The position numbers and the translations under genes are program-made. From positions 2,952,187 through 3,016,186 of the forward strand of contig JADCRB010000026.1 in assembly GCA_021464245.1 (NCBI GenBank): a stretch of 64,000 bases of DNA, in the 5' to 3' direction. Of this stretch, positions 1 through 64,000 are shown piece by piece. The DNA is from Carallia brachiata (taxonomy: Eukaryota > Streptophyta > Magnoliopsida > Malpighiales > Rhizophoraceae). Every line of letters begins with the position of its first letter. Positions within the stretch are counted from its first letter, which is position 1. The notes under the pieces are model-generated. The model did not search any database, was not told where the DNA came from, and saw only the letters and a list, made by a program, of their open reading frames with translations.

Positions 1-3000
1 AAAAGAAAATAAGATCATTTCTTTGTTTGAGTCTATTTGTATTGGATGAGGGGATAATTTAATTATTAATAAAGTCTGTGGTTTGACCCTCATTTCTGAT
101 CATCAAATTTTAAGTTTAGTAGCTACTAAACTATACCTAGTTGTTTGAGAACTTCATTTCTTGTGCTTCTCTAATGCAGCAAGAAGATAAATAGTGCTAA
201 TCATTGGGGAAATTTCCGTTTTAAAATCAGAACCATCTTATCAAGGATACATTCTTTTCTTCTTCTTGGCGTATATGTACACACTCAATATTTACTTTCG
301 GTGTTGATGTTATGGAAGCAACATCTGCAAAAGCTGATTTGATAATTAGTTTTTGATTCTTTCTTTGTCTAGATTTGATAATTATCAAAAATGCATTGGA
401 TTTATCTACGAAACATCTATCGCATGACCCTCAATTGTGCTGTTTCCAGTCTTAGGGTGATTTATATATATCTAATGGTCGTTTGTCCAAGCACGTTTGT
501 TTCCATTAGGCTTGGCAGATATAAATCTTGAATGAGTTATTAGATTTTCAGTTCGTTAATCCTGTCGTGTAAACCTACAGTTCTAATAATCTCTTGACGG
601 ACACTAAGATATTAACATTATGGTTTGGAAAAAATTTGTTAGAACAAAAATGTAAACACAATATAAATCTATTGTTGTAAAGATACAGATGGCAGTGAGT
701 TTCTGTTTCCATGCTATTTACAGTATCGAAAGATTAGAGATATGGGTCCGACTATAAGGATACGGTCTTTATAGCTGCAGCTGAGACGCTGTCGATTTGA
801 TATGCACATTATATGGTTTTTTTTTTTTTTTTGGTATATCTATATTTTTTTTTAAAGTATGTGTTTCACGTGAGATTTACAATCTCTCCTATCACATTCT
901 CACCTCCTTTATCTTCTATGACTCTCTAATTTTTTCCATTCCTTAACGGCTAAACTTACAGCTCAAATTTCTTTTTCTTTTTCTTTTTTTTGGTCGTATC
1001 AAATTTCAACTTTTTTTTAATCTATTAGAAGACTTATTAATCTATAAAAAATTTAATCAATCCCTTCCCATCTAGAATATGAGACTTTTAAAAATAAAAA
1101 TCTAAGTTATAACCATTCTCCTAAAAAAATTCAAATTTCAATTATTACAGAACGTGCCACACATTTTTGGGTATTTGGAACTTTTTATTTTATTATTATT
1201 TTTTTTTCATAAAATAAAAAAGTAGAGATAGTTCCTCACATTCTTATTTAAAAGTATTGTGATTTTATATTTAAAAAAAATACAAAAAAATAAAATAATT
1301 ATAACATCCTTTATACTATACAATAAATAAATTATAAATTTAATTTTACCATTTGATCTAACAGAATTCAAACCTTAACCACAAAATTAGAAGTTAGAGT
1401 CTCTTTGGTCTCGCCCGAATGATGGTGGGTCTTTGGACTTCTAACACCTGTAAAAATTATAGTTCAAATTTAGACCATTAATGGGCCTGTTCTCATAGTT
1501 TGGGTCTTGCACTTTTTTAGCGATTGGGCTTTCCATATAAAATGGCGTATTTGAGTGGGGTAAAAAAAAAAGACTAATAAAAGGAGTATACCGGTGAAAA
1601 ATGGAAGTTCTTGGTTATTGCTTTATTGGAGATAAAAACAGCCGATCGATGCCATATATGACAAACTTTAATGAAAAATCTTCTTATAAAATTCTTGAAA
1701 CGGATAGTCCACCTCTAGCTTTGTCCAATTCTAATAACCAAAATTTATCACCTATTCATTTTGAAAATTTTGGTGGCTAAAACAACGAAAATATTGCAAT
1801 TAACACAAGTTAATATATCGTATTCTAGCATAAAAATATATTTAATTTTTAAAAATAACATAGAGATAGTTTAATAAATTACATTTTACACAAGTCTTTT
1901 ACTGCATTGTTACGTAATCAAACTCTTTTATTTTTTTGGACTGGACCCGCAACCGTTATTCCTTTTTAAAACTATAAAATAATTGATCGTCGTTCATGAT
2001 CATTATATAGAACTTTTGTAGCATTTCGTAGCTCCTTCATTACGTATTCGATGATCATAAACTGGACGATGGGGCGCATAAAATGTAATGTAACGCAGAA
2101 ACTGTTTGCAGGCTTCATCGACATAAATAACAAATTAATTTTTATTATACCACATTGCCCTCAAATCATGACTTTTAATTGTCTTATTACGTTAGTATAC
2201 AAAGGTAAATAAGAATTTTTTTAAAATAAAGAAATAATCATATTGACATAAAAATATATACTTTTTTTTTTGTACTTTCCCACTATTACCTAAACAAGTT
2301 ATTAAAAATGATTTTTTTTCTTTTCATTTTCTTTCTCTCAATTTTTATTTTTACATAATTCCAAACTAGTGCCCATAATGGTTAATTAAATATTTATAGG
2401 AAAAAATTTCGGTTGTAATTAATGTAATAAAGATAATATAGTGAGCACACATTGATGTGTTAAAATTAGATAAAATATTTATTAATTTTTTAAAATAATA
2501 ATAAAAAATTAAATAAATTATATATTTTTTATTTATCTCTATGTTCGGTTATTATATAGTTAAGTTGTTTTATAAATTAATCAGGATATGTCGACCCAGG
2601 TCCATCTCTGATTAATTAAATGAGTAAGTATGTGGCTTGCTTCAGACTTGAGTCCATCGTGGCTGACTGTAGCGGACCAGTGACCAGTGACAAGCGGAAG
2701 GACATTCACCAGTATTGCACCAAAAGCGAGGAACCAGTTAAAAGCTGCGAAAATCCCCTCACAATCACATTCTTTGTGTCCTAAAGAAGAGAGAAATTAA
2801 TTTTTTCACTAATTACAGCAGTGAGTGCATAATAATTAGAATTATTAAATAATAAAAAATATATTAAATTTAAAAATTAAATAAATAAATAATGTAATAT
2901 TATTTATTAATTATATAAATTTACATATTTTATTTGTTTTCCAAAGAAAAATAACAAGTTAAGAAGACACATTTTCATTTCCCTTTTTACCTCGTCTGAC

Positions 3001-3078
3001 TGTCTATGTTGAACTGTAGAAGAAGCCACAGGAAACGCATCTCCATATCCGAAATCAAACAGTTTTGATAACATCAAA
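1..3078. other. AT-rich intergenic DNA
   Basis: I see no coding region here. The stretch is AT-rich with many poly-T and poly-A runs (for example around 820-835 and 1197-1208). Reading frames are short and none shows a recognisable domain. The last few hundred bases should contain the promoter of the AT-hook gene that starts at 3124, but I could not assign a TATA box with confidence. Confidence 0.6.
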
Positions 3079-3123
3079 GTGAAAAAAAAGAAAAAAGAAA
3101 AAAGAACTATTCCATTTTGTGTT

Positions 3124-5386
3124 ATGGAAAGAAAGAGGAAAGCCCACGAGATTACTTCAACAGAACCTCATAATCAAACCGAGACGAATGATGTCCAGGT
3201 ATGGAACCCTTTTCTTTCTTGCTTTTTATCAAAGAGCAATTTTTGTCTCTTCAATTTTTAAGTTCTTTAAACCACTTTGGATTGCTGAAACCCCATCATG
3301 ACAGAGTCTTAATGGTAGGCCTTTGTGGGGCCTTTCTTTGTCTTTGATACTTTCCTCTTTTTGTTTTTTTTTACCATTTTCTTGCAACATTAGACTTTTG
3401 TTGTTTTTCTCGGCTTAGTTAGAAGGACAGTTGATTATGAAAAAGTAATTGTAATTTTCTAAACTATCTGGGTTCTGTCTTTTTCATGTCGTTTATAATA
3501 CATAATAAGATGCAAAAGTGATTATATTACTCTATTATGCATGAAAGTCCAGGTTAAGGAAGAGCAAAACGATCTCAATATTGCTGAGAATTCCAGAGCT
3601 GGGAGTCCTACAAGTGAAAATGTAGCTCCTTTAAATCAGCATTACCCTTCATTCCCCCAATGGCCACCCTCCCAATCACCGCCCACCATTGCTGTCAGCG
3701 GAAAGCAGGGCCAACCACCACCACCACCACCACCACCACCACCTCACGGATCGCCACCACCAAGTACAGGCTTTTGGCTTCCCTATGTCCATGGTTACCA
3801 TTTTCCTGGAATGTATGCAAGTACTGTGTATCAGCCGTTTACTCCTCTTGGAACAATTGCTCCCATGTCGCCGCAGGTCTCTTCTGCAACAGGATCAGTA
3901 AACCACTATACTCAGATACCCAATTTTGGTTATCCAGTTGGTTATCCGTATCCAGCCATTTCAGGTAATATAGGCATGTTTTTTGCATTCAAGTTATGCG
4001 TTATTCATTTTGGAAGCTTTCTAGGCTTAAAATCTACAATTTTATCTTATTTGATGCGTAATTATTGTTTGGTTGTTTCTACATTAATTAGTGTAGAGAT
4101 GGTCCAATTATAATATGTTGCAATGTTGGGCGCTAAAAATGGTTGCCCAAGTAAGGTTAGTGCAGCGATTAAATTAATGAACTGCTAACTGCGTTTTGTT
4201 TTTCTTAGTAGTCTCTTCGGGTCCCTTAACTCAGTGTGGTCAAGTTCAGTATCCACAAATTCCCAACACTTACGCTTTCCCAGGAGCATATAGCTGCATT
4301 TCCACACAACCTCCAACTGTGCTTGGCTACTCGGCATCTACTGAACAAGTCTCTGTAAGAGGGGTCATTAAGCCACCAGCAAAACTCTCTCGAAAGCATC
4401 AACAGCTATGGGAAGCTCAAGTTATGTGTTATTTTCTTCAATCATTCCCTTATTGATACCATGATATTGTTCCCTTATGGTTATTGTGATTAACGTAATT
4501 GAGACATCTCTTTGGTGAGTGGATGCAGTCAGCAGAGAATGTTCAGCTGTGGACAGCAATTAGTCAGTTGCGAGCAGAACTAGCTGATTGTAAAAGTCAC
4601 ATGAAGAAGACAGAAGGCCAAGTTTCATCTCTGAAAGATCCAATAGAGGGTTTACTTCTAATGCTAGGGCATTCCCGACATCCACCGGCGGGGGAAAAGA
4701 GAAAAAGAGGGAGACCAAAGAAATCAGTTGCTTATGTTGATGCTTTACCTTCAACAAATGAGCCTCAAGCCCAAGTTCGAAGCAGAAACCCTGTGCAATG
4801 GAAGTTTCAAACTAAAGACGCAGAACATATGTTTGAGAAGGTTGTCTTGAAGAAGGTAGAAAACAAGGAAAAACCATGTAATACTATTACCTCTTCCCCG
4901 CAAGAAGTTGAGATGTCAAACATGGTGACAGATAAGAGCAGACATATGGTAGCCGGTGCAAACAATCAGACGAGGCCTTCCTTCTGCAATCAATTTCAGC
5001 AAGGGATGCCCAGATCACAATTGTACAGAGTTGGTCATGGTTCCTCAACAGGAATGAAAAGTACTGATGATAAAACCAAAGATCCAAATAATGCTTGTGC
5101 CGAGTTGTCTAAGCAAGCCAAAGTGTTGAATTCTACAAATGCATTCGCTACTTCCTCTGGGGCAAGAGGTAACTTCACTTTTGGATGGCATTCGACAGTC
5201 ACCTCTGCAGATATGAGTTTTCCAGGCTTCAACCATAATGGCAGTGTTGTTAGAGAAGGCGGAAAGGACATTCCTGGTTCGAGTTTTGCTTGTGCACGCA
5301 ACACCTCTGAACAACTTAATTATTCTGCTCTGGCGGCCAAGGACAAGAGCTTGGAAAACTTGGAAGACGATGCAATCTCAAGCTGA
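3124..5386 (+). CDS. AT-hook, proline-rich nuclear protein (uncharacterised)
   Basis: Four exons can be joined in frame: 3124-3198, 3553-3964, 4209-4420 and 4529-5386, all with GT-AG introns, giving about 518 residues. The N-terminus is basic (MERKRK). Exon 2 is rich in Pro, Tyr and Gly and contains ten consecutive prolines. Exon 4 opens with a short amphipathic segment that may form a coiled coil (QLWTAISQLRAELADCK). It is followed by KRKRGRPKKS, a classical AT-hook whose GRP core binds the minor groove of AT-rich DNA. The rest is Ser/Asn-rich and probably disordered. This suggests a nuclear DNA-binding or chromatin protein, which is inferred from the AT-hook alone. I chose the ATG at 3124 because it gives a compact exon with a clean donor; an in-frame upstream ATG at 3079 would add 15 residues. 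I do not recognise the family. Confidence 0.8.
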
Positions 5387-6779
5387 GAAGGGATTGTGTA
5401 TGAGAAAGACAGAGCTTTTTGGTAATATAATCTTAATCTACTAAACTACACTCTTTTGAATCTTTGGGGGTGTTCATATACAATGGCACTAGCTTAACTA
5501 TGAGTAACTCTGCTTAATTGGGTCAACTTTCATAGGACACAATGTACATATTGCCCAATATTTTGTAGGAGAAGCAGAATTTTAGCAGTGACAAATTTTG
5601 GAGCTTGTGGAAAAACTAATGCCCTCATACGTTGTATATTCGCTTTCTACGATGCTAAGTTTTGAACTGATTTCTAAATGTCTTGAGAGTCGATCTTTAA
5701 TACCACTCGACTAAAGACTGATTGGTTTCTTAGTGATATTTTAAAAACACAAATGTTTTATCCTTAACATTATTGATGCAAAGAATGCAACCATAGTAAT
5801 TAGTAAGAATTTTTGTGCTGCCAAGTCTTAAGTAAACAGCTTCGATAACCTTTCAAATTGTGCGGGAGACGCAATGAACAAAAAGCGGAGACCTCGCTGG
5901 CCAGTAGGACCAACTGGGCGTGGGAAAAGTCTTGTGGTTGGGCCAGTTGAGCGGTGCGGAGCCCATTGCCTTATGTTTCATGGCACAAGCGCGTCCAATC
6001 GCAAAATACGAAATAGCCCAGCAAACAGTGGGACATTATCGGGCTAGACGTCCATACAATGATTACTACCTCTCTCCGCTCATGTCTAGTCCAAAAAATG
6101 GATCCAATGACAACAAGCCGGCCATTATAATAATTATATCTGTAAACCAAAAAAAAAAAAAAAACAATTATATCTATGTAGAGTTTAAAAAAAAAAAAAT
6201 CCATACAAAAAAAAAGCAAGGGACCGTACATTGGGGTCTTGAGATATTCTGTCAGAATTAATTTTTAGACCACAGTCATTTTTTTGGATTGAATGTCTTC
6301 AATTCAAGTTTTAATCAAAGTTAATTAACTAAAAAAATTTTCTCAAAACTCTTTGCCGACTATTATACAATTGTGGATAATCTGAAAGACAAGTCTTAAA
6401 AGCTAATTACTAAAACAGATAACATTTTAATATCTAATGGTTTTGGCTATTTATGGAAGTGGAATTGTATTACGGATATCTTGACTAATGAAAGGTTTCG
6501 CTTAGAGATCTGATTGCTATTAGGACGAACCTAACCACCAAGAGTTATACTGGGCGAGAATATTTTCATGCGTTATCTTCACTTTCTCAAAGTTTTTTCT
6601 CATTGAAGATACCTTGTTCTTGTCGTGCCTTAAATAATAGGAGCTATTACAGTAACAGGAATCAAAGATAGAGATAGAGTTACTTTTTATGCATATTTTT
6701 CATAACTCTGTTGCATATCAATCGTAACAGTATTACATGTCATAAGTTATATAAAAACAAAATATGTAAAATCTTTGCT
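5387..6779. other. Intergenic DNA, 3' flank of AT-hook gene
   Basis: No supported gene. A moderately GC-rich patch around 5865-6060 and A-rich runs near 6150-6215 are visible. Neither encodes a recognisable product. Confidence 0.5.
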
Positions 6780-7010
6780 GCAAAGGTCTGGAGCTTCTAC
6801 CAGGGGCTTAAACTTGCATCGGATGGTGGATTCTGTAGAATCATTGTTGAAACGGATTCACAAACTGCATGCCAAGCCGTTTTTCATGGTGTGCCTCCAA
6901 CACACCCTCAATTTAATTTAATTGGTTGCTATAGAGAGATTGGATGGTTCATGTAGTTTATGTGTATAGGGAGAAAAATAAAGTTGCTGACTACCTAGCG
7001 TTATTTTTCT
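6780..7010 (+). pseudogene. RNase H-like domain remnant, probably from a non-LTR retrotransposon
   Basis: The translation includes GFCRIIVETDSQTACQAV and HGVPPTHPQ. After a frameshift near 6945 it continues with VYREKNKVADYLA. This is the pattern of the plant RNase H-like domain found at the 3' end of LINE ORF2 and in derived genes: an acidic residue in ETDS, then YREGNKVADxLA. The same domain occurs in a better copy near 30.2 kb. There is no upstream reverse transcriptase and no long ORF, so this is a 5'-truncated, decayed fragment. The downstream A-rich segment may be the old 3' tail. Confidence 0.65.
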
Positions 7011-9859
7011 TCAAAAGTGATTATAGATTATCTCTTCTAATAAATCTTTAAAGGGACTTACTTATCTGTTTAACGCAGACTTAATAAGTACCTATCTTCA
7101 TAAGAATGTAGTTTTTTAAATTAGACTTCGCCCTTCATATCAATAAAAAAATGTACGTGTAAAAATTTATAACTAAAATTTATGTATAACATATTAATGA
7201 ACAATATCCACAGCTAACTCCATCAACATCTAATCTATCCTTACTCTGTCCATCTATCATTTTCTGTAAATAATAGCCAAAAGTGGTTTCACTTTTCATT
7301 GCAACTAGGCCTTATTATACCAACCATATGATCTTCGGTGACGTGGCCACCCGTCGCAGGGGCTCCAGAGCCATTTGAGATACACGTTCAAAGTTCGAAT
7401 CCCCTAAGTCTACAGAAATAACAACAAAAAGTTCCTATATGCCTAGTTCACAATTGCACTTTCTAGTTTCAGCCATAAATGACGACATCTTTGGTCTAAA
7501 TAAATATTAGGATAAGATTAGATAACTATATTTAAATAATAAATAATAATGTCATTTAATTTAATAAATTAGATAATTTATCTTTTTATTTTTTAAATAT
7601 ATTTAACTATTAAACAGTCTATATTATTATTTTGAAATTATTTTTGTGAAGTCAAAAAAATTTTTTTTTTTTTAATATTATACATGGAAGCCTTCGGTTA
7701 GCGACATTACATGGAAAGTAATTCAAAGATACGAAAGGCTATTTGAAATGGTATCATCAATTTTGTCATTTTCATAAACAACCCAGATCCTCAGGTTACG
7801 GTTCTTGCCATAAGGCGAATGTCATTATGTCTCTCAATCATAGACCATGTCTAGAAAGTTGGCAGCTTATAGTTAGCTAGTGGGTCAATTGATGGTACTT
7901 TCTTGCAATATAGATTGAAGCATCCTCAAAACACTGGAAATTGAATCAATCAGACCATTTGTGACTTTGTGCTATGTATCTTAGCTCATTATAATTAAAG
8001 ACTCACTGAGATATATATATATATATATATATAGTTTAATGAAAAAAGAAGACTGGCATAAAACTGCAGGGATCCAAGGTTGTTTATAATTGGATTGTGG
8101 ACGGAGACACACCGTCTTTCTTTTTACGTGTGGGGCTGGCTTCCATTTGTTTCAACATCAAATGCAGTTTCTTGATCACTACGCGAAGTTGCGAGAGTCA
8201 TTCCCCACTAAAGCCTTTTAGTGAAGGGAAAAGTTATGGAAGTATTTAATAGTAGATATAAAATTAGTATTTAGAGATTTAGACTGTTTGATTATAAAAA
8301 ATATATTAAATTTAAACAATAAATAAATAAATAAGTTGTTCGATTAACTGTATATATATTTTTTTAGATAGTATATATTATGTGTTTACGAGTAGTGATC
8401 ATTGATGAATAAGAAACCACTAGGCAAGTCACACTTCTAGTTATAAATTAATAAACGAGGAAATATAAGCACATACTTTTTGGTTGAGTTGAAACTAGTT
8501 TCACTTAACAAAATTAAGTGGACATACAACAAGAGATACATGAGAGATACATAATTTATTTAACATATTTAATAATTTATTTTTTTTTAAATTTAATACA
8601 TCTTTCAAAATTCAATGGTCCAAATTATTACATGTTCATTACATGCCTTCTTATGCATTGCTATTAAGAATTTTCTCAACTTTAATATAGAACAACAATA
8701 AAAAATAGGAAAATACTATGTAATCACATTTAAATTGTAATAAAGTAACAACAAAATGAAATGTGTTCTTAAGTGATTGAAATTGAAAAAATATAAAATA
8801 AATAAATTGTTAGATACTGTTAAGGTGTCTGTTAATTTTACTCACTTTTTTGTTTATATAATTTACTTATAATTTTATATCGTATAAATATATTTTTTAA
8901 TATTTTTTATTTCAAGTAAATTTAATTTATTATATAGTATATAATTATAAGTAAGTTATACCTATTAAAAAAATACGTCTAATTAAAAATCTCTAAAATT
9001 TTATTTTAAATGTGAAAGAGATATAAATTGTTTAATCTCAGTTGTTAAATTGTTAATTGCAGTTAACCTATCATTCGTTTTCAACTGTAATCAACACTAA
9101 CTATAAAAAACCTATTCAAAATGGAAAATGGTTACCCGACATGGAGGGGTTGGTTGCGGAGTAAACACGTTATTTGTTATACATGATATTTATATATTTG
9201 TTATACATTAAATTTAATTATAAATTTTATAAATTTTTGATTTCATTAACTTGTAATGTATAATAATATTGAAATTAATGTGTAATAAAAATAAAAAACA
9301 TATAAAAAAATAACTGCATCAACTCTACGTAAATAAAGTTTTCCGCGTCCGAAAATTCATTCAAAATTTTAGTTACAACTTAACGTTTAATTTCACAGTT
9401 CCATAACATATTTGTAACTGTTATACCGCGTGGCCACTATTCCCTCTCAGCTCCAACTCTAGGTTGCTAATTGTCCACGTACCTGATCAGAATGGCACTA
9501 AAGAGACGTAAAAAATAACCGAGTGTGCGATATGACTCTCTGTTATAAACAACAAAATTATCCCTTTTTAAACAAAAGATAAAAATCAAAAGTAGGCAAT
9601 TATATTTTTCACTCCATTCATTTTCCGTTTCTACCAAATTTTGCCCAACCGATTGTGTAACTCCCCCGCGTTGCTTAACCAAGTCAACAACCCCTCTCTC
9701 TCGCTCTACCCTCCTCCTCCTCCTTCCCACCACAGCAGCTCACCTTATGGCCATGCCGCCTCTCCCAAAAAACTCGCTCTCCATAACAAACCTGATCCAG
9801 TAAGCCAGTTTCTTCGAATTCTATTCAAACACAAACACACCCACACATCAATTCAAAGT

Positions 9860-9861
<2 letters not shown>
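7011..9861. other. AT-rich intergenic DNA
   Basis: No gene seen. It includes a (TA)n tract at about 8011-8034 and long AT-rich stretches at 7500-7680 and 8550-9330. A patch near 7383-7400 resembles a tRNA T-arm or B-box but lacks the rest of a tRNA. The segment from about 9400 on is the likely promoter region of the intronless gene at 9936. Confidence 0.5.

Positions 9862-9904
<43 letters not shown>
9862..9904. repeat. (TA)n microsatellite in 5' leader or promoter
   Basis: About 21 uninterrupted TA units end 31 bp before the start codon at 9936. The tract therefore lies in the core promoter or 5' UTR. Length variation here could change expression; that is inference. Confidence 0.95.
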
Positions 9905-9908
<4 letters not shown>

Positions 9909-9935
9909 TCATTTCTCTCCATTAACCATAAACCG

Positions 9936-10946
9936 ATGACACCACCAACAGCGCAGACACAATTATCTAAGGCAAACCCCAACTCAAACTCAAAGCTAGC
10001 ATGCTTCTCCTTCGCTGCCTACGCAAAAAACGTAATACAACACCTTAAGTCTCTCAACATTCCCATCCTCCCAGGCCTCACCGACTCTGAATTCTCCTCC
10101 ATCGAATCCGCCTTTCACTTCTCATTCCCTCCCGACCTCCGCTCCATCCTCCAAGAAGGCCTCCCCATTGGCCCCCACTTCCCCAACTGGAGTTCCTCCT
10201 CTCCCCAGCAACTCAATATCCTCCTAAACCTACCTTCTTTAAACCTCTCCAAGAACATCTCCACAAACAACTTCTGGGTCGATTCCTGGGGTGATCGTAA
10301 TAATATGCCAGAAGAGGGCGAACATTATTTAAATGTTGCAAAAGGGTTCTTGGATAAAGCTCCGATTCTTGTGCCTGTCTATCGGAATTGTTACGTGCCT
10401 TGTACGCCGAACGCCGCCGGGAACCCGGTGTATTACGTCGATGATAGGCAGGTACGCGTTGTGAGCTTTGATGTAACGAGATTTTTTCAAGAAATGGAGT
10501 TCTCGCAAATGGGGTTCGTTAACTTCATTCAGCGGCCTGCGTATTCCGGTGTCAATGTTCCGGCCTGGGCGGCGAAGGCGGCGCGGAGGATTGAGTTTTG
10601 GACGGAAGTGGGGGAGAGAGGACGGAGGATGGTGGCGCGTGAAGCCACGGTTGGGTGGTGGAACGTCGGGAATTTGGATTGCCCGGAGGTAAGCAATTGC
10701 TTAGAGGAGGTGTTTTGGAGGTTGCGAGATGGCGGGTGGAGGGAGGAGGAGGTGAGGGAGATGATGATGATGGACGGTGGCGATCGCGAGAGGGATGAAG
10801 GTCGTGGGGCCCAGATTGGGAAAGAAGAAGAGAATGTGATGTGGCACTGGCACATGAGAGTGTTGGTGAGTGCGGGGTGGAGCAGGGAAGATGTTGTGTA
10901 CTCGCTTGACCTCCAAGATTTTGACGATGTGATATTTGCTTCGTAG
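9936..10946 (+). CDS. SMI1/KNR4-like uncharacterised plant protein
   Basis: This is a single-exon ORF of 336 residues whose GC content is clearly higher than its flanks. Residues about 20-90 contain LTDSEFSSIESAFHFSFPPD followed by LRSILQEGLPIG and HFPNW. This resembles the SMI1/KNR4 fold pattern of an acidic helix, then lP-x-dL and a short Gly-containing turn. The middle part (PVYRNCYVPCTPN, then NPVYYVDDRQ and VVSFDVTRFF) resembles the intronless Arabidopsis proteins AT3G50340 and AT5G67020, recalled from memory. The C-terminus holds a Met-Asp acidic patch and ends in WSREDVVYSLDLQDFDDV. In other organisms the SMI1/KNR4 fold acts as a protein-interaction module; no biochemical role is assigned to the plant members. 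Antisense frames inside it are shadows. The gene looks intact. Confidence 0.88.
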   Translation: MTPPTAQTQLSKANPNSNSKLACFSFAAYAKNVIQHLKSLNIPILPGLTDSEFSSIESAFHFSFPPDLRSILQEGLPIGPHFPNWSSSSPQQLNILLNLPSLNLSKNISTNNFWVDSWGDRNNMPEEGEHYLNVAKGFLDKAPILVPVYRNCYVPCTPNAAGNPVYYVDDRQVRVVSFDVTRFFQEMEFSQMGFVNFIQRPAYSGVNVPAWAAKAARRIEFWTEVGERGRRMVAREATVGWWNVGNLDCPEVSNCLEEVFWRLRDGGWREEEVREMMMMDGGDRERDEGRGAQIGKEEENVMWHWHMRVLVSAGWSREDVVYSLDLQDFDDVIFAS

Positions 10947-11490
10947 AAGTTAAAACTCTTCTGGACCGTCAACTTCCAAGCAGCTGTTCCATGGAGGATC
11001 ATGATCGTCAAATCACCGGCATCAACCAGCTGGTAAAGCTGCGGTCTCTTGAGGTTTGATGATAATTGCTTTTCCATACACGTTAATAAATTGGAGCACG
11101 TGTGGTAAAATCACTACGATGAGCTTTTAAATTGAATTGTTTTTTTTTTTTTTTATTATCTTTGTATCTATACACAACTACACATTTGATGAGGCATAGC
11201 ACTATAGCTCACTGGTGTCATCTACAAATTAAAGGCCTGAATTTTATAGTTGAGTCTGGTTAAATTTTACTAAAGTCACGTAATGGATTTAAATGTATGA
11301 GTCATCCAGGCTCATAAACAGTATTAGTAACACTTGATATTGGGTCACAAATGAGACTAATAACACTTATTGAATTTTAAAATTTACTCTCTCCTGTGTT
11401 TAGTTTAGATTGTTCAACTTACTTAGTGTTGATAAACTTTGTAATCTTCTTAGGAGAATCTATACATGGGACATCACCTTTGGTTACTCA

Positions 11491-11529
<39 letters not shown>

Positions 11530-13699
11530 CACATACCTATCAATATATATCAAACAATCAGTCAATCAGGGTGGCTATTATACAGTCATCTTTGTAAAGT
11601 TAGAAGCACCACGATTAATGGCACTTTTTTTGCATTAAATACAACATTGCAAAAGTATTTGTTCTACACTAATATATGGTCTTATCTATGTTTGATCTTG
11701 TTGGCTATGTTTGTATATATTCTAAAAATTTCTGTCCTCTTTTAAAATAAAAGGAAAAAAAATCTTAACTTCTTCATTAGCTTCCTAGCTTCGTTCCTTG
11801 GTCAATTAAAATGCTCTTTTTTCTTTTCCGTGGTTTTCTTGGAAGGCATGTGAGAAAATGAATTAGAATTCTTGTTTTGTTTTTTTATTTGGAGGACGGA
11901 TGGAAAAGGATCTCTCTCTCTCGCAGCTCTTGTGTCCTATGATACGTCATTGCTTTGGTTGGTTTTGGTTCTTCAAAATCGAGGATCACATACGAGTACG
12001 ATGAAACAACATAACCTAATTGCTAAGGAAGCTTTCATAGTTTTTGTCAATGATGCTAAATGAATAACATTCTGCTCATTAGAATAACAACTTCACCCTT
12101 AGCAAACAAACTTCTTTTTTTTTTTGGAAGTCATAAAAGAGGCTAAAAAGTTAGATAATGAGAATAGAATTACTGAAATTTAAATACATAATCAATAAAT
12201 TTCAATAATTTGCCCCGACTAATTGTGCAAATAGACTAATATGATATAATTAGTCGTTCCATTGCCGCAATTCATTGAAAAAGTTGGACGGTCTTAGCCT
12301 ATTGGTCAATTGCAGTTATTTTAAAAGACTAAATAACAAATAAATAATTTTTCCACCACAAATAAATAAATAAGTGAATAAATAGATATAAAAAAAAATA
12401 ATTTATCACGTGCGTATGCTTTTGATGAAAAGAAATTCCATTCTCTCCATTTTAATATACGGATATGCTACATGAATACATCTTGTTTGGCGCACAGGAC
12501 ATAAGTAACCTGACAATATGTAGAAATGCATTTAACGGATATAGATGTACAAAAAATAATTATTAAATATTTATTTTAATAATAAATTCAAATTGCTTAC
12601 TAAAATATGAAATTAAAATATTAATTATGAATGTAATTATGTACATTCAAAAATATATATATACACAAGGAATTTTTCTAGAAGAATGTGAAATTATCAA
12701 ATATAAATACAATTAACAATTAAAAAAACATATCAGAATGTTTTTAAAAAAAATCCATTGAATAATATTTTAGCTATGTCAACGACCTCGTCGTATTGTC
12801 GATGAATGTCAAAGATTCACATGCATGAGTTTGGAAACCATTGCGTCAACAAAATGGTGCCAACGCAAAGAATTGGTCAATAATAGCCAACAAATAGTGA
12901 CAAAAGGTCCAAGATGAATCAGCTCGGAAGAAGGTTGCCATGCTCTTTCATAAATGTTCTTCACCAAGTCGTCGGAGCATTTATGTTTCGATTTAGACAA
13001 GCAGCTAGGGACGCGGGGAAAGCCCCAAAGGAAACGGTGTTGTTGTCAAACGAGTTAGGTCAAGATTAAAGTAATTCATGAGAGTGAACTCAACGATAAA
13101 TTTGACTTTTGATATATTATATGTTTGGTTGAAATTTTATTAGTCATCGTTAAAAATTTTTTTTTATAAATATATAATATGTAGGTCTTATTATAAAATT
13201 TTTATGATCTACAAATGCACTTTAATCCTGTATTAAAGACACTTTTTTTATTCTTAAATTTTTTTCACCAAACAAAAAAGTCAAAACTAAAGTGGTGGAT
13301 TTTATGCCCCTTACGGTGGGGTTGGTGTGTGTATCGAGGTTGGTCTAATTGATTTTGAGGTCATTCAAAAAAGAAATAATTATACATTAGTATTGGCAAA
13401 AGGACGGAGCGGAAAATGTCATCTGGAATCCAATTTTAAGTATGTAGTTGTTTCTACCCTTGATCTCCGACTGGTTGGAGTTGGAGCCCCTTTTGCCGCC
13501 ACAGCCTCTGTGACACTCTTCTTACGTTATGTCTCTCTTCTCCTCATTGTCACGATGAATGACTTCTATCATTTGCAAGCCTCACAGCCCATCATCTTCT
13601 CCTTCTAAAGGTACCCAGCGAGAAGATGAGCCCCACGGCAAAATCACGGCAAAAATCAAGCACTTGATCCCACTCAATATTAAATTATTAGGATAAAAG
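10947..13699. other. Intergenic DNA with (TA)n tract
   Basis: This region holds the 3' flank of the SMI1/KNR4-like gene, then AT-rich DNA. A pure (TA)n tract lies at about 11497-11526. No domain-bearing ORF was seen. Frames at 11410-11745 and 13327-13608 have no recognisable content. The right edge, ACAAT at 13700-13704, is the target duplication of the adjacent retrotransposon. Confidence 0.55.
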
Positions 13700-13704
13700 A
13701 CAAT

Positions 13705-14659
13705 TGTGAAATGAAAACTCGTATGTTTCGAATTTATAACAGTTAGACTGTGAAAATATAAATATAAATTACAAGTAAAAATTTAAAATAAAATGCATGT
13801 TCGATCTCTAGGTAGATCCTCTGATTAATGCTCCTATGTGGTTTAGTCAAGGGTTGTACGACCTTTATCTTGACCGAAAGATATTAAATTTGCACAACGT
13901 GATCTTAAACTATATGAAATAGATCTCACTGAGAGTCGAGACTTGATCTCAAGTGATGCTGGAATTTTGATGAGGGTCATAGAGGCTTGATCTTGTTCAG
14001 AATGGTCTGGTTCCGGTGAGAGGCCTTATGGGTTTGGTCTCAAGTGGATTGATTTGACTCCACTAAGGGCCGAGACTTGATCCTACTCAGACTGTTTAGC
14101 TCCATTGAGGGCCGTAAGGGTTTTATCTCAGATGGATTTGCTTTGCTGAGAGCTATAAAAAGTTTAATCTCAGACATATGTTTAATATTTTGATATTTTA
14201 AACTTTTATTCTCGCAAATCTCGATCTGAAGTAACCATAGAGTATAAACCTAAAATATACTCGAAAATGTGTATGATAAATATTTTGGGATGTATACCTG
14301 AAATTTCTCCTTTAATGGAGTTAGGGAAGTATACGTTTTGTATACAAAAACGTAGGGAAATGGAAGGGGTTTAAAATTGAATTTGAAATGGGAACTTTGT
14401 GGAAAGAAGGGCTTGAATCTGTGACGTGGTAATTGGATGGATGTTGTTTTTAACCAACTGAACCACTTGATAGTTGATGCAAAGGCTTAGTTCATTGCCT
14501 ATTTATAGGCAATGAGCCATGCAATATGACAAAAGAGTTTAATTGGTTGGCTACAATTAGGTGGCCGACCTTGAACTTTTTTTATGGCCGGCGCGACAAT
14601 TGGCCGATGCCGGCCAATTGTTGGCCGTTTGACCTTTTTTTTTTTTTTTAACTTTTATA
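13705..14659 (-). repeat. 3' LTR of the deleted element
   Basis: About 955 bp, homologous along its length to 17754-18692. It starts TG on the plus strand and ends TA, where the partner ends CA; this is a terminal point change. It contains a GC-rich inverted patch near 14585-14630 (CGGCCAATTGTTGGCCG) in otherwise AT-rich sequence. It lies directly after the ACAAT duplication. Confidence 0.9.
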
Positions 14660-15017
14660 AATGCCCCCTTCAAGGGTCGGTGATGATGAACTTTTGGGGA
14701 TGTACTCTGAACTAAGTATTGAAGTCCAACTTGAAGATTGAGACGTCTTGATGAGTCTTGAATGTTGAAATTTTTTAACTCCGACTATGCCTACTATTGT
14801 TGGATCTCCATAAAAAACCAATATAGAAATTGAAATTCGGGCTCCTGCTGATGTCAAGCTTCCATAACTCGCAAAGACATTTTTCTATGTCTTGAAATTC
14901 TATAATTTTGGTGAGGATGATCCGGTAGGTAAGGAACTTAAACTTTCCCATGAGGAAGGTTCAACACTACGAAATTTCAAGACTTGCACACAGGAAAACG
15001 GGCTATACTGATGATTC

Positions 15018-15242
15018 CTAAGTCTGCTTTGACGTAAGGAGAGTAGTTGAAATTTCCCTATACGTCGCCGCATCCGAGGGGTGATAAGGATGATTACAGC
15101 TTCTCGTCTCGCTATGATAGTTGTGAATTAAGGAGAGTGATTGGAACTCCATAATACTGATGACGTTGGAAACTGAATTTCGAGCGCTTCCAGCTTCCTG
15201 ATCACAGAACTTTCTGCAAGAGAAAGTGTAGAGGCTAGCCAT
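15018..15242 (-). CDS. Small ORF (ORF-B) of the deleted retrotransposon
   Basis: An open frame of 74 residues begins MASLYTFSCRKFCDQEAG. It is colinear with the 100-residue ORF at 62278-62580 in the full-length element. Shared blocks include the start (M-x-S-L-x-T), RNSVS, VMEFQ or IMEFQ, and DAATYRE followed by TTLLTSKQT. The leader just before the ATG is also shared: a CT-rich run, then AGAAA directly before the ATG. The full element's version has a 17-residue basic insertion after the first 20 residues. I do not recognise the product. It lies downstream of the WOX-like cargo and may be part of the same captured segment or a second acquisition. Confidence 0.45.
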   Translation of the reverse strand: MASLYTFSCRKFCDQEAGSARNSVSNVISIMEFQSLSLIHNYHSETRSCNHPYHPSDAATYREISTTLLTSKQT

Positions 15243-15512
15243 TTCTTTTCTGAGAGAAAGAAGAACTGAGGGGGTGAGTGCTGTGACTCTGGCGTGTATG
15301 ATATCTATACAAAAAGCTTGCCCTTTTTTTTTTTTTTTGAAAAGTCAAAAAAAGGATTCGCAGAATCTGGTAAGGTCCTCTACGTCCTTTTCTTCCATAA
15401 GCGATAGAATCTCTTTCTTCCATAAGCGATAGAAGAAGCAATGGCTGGCGCGCGTCGTAGAAGTCATTACCGCGTGCTGTAAAGTTATCACGCATTATCC
15501 TTGTCGGCCATC

Positions 15513-16130
15513 CTAGTGGGGCCCGATGTGCAACTCCAAGTCAATCCTAGTCTCGTCCGGTGGGCCGATTATGTTGACGTTACTGGAACCTTCTGATCGG
15601 TTGATGCCGCTGGAACATTTGTGAAAGAGAGGCAAAGTTTCGCCGGAATGACTTCTTCTTGTTACAAAATTTCCTTTTGGACTTAAGTACTCGGGAAGGA
15701 TGAACCCTTGGCTGACTCCGTAAAACTACCAGAACTATTATGCATACTCCCATAGGCTATGACTTTGATTAACATAGCCTGAAGAGATTATTAAAATGGT
15801 AGAACTCGAGCCTGCTTCATTTGAGGGCAAAACTGTACTAGTGAGATCTACTATGAGAATAGTAGACTGTGTTGTAACAACAATAATTCTCAGCGCTGCT
15901 TTTCTCCTACTTCTCTAATTCTGGAACAAAAAAAATACATTCTTTGCTTTGACTGCTTCGAACAAGTGCAGCCGTGAAGCAAGTTGGTAAATTTGTGGTG
16001 GGTTAGGAACAGTACCTCCATTGTTGTGGAAGACGTCTTCCAAGATTTGTAGCTGCGCCAAAGTTGGTTGCTATCTTGTGCGAGGTGACCTATCCTCTCC
16101 TTTATCTTGAAGTTTTGCAACTGACTCCAT
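15513..16130 (-). pseudogene. Captured WUSCHEL/WOX-like homeobox gene, interrupted by stop codons
   Basis: On the minus strand one frame runs from an ATG at 16130 to a TAG at 15513, broken by several stops. Near the start it reads QPTLAQLQILEDVF, and later PQIYQLASRL and AKNVFFLFQN. These are the landmarks of helices 1, 2 and 3 of a WOX homeodomain (canonical RWxPT, QIxxIxxxL, GKNVFYWFQN). The Trp of the RW motif is a TAG here, and another stop follows FQN. At 15638-15624 the same frame encodes TLPLF, matching the WUS-box core. Just before the end it encodes IDLELHIG, an EAR-like LxLxL variant. The homeodomain, WUS-box, EAR order is that of WUS/WOX5 transcription factors of stem-cell niches. 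No intron is visible in the homeobox. It is non-functional as read. Confidence 0.8.
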
Positions 16131-16239
16131 CTTTTTTCCTAAAAAGGAGCAGAAGCTTGACATGCAGTGAAGATAAGTTGAGACTAAAGGATAGAATCAG
16201 ACTCAAGCTCACAATCATTTTTATATATTTTTGAGCTAT

Positions 16240-16730
16240 TCACAGTTTATACTCATGCGGGTTAGGAGTGTTGGACTTGCTGGTGAGCTGTTCGCATTTT
16301 ATACTCATGCGAGGCAGGAGTGTACCACAGTTGATCGCCTTTTATACTCGTGCGAGGTAGGAGTGTGCTGCAGTTGATGACCTTTTATACTTGTGCAAGG
16401 TATGAGCGTTGAACTGTGCTGTATAGTCGTGCGAGGCAAGAGTGTTGAACTGTGGTATCGCCTTTTATATTCGTGCGAAGTAGGAGTGTGCTGCAGTTGG
16501 TCGCCTTTTGTACTCGTGCGAGACAGGAGTCTATTGCTGTTGTTCGCCTTTTATACTCGTGTGAGACAAAAGTTTGAATTTGCTGTAGACCAGTTCGCCT
16601 TTTATACTTGTGCGAGACAGGAGTTTGTTGTTACTGAACTGTTTGCTTTTTATTCTCGTGCGAGGCAAGAATGCTGAACTGTATTATCGTCTTTTATACT
16701 CGTGCGAGACAGAAGTGTTTAACTGTGGTG
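16240..16730 (-). repeat. Degenerate tandem array, about 11 units of 43-51 bp
   Basis: A core reading TTTTATACTCGTGCGAG (plus strand) recurs near 16247, 16298, 16340, 16382, 16418, 16464, 16505, 16549, 16600, 16646 and 16691. Each core is followed by a variable CAGGAGTGTxCTGCAGTTG-type half. The full-length element has only one such unit, near 61261-61285, so the array expanded in this lineage. It lies directly upstream of the WOX-like frame in the element's orientation. Confidence 0.9.
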
Positions 16731-16744
16731 TTGAGTCATTGAGT

Positions 16745-17163
16745 TGCTGAACTGCTGACTTGGGTTTTGATTCAGGGTTTAAATTTTGCCTCCGAATCTG
16801 GATTTGGACTTTGAGTTTGGGCTTTGAGTTGAAATTTAAGTTTGGACTTTTGGATTTTGAACTGAAATTTGAGTCTGGGTTTGGGGTCTGTCCCTGAATT
16901 TGGATTTGGGATTTTGGGCTGCAATGTGGACTTGGGAGTTTGACCCTAGGTTTGAGCTCGAGTTTTGATTTGTTGGGTTTTGAGTAAAGGTTTGAGATCT
17001 GCCTCCGAATCTGAATTTGGATTTTATAGATAGGTTCTGAACCTGCACATGAGTTTCATACATTTTTTTTATTTTTTTTTATTTTTTTGAATTTTTTTCA
17101 TTTCTTTTTCCTATTTTTTTTCTCTTTCTTTTCGCTTTTTTTTTTCTCTTTTTTTAATTTTTT
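16745..17163 (-). repeat. Degenerate CCAAA-type repeat and A-rich tract
   Basis: On the minus strand, 17055-16745 is made of loose CCAAATTCAAA or CCCAAAC-type units. It is preceded by an A-rich tract (about 17163-17060, seen as T-runs on the plus strand). The full-length element has the same pair of blocks in the same place, directly after the integrase stop (60824-61262). Confidence 0.7.
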
Positions 17164-17700
17164 TTTACATAATAATACTTTAAAAATTTATCGCTTGATC
17201 GAGCCAAGTCGATATGTGTTTTTGGGTCTGACAGTGTGCAAGTGTAGTTGATGCAGACTTCTTGAGCCAGGTATAGCCCGTCCCACAAGTGAGCCTATTG
17301 CTGGGTTAATACTTTAGTCCAATTGGATAGGAATTGTGCCTCCAACTAGAGTAGACTGGAGTAAAGGAGTTCAGTAGGGATTTAACCTGTTGCTTCCAAC
17401 TTCGGCCCGTATAGATGATCGACTTCTCCATTTAGTCAGAGAGTTGGGTGAGAGATTTTGTTGCTATTCCAGATGCAGATTCTCTATTTTAATTTCCTTG
17501 AATGGTAAGGAACTGTGTCTGTACACGCATTTATAGACCTGCGTATCTGGGTAAGGTAGTTGATAAGGCAATAAATCAGTAACCTTTTTGCTTGCGAAGG
17601 CAATCTTGCTCTTCCTTATTACCATTGATGTGCCAGATTCAGGCCCTCCGAAGTTGTGTTATAGGCCATAAAATGGCCGCTGAGCCACCAACCCTTTTTT
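17164..17700 (-). pseudogene. Gag 5' remnant fused to integrase C-terminal remnant
   Basis: On the minus strand, about 17640-17380 aligns with the gag start of the full-length element (54400-54610). Shared words include TATCAACTACCTTACC (CATCAACTACCCTACC in the full element), TACGCAGGTC and GGAGAAGTCGATCA. From about 17295 the sequence aligns instead with the last part of integrase: GGGACGGGCTATAC corresponds to GGGACGGGCCATAC, which encodes the WDGPY motif, and continues to the end at about 17164. Everything between is missing, roughly 6 kb compared with the full-length copy. The element could only move using proteins from a relative. Confidence 0.8.
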
Positions 17701-17753
17701 TTTTAAGGAGCAAAAGATGAGAGGTAGATATGTCCTATTGAACATGTCAAATT

Positions 17754-18692
17754 TGTGAAATGAGAATCTATACGTTTCGAACCTGCAACATCTAGGCTGC
17801 GAAAATACAAGTATAAATTACAAGTGAAAATTTAAAATAAAATGCGGGTTCGATCTTTGGGTAAACGCTCCAATTAATGCTCTTGTGTGGTTTAGTCAAG
17901 GACTGCACGAGTTTGATTTTAACCGGAAAATGTTAAATTTCTACAGCGTGATCTTGAACTGTAGGAAATAGATCTCACTGAGAGTTAAGGCTTAATCTCA
18001 GGTGGTGCTGGAACTCCGATGAGGGTCGTAAAGACTTGATCTTGTTCGGAATAGTCTGGTTTCGGTGAGGGCCGTATGAGCTTGGTCTCAGGTGGACTGA
18101 TTTAACTCCAATGAGGGCCGTGGCTTGATCCCACTAGGACTGTTTAACTCTGCTGAGGGCCGTAAGGGTTTTATCTCAAATGGATTGGCTTTACTGAGGG
18201 CTGTAGGAAATTTAATCTTAGACATATGTTAATATTTTAGTATTTTAGATTTTTACTCTCGCAGATCCCGATCTGAGGCAATCGAAAAATATAAACTTAA
18301 AATATACTCGAAAATATGTATGATAAATATTTTGGGATGTATACCTAAAATTTCTCCCTTAATGGAGTTAGGGGAGTATACGTTTAGTATGCAAAAATGT
18401 AGAAAAAATAGAAGGGGTTTAAAATTTAATTTTAAATGAAAACTTTGTGGAAGGGGGTTGAACATGTGACGCGCTAATTGGATGGATGTTATTTTAACCA
18501 GCTTAACCATTTGGTAGTTGATACAAAGAATTGATTTATTATTTATTTATAAGCAATGAGGCATGTAATGAAATAAAAGAGTTTAATTAGTCGACTACAA
18601 TTAAGTGGTCGATTTTAAACTTTTTTTTTGTGGCCGGCACCGACCGTCCAATTGCAGGCCTTTTGATTTATTTTTCTTTTTATACTTTTACA
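17754..18692 (-). repeat. 5' LTR of the deleted element
   Basis: About 939 bp, the partner of 13705-14659. It ends ...TTTTACA at 18692 and is followed at once by the ACAAT target duplication. The sequence just inside (17753 downwards on the minus strand) aligns with the region after the 5' LTR of the full-length element, but its primer-binding site has decayed. Confidence 0.9.
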
Positions 18693-18697
18693 ACAAT

Positions 18698-21162
18698 AAT
18701 AACTAACTCATTAATTAAATTTGAATTTGTTGCTCCACCAATAGGTATTTAAACTATTCATCATGGTGGCTTTATGATCAGGTCTGGTCCTGGGTGAAAG
18801 CAGGCTGTCTTATCATACGTAGGAAATGGACGTTGGCTTTTGTGATCTGCAAATTAAGACAAAATTATAGAGTGTAAGGTAAAATTTAAAATTAATATTT
18901 TAATATTTAAGTTAGTGATGATATTATTACTTTCAGTAGATATAAGTTTAAAGAAATATAAAAAATAAAAAATTTAATAGAAATGACATCATTACTTTAA
19001 AGAAATATAAATTTTCTCTGATAAGTAAACAAATGAAATCTAGATAAGAGTCAGAGCCATCCAAAGTGCTTTGTGAGTTAAGGCTTTTGACGTGGGGCCG
19101 AATATATTGAGCAGTGGATTGGGCTTTGTTATTTATCCGTATCACTTTTTCCATGACTTTTTATTGAGCAGTGGATTGGGCTTTGTATTTCTTTTATTTT
19201 GATAAAAATGTTGTATCCTTATGCATAAAATATAAAAGATTGTTTAAGAAGTTGAGTATTTATTTAATTAGTTGAGAGAGTTGTCTCTTAATTAATAGAT
19301 GAGAGTTTTAAATCTCACCAAATCTCACTTTTTCTTTCACAAATGTTCAATAGCGCTTTTTATAGACCAAAAAAAATAAAATAAAAGATTGTTTTCATTT
19401 AGAGAATATTCTAATCATTAAAATTTAAATTTTTATTATATAAATATTGAGTTTAAATTCTCAAAAAAAAAGAGTGAAATTTATAGAAAAGAGAAAATTC
19501 TCATTGTATAATTTATAACTTAACTTCTTAATGGACAAAAAAAACAAAAAATGTTGTATAATTTATCTTATAACTTTTATAAAGGATCAATTAAATATAT
19601 TTTTTCAAAAATTGAAATTATTATAAAAAAACAAGAGAAAATAAATATTGAAAAAAATAATATATATAGGATATAATAAAATCTAAATTATATTAACCGC
19701 GAATAAAAAGTGACATATTCAAGACCCTAAAATTATTGTAGCTTATCAGAATTCAAAACAAAAAATCAAAGGGACACAAAACTCAATTATTTAAACCCAC
19801 TTATGGTCAGTCAAAAAAAAAAAACCCACTTATGGAAATACTTCTATGCTCTTACCTTTTCTTTTATTTTTTTGTTTAAAGAATGAGATTTATTACATTG
19901 CAATAGTAATGCAGTGGGAGTACATCTAACTACTTATATGTCTTTTTTTTTCAAAAAAAATAAATAAAATTTTTACTAAATTATACTACATCAGTGTGTG
20001 CGTACTACATTATTTTTACTGTATTACTACTAAATTTTTTCCCAAAAATCTAATTTGGAATTTTTGTGGGCATTGTAGACATCAGGTTGGCTAAGATTTG
20101 ATTCCTCCAAATCCCATTGTTCCGTCTATTAGAATGCAAACCAGTCACCTTCTTTTCATCTAAATATGGCGACTTATTTTTTTCCCGTAGCAGTAAAATG
20201 AAGTTCTCTTTCCCACATTCTCAATTAAGTAAGAAGAGTAAAAATAAAACATATAGCGGACGAAGAGGAGGCCTCAAAACATTTTAGAGGGTGAAAAGGT
20301 AAAAGCAGTAAGATTACTAAGAATATTAGACTCGGCCAAGTCTTTGACCCGGTTCAAAGGACGAGTGACTGAATCATTGGTTCAATTGTTGAGCAACAGT
20401 TGAATTGGTTGTTTAATATTTAATAATTTGTTTTTTTACTAGAAATTAGTAATTTAAATTCAAATTTAAGTCTAAAAAATATAATGCAGTGATAAAATAC
20501 CACTTTTTGACTTGGCATGGGCGATGGGTAGGTGTGGGCGTGCTAGAGAGGGCATTCCATTCGGATCCAACATATCCAATATAATGTGAGATATAACAAA
20601 ACAATGCACTTGACAAAAAAAAAAAAAAGAATGCAAGAACGGTCGAGTATTTGTTGAAATGGTTTAGGAGAGCATCAAGATAGGTTCAAATTCTACTTAA
20701 TTTTATTTTTTTTTCTTAAATATCTAACTAATAAAGTTCCTTGTAAATTAAAAAAGAATGCAACATATTACTTGAGGTGGTAATTCGATGTGTTTCTACA
20801 CTGACGATTTGAGTTTAAGTTTCTATATCTGTATTATTTCCTAACAAATGTTGGATGGCTCTAAAAAGGTAAGGAAAGTCTATGGTATGGTGTTGGGTTA
20901 TAAACTTAATAATCGTTATGGTTTCCAACAGTAAGTTAAATTCAGTTCCATTAGTTTTTAGACGATGAGTTTGTCTCTATGAAAATTGTTAAATAGAATA
21001 TTGACAAATAAAAGTTACTCTAATCGTAATCTATACATTAAATGATCAATATATCCGTAATCAATGTTTTTATTGATAAAAAAAATTAAATTATAAAATG
21101 CAATTCGTGGACTGTAAGTTGATTGACCTTTCATTATATGCCGAGGGAAGGATGCTTATGTC

Positions 21163-21193
<31 letters not shown>

Positions 21194-22165
21194 AAGGATG
21201 CTGCTACAGGGACGAGAGTGTCGCACAGGAGTATGATGGATTTTTTTACTTTTTTATTCTAAATTTGTTGGACACGTGAGCAAAGTTGATGTTATATGTT
21301 TGAAAAAACAATTGTGGTGTCCGCTAAGTATTTTTTTTCTGCCATTCTCTCTCTTTGTCTCTCTCCCGGTTAGTTCTCTGTATCCCTTTCTCCGTCCATC
21401 CATCATATGGGCTTTAATGCTTATATTGTCTTATCTTAGCATAATTGCTGCCTGTGCTGATTAACATTCAATCAGTATTTATGAATTTGGGCCTTCCAAG
21501 TTGATGGCCTATTGTAGATCACAAAATTACATTCGATTGACTAATGAATTATAGTTTATTGATAGTAAAGTTGTCTTAAAATTGATCGAAACCCACTATT
21601 CAAAGGTTTCTCTACTTTGATTAGAATTACTTTTTTTGAATTTTTATATGATGTGCCAATAAGAACTTTTTGCCTTTTTTTTTTTTGACATATATGAAAT
21701 GATAAAAAAAACAATCAACTAAAAACGAAAGAAGACAATCTTATGATTGTTACTATTAAGTAACAAATGTGATTTTAAAAGTGAATGATCCAACGAAATT
21801 TCACCATCAACGATATATAATCAAGAATGGAGGAACCCTGTGCGAAATTATTTTGAGTGAGTTTTTTTTCTTTTTTTTTTGGTGAATGAACATGTGATTG
21901 CTATTAATACAAAGAGGCTTGCAAGATAGAGAGAGGAGTAAAAGTGTAAAAATAAAAAATTGTGTCATTAGTGAAAAATAACTTGGATCACGCCTTAGGC
22001 ACGTGCGTGAGCTACCGCGGCAATGTCCATGTCACTCAGTGTGTTAGCTTCCGCCTTTCCTTTACCAAATCAATAAAGGCCCAAACAAAAAAAGGAAAAA
22101 ACAAGCGAAACTTTTGCTCAAAAAAAAAGAAAAAACAGCGAAACTAAAGACCCAGAGAAAGTAAA
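18698..22165. other. AT-rich intergenic DNA, then COX6a promoter
   Basis: No gene seen. Notable local features are a 24-bp direct repeat around the phrase TGAGCAGTGGATTGGGCTTT (near 19107 and 19162), an A-tract of about 30 at 21163-21191, and a repeated AAACCCACTTATGG near 19792 and 19823. The last few hundred bases form the promoter and 5' UTR of COX6a. Confidence 0.5.
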
Positions 22166-23952
22166 ATGGCGACGGCGTTGTTGCGATCCGGTGTTCTCCG
22201 ATCCGCTCTCCGCGGCGGCTCAAAAGTCTCGGCTCCTCCCAAGCGAGGCTTCGCTTCCTCCGCTCACCACGACGATGCTTGTACATCTCTCTTATCTTCT
22301 CTCTCATTTTGGTCTGATATGAATTGTGTGGATTTCCTCTTGTATATATACACACACTTGAATTCTGGTGCCTTTGAGAAATCAAGTAATGATTTGTGAG
22401 AGAAATGTTGATAAGAAATGATTAGAGGATTAAGAAATTAATCTGTTCAATTGATGGGGAATTTAGTTATCTGCTGCGCAAATTAGGCTTAATATGATCT
22501 TCAATGATCGTTTTAATTCTCATCTGATGCCTGGCAGATTCGCTCTCTTTTGGTTCTTTTTTCCCTTTCTTTTGGATGATTTTTCGTGTTTTTGTGTCAA
22601 ATTACAACTTTTGAACCTCAAATTCACCTAAAAACCTCAAGCTACTTGGTGGGGCGTGTTAGAGTTTAATATGTGATGTATTTGTGGACCTCATCCAATA
22701 ACTTAACCTTTTGCGTGGAAAGATTTCTTAATATTTTGATTGCTTGAATGTTTGATAGATGAGGCTGCGAAGTGGGAGAAGATAACATATTTGGGTATCG
22801 CTACCTGCACCATATTGGCTATGTATAACCTCTCAAAGGGTCACCATCACTTTGAAGAGCCTCCTGTGAGCTTTCTTTTTCCTCTTTTTCCCCTATATAT
22901 GGGTATCTTTTATTTTTGTGGAAAATCTTTTGCTACACTTGTAATGTTAATATGGATGACGGAGTGGAGTAAGTTGTGTTGTGCTTGTTGGTTAATTTTT
23001 TTATTGGTTTTGGATGGAGTTCCTTTTAAATGCCATTTTCTGCTAAATGTTGGGTGTGTTTGTGCAGTCATATCCATACTTGCATGTTCGAAACAAGGAG
23101 TTTCCATGGGGTAAGTTTTACTGAAATGTATCTCCGAGATTTCATTATGTGTTTACCCAATTAAACTGTAAGCGTCCTTTTTGTTGTTGATTCTATTTGT
23201 GATGGCTCTATGGCTCTAGAGGATGCCTTTCTATGATACCTTGGGATAATAGCATCATGTACAGTGGCCTAAGGAGTTTTATGTGCGACAGAACCTTAGA
23301 GAGGAGCACATAGAATTATATGCCAAGCTAGAACAACCCCATTCGAATTGGTTCAGTTTTTTTACTTGGTGAAAGCTGAATAATTATTCTTTGTGGTTAA
23401 TGATGATTTTATGCAAACACAAAAATGGGAATTCTAATGAACAGTTTTTGAGGGTCCAGAGGAATTCTTTAAGTATCAGGAACACTCTTCTCACACAATT
23501 ATTTTAATGTAGCCTCAATAGTTCAACTAATTTTATGTTAATTGCATTTATCTTTAATTATGGGTGCAATATCCCCCAATAATGTTCGGTCTCAAGTTCA
23601 TATTAGTCCAACATTAATTGCTGTACATAGACCTTAGTTGGCTGGGTTTGGCTTAGGTATAACATTGCAGCTATAGGTCGAATTTCCAGGCCTATGGTGC
23701 ATGGTGAGGAAATACGTGTATAATTTTCAGAGTAAAACCTGGATTTTATCACAACCTGTTGAAGCATCATATGAACTTTTTTTTTTTTTCTTGTTTTTCA
23801 TAATCACTTACTGTGTTGCTTTTTTTTTTTTTTAATTTCATTCTTCTTGATTGTTAGCATGAGCGATGGAACGTTGCTCATCTGATGTGCATTTCTTTCC
23901 TCTTTGATATGCAGGACCAGATGGACTCTTTGAGAAGAAGGAGCACCACTAA
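22166..23952 (+). CDS. COX6A: Cytochrome c oxidase subunit 6a, mitochondrial
   Basis: Four exons join in frame: 22166-22280, 22759-22865, 23068-23110 and 23915-23952, giving 100 residues with GT-AG introns. Residues 1-33 are rich in Ala, Arg and Ser and lack acidic residues, as expected of a mitochondrial presequence. Then come WEKITYLGIATCTILAMYNL, the single inner-membrane helix, a His cluster (GHHHFEEPP), SYPYLHVRNKEFPWG and a C-terminal GPDGLFEKKEHH. The motif YLHVRNKEFPWGPDGLFE is diagnostic of COX6a. The subunit sits on the intermembrane-space side of complex IV and modulates oxidase activity. The length is normal for plants. The ATG at 22166 directly precedes the presequence. All splice junctions are clean and the gene looks intact. 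Confidence 0.96.
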
Positions 23953-25167
23953 AAACTTGGTTGTGCATTGCATGATGATGTGGAAGTACCAATGTTTGGC
24001 ATACTCTCCTCTCTTAAGCAGATCATCTAAGATAAACGACATGACTTTGGATGTTTTTTGAATTTGATATTTGCTCTTCCGTTTTGCATTATCGATTGTG
24101 GATTTTGTGACTATGGATGTCGAAAACTTCTATAGTCCTTCTGTCCTTCATCGCAAACTTGTTCTTGCTGATTAATAAGGATTGATGAATGAAAATAATT
24201 TTGGTTATGTCTTTCGTAATTTGTGTTCTCTGGTTCATATTTTCAAGAAAATCATCGGTTTATAAGCAGCTGAAAATAAATAAAGAAAATATGGTAAATA
24301 ATCGATGTAACAAGTCACCAAAGCAATGCAGCAGCCACAAAAGCTGCTGTTGTTCCGTTTTTAACATAGCAAAGCTAAAAAGTTTTCTTACATGCAGACG
24401 AAGTCGATGAAAATACACTTATTCAATACGGAATGGAAATTGAAACACCTAAAAGATCAATTTAGGTTACTCGTAAAGATTGGCTTAACAAAATATTTTT
24501 CTTTTTGTTGGAAGAATAAATGAAACTGCACAACCGAGAGCCCAAACCTTCTTTTAGCATCCATCGCATATTCTTTGGATGTTAACTTGGAATGGGGGAA
24601 AACAGGAACAGCAGTAAGAAACAAAAACAAAGAACAGATCTAATTACTTCCCTTCTCCTTACAGTGCCTCTGTCACTCTCAGGAGGCCGTAAGTTGGGTT
24701 GTCCATTTCAGGCATAAGCAGTAGTTATATTGGAGTTTTCAGATTCAGTTTTAAGTTCTGTGGCATTTTCAGTTCCAAGAACTCGGATGCTTGCAAAACA
24801 AAGCAGACGATATATTGAAAGAAGAATAAAATGGCCATGCCATTCCTCCTTCAAGACTTGGGGATAATACAGATAGCAGGCAAATAATTCTAGTCAACTC
24901 TTCCTGTGTTTAAAACAACCACAACAGCCACTTCCATGTGAGATAACTTAGAGTTGTACATTCAATATAGCTTGGTTAAAAGCAGAAAAATAGGACAAGC
25001 TCTCAACTTTCTCAAACAAAGCTGACTGAAAAACCAAAAAGGCTTCAGATACATTATAGTAATGCACACAACAAGATACTAGTGGCAAAGGACACTATAG
25101 GTATGATTCAACCTTGATGAACGGTAGAAATCAAAACCTTGGTTGTTTTCAGTGAAAGAACAAAACT
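23953..25167. other. Convergent 3' flanks between COX6a and the acidic protein gene
   Basis: The two flanking genes point towards each other, so this 1.2 kb holds both 3' UTRs and little else. No domain-bearing frame was seen. Confidence 0.55.
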
Positions 25168-27426
25168 TTATGCTGCTGCTGCTGCATCACCACCATTCAT
25201 CCCAGCATTTCCTGTTTCTGGCAAAGTTTCCAAATCTGTACGAGCCCCCTTTTCTTCTTGAGTAACAGACGAATTTGAAGAATCATCTGAAGTGTTCTGG
25301 GAAGAATATGCTGAGCTATTTTGGCTTACATTAGCCTCACTATTTGTGTCTGATGATGCTCCTTTCTCTTCATGGGATGTTGCGAAATTGGACAAATCAA
25401 CCTCTCCTTTCTGGTTTGCATCTGTTTTGTCATTCGCATTGCCATTGTCCTCGCTATCGTTCTGGTTGGCCTGGTCATTGTTAGAATGAACTTGTTCTCT
25501 TTGGTTTGCATCTTTGTTGTCAATTCCATTGCTTTTATTGCTCTCACTGTGGTCGGCATCACCATTATTAGAATTATCTTGTTCATTTTGGCCTGCACCT
25601 GTATTGACATTTGAATTTCCAACGTTGTTAGTGTCGCTGTAAACTGTGATCTTGTTCTGATTGTCACCATTGCTATCCATGTTCAAGTGCATCTCTTTCT
25701 CCTGATCTTTTGATGTATCAGAAAAATAAACTTGGTCCTTTTGGCCAGCACCAACACCATCATCTTTATTTAAGGATGTGTCTTTCACCTGGGCATTCGA
25801 AGAACTAATCTGGTCATTTTCGCCCAGCCTGTGCATTTTCATCTGTGTTAAATGACGTAACAGTTTCTTGGCTGCTCTCCACTCCAGGATTGCTGTTGGA
25901 GTTTTCACTCTGAGCAGCATCAGAATTTTGGCCTGCAAATGAACCTGTATTAGAATCGACAGTCTGTCCATTTGACACAACAGACTCAGAGTTGCTGGCA
26001 CCTATCGATTCTTGATTATCTGAATCTCCATTCTGGGTTGTTGTGGATGGTGTGACATTTGCACCTGATTGCCGGGTGCTAGCAGCCGAATCTGATTTCT
26101 CAATATGCCCTTGTATATCATTATCGTCTCCTTTCAGTATGCTATTTTCCAATGCTTCATTTCCATTGTGAGCCACACCAGATTCATTCTGCTTCTCTGA
26201 ACCAAGATTTTCAGTAGTAACAAGGGTGCTGTTAAAATCCAATCGCTGCTTTTCATTCAATTTTGTTGCAACTGCAGAAAGATCATGGGAACCATCCTCT
26301 AATCCTTGCTTATCATTCTTCTTAACACCCTCTTGATTGGTTTCCATGCTTGTGGAATCCTTCTTTTCATTTGAAACATCATTTTGATTGACATCAACTG
26401 CTGCCGCAATATTCTTATTGTCTAATTCAGTCTCTGCCTCATTAGATTTCTTGATGTCACCTTGATCCTCTCCAGGCATTTCATGAACCACTGCACTGGA
26501 AGCATCATCTCCCTTGTAGTGTTGCTCTCTTGCCTCCTCACTGTGGCTATCCTTTTGATTGTCAGCCTGGTTTTCTCCTGAGACTATATTCTCAATCTTA
26601 TCTTCCTTTACTTCATTGTTTTGTTTTTCATTTTCTTCCATATTTCCTTCCTCCACAACCTCTTTAATTTCTTTCTCGTTACTCTGTTCCAAACTTTCTT
26701 GTTCTGGACTCGTATTCTCATTTCCCTCTTGGTTTGCCTCAACTTTGCTTTCTGCCTCTTTGCTCTCTTCGATCTCTCTATTATCACCAGCATTCTCATG
26801 ATCATTGCCATCATTCACTGTGCTTTCTTCTGTCCCCTTACCTTCACTACGATTGTCCTCGATATTTGCCTTCTCCATTCCTTCACTAATGTTCTCCTTG
26901 TTCTCTTCCCTCTCTATTTCTTCACTGCCATTCTCCTTGACTTCTTCCTTCTCAGTTTCTTTGCTGGCATTCTCCTTGCTCTCTTCTTTGTCTAATCCTT
27001 CACTACCATTGTCCATGTTCTCATCCTTCCCCTCTCCGTCAACGGAATCTTTCATACGCTCATCTTCATGTTCTGTCTTATCATGAAAATGATCATGGAT
27101 CTCGTCATCTCCAGCCCCAGTTCCTATGTTGTCTTCGGGCTTGCTCTCTTCTCCATTCTTCCTCTCTTCCTCTTCTTCTTCTTCTTCCTTGTGCTTCCCA
27201 TCTTGAAGAAGTGGTTCCTCAACTTCAGGATTAAGGTCCTTTCTCCCAAGTTTCAAGATTTCGTTCCCAGTTTTTACACTCTTCCCATATTCTGCTTTCT
27301 TGTCATGAGAGTGCCGTACTTGGTAAAGCAGCCAGATGCAAACACCAAGCAGTAGGCATATCTGTAAAGCATGCTTTACCTTGAAACCTTTGGACCTCTG
27401 ATTTCTCTACGAGGTGACCGAAACAT
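25168..27426 (-). CDS. Glu/Asn-rich acidic single-pass membrane protein (AT4G37820-like), frameshifted as read
   Basis: The long frame 27256-25814 continues after a one-base shift into the frame ending at 25168. At the shift (near 25828) the first frame reads QAG then a stop, while the other continues ENDQISSSNAQ without loss of character, which points to a single extra G. Upstream the frame extends into KHALQICLLLGVCIWLLYQV, a transmembrane segment followed by RHSHDKK. It reaches the probable ATG at 27426 only across a second small indel near 27410 (GTAGAGAAATC). The rest is extremely rich in Glu, Asn, Lys, Ser and Asp, with repeats such as GSEEIEREENKENISEG and GAGQNEQ, and ends in five alanines. 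This suggests a membrane-anchored disordered acidic tail; the function is unknown. Position between COX6a and EPFL matches AT4G37820 (from memory). The frameshifts may be assembly errors or real lesions. Confidence 0.7.
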
Positions 27427-27465
27427 TATGAATTTGTATAAACCTCCGCGAATATGTCCAATAAC

Positions 27466-28340
27466 CTGCCTGAAATTTCAACTTAAATCAATTTCTTGCA
27501 TAATGCCAAATGGTTAACACTTGCCATAGAAAACCAACAAACTACTCTCTTACAGAAGATAGTTATAACTATGCCACCAATATCTAAATTCAGCTAATAC
27601 ATAAAGGAAACTAAGAAATTCAAAAGCAAATCATTAACCTAGAAAATTTTCAAAATTAATAACACAAAGTTATGAGAAAAATGAGATTTAAGTCATCATA
27701 AAATAACTGCATCAGCAGGCATAAATCAAATTATAAAAAGGGAAATGAAATTAAAATAACTGCATCGGCACGCATAAATCAAATTATAAAAAGAGGAAAT
27801 AAAATCAGAAAACAGAAAATATGAAAACTACGATCTCATAATTCTCACATAGTGTACCAGTATTTAATGGTAACTCAATGACTAAACAAAGTAACGAAAG
27901 AATACCCATTTCATGTTGGGGCTAATCCCTGTAGATCACAAAAAATCCAACTTCAACAGATCCACACACAAATTCATTTTGTCAAACATGAAGAAGCAAC
28001 TCAGTTCCCTGACAAAATAAATCAGAAGTGCCAGACCCTTTTCCTCATTCTTGAAACAAACCCACCTGACAAACAAATCCAATAATGAAACCACAGCAAT
28101 GTATCATTTAATGTGACAATTCACTCGGATCCACTGTTGCAATGAGAGATCTAGTCGAAAAAACCCCCACTTTCACCAAAAAACAGAAATGGCAAAAAGA
28201 GATACTTAAAAACTAAGGAAAACAAAGCGAGAGAGAGAGAGAAAAAAGAGAGAGTTACCAAGAAATACAAAGATGCCCACTTCAGATTCTGTAATAATGA
28301 TGATGATGATGATGAGAAGAAAATAATGTGGCCAACCAAA
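27466..28340 (-). other. 5' UTR exon and leader intron of the acidic protein gene
   Basis: On the minus strand a non-coding exon (about 28340-28259) ends at a GT donor at 28258. An acceptor (TTTCAGGCAG) at 27466 begins the exon carrying the ATG at 27426. The exon contains a short ATC/ATT microsatellite and the leader intron starts with a CT-rich run. Placement rests on splice-site appearance only. Confidence 0.45.
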
Positions 28341-28847
28341 GTCGCTTTGTTTTTTTTTTTTCGTTTTTTGTTTCTCTCCCTTCTTTTTAAGTACCGTTTG
28401 CTTTGGTTTGGAGAACAGTGTCGTCAGGGATGATGAAGGAAACAAGGATGTGGGAACAAAACAAAACAAGAATGTCAAACACTGCAACTATTATTTCTTG
28501 TCCTTTTTTTTGTGGCTATTGGACTATATACATTCTAAAGACTCGGATCGGATACTGCACAACACAAAATACCCACATCAAGATCGCGAGAGCCAATGAT
28601 CTCGCATTTAAAATTTAAATGATAGCATGCACCTCAGTTTTAAAGAGGATGGAAAATTTAAATGATAATATTACTGTAGAACTTAACTTTTTAAAAGTGT
28701 TAGTAATTATTTAGTTTATTTAATAATATTTAATATTTTTTTAATTTAATTAGGTAATAATTCATATTATTGTGCGGTAGACATGTGTTTAATAAAAATA
28801 AGACCCTTCTGACCAATAAAAATAAAAATAAAAATTAGACGCTTAAC

Positions 28848-29341
28848 CAAGGTTGTCAGAACCGGACCGGTCATCGAACCAGAAATATTAATGGGTCAAG
28901 GTTTAACCGGTCGAACCGGTATTTGAACCAATATTTATTAATATATATATTTATAAAAAGAATTTTAAAAAAATAATACTTATACATGATTATTAAATAT
29001 TACTTTTTTAATTTTTAAGAATTAAATTGAAATTTTTGATAAATTTAGGACTAAATTGAAAGTTTTGATAAAGTTAGGACTAAATTAAAAATTTTAATTA
29101 AATTTAAAACTCAAATTATAATTTAAATAAACATTGAGATCAAATTATAATTTATAAAACTTTTATACCCGATTTGAACCGGTTGAACCGGGTCTGATTT
29201 TCATCAGTTTTGACCGGTTCAAACCGGTTTTGACCGGTCCGAGTTAATGGGTAACTGTAATCATAAACCGACCCGGACTTTTGGCCGGTCACCGGTTGAA
29301 CCGGTCGGACCGACCGATCCGAGTCGGTTTTAACAACATTG
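28848..29341. mobile_element. hAT-type MITE with 8-bp target duplication
   Basis: This 494-bp segment begins CAAGGTTGTCAGAACCGG and its other end, read inverted, begins CAATGTTGTTAAAACCG. The perfect 8-bp direct repeat CGCTTAAC flanks it at 28840-28847 and 29342-29349. Both subterminal regions are packed with ACCGGT/AACCGG motifs in opposite orientations, and the middle is AT-rich. An 8-bp duplication with CA-starting ends is the signature of the hAT superfamily. The element has no coding capacity and would need a transposase from elsewhere. Confidence 0.9.
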
Positions 29342-29349
29342 CGCTTAAC

Positions 29350-30085
29350 TTTTCTCTTTATGTATAGATAAACTATATATTTGTTAAACACATAAAATAA
29401 AAATAAAAATATCTGAAGATCGGCTGTAAACTCAAAGATGGCAACATTCCCACAAAAATCGCACGGACCAAGGTTGCTGTTTAAAGTAATGCGAAACGAT
29501 GCCAGTTTCCACTACAAAAGTAGTGGAAACGAATTGATTTTGAGAATTAAGCAAATCTTGTAAAGTCAGGAATCCGCCACGTGTCGTGGACCCCACCTCC
29601 AAGGGAGATTGTTATGTGTCCCATATTTTGCCGGAATTATCAAGCAAAGTTGCATAAAGAAGGTAAGGATTGAGGTGAAAATTATATTTTGGTTTAAAAT
29701 TTTGGTATTTAAAAGTTTATTAAATTTTGATTAATTCAGTTTGATTGGGGTAGATTCATTAAAGAGTGTAAAATTTTTTCAACACTTATTTTTTTTTATA
29801 CACAAAACTCAAATTTAAAATTCTTATTAAAATAAATCAAATTCATCGTTTAGACGCGTTGGTGTAAAATTTCCTTTGCATCCTCGAGCCTCGCGGCTTC
29901 CCCGGCGATCCACCATTTTATTAGTTGGCCTTGCTGGGCTTCAAGCTGCAAACAGAGTTGGACCTTCATTGAAAAAAAGTGGAGTTTGCTAGGCACTGGT
30001 CAAAGAACCCAGATTGGGCCCAACAACTTGGGTGGGCCAAGGTTTATGTGGTGTTTAGTACATTATTTAGACTTTTCCATATCTA
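29350..30085. other. Intergenic DNA
   Basis: No gene seen. A somewhat GC-richer patch (29870-30060) precedes the retroelement remnant. Confidence 0.5.
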
Positions 30086-30102
30086 AACAGTCTAATTCTC
30101 TC

Positions 30103-30602
30103 CGGGTCCAGCAGTGGCAGCGGGATTTTAAGGGACCATAATGAGTTTTGGCTTGGAGGTTTTTTGCAGCCGATTGGGAGGAGTACAGCGTTCACTGCTG
30201 AGCTCTGGGGTATCTACCGCGGTCTTCAGCTAACTTGGCAATTTCAGATACCACGAATTTGGCTTGAGGTGGACTCACAAATGGCATTAGAAGCAGTCAT
30301 ACACGGGGTCCCTACCACTCACCCCCAAGCGAGTTTAGTGGACAATTGCAGAGCCTTGCTACGGCAGCAGTGGCAGGTGAAAATTTCACTTGTGTACCGC
30401 GAAGGTAATAAGGTCGCAGACTGTTTAGCATGATTGGCTCTCGCTCAACAGTCAGGCTGCGAGTTTGTCATCTTATCTCGCGCACCGCCACAAGTGATCC
30501 CTTTGTTGCAGGACTCTATAGGCGTTCATTGGCCTAGAATGGTTCCAGTTGTTGAGAACTTTCAATGTAGGCTTAGGCTGCCGCTTTAACCAAAAAAAAA
30601 AA
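30103..30602 (+). pseudogene. 5'-truncated LINE 3' end with RNase H-like domain, poly-A and target duplication
   Basis: From 30164 the translation reads RSTAFTAELWGIYRGLQLTW, then WLEVDSQMALEAVIHGVP and VYREGNKVADCLA. This is an RNase H-like domain with its acidic positions (AEL, EVDS, VAD). A TGA directly after CLA interrupts the frame, which resumes as LALAQQSG and ends at the stop just before 30590. A poly-A run follows. The 17-bp AACAGTCTAATTCTCTC (30086-30102) recurs after the poly-A as AACAATCTAATTCTCTC (30601-30617), with one mismatch. A target duplication plus 3' poly-A is the hallmark of target-primed LINE insertion. A third related copy, with its own A-run, follows at about 30622-30654. 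Confidence 0.85.
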
Positions 30603-30659
30603 CAATCTAATTCTCTCATTATCAAAAAAAAAAAAAAACAACCTAATTCTCTTACTTGA

Positions 30660-32087
30660 TTGCTAGGCTGCTTGATTTAAGGATTTACATGCTCGAAAAG
30701 AAACGATTAGATTTGTTCAATCTCATATTTTTAGTATAATTAGTTGAAATATTTTATTTAAACCTTTTAGTCTTATATTCGAGTCTTAGCAACTCTATTT
30801 TTATTTCTTCTTGATGACTCCTAGGAAAAAAAAAAACGCTCAATATGCCACCCAAGATGTTTTGGTTAAGTACTATATAATTTTTGAAGAGTCTGTTTTA
30901 TACGGTCAAATGTCAAATGTTTATTTATCGGGATGCAATTGACAATAAATTTCTGGCTGAAAGACGGTTTTAGAGGGCCGACCAATTCTTAACGAGAAGT
31001 ATCAAATGGCTGAGGTCAAATATGGGTGTTTTATTTTTGTATCGAAGCGGTTTTATGTTTGTGTAATCAAACACATAAGGCTGAAAAAAATGATCTTTAA
31101 GACTGATGTTCGCACATATTTTGTATCTGTCTATTATATATGTACATATGTTTGTATTATACTACACACTTTGGTATTATATACAAAAAATACATAATAT
31201 GTGAATAATATTTTGTGTGCTTGTCAGCATTATGTGTAAATGTAAATAAGTGTTATCCGTTATAATGAGCTTCTTAATAGATTAAAAAAATATGTACTCT
31301 ACCTTTAACTCAAAATAATTGCATTTTTTATACTAGCCAATGAGAATTCTACATCGTATTTTAATGAGTATTGAGTGGATACTTTTAAGAGATATTCAAA
31401 AAAAAAATTATCGTCCATAATTGGTTTGTGCTATTCATTAATTAATTAATACAATCTTTTATGTATTCATCAACTAATTAATACTCAAAATATAGGGATG
31501 CTTAATAAGCAATTCAACCATGCCGAGAAGCATTTCATCCATTACAAAGCATGAATTGTGGTATTTGGTAAAGTTTTCTATCTACGTGGATCCTATAAAA
31601 CAAGATGCGGCGTTCTCTGAACTTTACCTTGAAAATTTTGAGTGATCACGACAACTGAATTGTGATGTGCCAACCCCTTTAATTGCGAGGCTTTTTTTTT
31701 TTATTTTTTTTTGCAATTTATATTTCTCAACTAAGTAACATCCTTTGTACAGAACTAAAATAATATCAAAGTGTGGTTGAATTAAAAAAAATAAAATAAA
31801 ATAATGAATAAACTATTAGATATCGATAAATGAACTGTAAAATTACTTTAATATTATTAAGCTATTGCGAAACCCTATTATCTTAAGTGCAAATCAACTG
31901 GTTCTAAGTGCAATATTTATCCCATTCTGGTTAAACGAATTGTTGCACATCAAGCTGGGTTTTTGAGAATCCATGAAAACGCCCCATCAGATATCATCTG
32001 CTTACAGTCAGGAATCGTATGGCCCTGACGTTTTGATTTAGAACAGTATAGTTTGTCCACAAGCCAAGAGATAGACATGGGGATTTT
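30660..32087. other. Intergenic DNA
   Basis: AT-rich with homopolymer runs. No coding or RNA gene was recognised. Confidence 0.5.
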
Positions 32088-32333
32088 TCAATGCTTGTTT
32101 TGTTTGTTGGTTGTAGTCTTGTAGAATACAGCACAGCACAGCTCGAAACACTTGTGAACAAGGGGGCATTGGGAACCAGAATCCTTATTTGTCACTCGAT
32201 GGGCCTCAGCTTTTTTTTCAGTTTTATCTGTAGTCTTAACCTTTCCACAAACATTCTCTTTTGGGTTTGGACTTTCGGGGCGCTCGGCTGCAGGGCCTTT
32301 CCCATGACCATGACTGCACGTGACTGTTTGCAT
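32088..32333 (-). CDS. Possible small Cys/Lys-rich protein gene
   Basis: An 81-residue frame begins MQTVTCSHGHGKGP and contains CGKVKTTDKTEKK, then CPLVHKCFELCCAVF. Its GC content is well above the surrounding DNA. A TATATAAA sequence (about 32357-32364, read on the minus strand) lies roughly 25-30 bp upstream of the ATG. That is close for a TATA-to-start distance but possible with a very short leader. The opposite strand is also open over the same span, so an open frame alone is weak evidence. I do not recognise a family. It could be a real short gene, a fragment of a larger one, or chance. Confidence 0.3.
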   Translation of the reverse strand: MQTVTCSHGHGKGPAAERPESPNPKENVCGKVKTTDKTEKKAEAHRVTNKDSGSQCPLVHKCFELCCAVFYKTTTNKQNKH

Positions 32334-32354
32334 CCTCGACGTCTGTGCCTTTAA

Positions 32355-33412
32355 TTCTTTATATATTCTTTTTTCACGAGGTAGTGGTTGAGTGTACTAA
32401 TTTTTAATTAAGAGATTTGAGATTATTTAGTATCGTGAATCCTACAAATCGCTGTTATCAGCTTAAAAAGACCAAACAAAGAAAAAAGTTTGATCATGCC
32501 ATAATCTAGTGTTTGAAACTTACATCTCGATGCTAATTGAATTTTCATCATCCCTTAAAGGACTCTCATAATTTGTTTGGATTATAAAATTTTAATGAGA
32601 AAAAAAATTACTGAGAAAAAAAATTATTAAAAAATAATAAGAAAGTGAAATTTTATATTTAAATTGTATGAGAAAATAATAAAAAAAATATATATATATA
32701 TACAATTACAAAAATAACTCCCACAAAAGATTGAATAATATCTTAAAATCACAAAAATGTCCTTATAAATAATTGTATAAATTGAGGGATATTTTAGTTA
32801 TTATGTTTATATTATTTCTTGTATCTTTTTTTATTGGTTTTTGATTGCTTTTCTAACATAATTTCTGATCCTTTTCTCATGAATTTTCAAACAAACAAAA
32901 GTGCCTTGAATTCTAAAATTTTCTTTTTAATTCGTTTATCATATGGTTGCGAAACATACTGTTAGTGATTAAATTTTAAATTTCTATATTCTAGAGGTTT
33001 AATATTAAGAAGTTAATATGTATGATTTATAAAATAAGAGAGTTATATTCAATATATAGCTTATGGGCCAATGAATTTTTAATAAAAAAAAAATCTCATT
33101 CGGTACTGCAAATGGACCCAAAAACAAAAAAACAATATCATCAGTATTATGGAGCTTGAGTGGTACTCACAGTTATCCATTTAAGACGTACTCGATTTTA
33201 GTTGTTACAAACATCAAAAAAAAAAAAAAAAACAAAAGAAAGAAAAAGAAAAAAGATGATACCTTTTTACTCGAATCTGGCTCTGCATATTCGCTTCGAA
33301 CGATGGAGCAACTCAGACCAATTAGACATAAAAATTCGGAAAAATTTTGGAAGACTGGAGAAAAGATGAGTGGCAGGTCTCCCGCATTTTTTATTCTTTT
33401 GTTTAAAGAAAA

Positions 33413-33452
<40 letters not shown>

Positions 33453-35726
33453 TAATATTTGTTAATTTTATTCTTTTTTTTTGAGTAATTAAAATTTACT
33501 TATAATTTAATACTATACAATCTCTTTTTATTTTTTATTATAAGTGAATTTATTATATAATATAAAAATATAAATAAGTTATACTCATTAAAAATATAAA
33601 TCTAATTTAAAATTTTCTTAATTATTTTATAAAATATGCACAGAACTTTTAAAAATGTCATTTGTATACTGTATGCGCTTGTATGTACATTATAAACTTT
33701 TTGACAAAAAAAATCATGGGATCCACGTCATCTGTCTCTCTCTAGTATTTCTCTAGTGGGACTCTAAAAGTTATCAGAATAAATTGGCTGCAGGAGAAGC
33801 AAATAGGGACGAAATTATGCTATATATGTGGTGGAAAAGAGCTAAAATATTTGTGAAATTTAAAGCTAAGGAATTGAACTTTTACTTGTCTAATCCGTAA
33901 CCACATGGTCCAGGGAGAGAGAACTAATTATTATTAATCCCAAGATTAGTTAAAAATCATCACAAACGAAGCAAGAAGGAAAAATGCATACAGAGAAAAG
34001 AAAATTTATTACTTGAAGTTTGAATGATAATTTGATGTGTATTTTATATAATTAATCTAGATTTAAATTTTTCTATTGGCAATTATCTCTCATATTTCAA
34101 CATTTGTGTTTCCTTGTTAAACATGGGCTCGATAGAGTAGTGGGTTGGCTGTTAAATTTTAAATTTAATAATTACTTTGGTCTGTTAGAATGGAGTGATA
34201 CTCGGATTCACTAATACTTAGGTGATGAATTTTTTCAATAAGATAGATTCAATGAAAACATTAACGATTTAAAACCGATTTTAATTTATAAATACGATGA
34301 TTAATATATTTATAAATATATTTTTTTATTAAAAAAAATATAGTAAAAAAACTTTCTTTTATCAAATATATGCTAGGGAGCTACTCTACCCTGGTCTGTG
34401 TCTCTGTTTTTTATGGTGCGGTCATTGATTGATTACATTCACTGTTCTTGATTGATTTGTGCTCACAATTCTTACAAGATTGAAAGAAAGAAAGAAGGAT
34501 GCCGTTTCTTGTTGCAAACTTACAACTGATGTGTAGGAAAGACTGATCAAATGTTGGGTTATCAACGCATCTAACATCCCATCACTTAATAGACAGTGGA
34601 CGGTTCTTATTTAATTAGACATCCATCGTCGGTGTCTCTAATCACAATTATTATCCCTTTTCTTTTTTTATTTTCTCTTCCGTCTTTTCGCTTCCTGTTA
34701 ATTGCATTAAAAGGGAATGGCCTGCAAAGATATCTTGTCTGCGGATTCATTATTGGCCCAAAATAGAAGGATCTTTTGTTTGCCTAAATACGCAGTCCCT
34801 TCTGACAAGGTTATCGCTCAAGTTGAACGCTCATGAATCATTTCTAATCGTCATCTTTGCAGCCTGTAAAATTAGCGATGCAATTAATTAAGTTTAAAAT
34901 TTAATTGTCTGCAGCATGTAAAAGGGAGGGGGATAGAAAAAAGCAACCGAACAGAGCCCAAATTTTCTTTTTCTTTTTTTTTTGTGAGAGCTAAACTAGG
35001 TAGTTTAATTTATATAACAAAATGGGAAATCCAGTTTTCATTCCCTAAATATGGAAAAGTAACATGGACATAATTATATATATTGTGGTTCACAAGTTAG
35101 AAACTCCCTTGCATTACTTGTATATTTTTAATCTTCGAAATTAACTATTGGACCGCATGTATTCATTTAACAATTATGTTATGCAAGAGCATTGGAAGAA
35201 GTCCAACTGAATATCGTGAAGGCAAGTAATATGTGGAACAATAACAACGTTGCATTGCTCAAGTAGGAATTCTCCATCTCACACTTAAAAAGATTTTTGA
35301 TTTGATACATTTTTTTAATAATAATTATTATTATTGAAAGATGTTAGAAGAAACCTTTGGCCGGGTACAAAAATTAAAAGTCTATCGTCAAATGATCAGA
35401 AGTAATGATTTATGTGCAAAGCAAAACCAATTGTGGGGAGTTTAAGTACCTCCTAATTTTATGAATCCCATTATCTCAATCCTCAAAACATATGTAACAA
35501 ACACAACACCACACGGTTGGAAACAATCTACTTGCATGATTGATGAATATCTTCCTAAAAGCATGTCAGGCAATTTGAGAAATACATAGAACATGCATCA
35601 TAAAGAAATATGTATGCAGTCTTACTCTATTTTTATAATTAATTACGAAATGATCAAACTTCCATGTACATAGTTCCAAAAATATGGATATTTAACCTCT
35701 AAAAAGCCACAATAAGCTTATTTTAA
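32355..35726. other. AT-rich intergenic DNA with (TA)n tract
   Basis: No gene seen. A (TA)n tract occupies about 33417-33444, just after an A-rich run at 33216-33233. The right edge is the 3' flank of the EPFL gene. Confidence 0.5.
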
Positions 35727-36318
35727 TCAAGGGTTGAAGATCAAATTTCCACATTTGCACTTCCAGCTCATTGGCTTGTAGTTGGAGCTATCGTCTCCTC
35801 TGACATAAGCAATGTTGTGGGGAGCCACAGTAGAGCGATTGCTGCCGTTGCCACGATTTACTTGGGGATTTGTGGGCACCTGTATAGCTTCACAGTGATC
35901 ACATGAACTGCATCTCTTCAGGCACCTCGGGGGCCTTGAACCTATCTGAGATCCCATAATCCACTTGTTTTCATTTACTGTCTAACCAAATTTACCAATA
36001 CACCCAATCAATACAAAAATTTTAACAAGGACCTTAAAAAAAAAAAAAAAAAAGAGAGAGAAATTGCCTCACCTGAGAGAAGCTAGCGAATTTGGGAGTT
36101 GGTCTACCTGAAAGAAAACAGAGCAAGTAAGATTTACTTACTCATAAAGGAAAATGTTTTTCTATTTTGGCTGATTTAATTCAAATAGGGGTAGTAACCC
36201 ATTTACCTTCAGCCTTGAATCTGAAATGGGTCGAGCTTGAAATCAAGAGAAACAGAGAGGAAATGGCAACAAAGCTAAGTCTTTGACGATCCAACAACAG
36301 CTTTCGACTACGCCCCAT
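35727..36318 (-). CDS. EPFL2: EPIDERMAL PATTERNING FACTOR-like secreted peptide (EPFL2-like)
   Basis: Three exons on the minus strand, 36318-36207, 36107-36073 and 35945-35727, join in frame to give 121 residues. Residues about 10-35 form a hydrophobic signal peptide (LSFVAISSLFLLISSS). The C-terminal domain opens with IGSRPPRCLKRCSSCDHCEA and ends with YKPMSWKCKCGNLIFNP. That gives six cysteines in the EPF spacing (C-x3-C-x2-C-x2-C, a loop, then C-x-C). Family members are secreted ligands of ERECTA-family receptor kinases and act in organ growth, leaf-margin and stomatal patterning. The EAIQVPTNPQ and SNYKPMSWKCKCG segments favour EPFL2 over EPFL4-6; I am less sure of the exact paralogue. 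Its place beside the acidic protein and COX6a supports this, since EPFL2 is AT4G37810 (from memory). Confidence 0.92.
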
Positions 36319-38814
36319 TATCAAACTAGTTAGCGAAGGTGCTATGTAAAGTGAGAAAATATGAAGGGAGACAAGGGGAGGAGAGCGAGAGAGAGAGAGA
36401 GAATTTCCTTACAAGTTACAAGTAAGGTAATGAAAAGGCAAGTCTTGCACAGTGAACAATAAAAAGAGCAAGAAAATCAGTAAATTGACTGACACATTGT
36501 TTGCAAGTGGCTTTCTTTATTGTTCTGATTTTGATTTTGAGTTGATGAGAATGATCCAATAAAACTTACAACAGCACCATGTGAGGTACGTTAAGAAGAT
36601 AAAGATGGACTTCAATTAATTGGACGTCATCTAATAAATTTTCTTGCAAAATTTAATCATCTAAAATTTTATACTATTTTAATTTTATCTAACCTACGTT
36701 CATTAAGTATTTCCCTAAAATATATGAGTGAATATGTGTAAAAAAAGTAGTTAATTTTACACGGGAAATATTTAAGGAAATTTTTTTACACTTGATTAAA
36801 ATAAGATTAAAATGATGTGTGTTATTAAATAATTGAAATGAAAAAAAATTGAAGAGTTAGTAGATGTTAAATGAATTGTATGATTATTTTATTATATCTA
36901 ATATTAAAATATGGAATGGGTAATATTTTACATTTAGTTCTCATTTTATAATAGTAAACAAATTGCGCGATTACTTTACTGCGTACGATAAGTAAGTCCC
37001 CCTACGGTAAACATTAAAGATGCGGGCCCAATGAAGGTCACTAAATGGCTTTCATAACGATATAAAAGAAAATGTATATTTAATCTCATCAAATACTTTG
37101 ATAAGAATTTAAACTTATGATTTTATAATATAAACGAATTTGTTAATTATTAGACTACAACTATATGACAGTTATCGTTAAATATTATTGATGCTGAAAA
37201 AAAACAAAAAACTAAAGTCCGATGGGTCTCCACATAAAAAATGAGAAAAAAGCAAAACTCACTTCCACTAACCTTAGAGTTGACGCGAATCAAGGTTATA
37301 TCTGTTTTGGTTCCATATATTGACATATAGACAATAGGTCTGAAATTAATAATTCCTTCCATATTATCACTAGAACTTGTATTAGACTCCCCCTAAGCCT
37401 TCAAATTATAATTTGTTAATATATAGATGTGAAAGACAGCAAAAATCCAAAATAGCAAAAGAAACACCACAAATTCTATCATACATGAACATGGTGGACA
37501 AATCGAACATTTACTGACATTTTATCTTGGCTGGTGGATTTTCTTTTTTTGAGTTATCGCTTTCATTTCAATCTATCGTATCAGAGTGTGATTTTTGTGT
37601 GAGAGTCTATTTTATTATAGTTATTTATCACTAATCTATGACATCATGACATGTAATGTAATTATGTAATATAAGAAGATGCTTACCTTTATTTTTTTTG
37701 GGATCAATTCCAAATGTTTTTCCCACATAACTTTCCATGTCAAAAGGCTAAACATAAATTTTTTTTTGTAATTATCATCTGGAAAAATTATGAAAATTCG
37801 CTATTTCATTTAAGGAAATACTTGTTGAGATTTTTTAACTAAAATTAAAGTAAGATTAAAGTTGTATATGTCATTAGATAAATAGTACGACTATTTTGAT
37901 GTTAAATAAGGTTAAGTTGTGTAGCCTTTCATGATATATATATTGGTTAAATAATGATATATGTGTTATTGTGCTGCCTCTGGTTTTCCAATAGTGCGAC
38001 ATGCTTGCTACGTAAAGCCCAATTCTCAGCCATAGCTAAGCAAATCATTTAAGCACACCTATGGGCTCCTCGCTGACTAATGGACCAAGGACTAATGGGC
38101 TTGGGCCTACAGCAAGCAGAACGTTGATCAGTGCAAGCTGAGGCGGTTCATTGAGTATACGAAGTATGAACCTTCTGCTGTTCTATGGACCCCCCCAAAA
38201 AAAAAAAAGAAACCTTTTGCCGTTCTGCACAAGTAGTTGAATATGTGGCCAATGTTTTCAAGACAAAATGATTAGCAGCGAACTATGGACCTTATGTGCA
38301 AAAAACTGTGAAAGAATTATTGTTGGATCTTATGTTCACACATAGACCTAGACAAAAAGTTGGATCACTAATTCAATTAATGACTGTTTAGGTTAGTTAG
38401 AATCAGCCGGTAAATAGTATTATTGTTTTTGATTGAATTAAATATTTAATTTGATGTTTTAAATATTTTCACTTTGGATTTAAACTCTACGTACTTAGTG
38501 ATAAAATATTTTGGAATAAATTTATAAAAAAAAATAAATCTAGAAATGAAAATTTTGGTTTGGGTAAACTTCAGTTCACTGGCTTGAGCGGATTCAGGTC
38601 ATGTCGGGTGAATAGTCCATCCTGTATTTTTTGGAACCAATTACCGGCCCATCGGGTTTTGTAACGATGATCTGGTGAAATAGGGCAATTATTGACCGAG
38701 TCCCAACTCTTCCGCATAAATAATCTTTTTAGCTTTTGACGAACTTTCGCATAATTAGTCGGCAAAACCCCAAATTCCACACTCCATTTTTAAGCGCATT
38801 GGGAATATTATCCC
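36319..38814. other. Intergenic DNA, EPFL promoter side
   Basis: The first few hundred bases are the EPFL promoter, with a GA-rich run at about 36379-36402. The rest is AT-rich and without recognisable genes. A 69-residue minus-strand frame at 38571-38780 has no recognisable domain. Confidence 0.5.
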
Positions 38815-39720
38815 AACCTTTTTCTTTTTTTCTAAATTCACCGCTCATATTTTTTCCATCAATGTCTATCACTCTTTTTTGTTAATTATTTATTAAGTAT
38901 AATACGTGATAGTTCAGTCAGCGATACGTTATTATATTCATATTTCACATCAGAATGAGATGACGACAAGGCAATTAATTTTTTAAAATTAAACAATCAG
39001 GTTTTTTTTTTCAATTTTTTTAACAAATGTTAATATGATTAAAAGTTTGGAAATTTATTTGCCCAACAAACAAAACCCCCTTTGAATCTTCCTTCCTTTT
39101 TGTCTCAAATGCCATTCATCGTCCATTTACATTATTGCCCACTTTCAGCGAACAAGCAAAAACGCAACATTTTTATTCTACAAAAAAGGCAACATCCATT
39201 ATAAAAGGATTGACATCCATTTTGGCTCTACCTCATGGGCTTCCACCAACACCTTCCCTCCTTGTATATTAAGACGAACCACAAGAATATAATGATATCT
39301 ATGCTGTTTTATCTTTGAGAGCAAAGGATGAATGGAAAGGAAGTAAGGGGAGGGTAAACTAAAGGAAGCTATAAGAATTTAGCTTCCTGCAACTTGAGAG
39401 AGGAATAGTAAGAGAGAGAGAGAGGGAATAGATTCGGACGGATGATTCCATGGGGACAAGGGAAGTGTTTTATTTGTTAGGCAAATAAATTTCTATTTTT
39501 TTTAATTTTTTTAATAAATATTTAAAAAATTGAAAAAAACCTGAAATTTTTTTTTTTTAAATTAATTGACACGTCATCATCTTATTCTGATGTGAAATAT
39601 GTGTAGGTTGACACGTTGCTAACTAAATTGTCACATCTCATAATTAACAACAAACTAATGGAAAATAGTGAAAAATATTAATGAAAAAAATATGAAGGAT
39701 AAATTTTAAAATAAAAAAGA
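38815..39720. repeat. Long inverted-repeat (foldback-like) element
   Basis: The left arm (about 38815-39070) is mirrored by the right arm (about 39460-39720) in reverse complement. For example ATATTTCACATCAGAATGAG (near 38939) matches the reverse of the sequence near 39585-39604, and GAAATTTATTTGCC (39050-39063) matches the inverse of 39477-39490. Identity by eye is about 70-75 per cent over roughly 250 bp. The central 390 bp is unique and without a coding frame. Long terminal inverted repeats around a short core suggest a Mutator-like or foldback non-autonomous transposon; I did not find a clear target duplication. Confidence 0.7.
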
Positions 39721-41260
39721 ATGTGAGTGAAATTTTCAAAAAACTTAAAGATTATGAATGAAATTAGGGTTTCTTTTTTGAGTTAAATACTTTGTTTTTT
39801 TTTTTTTGTCTAAATATTTGGTTTTTTTTTTAATTTATAAGAAGTTCTATTAGATATTTACAGAAGAGAAAGTGAAGTTAAATGAGATTTGAATTTTCTA
39901 TCTGTTAGTTAAGGGACATTCCGCTTAACTAATTGAGCAAATGCTTAATTTCTAAATGCTTGGTTTTTTTTTTTTTGGTTAAATAAATACTTGGTTTTTT
40001 TTTTTGGTTAAAAAAATAAATACTTGGTTTTTAATGTCGATGCAATGAACGATTGGGTTTAGGGCCTCAGAATGTGAGCCACCCACGGGGATTAAAGGGC
40101 CCAACGATGGGGAGTGAAGATGAGATCGTTACAGGCAGTTAGCGAACTTCTGATCACCTGGGCTCTCAGCTAGGCTGGAAGATCTGGAGCCCACTGTATA
40201 GTATGGACCCAACTATGCGTTTAGGCTTAATCCTTATCAATCCATTTACAGATCATTGAGATGAGAGATCGAAATGAGACACTGCTGCTGTTAAAGACAA
40301 AACATGCTTCAAGTCTCAGTTGGAGTCAAAGCTCATCTATTGCCTAAGAACTTCTAAATTTTCAAGTACCCCAGCAAAGTGCAAGGAATAACAAGGGCCA
40401 ATCTGTTATTTACATTCTTGAATCACCCATATGTCTTCCATGTTTACCATGGATTATGTTCACATGCCAAGTTAGTTATGTCCCCAAATACATGATAAGA
40501 GCCACGCCACATCTAAGTTTTATGAATTTCCCTTCACATTGGAGCCACCAGCTAGCATCACTCTTCGGCAATTTGCAAGGGAATTTCCCTTGAATTGCTT
40601 TAGCAATTCACATTTGATGAAGCTTCCGCTCACCTAAATTTCCACATAAATGTATAATATTGTAATTTCAACGTACCAGAAAAAAAAATGATGCAACCTA
40701 ATAAGACACAAGTTCTTGTTAATTTCTTTAGAATTGCATACTTGATGGAACTCTTGGTCCCGCACCATATTAAACAATTCCGAATTGCTGAACTTAGATA
40801 CTAGACTATAAGATTGGTTGGAAGGGCCACTTTAACGGGTAATATATTATACAAAACAGATAAGCCGTCACCTACTTAATGAGGGAGAAAAAGAGCGTGT
40901 GACTCTCTACTGGTTCTCTATATTATATATGTAACTATTAGAAATAGAGAGTCCAAACTTATAGAGTATTAATATGAAGGACCAAGCAGCAAAAAGTCTT
41001 TTTGCATTGGATTTTGCTTGATTGCGGTCCGAGCAAAGAGCAAAAAACATCTCAATAAGTCTTTAACACATATATTTACTTAAAATCTTAAGACATTAGG
41101 CTACCGGGTCTTTTGTTCCTTATATGCTACTTTACTCCTTTATTTCTTTTTAATCTGACATTAAACTCAACAGCACATACTACTTCAAGAGTGACCATAC
41201 AACCACACAGGACAAGAAACCTGGAGCTATTGCTAACAGCCTAACAATTTGCAATACATG
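39721..41260. other. Intergenic DNA
   Basis: Several repeats of a phrase like AATACTTGGTTTTTTTTTT lie at 39800-40030. No gene recognised. Confidence 0.5.
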
Positions 41261-41521
41261 TTACGCTTGTTCACATGATGTGAAATTTAAGTCACAAGCC
41301 TCTAAATTTTCTTTTGGGTCATTATCATGATTCTTCACTTTCCACATTGGTTCCGGCGGGCCATTAATTGTAGGAGCATAGTGATATTCTGTAATTGGGA
41401 AAAGAAGAGAACGAGAGGGATCTTCTAAACCCCAAAATGGGAACAAAAATTGCCATAAAGCTCCCCCGGTTGTTTTGGTTTGAGTAGACTCAACACAACT
41501 TAACAAAGACTTGTAGGACAC
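41261..41521 (-). CDS. Possible short ORF of unknown function
   Basis: An 86-residue frame contains LWQFLFPFWGLEDPSRSLLF, then ITEYHYAPTINGPPEPMWKV, and ends in CDLNFTSCEQA. Its composition looks protein-like, but I recognise no family and see no clear splice partners or promoter. It may be an exon of an unmodelled gene, a decayed gene or chance. Confidence 0.25.
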   Translation of the reverse strand: MSYKSLLSCVESTQTKTTGGALWQFLFPFWGLEDPSRSLLFPITEYHYAPTINGPPEPMWKVKNHDNDPKENLEACDLNFTSCEQA

Positions 41522-41984
41522 ACTTCAATTAATGTTGGGTTCACGAGTCCGAAATCTTGATATTTCAACTAGGAAGCTCTTGATTGATACTGCTCCAATT
41601 TCCTCTCACACCGTTGGCTATGACCAATGCAAAATAAATCATTCTAGACTAATTAAGAGAAACAAATGAGATAGAAGTCCTTTCTTTTGTACAGAAAAAT
41701 ATTTTAACTTAAAAAGAGAATGTTGTTAAGTTGTCCGTATCCAATGAGAACCATGTTGGTAGGACCACATTCCAAAAATACGAGAATCGATCAAAAATAC
41801 CATTGGGTTGTCCAACCAAAAAATCTCCTTCAATCAAGCAAAAACCGAGCAGAAACACCTAGGTAGCCATCAATTCCACCTCATCTCAGATTAATGAATA
41901 ACGAAAAGTGTGCAGAGTCCGACTGAAATCAGCCAAACATTCAGTACTACCAACCATTCTTAATTTAGTACTAGCCCCACTGCC

Positions 41985-42259
41985 ACACATGTAGAAAATG
42001 AAACCCACTTCTCACATTTTTCCAGGTAGATTACCTCCCTTGTCGCATATGCTTCTGCAATAATAAGTGCTGAACTGAGTTGGAGAGTTTGCATTCGTCG
42101 TCCATCCACAAATCGCCCCTGATCATCCCTGTAAACAATTGCTATTCTGGCTGGCTGGTCTTTCCCGGTGAAGGAGGCCTCACAATTAATTTTGAGCAGT
42201 CCATTCCTGGAAGGTACCCATCTAGCATCCCGAGCCATAGAGGGTGGTTTTGTAGTCAT
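41985..42259 (-). pseudogene. RNase H-like domain fragment (N-terminal half)
   Basis: The minus-strand translation contains RWVPSRNGLLKINCEASFTG, IAIVYRDDQGRFVDGRRMQT and SALIIAEAYATREVIYLEK. This is the start of the plant RNase H-like domain (KINxDxxF, GxGxVxRDxxG, AExxAxxxA), with the usual Asp of KINVDG replaced. The frame ends without the ETDS and YREGNKVAD blocks. It is therefore a fragment, complementary in coverage to the remnants at 6.8 and 30.2 kb, and lies about 200 bp upstream of the response regulator gene. Confidence 0.65.
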
Positions 42260-42451
42260 GTCTCCCCTTCATGTTGCATGCACTTACATATAATGTCATA
42301 TTCATGTCTCCCTCATTTATCAAAAACATAAACTCTCTCACACATATGGGCCTAATCCATATGTTTTTCGTTCTTCTGCCTATAATTTTTTTTCCCCATT
42401 ATTCTTTTTTTTTTTTTCAACGAAAGCCCATTACTTTTTCCTGCAGAGTTC

Positions 42452-43301
42452 ATGGCACTCGAAGCAGAGAACAGAATAGTGACAGCACTAGTTGTAGACG
42501 ATGACAGGACAACCAGAATTATTCACCTTAAACTGTTAGAGACTCTTGGTATAAAAAACCAAGCTGTGGTGAATGGGAAGGAAGCCGTTGATATTCATTG
42601 TTCGGGCCAAACCTTTGACGTGATTTTGATGGACATGGACATGCCTATCATGAATGGCATTGAGGTATATATATGGAAAATGTTACGTACACTCAAGTTA
42701 TGTAGCAAACTGCAAATAGAGGCATTAAGTATTAATATCTATGTAGGAGGAGAAATGTTTGGTATACATATTTTGTTTACAATGTCATGCACATATACAA
42801 TATAAAATATTTATTTTACTGTTTTAGAAAAAAAATTTTGAAAAAAAAAATTTTTTTATAACAAATCTCATATTATATTTATACTTTATGTTTTGAGGCA
42901 ACATTCATATAAATTTTAATTTTAATTTTATTAAAAAAAAAAAAGAAAAGTAATACTTTGTGCCCGACTCGGTGCACCGGGCTCAATGCACATAGCTGGT
43001 CCTACATATATATAGTTAGTTATTTCAATACTTGTTTTTGCCATCTTTGCTATTGGCTTCCTTTGCATGAATGTGTACGTTTAATTTGCCAAGCTTCTTC
43101 TTGACATTCTCCTTTGCTTAATTGCTGGGGTAGGCAACAAAGAAACTTCGTGCAATGGGCATAAGCAGCAAAATTGTTGGAGTATCGTCACGATATGAGA
43201 AACAAACAATAGAGGAATTTGTGGAAGCTGGTCTTGATGATTATCAAGAAAAGCCCTTGACACGTGCCAAACTCACCTCTGTCCTTCACAATCTGCAATA
43301 G
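42452..43301 (+). CDS. Type-C (ARR22/ARR24-like) response regulator, receiver domain only
   Basis: Two exons, 42452-42664 and 43134-43301, join in phase 0 to give 126 residues. The whole protein is one CheY-like receiver domain. It has the acidic pocket at residues 16-18 (LVVDDDR), the predicted phospho-accepting Asp61 in LMDMDMPIMNG, Ser89/Ser90 in VGVSS, and the invariant Lys111 in EKPL. There is no DNA-binding domain as in type-B members and no extended acidic tail as in type-A. Type-C regulators accept phosphate from histidine phosphotransfer proteins of the cytokinin/two-component relay and are thought to damp signalling, often in reproductive tissue. The intron lies directly after the MNGIE segment. 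All key residues are present and the gene looks functional. Confidence 0.93.
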
Positions 43302-45731
43302 ACCATGAATCTTGTAACCATACAATCGATTATGCTATTTTAAGACAGTAGTCATGTTATTGAATAAAATCATAAAACCAGATGGATATTAGGACTGCTA
43401 TTTTAAATCAATGATCTCAGATTAAGAAGATCAACTTTGTTTTACATGGTTAAACGTCCAAACGTTGTCGGTCAATTTTTGCATGAATTAAACAGCTTTT
43501 GCGTTTATAGCTACTTGCACCCTCACAAAAGAGTGGTGATTATGGAAGCACATCTCTTAGTATTATTATTATTTTTTCATTTATACCAAGAAAATGGTTC
43601 CATAAGTCTAGTTTGATTGGAATACGATGATCAAGGAAGATTATTTATTAACATATAGATATCTTTCGTTCAATGAAGTGCATGCACCATACAAGACTAT
43701 ACATGTAAACTATTCTCATACGAATATATAATCTTAATTTTGAACATCATAATGGCTTTTGGCAATAAACTAAAATTTGTTGAGGTCTTCTATCAAGTTG
43801 GAATGGTGGTAGCCCCTTCTTTTGTTATTAGTTTCTCTGTTCAAGAACATTGGTGTGGTTACGGGTGGCCACCACGGTCAAGAAAATAAAACAGAACCGG
43901 TTACTAGCTAGCATTTTGCTTCCAGTTCACATTAGTAGTTGAGAAGCGATAGTTAAAACATTTTTCAAGCTCAGTTTTTGATTTCGACACATTTAATTTC
44001 TTTTATATTTAGCACGATATTTATTTTTTTTTTTTTCCAATTTTAGATAATTTCTCAACTTGATGGTAGCTTGGGCTTGTTGTTGGGAATGATCATGCTA
44101 CCTAAGTCATTATATAATTTTGAAATTGGTTGGTTTAACCTTAGTAATTAATGCACTCAGGTCAACTTTTTCGTTTAGATTCATACAGTTAAACTAAGCA
44201 GTCAAATAATATTGTAAATTGTATTAAACAGTTTACTACTAGGATTAAGAATAATGGTAGCTAGGTAAATATTTGGAATTTTTCCAATGTAACATTGTCA
44301 TTTAACATTCATGACTTTACTCGGTTCTTGTAATTTTTGTAAACTAACAACGGTATTAATATATTCCCTCGCAAATAACTGCATAGTAAAGACAATAAAT
44401 ATTAAGTAAAATATAAGTAATATTACTAAACAATTTCAAGATATCTTAGCCTTTTGCGTGAATTCCGTTGATCAGGATATGAAGATAAATCAGTAACATT
44501 AGTTGCAACAAAACTACAAAAAATCTCGAAATTCAAATGATTCATTAAGCAATACATATATTGAATTCCAAAGCATAACAATATATTTTGTAAATCTTGT
44601 TTAAATAGCTGTTGCATAAGATATTTCGAATCCTCGTGCTTCGTGAAATGTACCACAGCGTTTCAGGCTCGGCAGTAAATTTCTCAGTATAAGGAGCGGG
44701 ATCTTCATTCTCCATATTTATGTTATCTAAGAGTTGTTTGTGGCTGAAATTAATTTAATTTTATCAGTACTTAAATAATAATTTTTTTTTTAAAAAAGTT
44801 AAATAGAAAGATTAATTAGTAACTTTTGAGTTCTATTTATAAATATAATAACTAATATACTTATTATATCACATTTTTTTAATAAAAATATATATATTTA
44901 CATTGTCTTTCATGTGCAGGCATATTCCCCTCAACGTTGATTGGCGAATCACAATCAGAATTACCTTGTTTAAGAATGAATTTCCGTTGCACTTTTTTTT
45001 TTCCTTTTTTCTTTTTTGCAATTTATATGGAGTAAAATAAACAAGAGTATAAAATAATAACCACTATGCAAAGAATTAATAGGATAGGTAAATAAGTTTT
45101 TGAATAATAAGAATATAAGCAAATAACAATATTTAATTAGTATAGCAAATATTGCAATTCAAAAGAATTGAGAGTAATGAGAAAAAGTGAGAGATTGAGA
45201 AAAAAAAGTAGTAACGATTCCAGTTCAATTGTCCTACAGCTTGGATTTTTGAAGAGGAACGGTAGCCGAACCACCTTTGTGGTTGCAATTTGAACCAAAA
45301 CAGTTGACCAGTTCCAATTGTGAACTTGACCCAATTTGATTTCGGTTCGAATGGAACCACCATCAGTTGGCTACCTGTGGTCCCCTGAAGCGGAACGAGC
45401 GGCTATGTCGCTTACCAGTTTGGTAAATGCTAGCTTTTGTGGCCCAGTTCAATGTTGATCACGGCTGAGTCATTATTTAGAAGCATGAGGCCTAAAATGA
45501 ACCTTCCATTTGAGTTTGCTCCGTTCTCGACAAACAAGAACTGGAAAGAAGACGAAACATGGAGATGTGCTGGAGCTCGGAGAAGTGATCGGCTGCAAGG
45601 AGCAAGGATCGAAGGTGGATGACCGGCGGCTCCCAGAAAAAAAACACAAAAAATTTGCTGGCAGCAGATGATAAAAGAAGACATCAAATAACAAAAATAA
45701 AACAAAATACATATCGTGACTGTACATACCT
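43302..45731. other. Intergenic DNA
   Basis: No supported gene. Frames at 44426-44656 and 45133-45748 have no recognisable domain. The right edge is the 3' flank of FANCL. Confidence 0.5.
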
Positions 45732-48700
45732 TTAATTAATCTTTGCACTGTTTATTTTGATGGCAACTGGCTCGGAACAGTAAGGACAATTACCAAAGAG
45801 GACATTAAACGACCTGCAATATAAGAATGCACAAAAATGTTATTAAAAAAAAAAAAAGGATTAACTAGGTAAAAGCAACCAGGTCCCCATGTGATCTGTA
45901 AGCAAGATAAGGGGAACCATGTGAAACCCAATTATGAATAATAATGCTTGTTGATTAGGAAACATTGCATAACACATGAAGGGTCCTCTGGAGAGGTTAT
46001 TTAGATTAGCTTTTCTCCAGTCCTAGAAGATTATATAGGCACGTAGTTCTCCAAAGATCACTTTCAAATAAAAACCCATCACCGGCAATAGTAGATTGTC
46101 TTATCTTTTTATTCTTAATACTTGTCTTTTTGTTTTTTCCATCCACCATGATGAGATCATCGCCGGGCTTTTTTTTTTTTTTTCCCTCTTTTAAGTCTCT
46201 GCCCAAAAAATCTTAACAAAGAACAACGAAACAGGAAGAATAGAGCAATCAGAGGATACTGTCACATCTTAGTATCCAAACCTCCCTTGCATCCTCTAAA
46301 ATAAACAATCATCTTCTCATGAAATGTAGTCGAAACATTATGCCTTCCTGAACTTGCTTTAAATGCCTAATTGTGTTATAAATTCAGCTGGTGAGTCCCA
46401 TTTGTCTGCGTTTGCAAATATGCAGTAGATATGGCAAAAGAAAGACAATAAAACCCTACAGAGCATGATGGCCCAAGTTAGAAGCAATGCCAGCAAGATT
46501 GAACATTTAGGCATAAAGGGTACCACTGTGGCAAACAGATATACGTACACCACATCAATTCCAGCTATCAAATGATATCTCAAAATGTATCAACATCAAA
46601 TCTTTGCTCGCGTATAAACAATAACAAAGCTATACAGATGCTAGAAGAAAGTCTACATACTGCCTAGTTGATGTGATTGAGCGCAACCAGTCCACAAGGC
46701 AGACACTATGGAAAGGTTTCCTGCAGTTGAAATTATCACATGTATAGTCAGTTCCTGCTCCGCTCCTTGGTCCAAGCTCATCATCTGCATGGAAAATTCT
46801 GAGTTAATATCCATGTAATTATGTATGCCATGAACACCAAACAAGTGTATGTCAATATGTCATCACCAATAGGAAGAAAATGAGCATAACAAATTCCACA
46901 TTCAACTTGCTGATCATTGTTCAGAACATCTGATGGCCTTGGCAGTTGGGTCTCCAAAATCAATGCAAGATTTTCTGCACATGTTTTGTCTCTGGTCCTG
47001 CAAAAATTTATCAGAGAAGTTATCTATGGGTAATTTATTGATTGGTATGAAATAAATAATGAAGGAGTTTAGAAGATGATGGAAAAGAGAAAAAGAGTTA
47101 TTGGTTGATAGTCCAACCATCCAACAACTGCTCCAGTCTTAATTAGGGCTTCTATTCATTTGGAAAAGAGAAAATGCCAGTGATCGTGGCATTGTGCCCC
47201 TTAAATGAATTAAGGCACACCCATCCCTCCCCTCGAAACCCGAAAAAACATGCAGTACAATCAGCAATCACGTATGGGACACCGGATGGAAACAAAAAAT
47301 TTCAGATGCAAAGGTAACCAAGTAATTATATAAGATGTATTTTTCTTTTGAAAACTAGTTAATAAATAATTAACTTTGCCTTGCAGGAATAGATATTTAA
47401 AATGCTGATTAAACTTGAAGAAGATTTAAGATTGTACCATCTTCCGCAATTTCTATGCCACAGCTTGATCATGGAGTTCACCATAGGACCTGAACCCATG
47501 AAACGGCACCTGCAAATTGAAAATTCAACGCTGTATAAAAAGCAATAGCTGGCTGTGCAGACACTAATCTGAGACGAAAACATACTCTGGTAAAGATCTA
47601 GGATCCTTGGCATTTATAGACAATAACATGAAACAATCATTTCCTGGGAAAGATGAGAGATACAAAGTAAAGAAGATGGAAATGATAAATGAACTATAGA
47701 TATGTGAATGATCAGCCACCAACTGACCTATGTCAATTTGGCGACAGGATATGGCTTTAGTTGGTTGTTTCAGATCAACAACCCAGACAGAGCTATCAAT
47801 ATCATCCAAGGTAGACCAAAATTCTTGAAGCTTCTCCAAATGCTGTTATATTTAAAAATAAAAATAAAAACAAAAAACTCATATCATTTTGTTTAATGCC
47901 CATTTAAGATTCAGCAATTCATGAACACAATTAAATAGTGAGAATGACTATTTCCAACATTCTTGTAAATGGAATTCCACTGAAAGATGCAAGAAACTGG
48001 TATTCTGTCACCTCTCGGAACTGTTGCACCAAATTCTTCAATCTGGAGTTTATTGACCATTCTACGGTGAATATGTATGGAACATCCTGGAAGAAGTCAC
48101 AATGACATTCAGCCTAAATGAAAGATTTAAGATTCAAGCCAGAAGACATTACAGGATACAAACCGCAGAAACTGAAGGTGGACACTTTGGATGTGCTTTG
48201 TCCAACTGAATTCCAAGGATATGAGGCCTTGCTTTCTTATCTCTACAACTCAAAAATAAAACAAGACTAGTTGGCTACATGCATAAATAACGCAGAGTAC
48301 ACTTCCCAGTATTGATAACCACAAAACTGTGACAACAGAATGAGCAAAGGAATTTATCATTAATCAGAATGCCAGATTAAAAGCAAGAACAGAGAGAGGG
48401 AAATGTTATGACTATATACACTAATGTATCAGAGAAATCAAAGAACATGCCTCATGAACGTTACCAGGTCCTAGTCCAACAACACACCTAAGTTTCCAGT
48501 CCATCAAGATCCCTTCATTAGCCAAGTTCAGCTCAATCATTCATTGCGTGAAAAAAGAGACTATTAATTCATTTCTCGCTAATAAGTATTCCCCTTTCGT
48601 TACAATGGGTCATTTCGCACAAAATGATCATGAACTTAACATCCTTGTCTACATCGATCGTTCAGATTCAGATGCTTCAATTATTTTTTCGCATCTATAA

Positions 48701-49339
48701 TCCTAATGCTTGCTAGTTCACTTCACACACAACTACGAAAATGCAGTAGAAGCGTGAAACAACAAACAAATGAACATTGCTTACAAAGTAAAACTGAAGC
48801 AGTCAGACCGGAAAAAAAACCATTAATTGGAGAACTATAAATAAGACGAGTAGAATCCCTCTTACGAAACACGAAAGCTAATGAACATTAGATCTGCAGA
48901 CAAATTCACTAGATGCTCCCATCCCACCTCTTCTATCTGTAAACAATAACAACTAAAACTAATCACACGCGCTTTATTATATGGAGCATTTGACAAGGCA
49001 AAGCAAAGTCAAAGCTTTGATTTGAACAAGTACGTAAACCTCTGAGTACACAGTACGGTGAAATGAAGACGAAACCGCCAACGATTTGCGGCTGATCAGC
49101 TCCTTGTTACGCTCCTGCGTGCATTTGGAAATTTTATCGAACAGCCGGTGGGCGATTAAAAGCAGAAATTCAAAAAAGCAGAGGAGGAGGAGGAGGAGGA
49201 GGAGGAGGGGAGCAGAGAAGAAGTACCGCCATGGGATATTTCCTAGCGAAGTCGAAAGCCACCGGCTTTCGTCGCGTCCGGCGATCCGCCAGAGGGAGGG
49301 AGGGCCGACGGCGGGCGATGAGTTTGGATTTGGTGGCAC
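45732..49339 (-). CDS. FANCL: E3 ubiquitin-protein ligase FANCL homologue
   Basis: Exons on the minus strand that I can place: 48242-48164, 48086-48012, 47842-47728, 47643-47586, 47509-47438, 46997-46867, 46784-46661 and 45813-45732, all phase-compatible. They encode PHILGIQLDKAHPKCPPSVS, VPYIFTVEWSINSRLKNLVQ, LEKLQEFWSTLDDIDSSVWV and MVNSMIKLWHRNCGRW, which are the UBC-like/DRWD region. Next come VECGICYAHFLPIDDELG and YTCDNFNCRKPFHSVCL, and the last exon gives GNCPYCSEPVAIK. These form the Cys/His ligands of the C-terminal RING/ELF domain. FANCL monoubiquitinates FANCD2/FANCI in interstrand-crosslink repair. A probable first exon (about 49339-49040) ends in SSSFHRTVYSE, matching the family start. 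The exon linking it to 48242 is uncertain: a degenerate candidate lies at about 48450-48520. The 5' gene model is tentative; the C-terminal half is secure. Confidence 0.88.
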
Positions 49340-50730
49340 TTAAACGGTGAGTCGTTTTGATTTTCGAAGACTCATTCCCGCGCCACTGCCTTTAAACTTG
49401 TCCTCTTCTTGAAGGCCCAGCCCAATAATGCTTCCTCTTTAAACTCCTAAAATCATATTTTCCTTTTCATTAAGCTCCCTAATGAAGCCAACAATCAAGG
49501 TTAGCTTTCGTATCACGGTGGAAAATATTTTAAAGAAACATTTAATTTAATTATTTGCAAAAAAATAAATAAATTCATAGTTGTCAAAAAAAAAAAAAAA
49601 TCATGTTGTGGTTGTGGCAAGGCAGCGATGCTGTAGTTTTGGTTTCGAAGGGTCATTAATTTATTATATAAACTTTCAAGTTGAAAATATATATGGAAGA
49701 TGCACTCATTACTGATGGGAAAATAAGAGAGAACCGTATCGGAAACCTGGTCTGCTTGCAATATAATTTGCCTAGCTTCCAAAGTAAATAACACACAAGA
49801 CGACGCCCTATCTATGATATTAAGACAAATAAAGAATCTGTTCACATCTGTTGACATTTTTAACTCTTTGAGATTATAATCAAAGTCAACCTTATTATAA
49901 GTGAAAAAATGATATGAAAAAAATAATAAAGGAATGAGGACAATGTAAGGGCCGTTAGAGGTGATCAAGGTTTAAGACATGTGCTTTTTATATGTCGTTA
50001 TTTATTAAATTATATTAACAAAACTTTTTGGGTCAAATATTATTAATTAAACTTGAGATAAGGTTTTAAATTCTGAGTTTTTTTTTTAAAGAAAATTTGA
50101 GATTCGAATTTCATATTCATAATAATAGTTAAATCACTCTTTTCATTCTAATTGGACCCAAAAAAAAAACAAAAAATTCCTGCTACCAAAAATGCTTGAG
50201 AAAATGCTTGAGAAAACATGGCTCTACAAAGCGAAAAAAATCATCTAAGCCTTAATTAGGTATGGCTAAGATTGCATGAACTCACCAGGCAAATATGGTC
50301 AAAGCACCATAGCATGTTTGTTCAAGGCCACGCATGATGAATTCATCATTGAAACTCATTTGAATCAGCAACAAAGACGACTTTTAATCAACAAGAAGAC
50401 ACGCTCAGGATAGGCATGCAAGAACTACCCATTAAAGGTGCCAAACCAAGAGACAACTCATGCACCAACATGTCAGAAGCACCACTAATACAAAAATAAA
50501 TTTAGTATTCATTTTTAATATTACAAATACATCCTCACATTTCAATTAAAAACATCCCAAATACAATATTACAAGAAATCACAAATTTCTTCAACCTGAA
50601 GAAAAATTGGGTCTTCATCTTTCTCTCTCTCTCTTTCTCTCTAACAGTATCTTTGGTTTCATCTTCTTCAATGAACCCCTAAAACGCTAAAACCATAACC
50701 TTTCCTAGAGATCACAAGAGCGCAAGTACT
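49340..50730. other. Intergenic DNA between FANCL and CLE genes
   Basis: The first part is the FANCL promoter. The rest is AT-rich, with a CT-rich run near 50620-50642 on the 3' side of the CLE gene. No other gene recognised. Confidence 0.5.
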
Positions 50731-50922
50731 CTACTTGTTGTGGAGAGGATTGGAGCCAGTTGGGATACCTCTCTTGTCATCCAAAGTCAAATTGCAGGAA
50801 GCATTGCAGGGAGAATCAAAGTGACTGAAATTGGAAACCCCTTGACCACTAGGAAGAACCCCAAGATTTGCTAAAATTAACAGAATCACTATAACAGCTC
50901 GTGCGCCCATGTTCGCGGCCAC
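50731..50922 (-). CDS. CLE (CLAVATA3/ESR-related) peptide precursor
   Basis: This is a 63-residue intronless frame, typical of CLE prepropeptides. Residues about 5-28 (MGARAVIVILLILANLGVLP) form a hydrophobic signal peptide for secretion. The C-terminus holds the 12-residue CLE motif RGIPTGSNPLHN, preceded by Lys and followed by a single Lys and the stop. The PTG-x-NPLHN form is typical of the CLE19/20/21/22 group. Asn-linked glycosylation signals (NFS, NAS, NLT) lie in the variable middle. Mature CLE peptides are cut from the precursor, hydroxylated on proline and bind leucine-rich-repeat receptor kinases to restrain meristem cell proliferation or steer vascular and root development. Translation could also start at Met5. 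Exact orthology is not claimed. Confidence 0.88.
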   Translation of the reverse strand: MAANMGARAVIVILLILANLGVLPSGQGVSNFSHFDSPCNASCNLTLDDKRGIPTGSNPLHNK

Positions 50923-51167
50923 TTATATTGCAAATTGAAACACTTCAACTATACAAATATTTGTCACTTCCACAACATGAAATGTCGGAGAAATGATCAG
51001 CTAGCCGCTATCTAACTCACCTAGCCAACATTGTTTTTGAAAAATTTGGAAACTAGCTAGCAATCGATCAATGCACCTTGTTGAATTATATAGCAGAGGG
51101 AAGCTGGCGCAGTTGACATCGATCCCAGAACAATTCTTAAAAGATTACCTGCCCAGCAGTGAACTTG
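50923..51167 (-). promoter_or_regulatory. Presumed CLE promoter region
   Basis: The 245 bp between the CLE start codon and the inserted plastid DNA must contain at least part of the CLE promoter. I did not identify a specific element, so this is inferred from position alone. Confidence 0.3.
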
Positions 51168-51312
51168 TGGAACAGGCGGTGGAAACTACCAAGCTGGAGT
51201 ATAGTACGGCCAGAGGGAATTTTAGTGGAGCGGTGAAATGCGTAGAGATCGGAACGAGCACCAATGGCGAAACCACTCCATCTGCTGGGCCTGCACTGAC
51301 ACTAAGAGACTC
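51168..51312 (+). other. Nuclear insertion of plastid DNA (16S rRNA gene fragment)
   Basis: The segment contains ACAGGCGGTGGAAACTACCA, then AAGCTGGAGTA, GCAGAGGGAATTT-like and GTGGAGCGGTGAAATGCGTA, followed by GAGATCGGAA, GAACACCAATGGCGAAA-like and TCTGCTGGGCCTGCACTGAC. This is the 650-750 region (E. coli numbering) of plastid 16S rRNA, with scattered differences (about 10 per cent by eye). It is a short, aged NUPT and not an rRNA gene. Homology fades on both sides. Confidence 0.9.
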
Positions 51313-53530
51313 CTGATACATTAATTTCCTAAGAAACAGCACCCTGAAGCAGAAGAATGAACTAACTATTAATTTGTCTTGCCCGGGAGACAGCATGGAC
51401 CTGCGTTAGTATGGTTTGAGCCTTGGGGTCGCTTTAAGTGTACTAAATTGCTGTGTATTACAATTGAATGTCTAAAATACAATTACGGTAGGAATAATGA
51501 CACTCTTCGCTAAAGAGCATCGAGATTCTTCCCAAACTCTACCGTTATACTTATGATATGAATAAGTTTAAAGTGATAGGCATTTAAAAGATCAAAATAA
51601 AAGAGATAATCTTAATAGTCACATCGTTTATTTAGTAGTTTAATGTGACTTATTTGAGTGATATAGTGGTAAAATATATCAGTATTTTTATTGCGGCACT
51701 CAATTATTCAATTATAGGGTTACAAATGAGTTAAATCAAGACTGAATTTCAACATTTCTCAGTTTGGATTTATTTTTTAGAAAGAACATAAAATGATGTT
51801 CCTTCCAGTATCATTTGATTAATGAACTGAACTGATTTTAGCCTTATTTACATCAAGCAAAGCGAATAAGCTTTTCATAAACAACTTGTTATAGTAAGTT
51901 TTTAATATTAATTAAAATAATTAAAATTATGAAAACTTATTGTTAATAGAATTAAAATGAGAAAGGAAATCTATTTAACAAAAACGACTAACTAAAATAA
52001 AAAAAAAATTATTTGATTTACTGTATAGTTGTTCATATATAATTTATAATTCAAAAAATGAGTTTACCAAGTCTATTAACAAACTTATTATCCAGCCACT
52101 CACGAGCCTTAAGTACTCAAATCTGGGTGATCTAGGCTTAACACATCTACTGGACAAACCTCAAATCACCGTTTAATTAACTGAAGGATGCTCATATATG
52201 TGACTGAATGAATTTAAGCAAACTCTTATCGAGCCAGATCACCGTTTTTTTCCCTAACATATAAGTTTATTTGGAGCCCCCTATTCAGGTACTTAGCTCA
52301 AAGTGCTTCAATTTCTGGTCGCGTTTTAAGTTTGAACTTTATCAGGAGTGTATTGTTTGATAATCAGGGCATGTTATCGCTTCTAACATTAGATTACCTC
52401 ACAATGCTAAGGAAGGATATTAAAATTGTAATTGAGAACTTTTCATTAAGTGATGTAGCACAGTTTGCGGTTACGTATACATGAGAGGATGTTACAAGAG
52501 ACTGAAAATTTGTTAATCACATTAGCAACTGACAATAAAAATTTCCTAATTAATCAAAGAATTTCATTATTAGATACGAGAAATAGATATAATTTAAATA
52601 CGAATCTATTATATTTATTTACAACTATTGATTATTATGTACAAAGAAATACAAATATTACAATTAACTGTTATGATGATATGTTTATGAGACTGTATTT
52701 ACAATTTTGTCTATTTCTCATTTCTACATAACGTATTTCTTAATAAAAACCTTAGCACCCTTAAATAGTAGGGACAAAGAGTCGTCCAAAGTGCAAACAA
52801 AAGCAGACGCCTGGAACCTTCGACATCTTCGTTCATTGGGCCGAATCATCCAGCTAAGCTGAACTACAAAATTTGGGCCGGATTTATCAGTTGGCAGCTT
52901 GACTTTCAGTCCATTTTCTTGTGCAATTCAGCATCGCCACCACATCCCCGCATAGCCTGCAGACTGTAGCTAAAAATGGCTCGGGCTTCGCAAAATATTG
53001 TACTGCCTTGCATGCCGAAAACGTTGGTTAGCAACAAGTTGGTACACTCGTTTGGAGACACCTGGGCTTGACCACGATCCATCATGTAGCTAAAAAGGAT
53101 AAGCCACAAATGAGTCTTAAATCATTATTTAGATGTGGCCATATTACGTTTTTCTCTGTCATTTAAAAAGTATTATACTTTCATACTTTGTTTCAATATA
53201 CTCCAGCTTTGGCTAGAATTTAAATTTTTGGGAAGCAAATTTTGTTCAGTAAAATACTTTGTTTTTAACAGACTAATTACATTTGGTCCAAAAATGGACT
53301 TAAATGAAATAAATCACGAAAGTATACAACGCAAATAAAATTTTCAAGATGTAATTGGACTATTGAAAAGATTCATGAAAATTTAGGACCGATGTTGGGT
53401 TATCCCTTTTGGAAAAAAAAAGTAACAAGTCAATCTGATTAACCACTTTTTATTTAGTTCCGAGCAACTGATTGTAAAATGAATGGACGATATGCATCCA
53501 AAAAGACAAGACATGTTCATTAATTCTAAT
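51313..53530. other. Intergenic DNA
   Basis: No supported gene. A 67-residue minus-strand frame at 52906-53109 is GC-richer than its flanks but has no recognised domain. The right edge GAAGA (53531-53535) is the target duplication of the large retrotransposon. Confidence 0.5.
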
Positions 53531-53535
53531 GAAGA

Positions 53536-54175
53536 TGTAAACTAATAATAAAATAAAATAAATAAATAAATAAATAAATGGTTGGCAGCTGCCAACCTAA
53601 TTAATGCCACCAATCATTTGGTTGGTAGCAGGCAGGCAGTTGGGGGAGGCCTATAAATGGCCTCCCCCCAAATTAGATGGTGCAGCAGCAAGAGAAGAAA
53701 AAAAAGAAAAAAGAAAAGCAGAAGCAGCAAGAAAAAAAAAAGAAGAAAAAAGAAAAAAAAAGAAAAAAAAAAAAAAAGAGAAGTAAAAAAATCAAATTTA
53801 CAAATCCGGCTGGGATTAAGTCTCATACGGCCCTCAGCAAAATCCAGGCAACTCATCCGAGAACAAGTCCATTCGACCCTCGGTGAAATTAAGTCAGATC
53901 AGCTCAGATCGAGTCTCTACGGGTTCCTAAACGTAGTCAAAACATCCAAATCAGATCACAGTTTCAGTCTATCCAGTTCAAGAAAAAGCGGTGGAAATTA
54001 TTTCTGTCAAGATCAAGCTCGTGCAGCCCTTGACGGAGTCAAAAAAGGAACACTAATCGGAGGATCTACGGAGATCGACCCCACGTAAATTTTCTTTTAC
54101 TTTACAATTTTTATTTGTAATTTATTTTTGTATTTTCGAGTTTAATTGTTTTAGGCTCGAAATTTACGCTTTACA
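53536..54175 (+). repeat. 5' LTR
   Basis: 640 bp, beginning TGTAAACT and ending CTTTACA. It contains an AAAT repeat, the 18-bp palindrome GGTTGGCAGCTGCCAACC (53580-53597), a TATA box enclosed in a perfect stem (53642-53668), an A/G-rich leader (53690-53790) and a conserved 3' half matching 63240-63618. Lysine-rich reading frames across the leader are low-complexity artefacts. Confidence 0.95.
53642..53668 (+). promoter_or_regulatory. LTR core promoter: TATA box in the loop of a perfect hairpin
   Basis: GGGGGAGGCC (53642-53651), then TATAAAT (53652-53658), then GGCCTCCCCC (53659-53668). The arms are exact reverse complements of 10 bp with the TATA box as the 7-base loop. The 3' LTR keeps the same arrangement (63092-63098 for TATAAAT), with a longer C run. 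Transcription of the element would be expected to start 25-35 bp downstream. Confidence 0.75.
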
Positions 54176-54200
54176 AATTTTTGGCACGCTCGGTGGGACA
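54176..54200 (+). other. Primer-binding site region
   Basis: Immediately after the LTR comes a 5-base spacer, then TTGGCACGCTCGGTGGGAC. A TGGCxCxC...GTGGGxC sequence a few bases inside the 5' LTR is the usual place and look of a tRNA primer-binding site in Tat-type elements. I do not name the tRNA. Confidence 0.65.
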
Positions 54201-54365
54201 TTCACCTCCCATCTCTTGTTCCTAAAAAAAAAAAAGAGGTAAAAGGGGAGCCGAGAGAAAAAAAAAAGTAAAAAAAAAAAAGTAAAAAGTAAAAAGTAAA
54301 AAAAAAAAAAGTAAAAAAAAAAAAGTAAAAAAAAAAAAAAATTTTACAGGTGTTCAGCACATCAA

Positions 54366-55656
54366 ATGGCACCGAAAAGGTACAACTGCTGCCACAAAAA
54401 GAAGGCAACGGCTCCATTGCCTGCATCAACTACCCTACCTGGGTACGCAGGTCCAGAAACCCGGGGACGGACACAATTTCTTGCCGTCCAAACCCGACAA
54501 AAGTCGAAATGGAGAGTCCACAGCTCGCACAACAGGATCTCTCCCCTGACTCTCTTGCCGCATGGAGGAGTCGATCACCCACCCCGATCGAAGTCGGGGG
54601 CAACACGACGAAGCCTGCTCAACAAATCCAACTCACACACACAGAAGAATCAGAAGAGTTTCTCCCCCAGTCTTTCCCGGAGCCTCATCTGTTGCCGTCA
54701 TGATGACCAACACAACCAGCACAGAGGAAAGATTTCAGAATTGGAGAACAAAATTTTGCAGCTGATCAGAGTCGTGGAGGAAAAAGATCAACAGATCGCA
54801 GCTCTCAAAGGAAAAGCCCCGATCCAAGTTGATCCCGAATCCGCGAGGAGCAACCATATCCACCCGGTTTCACTCCAGAAGCCACACCAGCCGACGTCTT
54901 CCCTGCAGAAAAGCGACCAGGTAGTTCTACACAGCTGCCACCCTCAAATAGCTTCGCTATCTGTTCAACAATTGCAGGAAATGATAGCCAATACGATCCG
55001 ACTGCAACAAGCTACATCCTTCCAAGGATCACAGATGTACGTCAAACCGTACACCAGACGGATCGAAAGTCTCAACATGCCTTGGGCTACCAGCCGCCCA
55101 AATTTCAACAATTCGACGGACGAGGCGATCCCAAACAGCACATCGCCCACTTCGTTGAAACCTGCAACAACGCAGGGACTTACGGAGATCTCTTGGTGAA
55201 GCAGTTTGTTCGTTCACTCAGGGAGACCGCTTTCACCTGGTTCATAAATCTTGAACCAGAATCGATCGACAGTTGGGAACAGCTACAACGAGAGTTCCTC
55301 AACAGATTTTTCAGCACTCGAAGGACGGTAAGTATGATGGAGCTTACCAGCACCAAACAAAGGAAAGGAGAGCCCGTTGTCGAATACATCAACAGATGGC
55401 GTGCCCTCAGCTTGGACTGCAAAGATCGCCTGACGGAGACTTCTGCCGTGAGATGTGCATCCAGGGAATGCATTGGGAGCTGTTATACATCCTGCAGGGT
55501 GTCAAACCCCGAACTTTCGAAGAACTGGCGACCCGCGCACATGATATGGAGATAAGCATCCAGACTTCCGGAGGCACGGTTCCCATCCAGTTGGACCAGC
55601 AAGGGGGCAGAAGGGAGATTAAGAAACCCAACAGCTCCGGAAAAGGAAAGAAGTGA
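54366..55656 (+). pseudogene. Retrotransposon Gag, frameshifted
   Basis: The N-terminal part (54366-55199 frame) is Ser/Gln-rich with a Glu/Lys segment, ISELENKILQLIRVVEEKDQ, that may form a coiled coil. Near 55085 the homology moves to another frame, giving FDGRGDPKQHIAHFVETCNN, then SLRETAFTWFINL and WEQLQREFLNRFF, the core of the Ty3/gypsy Gag domain. A second shift near 55445 leads to CIQGMHWELLYILQGVKPRT and FEELATRAHDMEISI, ending at a stop at 55656. Gag forms the virus-like particle in the cytoplasm. At least two frameshifts make this copy non-coding as read. Confidence 0.85.
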
Positions 55657-56359
55657 TGACTGTTGAAGCCGCACCAGTAAAAGTGGGCGCCAAAGCTAAG
55701 GTAAATCCTCCGACCCAAATAACTCAGCCAAAACAACAGGAAAGGCGGAAGGTGACATTGCGAGAGTGGAGCAGAAGCAGTATCCATTCCCCGACTCAGA
55801 CGTCCCGACATTCTTGAACAACTCTTGGAGGCGAAGCTGATCGAACTCCCAGAGTGCAAGCGGCCGAATGAAAAGGATCGAGTCAGCGATCCAGATTCTG
55901 CAAATATCACCGGATAGTAAGTCATCCAACCGAGAAGTGTTTCGTCCTGAAGGAGCTAATCATGAAGCTCAAAAGCCAGAATAAAATCATTCTGGACCAG
56001 GAAGGCATAACCTCGCAAACCAGACCACCATCACTTCAAAACCATCAGAAGAGTGACACACCGTAAGGAGGAGCCGCTCGACAACAAAAAGTCGACAACG
56101 GAGAAGGTATATGAAGCTCTCCAAACCCTTCTCGCTAACCCTCAGCTGTTTATAGCTTTGCAATCAACAGAAGTGTGGCAAAATCAAGTCAGCAATACTC
56201 TCCAGACCTCAGCTGAACCTCTGCCATCAAATGATTCTAACTCAGCGGAGCAACAGGCGGCCAAAATCACGTCGGATGTTACTCTGCTATCTCATTTTCA
56301 GATGAGGATCTCCTGCTGGGGTCCAAACCCCACAATCGGCCGCATGTATCAGGCTATGT
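55657..56359 (+). other. Gag-protease linker region
   Basis: Low-complexity linker with broken frames between gag and protease. A 102-residue frame (56053-56361) runs EALQTLLANPQLFIALQST and carries no known domain. The protease begins in another frame just after it. Confidence 0.5.
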
Positions 56360-57088
56360 GAAAGAACAGAAGGTCGACGTATTCTGATCGACGATGGCTC
56401 AGCAGTCAATATTATCCCAAAATCCACCATAAAGGAGCTCGGCATCGGCATTGATGAATTATCAGACAGCCGCTTGATGATTCATGGCTTTAATCAAGGA
56501 GGACAGAAAGCAATTGGGATGATTCGCTTGGAGCTAACTATCGGTAATCTCACTTCTAGCACTCTATTTCACGTGATTGATGCACGTACCACATATAAGA
56601 TGTTGCTAGGACGACCGTGGATTCATGGAAATGGAGTTGTGCTCTCAAGCCTGCATCAGTGCTTTAAGTACAATGGTGGCGTTCAAAAGGTCAATGCTGA
56701 CTTAAAGCCGTTCGATGATGCTGAATCACATTTGGCGGATGCAGTCTTCTACACTGACACAGACAATCCGGAGATCATTCCGTCAAAAGCTACTTGGACT
56801 GGGGGCATCCACAAAAAGGGAAAAGCTGTCGAAGAACCTGCCAATGCCCAACCCCAGGCTCCAACAAATGAAAAGCTGCCACAGCCTGCTGAACTCGTCC
56901 GAAGGATGTTGCATCTTCAAGCTCCACTCCAGTCCTACGCTATGTGCCGAAGTCACGACGCTCAGAAGGTCAACCCCCTTTCTCTTATTGTATTGATCTT
57001 AAACAGGAGCAAGGTCATAGCCAACCCAAAACAAAGGAGCTGCACACAACCTGAAGGAGACTTACACTCTGCCGATACCAAAGATTGA
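56360..57088 (+). pseudogene. Retroviral-type aspartic protease domain
   Basis: From about 56360 one frame reads RRILIDDGSAVNIIPKSTI, then LMIHGFNQGGQKAIGMI, then FHVIDARTTYKMLLGRPWIH. This is the usual run of a Tat-type protease: the active site is seen as DDGSA (a D-[ST]-G variant), then a flap region and a LLGRPW signature. The frame then runs through a linker to a stop at 57088. No ATG-led ORF covers the active site, as expected for a domain inside a polyprotein. Downstream pol starts after further frameshifts. Confidence 0.8.
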
Positions 57089-57496
57089 GCCGGTTTTGTC
57101 TCAAAACCATTAAAAGGCTTCGTCAAACCACACACGGGGGCAGTCGAAGGCGGCTCACTTCCAGAAAGAAGAACATGAAGGATTTGATCCTAATGCATAC
57201 AAGCTTTTGGCAAAGGCGGGCTATGACTTCTCAAACCCGAGCACAATGGGTACGCTGCCGTCCACACATGGCGCCGCTTCTCAAACATCACAGTCCCGAC
57301 CTGGCTTAGGCTATCAGGAGAAGTCACCTGTGCGGATCACGCTAAAGAGCCGAAGCCGAGCAGCTGATGCACGTGCCATCACACCACCACCAAACAAGAC
57401 AGGCTTATCCAGTCAAACAAAGAAGGTGAAGTCAGAGGTTCTGCATTTCATGTCACAATTAGCGAGGAGGCTGAGTCCGACTCATCAGATGGTGAA

Positions 57497-59132
57497 GTGA
57501 AGGAGGCTCCCCCGGAACTTGAAGATGGTGGCCAAGCAACTGTTGATGAACTCAAGGAGGTCAATCTTGGCTCTCCGGAAGATCCTCGACCTACATTTGT
57601 AAGTGCTTTACTTACTGCAGAAGAAGAGCAAGAATATGTTCAGGTATTAAGTCAATACAGGGACGTGTTCGCATGGAGTTACAAAGAAATGCCTGGACTT
57701 GACCCAAAATTGCGGTGCATCGTCTAGCAGTAAAGAAGGGTGTCGTTCTGTCAAGCAGCCACAACGACGGTTCCGCCCGGAACTCATTCCACAAATCGAG
57801 GAGGAGGTGAACAAGCTGATCAATGCTGGCTTCATCCGAGAGGTCACCTACCCAACGTGGATTGCCAACATTGTCCCGGTAAGAAAGAAGAATGGACAGT
57901 TGAGGGTATGTGTTGATTTTCGAGATCTTAACAAGGCCTGCCCGAAAGATGACTTTCCATTGCCCATAACGGAGATCACAGTCGATGCAACAACGGGTCA
58001 CGAAGCATTGTCCTTCATGGATGGTTCTTCAGGCTATAACCAAATCAGAATGGCACCAGAAGACGAGGAGTTGACAGCATTCCGCACCCCAAAAGGTATA
58101 TACTGCTACAAAGTTATGCCGTTTGGATTGAAAAATGCTGGCGCCACTTATCAACGTGCTATGCAAAAAATTTTTGATGACATGCTGCACAAGATTGTAG
58201 AATGTTATGTTGATGACTTAGTTGTAAAGACTAAGAAGCGCAAAGACCACCTCGAGGATCTCAAGACAGTGTTCGAAAGACTTCGGAGGCATCAGCTCAA
58301 AATGAACCCTCTCAAGTGCGCATTCGGTGTCACATCAGGAAAGTTTCTTGGGTTCGTGGTGCGCCATCGTGGAATCGAAGTTGATCAGTCAAAGGTTGAG
58401 GCAATTCAAAAGATGCCTGAACCTAAAAACCTGCACGAGCTGCGAAGTCTACAAGGAAAGCTGGCCTACATTCGCCGTTTCATCTCCAATTTAGCTGGGA
58501 GATGTCAACCTTTCCATCGGTTGATGAAGAAGGATGTCAACTTCGAGTGGGACGAAGCTTGCAGCAAAGCCTTTGCGAGCATAAAGAAGTACCTTTCCAA
58601 TCCACCGGTCCTAGGTGCTCCAATTCAAGGAAAGTCGTTGATTCTCTACATTGCAGCGCAGGAAAGATCTTTGGGAGCCTTGCTTGCACAGGAAAACGAG
58701 CAGGGAAAGGAAGTTGCTCTGTACTACTTGAGCAGAACACTAAACGGTCCGGAGCTGAGTTATTCGCCCATTGAAAAGACATGTCTAGCACTGTTCTTTG
58801 CCATTGACAAGCTGAGGCACTACATGCAAGCTCACACGGTACGTCTCATTGCCAGAGCTGATCCTGTCAAATATATCTTATCCAGACCAATCTTGTCAGG
58901 ACGACTTGCCAAGTGGGCAGTAATCCTACAAAGCTACGACATTGTCTACGTGCCTCAAAAAGCAGTCAAAGGACAAGCTCTAGCAGACTTCCTTGCAGAT
59001 CACCCTGTTCCGTCAGATTGGGAGTTCACAGATGATCTTCCAGATGAAGAGGTCTTTTACATTGAGCACTACCACCATGGACGATGTTCTTTGATGGTGC
59101 AGCAAGGCGTGATGGTGCTGGTGCCGGCATAG
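57497..59132 (+). pseudogene. Reverse transcriptase and first RNase H
   Basis: The pre-RT segment (YRDVFAWSYKEMPGLDPK) ends near 57727. A shift then leads into a 477-codon frame from 57699. Key RT blocks are VPVRKKNGQLRVCVDFRDLN, PFGLKNAGATYQRAMQ and the catalytic YVDD at 58206-58217. RNase H follows (LILYIAAQERSLGALLAQ, YSPIEKTCLALFFA) and the connection ends in QALADFLADHPV. The RT domain itself is uninterrupted and of normal length, with all catalytic aspartates visible (FRDLN region and YVDD). The frame is lost at about 59078, before the second RNase H. Confidence 0.93.
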
Positions 59133-59509
59133 TGTTTGTCACTCCTCAACGACAAATACTACCATATGCTATCATTCTCGGTGAGTTATGTTCAAATAAT
59201 GTTGCTGAATACCAGGCTTTGATCATTGGTCTTCAAATGGCTGTCGATATGAAGATTCCAACTATAGAAGTCCATGGAGATTCCCAGCTCGTCATCAACC
59301 AACTTACAGGATTGTATGACGTGAAGAAAGAGGACCTTGCGCCTTACCATCAACGTGCTCGACAGCTAATGGATGAATTTGAAAGCATCACCTTGGAGCA
59401 TGTGCCTCGACGAGAAAACACTCAGGCAGACGCGTTGGCTAACCTGGCTACTTCTCTTGCAAAGTCAGAAATCCAGGCTACAGTTGTTGCGTATGTCAGA
59501 AATGGATAG
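59084..59509 (+). pseudogene. Second RNase H (dual RNase H of Tat lineage)
   Basis: The frame reads MFFDGAARRDGAGAGIVFVT, then CSNNVAEYQALIIGLQMA, VHGDSQLVINQL and ENTQADALANLA. These give the four metal-binding residues D-E-D-D (DGA, AEY, GDS, ADA), so it is probably structurally complete. A duplicate RNase H placed between RT-RH and integrase is known from Tat-type elements. It is separated from the RT frame by a frameshift at about 59078 and ends in a stop at 59509. Confidence 0.9.
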
Positions 59510-60818
59510 TGCCCAAAGGATGATGGATGAAGAAACTACAGCAGCCAACGCTGTATCTGTACGTCTCGCGGAGGACGAGGATTGGCGTCAACCAATCATT
59601 GACTACCTACAGCACGGGAAGCTGCCTGAAGATCGTCGTCATAAGACAGAAATTCAACGACGAGCTCCCCGTTCAATATCTCAAGGATGCTCTGTATCGA
59701 AGGTCTTTTGATGGAGTTTACTTCGCTGCCTAGCCAATGAAGAGGCAAAACAGGCTCTCACTGAAGCACATTCTGGTGTTTGTGGCGGACATCAATCGGG
59801 GCCTAAGTTGCACTTCCAACTCAGAAGGATGGGATACTACTGGCCAACCATGGTACGTGATTCAATTGAGTTTGCTAAAACTTGTCAAGCTTGTCAATTT
59901 CATGCAATTACATACATCAACCACCGGAGCCACTGCATCCAACTGTCTCATCTGGCCCTTTGAAGCTTGGGGTCTCGACTTAGTGGGGCCCTTGCCAAAG
60001 TCATCCCTGGGTCACCTGTACATCCTGCAGCAACCGACTACTTCTCAAAATGGGCTGAAGCCATTCCACTTAGAGAGGTAAAGAAGGAGCATGTTGCCAA
60101 TTTCATCCGGACTCAGCTGATCTATCGCTATGGAGTCCCTCGATTCATCATCACTGATAATGGTAAGCAGTTCTACAACAGCTTAATCGACAAGCTCTGC
60201 GAGAAGTTCAAGTTCAAGCAGTACAAGTCATCCATGTACAATGCCCCAGCAAATGGCTTGGCGAAGCATTCAACAAGACCTTATGCAACCTGTTGCGGAA
60301 GGTAGTCTCTAAATCCAAAAGAGATTGGCATGACAGAATTCCGGAGGCATTATGGGCGTATCGTACAACTTACCGGACTCCAACACAGGCGACGCCATAC
60401 TCACTTGTCTACGGTGTCGAAGCAATACTGCCGTTGGAAACACAGATTCCATCTCTCCGCGCATGGCTGTTCTGGAAGGACTCACACAGGAGGAGAATGC
60501 TCGCCTACGTCTGGATGAGTTAGAAGCCTCGATGAAAGGAGGCTCGAAGCACAACAGCAACTTGAGTGCTACCAAGCCCGGCTCACCAACATTCAACCGC
60601 AGGGTCCGCCTCGATCTTTTCAAGTTGGAGATCTTGTTCTTGCAGTGCGACGGCCCATCAACATGAAGCATCGGCCTGGTGACAAGCTTACTTCCAAATG
60701 GGACGGGCCATACTTAGTGCAGGAGGCCTACACTCACAACGCTTACATGCTGTCAGACCAAGAAGGCGTCCGAATCGGCCCAATCAATGGTAAATTTCTG
60801 AAACAGTATTATGTGTAA
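59510..60818 (+). pseudogene. Integrase, frameshifted
   Basis: Pieces in several frames give the HHCC zinc-binding region near 59760-59910 (AHSGVCGG, LRRMGYYWPTMVRD, CQACQ). The first catalytic Asp lies in WGLDLVGPLPK (about 59970) and the second in YGVPRFIITDNGKQFYNSL (about 60140-60185). The expected Glu-containing segment appears near 60262 only after another shift. The C-terminal module ends with KWDGPYLV and FLKQYYV and a stop at 60818. Integrase inserts the cDNA into host DNA. At least three shifts make this copy inactive as read. Confidence 0.85.
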
Positions 60819-60823
60819 ATATG

Positions 60824-60846
60824 TTTAAAAAAAAAAATAAAAAAAA

Positions 60847-60935
<89 letters not shown>

Positions 60936-61262
60936 CGAAGTCCCGATCTGAAAGACCAAGCGAAAGTCCAAACCCAAACACTTGAGCCCAATTCAGAGTC
61001 AAAACCCAAACACTCAACCAAATCCAAACGAAAATCAAACCCAAACACTCAAGAAAACCAAATCCATCCAAACTCAAACACTCAACCCAATCTAGATCCA
61101 AAACCCAAACACTCAACCCAAATCCAAGTCCAAAACCCAAATTCAAGTCCAAAACCCAAACACTCGACCCAAATCCAATCCAAAAGTCCGAAAACCAAAA
61201 AATTCCAAGTTCCAAACACAGTCCAGAACCCAAGTTCAAAATCCAATCCAACTCCTGGCCCG
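60824..61262 (+). repeat. Poly-A tract and CCAAA-type degenerate repeat
   Basis: A near-pure A tract (about 60824-60933) follows the integrase stop. It is followed by about 300 bp of loose units such as CCAAACCCAAACACTCAACC. The deleted element has the same two blocks in the same relative place. Confidence 0.85.
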
Positions 61263-61388
61263 CATGAGTATAAACTGTGAACGGCCCAAAAATATAAAAC
61301 CGACGGAGGGTTTGATTCTGAAAGTCAGCATCAATCTCAACCGATCTTCACCACATACCAAGACCTTTGCTCCTCTGCCGCAAGAAAG

Positions 61389-62001
61389 ATGGAACCAGTT
61401 GCAGAACCTCAAGACAAGGGAGAAGAAAGGTCACCTCGCACAAGGTGGCAACCGACCATGGCACAACTGCAAATTTTGGAGGAAGTCTTCTACAACGATG
61501 GAGGTATTGTCCCTAACTCTACACAGATTCTCCAACTTGTCTCACGACTTCGCCCGCTAGGGGCAGTCGAAGGAAAAATGTATATTTTGGTTCCAGAATG
61601 AGCGGAGACATAGGGAAACAGTGGCGCTGAGAGATGGTATTTCCAAAGCACAGCCTGTTGTTCCTATAGTAGATCTCACCAGTACAGCTTCACCCTCAAA
61701 TGAAGCCGGCCCAAGTTCTACCACTGCAATGGTCTCTCCACGGTACGTTCATCAAAGCCGTAGCCTATGGGAGCATACATACTGGTCCTGGTGGTTTCAC
61801 GGAGTCAGCCAAGGGTTCATCCCTCCTAGATACTTAAGTCTAGGAGGAATTTTTCTAGCACACAGGAGTCATTCCGGCGAAATGTTGCCTCTCTTTCAAG
61901 AATATTCCGGCAGCATCAACCAGCCGGAAAGCGACGTCAACATCATCGGCCCACCAGACGAGGCCGAGCTTGACTTGGAGCTGCGCCTTGGGCCCCGCTA
62001 G
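61389..62001 (+). pseudogene. Captured WUSCHEL/WOX-like homeobox gene, one frameshift
   Basis: From the ATG at 61389 the frame gives TRWQPTMAQLQILEEVFYND, then VPNSTQILQLVSRL and LGAVEGK. These are WOX homeodomain helices 1-2 and the start of helix 3. Within helix 3 the DNA is two bases short, so the hallmark WFQN (61588-61599) is read in the next frame. That frame continues without a stop to 62001. It includes MLPLF at 61882-61896, a near-match to the WUS-box core TLPLF (present intact in the sister copy), and LDLELRLG at 61969-61992, an EAR-like repression motif just before the stop. WUS/WOX5 proteins have the same three motifs in this order. The sequence upstream (about 61291) has a TATA-like AAAAATATAAAAC. 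The homeobox shows no intron. Confidence 0.82.
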
Positions 62002-62277
62002 GACGGCCGACAAGATAAGGTGCAACGACTTCTGCAGCACACGGTAACGACTTCTGCAGCACACGGCAACGACTTTCGTGACACGCGTCAGCCGCTGTCT
62101 CTTTTGTCTCTTATGCAGGAAAGGGACGTGGATGGCCCTACTCGAATCTGCGTACCTTCTTTTTGACTTTTCAAAAAAAAAAAAAAAAAAAAAAAAAACC
62201 CTTTATCGCATGTATATATATATCTTGCATTCCCGAGTTATAATACTCACCCCTCAGCTCTTCTTTCTCAAAAGAAA

Positions 62278-62580
62278 ATGGTTAGTCTCTGCACTTGTCT
62301 CAGGAAGTTCTTCGATCAAGAAGTTGGAGGCGCACGAGCTAAGAAAAGAAGGAGTAGTCTTCTTCGAGGGATCCCTAAAAGCCCTCGAAACTCAGTCTCC
62401 AGCGCCATCAGTGTCATGGAGTTCCAACTACTCTCCTTAGTTCACATCTACCACAGAGGGATGAGAAGCTGCTATTATCCTAATCTTTCTTTGGATGCAG
62501 CGACGTACAGGGAAGTTCCAACTACTCTCCTTACGTCGAAGCAGACTTGGAAATCATCACTACAGTCAGTCTCTCTGTGA
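62278..62580 (+). CDS. Small ORF (ORF-B) downstream of the WOX-like cargo
   Basis: A 100-residue open frame starts MVSLCTCLRKFFDQEVGG, has a basic stretch (RAKKRRSSLLRG) and ends in TSKQTWKSSLQSVSL. It is colinear with the 74-residue frame of the deleted element (15242-15018). A promoter-like layout lies ahead of it: TATATATATA at about 62213-62223 and a CT-rich leader with TCAGCTCTTCTTTCTCA just before the ATG. I do not recognise the protein. It could be a second captured host fragment or an untranslated conserved leader. Confidence 0.45.
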   Translation: MVSLCTCLRKFFDQEVGGARAKKRRSSLLRGIPKSPRNSVSSAISVMEFQLLSLVHIYHRGMRSCYYPNLSLDAATYREVPTTLLTSKQTWKSSLQSVSL

Positions 62581-62924
62581 GCCGGTCTTGAAGTTCCAAG
62601 GTCCTGAGCCTTTCTCTTGGGGAGGTTGAAGTTCTTTGCCTACTGGATCATCCTCACCAGAGCTCTGGAACTTTAAGAGATATAAAAAAATCCTTTGCGG
62701 GCTATGGAAGCTCGAATGCACCTGGAGCCAAGACTTCAATTTCTATATTGGCTGGGCTGCTAACTTCTTCAAGATCATATCGGTTTCCTATTGCGATCCA
62801 ACAACAGCGGAGATGGTCAAAGATAGAAGACTCCAAGATTCAATATTCATCAGGACTTTCCAAATTTCAAACTAGACTTCAAGACTCGATTCGAATTATC
62901 TCTGTAAAAAATTTTCTTACCGAC

Positions 62925-62942
62925 CCTTGAAGTGGGGGCATT
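62925..62942 (+). other. Polypurine tract
   Basis: TGAAGTGGGGGCATT ends directly before the 3' LTR. The deleted element has the equivalent sequence, read on the minus strand, just inside its 3' LTR (near 14664-14675). This is where plus-strand cDNA synthesis is primed. Confidence 0.7.
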
Positions 62943-63618
62943 TGTAAACTAATAATAAAATAAAAATAAAAAAAATAAATAAATAAATAAATAAATGGTT
63001 GGCAGCCGCCAACCTTGAAGGTTGGCAGCTGCCAACCTAATTAATGCCACCAACCATTTGGTTGGTGGCAGGCAGGCAGCTGGGGGAGGCCTATAAATGG
63101 CCTCCCCCCCCCCCCCCAAATTAGATGGTGCCAGCAGCAGAGAAGAAAAAGCAAAAAAAGAAAGGCCAGCAGCGAAGCACGCAAGAAAAAAAAAAGAAAA
63201 AAGAAAAAAAAAAAGAGAGATAGTAAAAAAAAAATCGAAATATTACAAATCCGGCTGGGATTAAGCCTCATACGGCCCTCAGCAAAATTCAGGCAGCTCA
63301 TCCGAGAACAAGTCCATTCGACCCTCGGTGAAATTAAGTCAGATCAGCTCAGATCGAGTCTCTACGGTTCCTAAATGTAGTCAAAACATCCAAATCAGAC
63401 ACAGTTTCAGTCTATCCAGTTCAAGAAAAAGCGATGTAAATTATTTCTGTCAAGATCAAGCTCGTGCAGCCCTTGACGGAGTCAAAAAAGGAACACTAAT
63501 CGGAGGATCTACGGAGATCGACCCCACGTAAATTTTCTTTTACTTTACAATTTTTATTTGTAATTTATTTTTGTATTTTCGAGTTTAATTGTTTTAGATT
63601 CGAAATTTACGCTTTACA
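62943..63618 (+). repeat. 3' LTR
   Basis: 676 bp. Compared with the 5' LTR it has a second copy of the 18-bp palindrome (62997-63014, one base changed, and 63020-63037) and a run of about 15 Cs after the TATA hairpin. A further 10-bp-arm palindrome lies at 63046-63069. The 3' halves are nearly identical. It is followed by the GAAGA duplication. Confidence 0.95.
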
Positions 63619-63623
63619 GAAGA

Positions 63624-64000
63624 GTAGTTGAATACAAAGATTACCTCACATAAATTTCATCTACTCTACATCGATACGGGCGAACAGCGGAGAAAAACTA
63701 CGGAAAATATGTGGCCTTGTGTTGTCAAGTGTTGTGGATAATTCAATATCGCAAGTTGGAGAGGACTATGTTCCTGAAGATGTAGAAAAGCCTTATGTAG
63801 GCCCTTGTGCTCATGTAATTAAACAGTAGATGTCTTTGTCTAGAAGCCCACAAACTTACAACAACGCCCATTAAGCTATAATTGTCTGGCATGGTAGAAG
63901 GTGAGAAATGTGTGGTTTGGTAGACCAAAAAACAAAAAGAAGAAAAAAAAAAAAAAAGAAATGTTTGGTTTGGTCAGTGGCCACCCATAGGCATAGCTAA
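63624..64000. other. Flanking DNA right of the retrotransposon
   Basis: No gene recognised in the remaining bases. Confidence 0.5.

What the first reader, a model, noticed from the sequence alone, without database searches (positions are those of the whole stretch)
61389..62001. A WUSCHEL/WOX-type homeobox gene carried inside a Tat-type LTR retrotransposon
Downstream of pol, and between it and the 3' LTR, the element encodes RWxPTxxQLxILEE, QIxQLxxxL, VEGK and WFQN (WOX homeodomain), then MLPLF (WUS-box-like), then LDLELRLG (EAR-like). Three independent motifs in the WUS/WOX5 order make chance resemblance unlikely. Extra ORFs are known in Tat elements, but I know of no report of a stem-cell transcription factor as cargo. 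Such capture could spread WUS-like repressors or WUS-targeting small RNAs through a genome. The copy has a frameshift in helix 3.
Basis: partly seen in the sequence, partly recalled or inferred. Interest (0 to 1): 0.93.

Follow-up and report, generated by a model that had tools for sequence, protein, structure and literature searches.

The report
WUSCHEL-like gene inside a plant retrotransposon
A family of jumping genes in a flowering plant carries hundreds of copies of a gene resembling WUSCHEL, the switch that keeps plant stem cells alive, and many of the copies examined still look able to make the protein.

Summary
Confirmed. Window 61389-62001 lies between pol and the 3' LTR of a Tat-type Ty3/gypsy element (LTRs 53536-54175 and 62943-63618, TSD GAAGA). 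It is one frame-shifted copy of a WUS-like WOX gene; its first frame matches solved WUSCHEL at E=1.6e-8. Of 65 copies read, 40 are open from ATG to the C-terminal motif. Genome-wide pattern counts are 647 (helix 1), 714 (uninterrupted recognition helix) and 704 (integrase), backward controls 0. So the WOX gene appears to be a standing part of the family.

It keeps the WUS base-reading residues, a WUS-box and an EAR-like end, without introns. Two amplified subfamilies differ most sharply in a roughly 230-260-bp homeodomain tract, which points to recombination. Amino-acid changes between them are fewer than neutral (36 against 48.9, 0 of 4000), though a stricter test is not significant.

There is a precedent: a meeting report (PMC10714607) describes over 1000 WOX copies, mostly LTR-flanked, in Vigna riukiuensis. 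This host is not Vigna; its own WUS groups with Erythroxylum. The likeliest reading is a captured, protein-coding accessory regulator; its benefit to the element is inferred.

The parts
53536..54175 (+). 5' LTR, TGTAAACT...TTTACA, preceded by GAAGA
54182..54199 (+). primer binding site, TGGCACGCTCGGTGGGAC
   Evidence: read by eye; the tRNA was not identified
54833..55555 (+). gag piece, PF03732 E=6.3e-13
56306..57088 (+). protease-like piece, PF13975 E=0.003 (below its cut-off)
57651..59132 (+). RT and RNase H (PF00078 1.6e-34, PF17917 3.7e-23)
   Evidence: best database hits 78-82% identical over 87-90% of the query in melon and Actinidia
59066..59509 (+). second RNase H (PF13456 6.5e-26), between RH and integrase, the mark of angiosperm Tat elements
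59712..60818 (+). integrase in broken frames (PF17921 1.4e-10, PF00665 4.9e-8; PF24626 1.7e-4, below its cut-off)
61293..61300 (+). TATAAAAC, possible internal promoter 96 bp before the ATG; TATAAAA within about 130 bp upstream in 63 of 65 copies
   Evidence: function inferred
61389..62001 (+). WOX gene copy, frame broken inside helix 3 of the homeodomain
61437..61620 (+). homeodomain (in two frames); the tract that differs between subfamilies is about 61476-61737
61879..61902 (+). WUS-box-like EMLPLFQE (ETLPLFPE or EILPLFPE in 16 of 20 distinct open sequences)
61969..62001 (+). EAR-like C-terminus LDLELRLGPR and stop
   Evidence: Pfam EAR model not significant
62931..62942 (+). polypurine tract AGTGGGGGCATT
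   Evidence: by eye
62943..63618 (+). 3' LTR, followed by GAAGA

Best explanation
The segment is a WUS-like WOX coding sequence that a Tat retrotransposon took up in intronless form between pol and the 3' LTR. It is now a standing gene of the element family and multiplies with it. Shown: the position, the sense orientation, an abundance similar to integrase, an open frame in 40 of 65 copies read and an uninterrupted recognition helix at 714 genomic places, the conserved base-reading residues, and a deficit of amino-acid changes between the most multiplied sequences of two subfamilies. Inferred: the open copies make a nuclear DNA-binding protein that binds TGAA/TAAT sites and recruits TOPLESS-type corepressors through its WUS-box and EAR-like end. 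This would help the element by keeping its host cells stem-like, or by tuning expression of the element or its silencers in meristem cells that feed the germline. The protein is probably made from an internal TATA promoter or from the LTR transcript. The window copy itself cannot make a complete homeodomain. About 0.95 for captured WOX gene, about 0.65 for protein function under selection, about 0.3 for this particular benefit.
For: Homology. Placement: of 11 host WOX homeodomains only the two WUS genes share the cargo's extra loop residue; the cargo clade (99/100) falls on the WUS/modern side (70/90, weak), away from the WOX9/11/13 types (19 chosen rows). Capture without introns: host WUS has three exons, the cargo one frame. 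Multiplicity: 647 / 714 / 704, controls 0. By eye from these listings, 19 of 23 exact integrase places on contigs C1 and C19 have a listed exact WOX place on the same strand within 1 kb. 40 of 65 copies open. Selection: most multiplied A and B sequences show 36 amino-acid changes against a null mean of 48.9 (0 of 4000 as low), homeodomain 12 against 19.4 (P=0.0003); pairwise dN/dS 0.46 overall, 0.30 in the homeodomain. DNA readout: R38, Q89, N90 and R94 of WUS (PMC7203112, passages) are kept in 20 of 20 distinct open sequences (my alignment of the numbering). The position of S36 is R in all 20; in that paper S36R raised TAAT affinity six-fold without disturbing the TGAA band shift. Upstream TATA in 63 of 65.
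Against: The stricter count of fixed A/B codon differences shows no significant deficit (Fisher p=0.16 overall, 0.18 homeodomain). Constraint is far weaker than in integrase (dN/dS 0.46 against 0.057, the latter from copies with a long open integrase frame, which biases it down) and absent in the C-terminal part (0.94). WUS-like sites are not enriched in the LTR (TAAT 12 against 7.9, P=0.08; TTAATG 1 against 0.55; TGAA 3 against 8.6). 23 of 65 copies are broken and 2 lack the ATG. Sampling leaned to good homeodomains (35 copies chosen by profile score) and to the window's subfamily (30 by identity). No expression data. The parental WOX gene is not resolved (stem of 1.6 changes per site).
Confidence: 0.72

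Rival explanations
1. Passenger: the WOX sequence was transduced once and amplified by a recent burst; frames are open only because the copies are young, and the protein does nothing for the element.
For: LTRs of the window copy differ at 11 of 474 sites outside the A-rich stretch, under about 1 My at a recalled rate of 1.3e-8 per site per year; the 40 open copies are only 20 distinct sequences; fixed-difference test not significant.
Against: The homeodomain is at most 51% identical to any of the 11 host WOX homeodomains compared, so the capture is old or fast-evolving, yet the frame survived in both subfamilies over dS 0.23 (0.41 in the homeodomain) with fewer amino-acid changes than neutral.
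Confidence: 0.25
2. RNA-level function: the cargo feeds small RNAs or a sponge that acts on host WUS/WOX transcripts.
Against: Longest exact match between seven cargo sequences and 11 host WOX loci is 14 nt; the best short alignments are about 81-86% over 35-37 nt. Constraint is at the amino-acid level.
Confidence: 0.04
3. The homeodomain difference between subfamilies reflects positive diversifying selection rather than recombination.
For: Divergence is centred on the DNA-binding domain, and B loses several basic residues after WFQN.
Against: Synonymous change is raised in the same tract (dS 0.41 in the homeodomain, 0.07 in the C-terminal part, 0.063 in integrase), and most 60-bp steps outside it are 90-100% identical (scan). 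That is expected for a swapped segment.
Confidence: 0.15
4. Chance resemblance, integrase-downstream filler, or a host WOX gene into which an element inserted.
For: Pfam alone is sub-threshold on the broken window copy.
Against: WUSCHEL hit 1.6e-8 on the first frame alone and 5.5e-19 on open copies; 647 genomic matches, with an open integrase end shortly upstream in 43 of 65 copies read.
Confidence: 0.01

Closest known systems
LTR-flanked WOX amplification in Vigna riukiuensis and V. marina (Naito, in meeting report PMC10714607, passages read; preprint 10.1101/2022.03.28.486085 not held, not read)
   Same: WOX genes in very many copies, mostly between identical LTRs with TSDs; over 1000 in V. 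riukiuensis.
   Different: Legumes; this host's WUS groups with Erythroxylum, not Vigna. The passages do not name the element lineage, WOX clade, frame status or selection. Whether the two elements are one family could not be tested.
AlkB/2-ODD-carrying Tat (Ogre-like) elements of Phalaenopsis (PMC9289625; abstract, the section on non-canonical domains and passages read)
   Same: Host-type gene fixed as an extra ORF in a Tat lineage, in many copies.
   Different: RNA demethylase rather than a transcription factor. That screen of 121 genomes lists B3, LOG-like YgdH and others; its main text does not contain 'homeo' or 'WUS'; supplements not read.
Retand elements with pol-3'LTR ORFs (PMC11963269; abstract, part 1 of 2 of one results section and a word search)
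   Same: Tat branch, average LTR 635 bp, ORF between pol and 3' LTR.
   Different: There most ORFs in that region are antisense (mainly TRP28) and no sense ORF encodes a known domain. Here the ORF is sense and a homeodomain; none of six frames tested in that region matched TRP28.
WUSCHEL (6ry3; PMC7203112)
   Same: Homeodomain with extra loop residue, R38/Q89/N90/R94, WUS-box, EAR-like end.
   Different: 44-51% identical to host WUS genes and the nearest WOX in the homeodomain, R at the S36 position, shorter, intronless, hundreds of copies.

Membership tests
Tat lineage of Ty3/gypsy elements | additional RNase H domain, in angiosperms between RH and integrase | tested here: met
   PF13456 6.5e-26 at 59066-59509, between RT/RH and integrase; rule from PMC6317226 passages
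Tat lineage of Ty3/gypsy elements | LTRs with TSD, gag-PR-RT-RH-INT order | tested here: met
   protease match below its cut-off
Retand subclade | antisense TRP28 ORF between pol and 3' LTR | tested here: not met
   three antisense and three sense frames of the window between 60784 and 62930 give no Pfam match; other copies not tested
Ogre subclade | tRNA-Arg primer site (PMC9289625 passages) and extra ORF upstream of gag (recalled) | not tested
   primer-site letters seen, tRNA not identified
WOX, WUS/modern clade | WOX homeodomain above Pfam cut-off | tested here: met
   4 of 4 open copies; WUSCHEL 5.5e-19; the broken window copy alone stays below the cut-off
WOX, WUS/modern clade | WUS-box TLxLFP-type motif (definition recalled) | tested here: met
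   TLPLFPE or ILPLFPE in 16 of 20 distinct open sequences, TLSLFPE in 2, ILPLFQE in 1, lost in L014; MLPLFQE in the window copy
WOX, WUS/modern clade | EAR motif LxLxL near the C-terminus | tested here: met
   LDLEL in 19 of 20 distinct open sequences, LGLEL in L022; the Pfam EAR model is not significant
WOX, WUS/modern clade | tree position with WUS | tested here: inconclusive
   on the modern side, 70/90, parent unresolved
Vigna LTR-WOX elements | same element family | not testable with these tools
   no Vigna element sequence available; no Vigna among the named proteins of the best 120 RT relatives

The most novel reading that the evidence does not exclude
The element encodes a working WUSCHEL-type regulator as an accessory protein, comparable to retroviral transactivators, that reprograms or marks stem cells feeding the germline. 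Element lineages trade homeodomains by recombination and so change target choice. WOX cargo has arisen, or moved between plants, at least twice (Vigna and this lineage).
Probability: 0.27. Interest if true: 0.92.

Novelty: new variant of a known kind. Interest (0 to 1): 0.74.

Why it matters
Plant retrotransposons must jump in cells that give rise to germ cells, and in plants these come from WUS-maintained stem cells. An element family with hundreds of copies of its own WUS-like gene, many of them open, would be a direct handle on how mobile elements exploit meristems. It also warns that WOX family counts in plant genomes may include element genes. Its occurrence outside Vigna makes repeated or mobile WOX capture testable by simple comparison.

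Tried and rejected
Host species: attempted through matK, but only decayed or fragmentary nuclear copies were found and no protein search was left; the host stays 'WUS nearest Erythroxylum'. I first took the host for Vigna because of the meeting report; one search ruled that out. LTR self-binding sites: no enrichment. Small-RNA targeting: no long matches. LTR dating on whole LTRs gave K2P 0.077 because of A-rich misalignment; excluding that stretch gave 8/370 and 3/104 differences. LTR pairs of other elements: B_C73 0.010 and 0.013, A_C1 0.0165 (right part) and 0.073 (left part), D_C23 0.09, B_C78 0.20 with doubtful alignment; five of nine elements gave no pair. No structure prediction was made, as the allowed inputs did not clearly include these loci. 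Element copies lacking WOX were not looked for beyond the counts. Rows left out: the 90 A-B pairs omit the seven-copy A sequence (L019 group) because of a naming slip; include it. The integrase comparison used 14 of the 43 copies with an integrase end. The WUS tree used 26 chosen proteins plus the host, the homeodomain tree 19 chosen rows.

Full report
What is there. The window lies at G000:C86:2952187-3016186 of a 337.5-Mb plant assembly of 164 contigs. At its right end sits an LTR element of about 10.1 kb: LTRs 53536-54175 and 62943-63618, both TGTAAACT...TTTACA, flanked by GAAGA on both sides. Gag, a weak protease, RT/RNase H, a second RNase H and integrase follow in order. The second RNase H between RH and integrase is the mark of angiosperm Tat elements (PMC6317226, passages). 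The best RT relatives are 78-82% identical, in melon and Actinidia, and many other eudicots follow (where only the 7966 candidates sharing most words were scored), so the backbone is ordinary.

The cargo. Between integrase and the 3' LTR, frame 61281-61601 matches solved WUSCHEL at 1.6e-8 and STENOFOLIA at 2.7e-6, and the continuing frame to 62001 carries WFQN, MLPLF and LDLELRLG but hits nothing meaningful by itself. The frame breaks within helix 3. Pfam alone is below its cut-off on this broken copy. Four of four uninterrupted relatives exceed it (2.6e-9 to 9e-13), and a profile of the four reaches WUSCHEL at 5.5e-19.

How many. A search of the host genome with the host WUS homeodomain scored 150 of 1391 candidates: two WUS genes, seven places at 67-72% identity, and 141 places at 51-54%; those of the latter that were read are element copies. 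Pattern counts over the whole genome: helix-1 36-mer, up to 3 mismatches, 647; recognition-helix 35-mer, up to 1 mismatch, 714; integrase 36-mer, up to 3 mismatches, 704; reversed-pattern controls 0 each. Read by eye from these capped listings, 19 of 23 exact integrase places on contigs C1 and C19 have a listed exact WOX place on the same strand within 1 kb. Of 65 copies read (35 chosen by homeodomain score, 30 by identity to the window, the window's own included), 40 are open from ATG to the C-terminal motif, 23 are interrupted and 2 lack the ATG; among the 30, 24 are open. 43 of 65 show an open integrase end 434-882 bp before the WOX ATG; the other 22 were not followed. The 40 open copies are 20 distinct sequences.

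Origin. Besides the two WUS genes and the seven WUS-clade-like places, at least two host WOX genes of the WOX9/13 type were read. The cargo homeodomain is 44-51% identical to the WUS genes and the nearest other WOX, with the extra loop residue that only the two WUS genes have among 11 host WOX homeodomains. The tree puts the cargo clade (99/100) on the modern side but does not resolve the parent. Host WUS has three exons; the cargo has one frame, so capture of a spliced message is likely (inference). Among 5.8 billion proteins the best of 14 hits were a WUSCHEL-like protein of Deinandra (50% over 33% of the query) and Prosopis WUSCHEL (45% over 42%) (the search needs shared 5-residue words).

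Function. WUS base readout uses R38, Q89, N90 and R94, and S36R raises TAAT affinity six-fold (PMC7203112, passages). All 20 distinct open sequences keep all four and have R at the S36 position. Between the most multiplied A and B sequences there are 36 amino-acid changes against 48.9 expected (0 of 4000 simulations as low); homeodomain 12 against 19.4, P=0.0003. Pairwise dN/dS is 0.46 overall, 0.30 homeodomain, 0.60 linker, 0.94 C-terminal part, and 0.057 for integrase in copies chosen for a long open integrase frame. The stricter fixed-difference count gives p=0.16 and 0.18, so the case for selection is moderate. A TATAAAA lies within about 130 bp before the ATG in 63 of 65 copies. LTRs are not enriched in WUS-like sites.

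Homeodomain swap. A and B are 93-100% identical through integrase (no fixed codon differences over 195 codons between 9 A and 5 B copies), mixed (75-98%) in the low-complexity spacer, 90-97% in the first part of the cargo, 72-90% from the loop of the homeodomain into the linker, then mostly 90-100% again, with dips to 67-83% near +780 to +840 and +1260. A scan of two A/B pairs places the tract at about 61476-61737, with 45-49 differences in 228-258 bp against 43-59 in 835-890 outside; 0 of 100 shuffles reach it in either pair. Synonymous divergence is raised in the tract too, so recombination between element lineages fits better than selection alone.

Comparison. The meeting report PMC10714607 (passages) describes over 1000 WOX copies in Vigna riukiuensis and many in V. 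marina, mostly surrounded by identical LTRs with TSDs. A V. reflexo-pilosa genome paper notes WOX expansion in that tetraploid (PMC10357499, passages). This host's WUS is 56-57% identical to Vigna WUS and 64-66% to Erythroxylum, and groups with Erythroxylum with moderate support (87/80), so it is not Vigna. Main-text word searches of four papers on extra domains, extra ORFs or plant LTR classification found no 'homeo' or 'WUS'. In the listings of ten paper searches and the passages opened I found only the Vigna reports; subscription journals and preprints are mostly outside that library.

Verdict. The finding is real and stronger than stated, since many uninterrupted copies exist. It is a new variant of a known kind: host-gene cargo in Tat elements, with WOX cargo already noted in Vigna. 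What the protein does for the element is open.

Noticed in passing
window 61476-61737, loci L012, L019, L050, L078: A homeodomain tract of about 230-260 bp differs sharply between two subfamilies on an otherwise similar backbone; probably a recombinant tract.
   Followed up: yes
window 60824-61200: Long poly-A run followed by a low-complexity CCAAACAC-like stretch between integrase and cargo; variable among copies.
   Followed up: no
L099 and ten other places: matK matches in the host genome are decayed or fragmentary nuclear copies; 11 matches, the best with 17 stops inside.
   Followed up: no
L001-L008: Other homeodomain genes of the host ranked above the element copies (L006 is the WOX13-like gene also read as L048); not studied.
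   Followed up: no
L027, L032: The host has two WUSCHEL genes with 96% identical homeodomains; Erythroxylum also shows two.
   Followed up: partly
PMC9289625: That survey lists LTR elements carrying a LONELY GUY-like (cytokinin) domain; with WOX cargo this suggests that meristem regulators recur as retrotransposon cargo.
   Followed up: no
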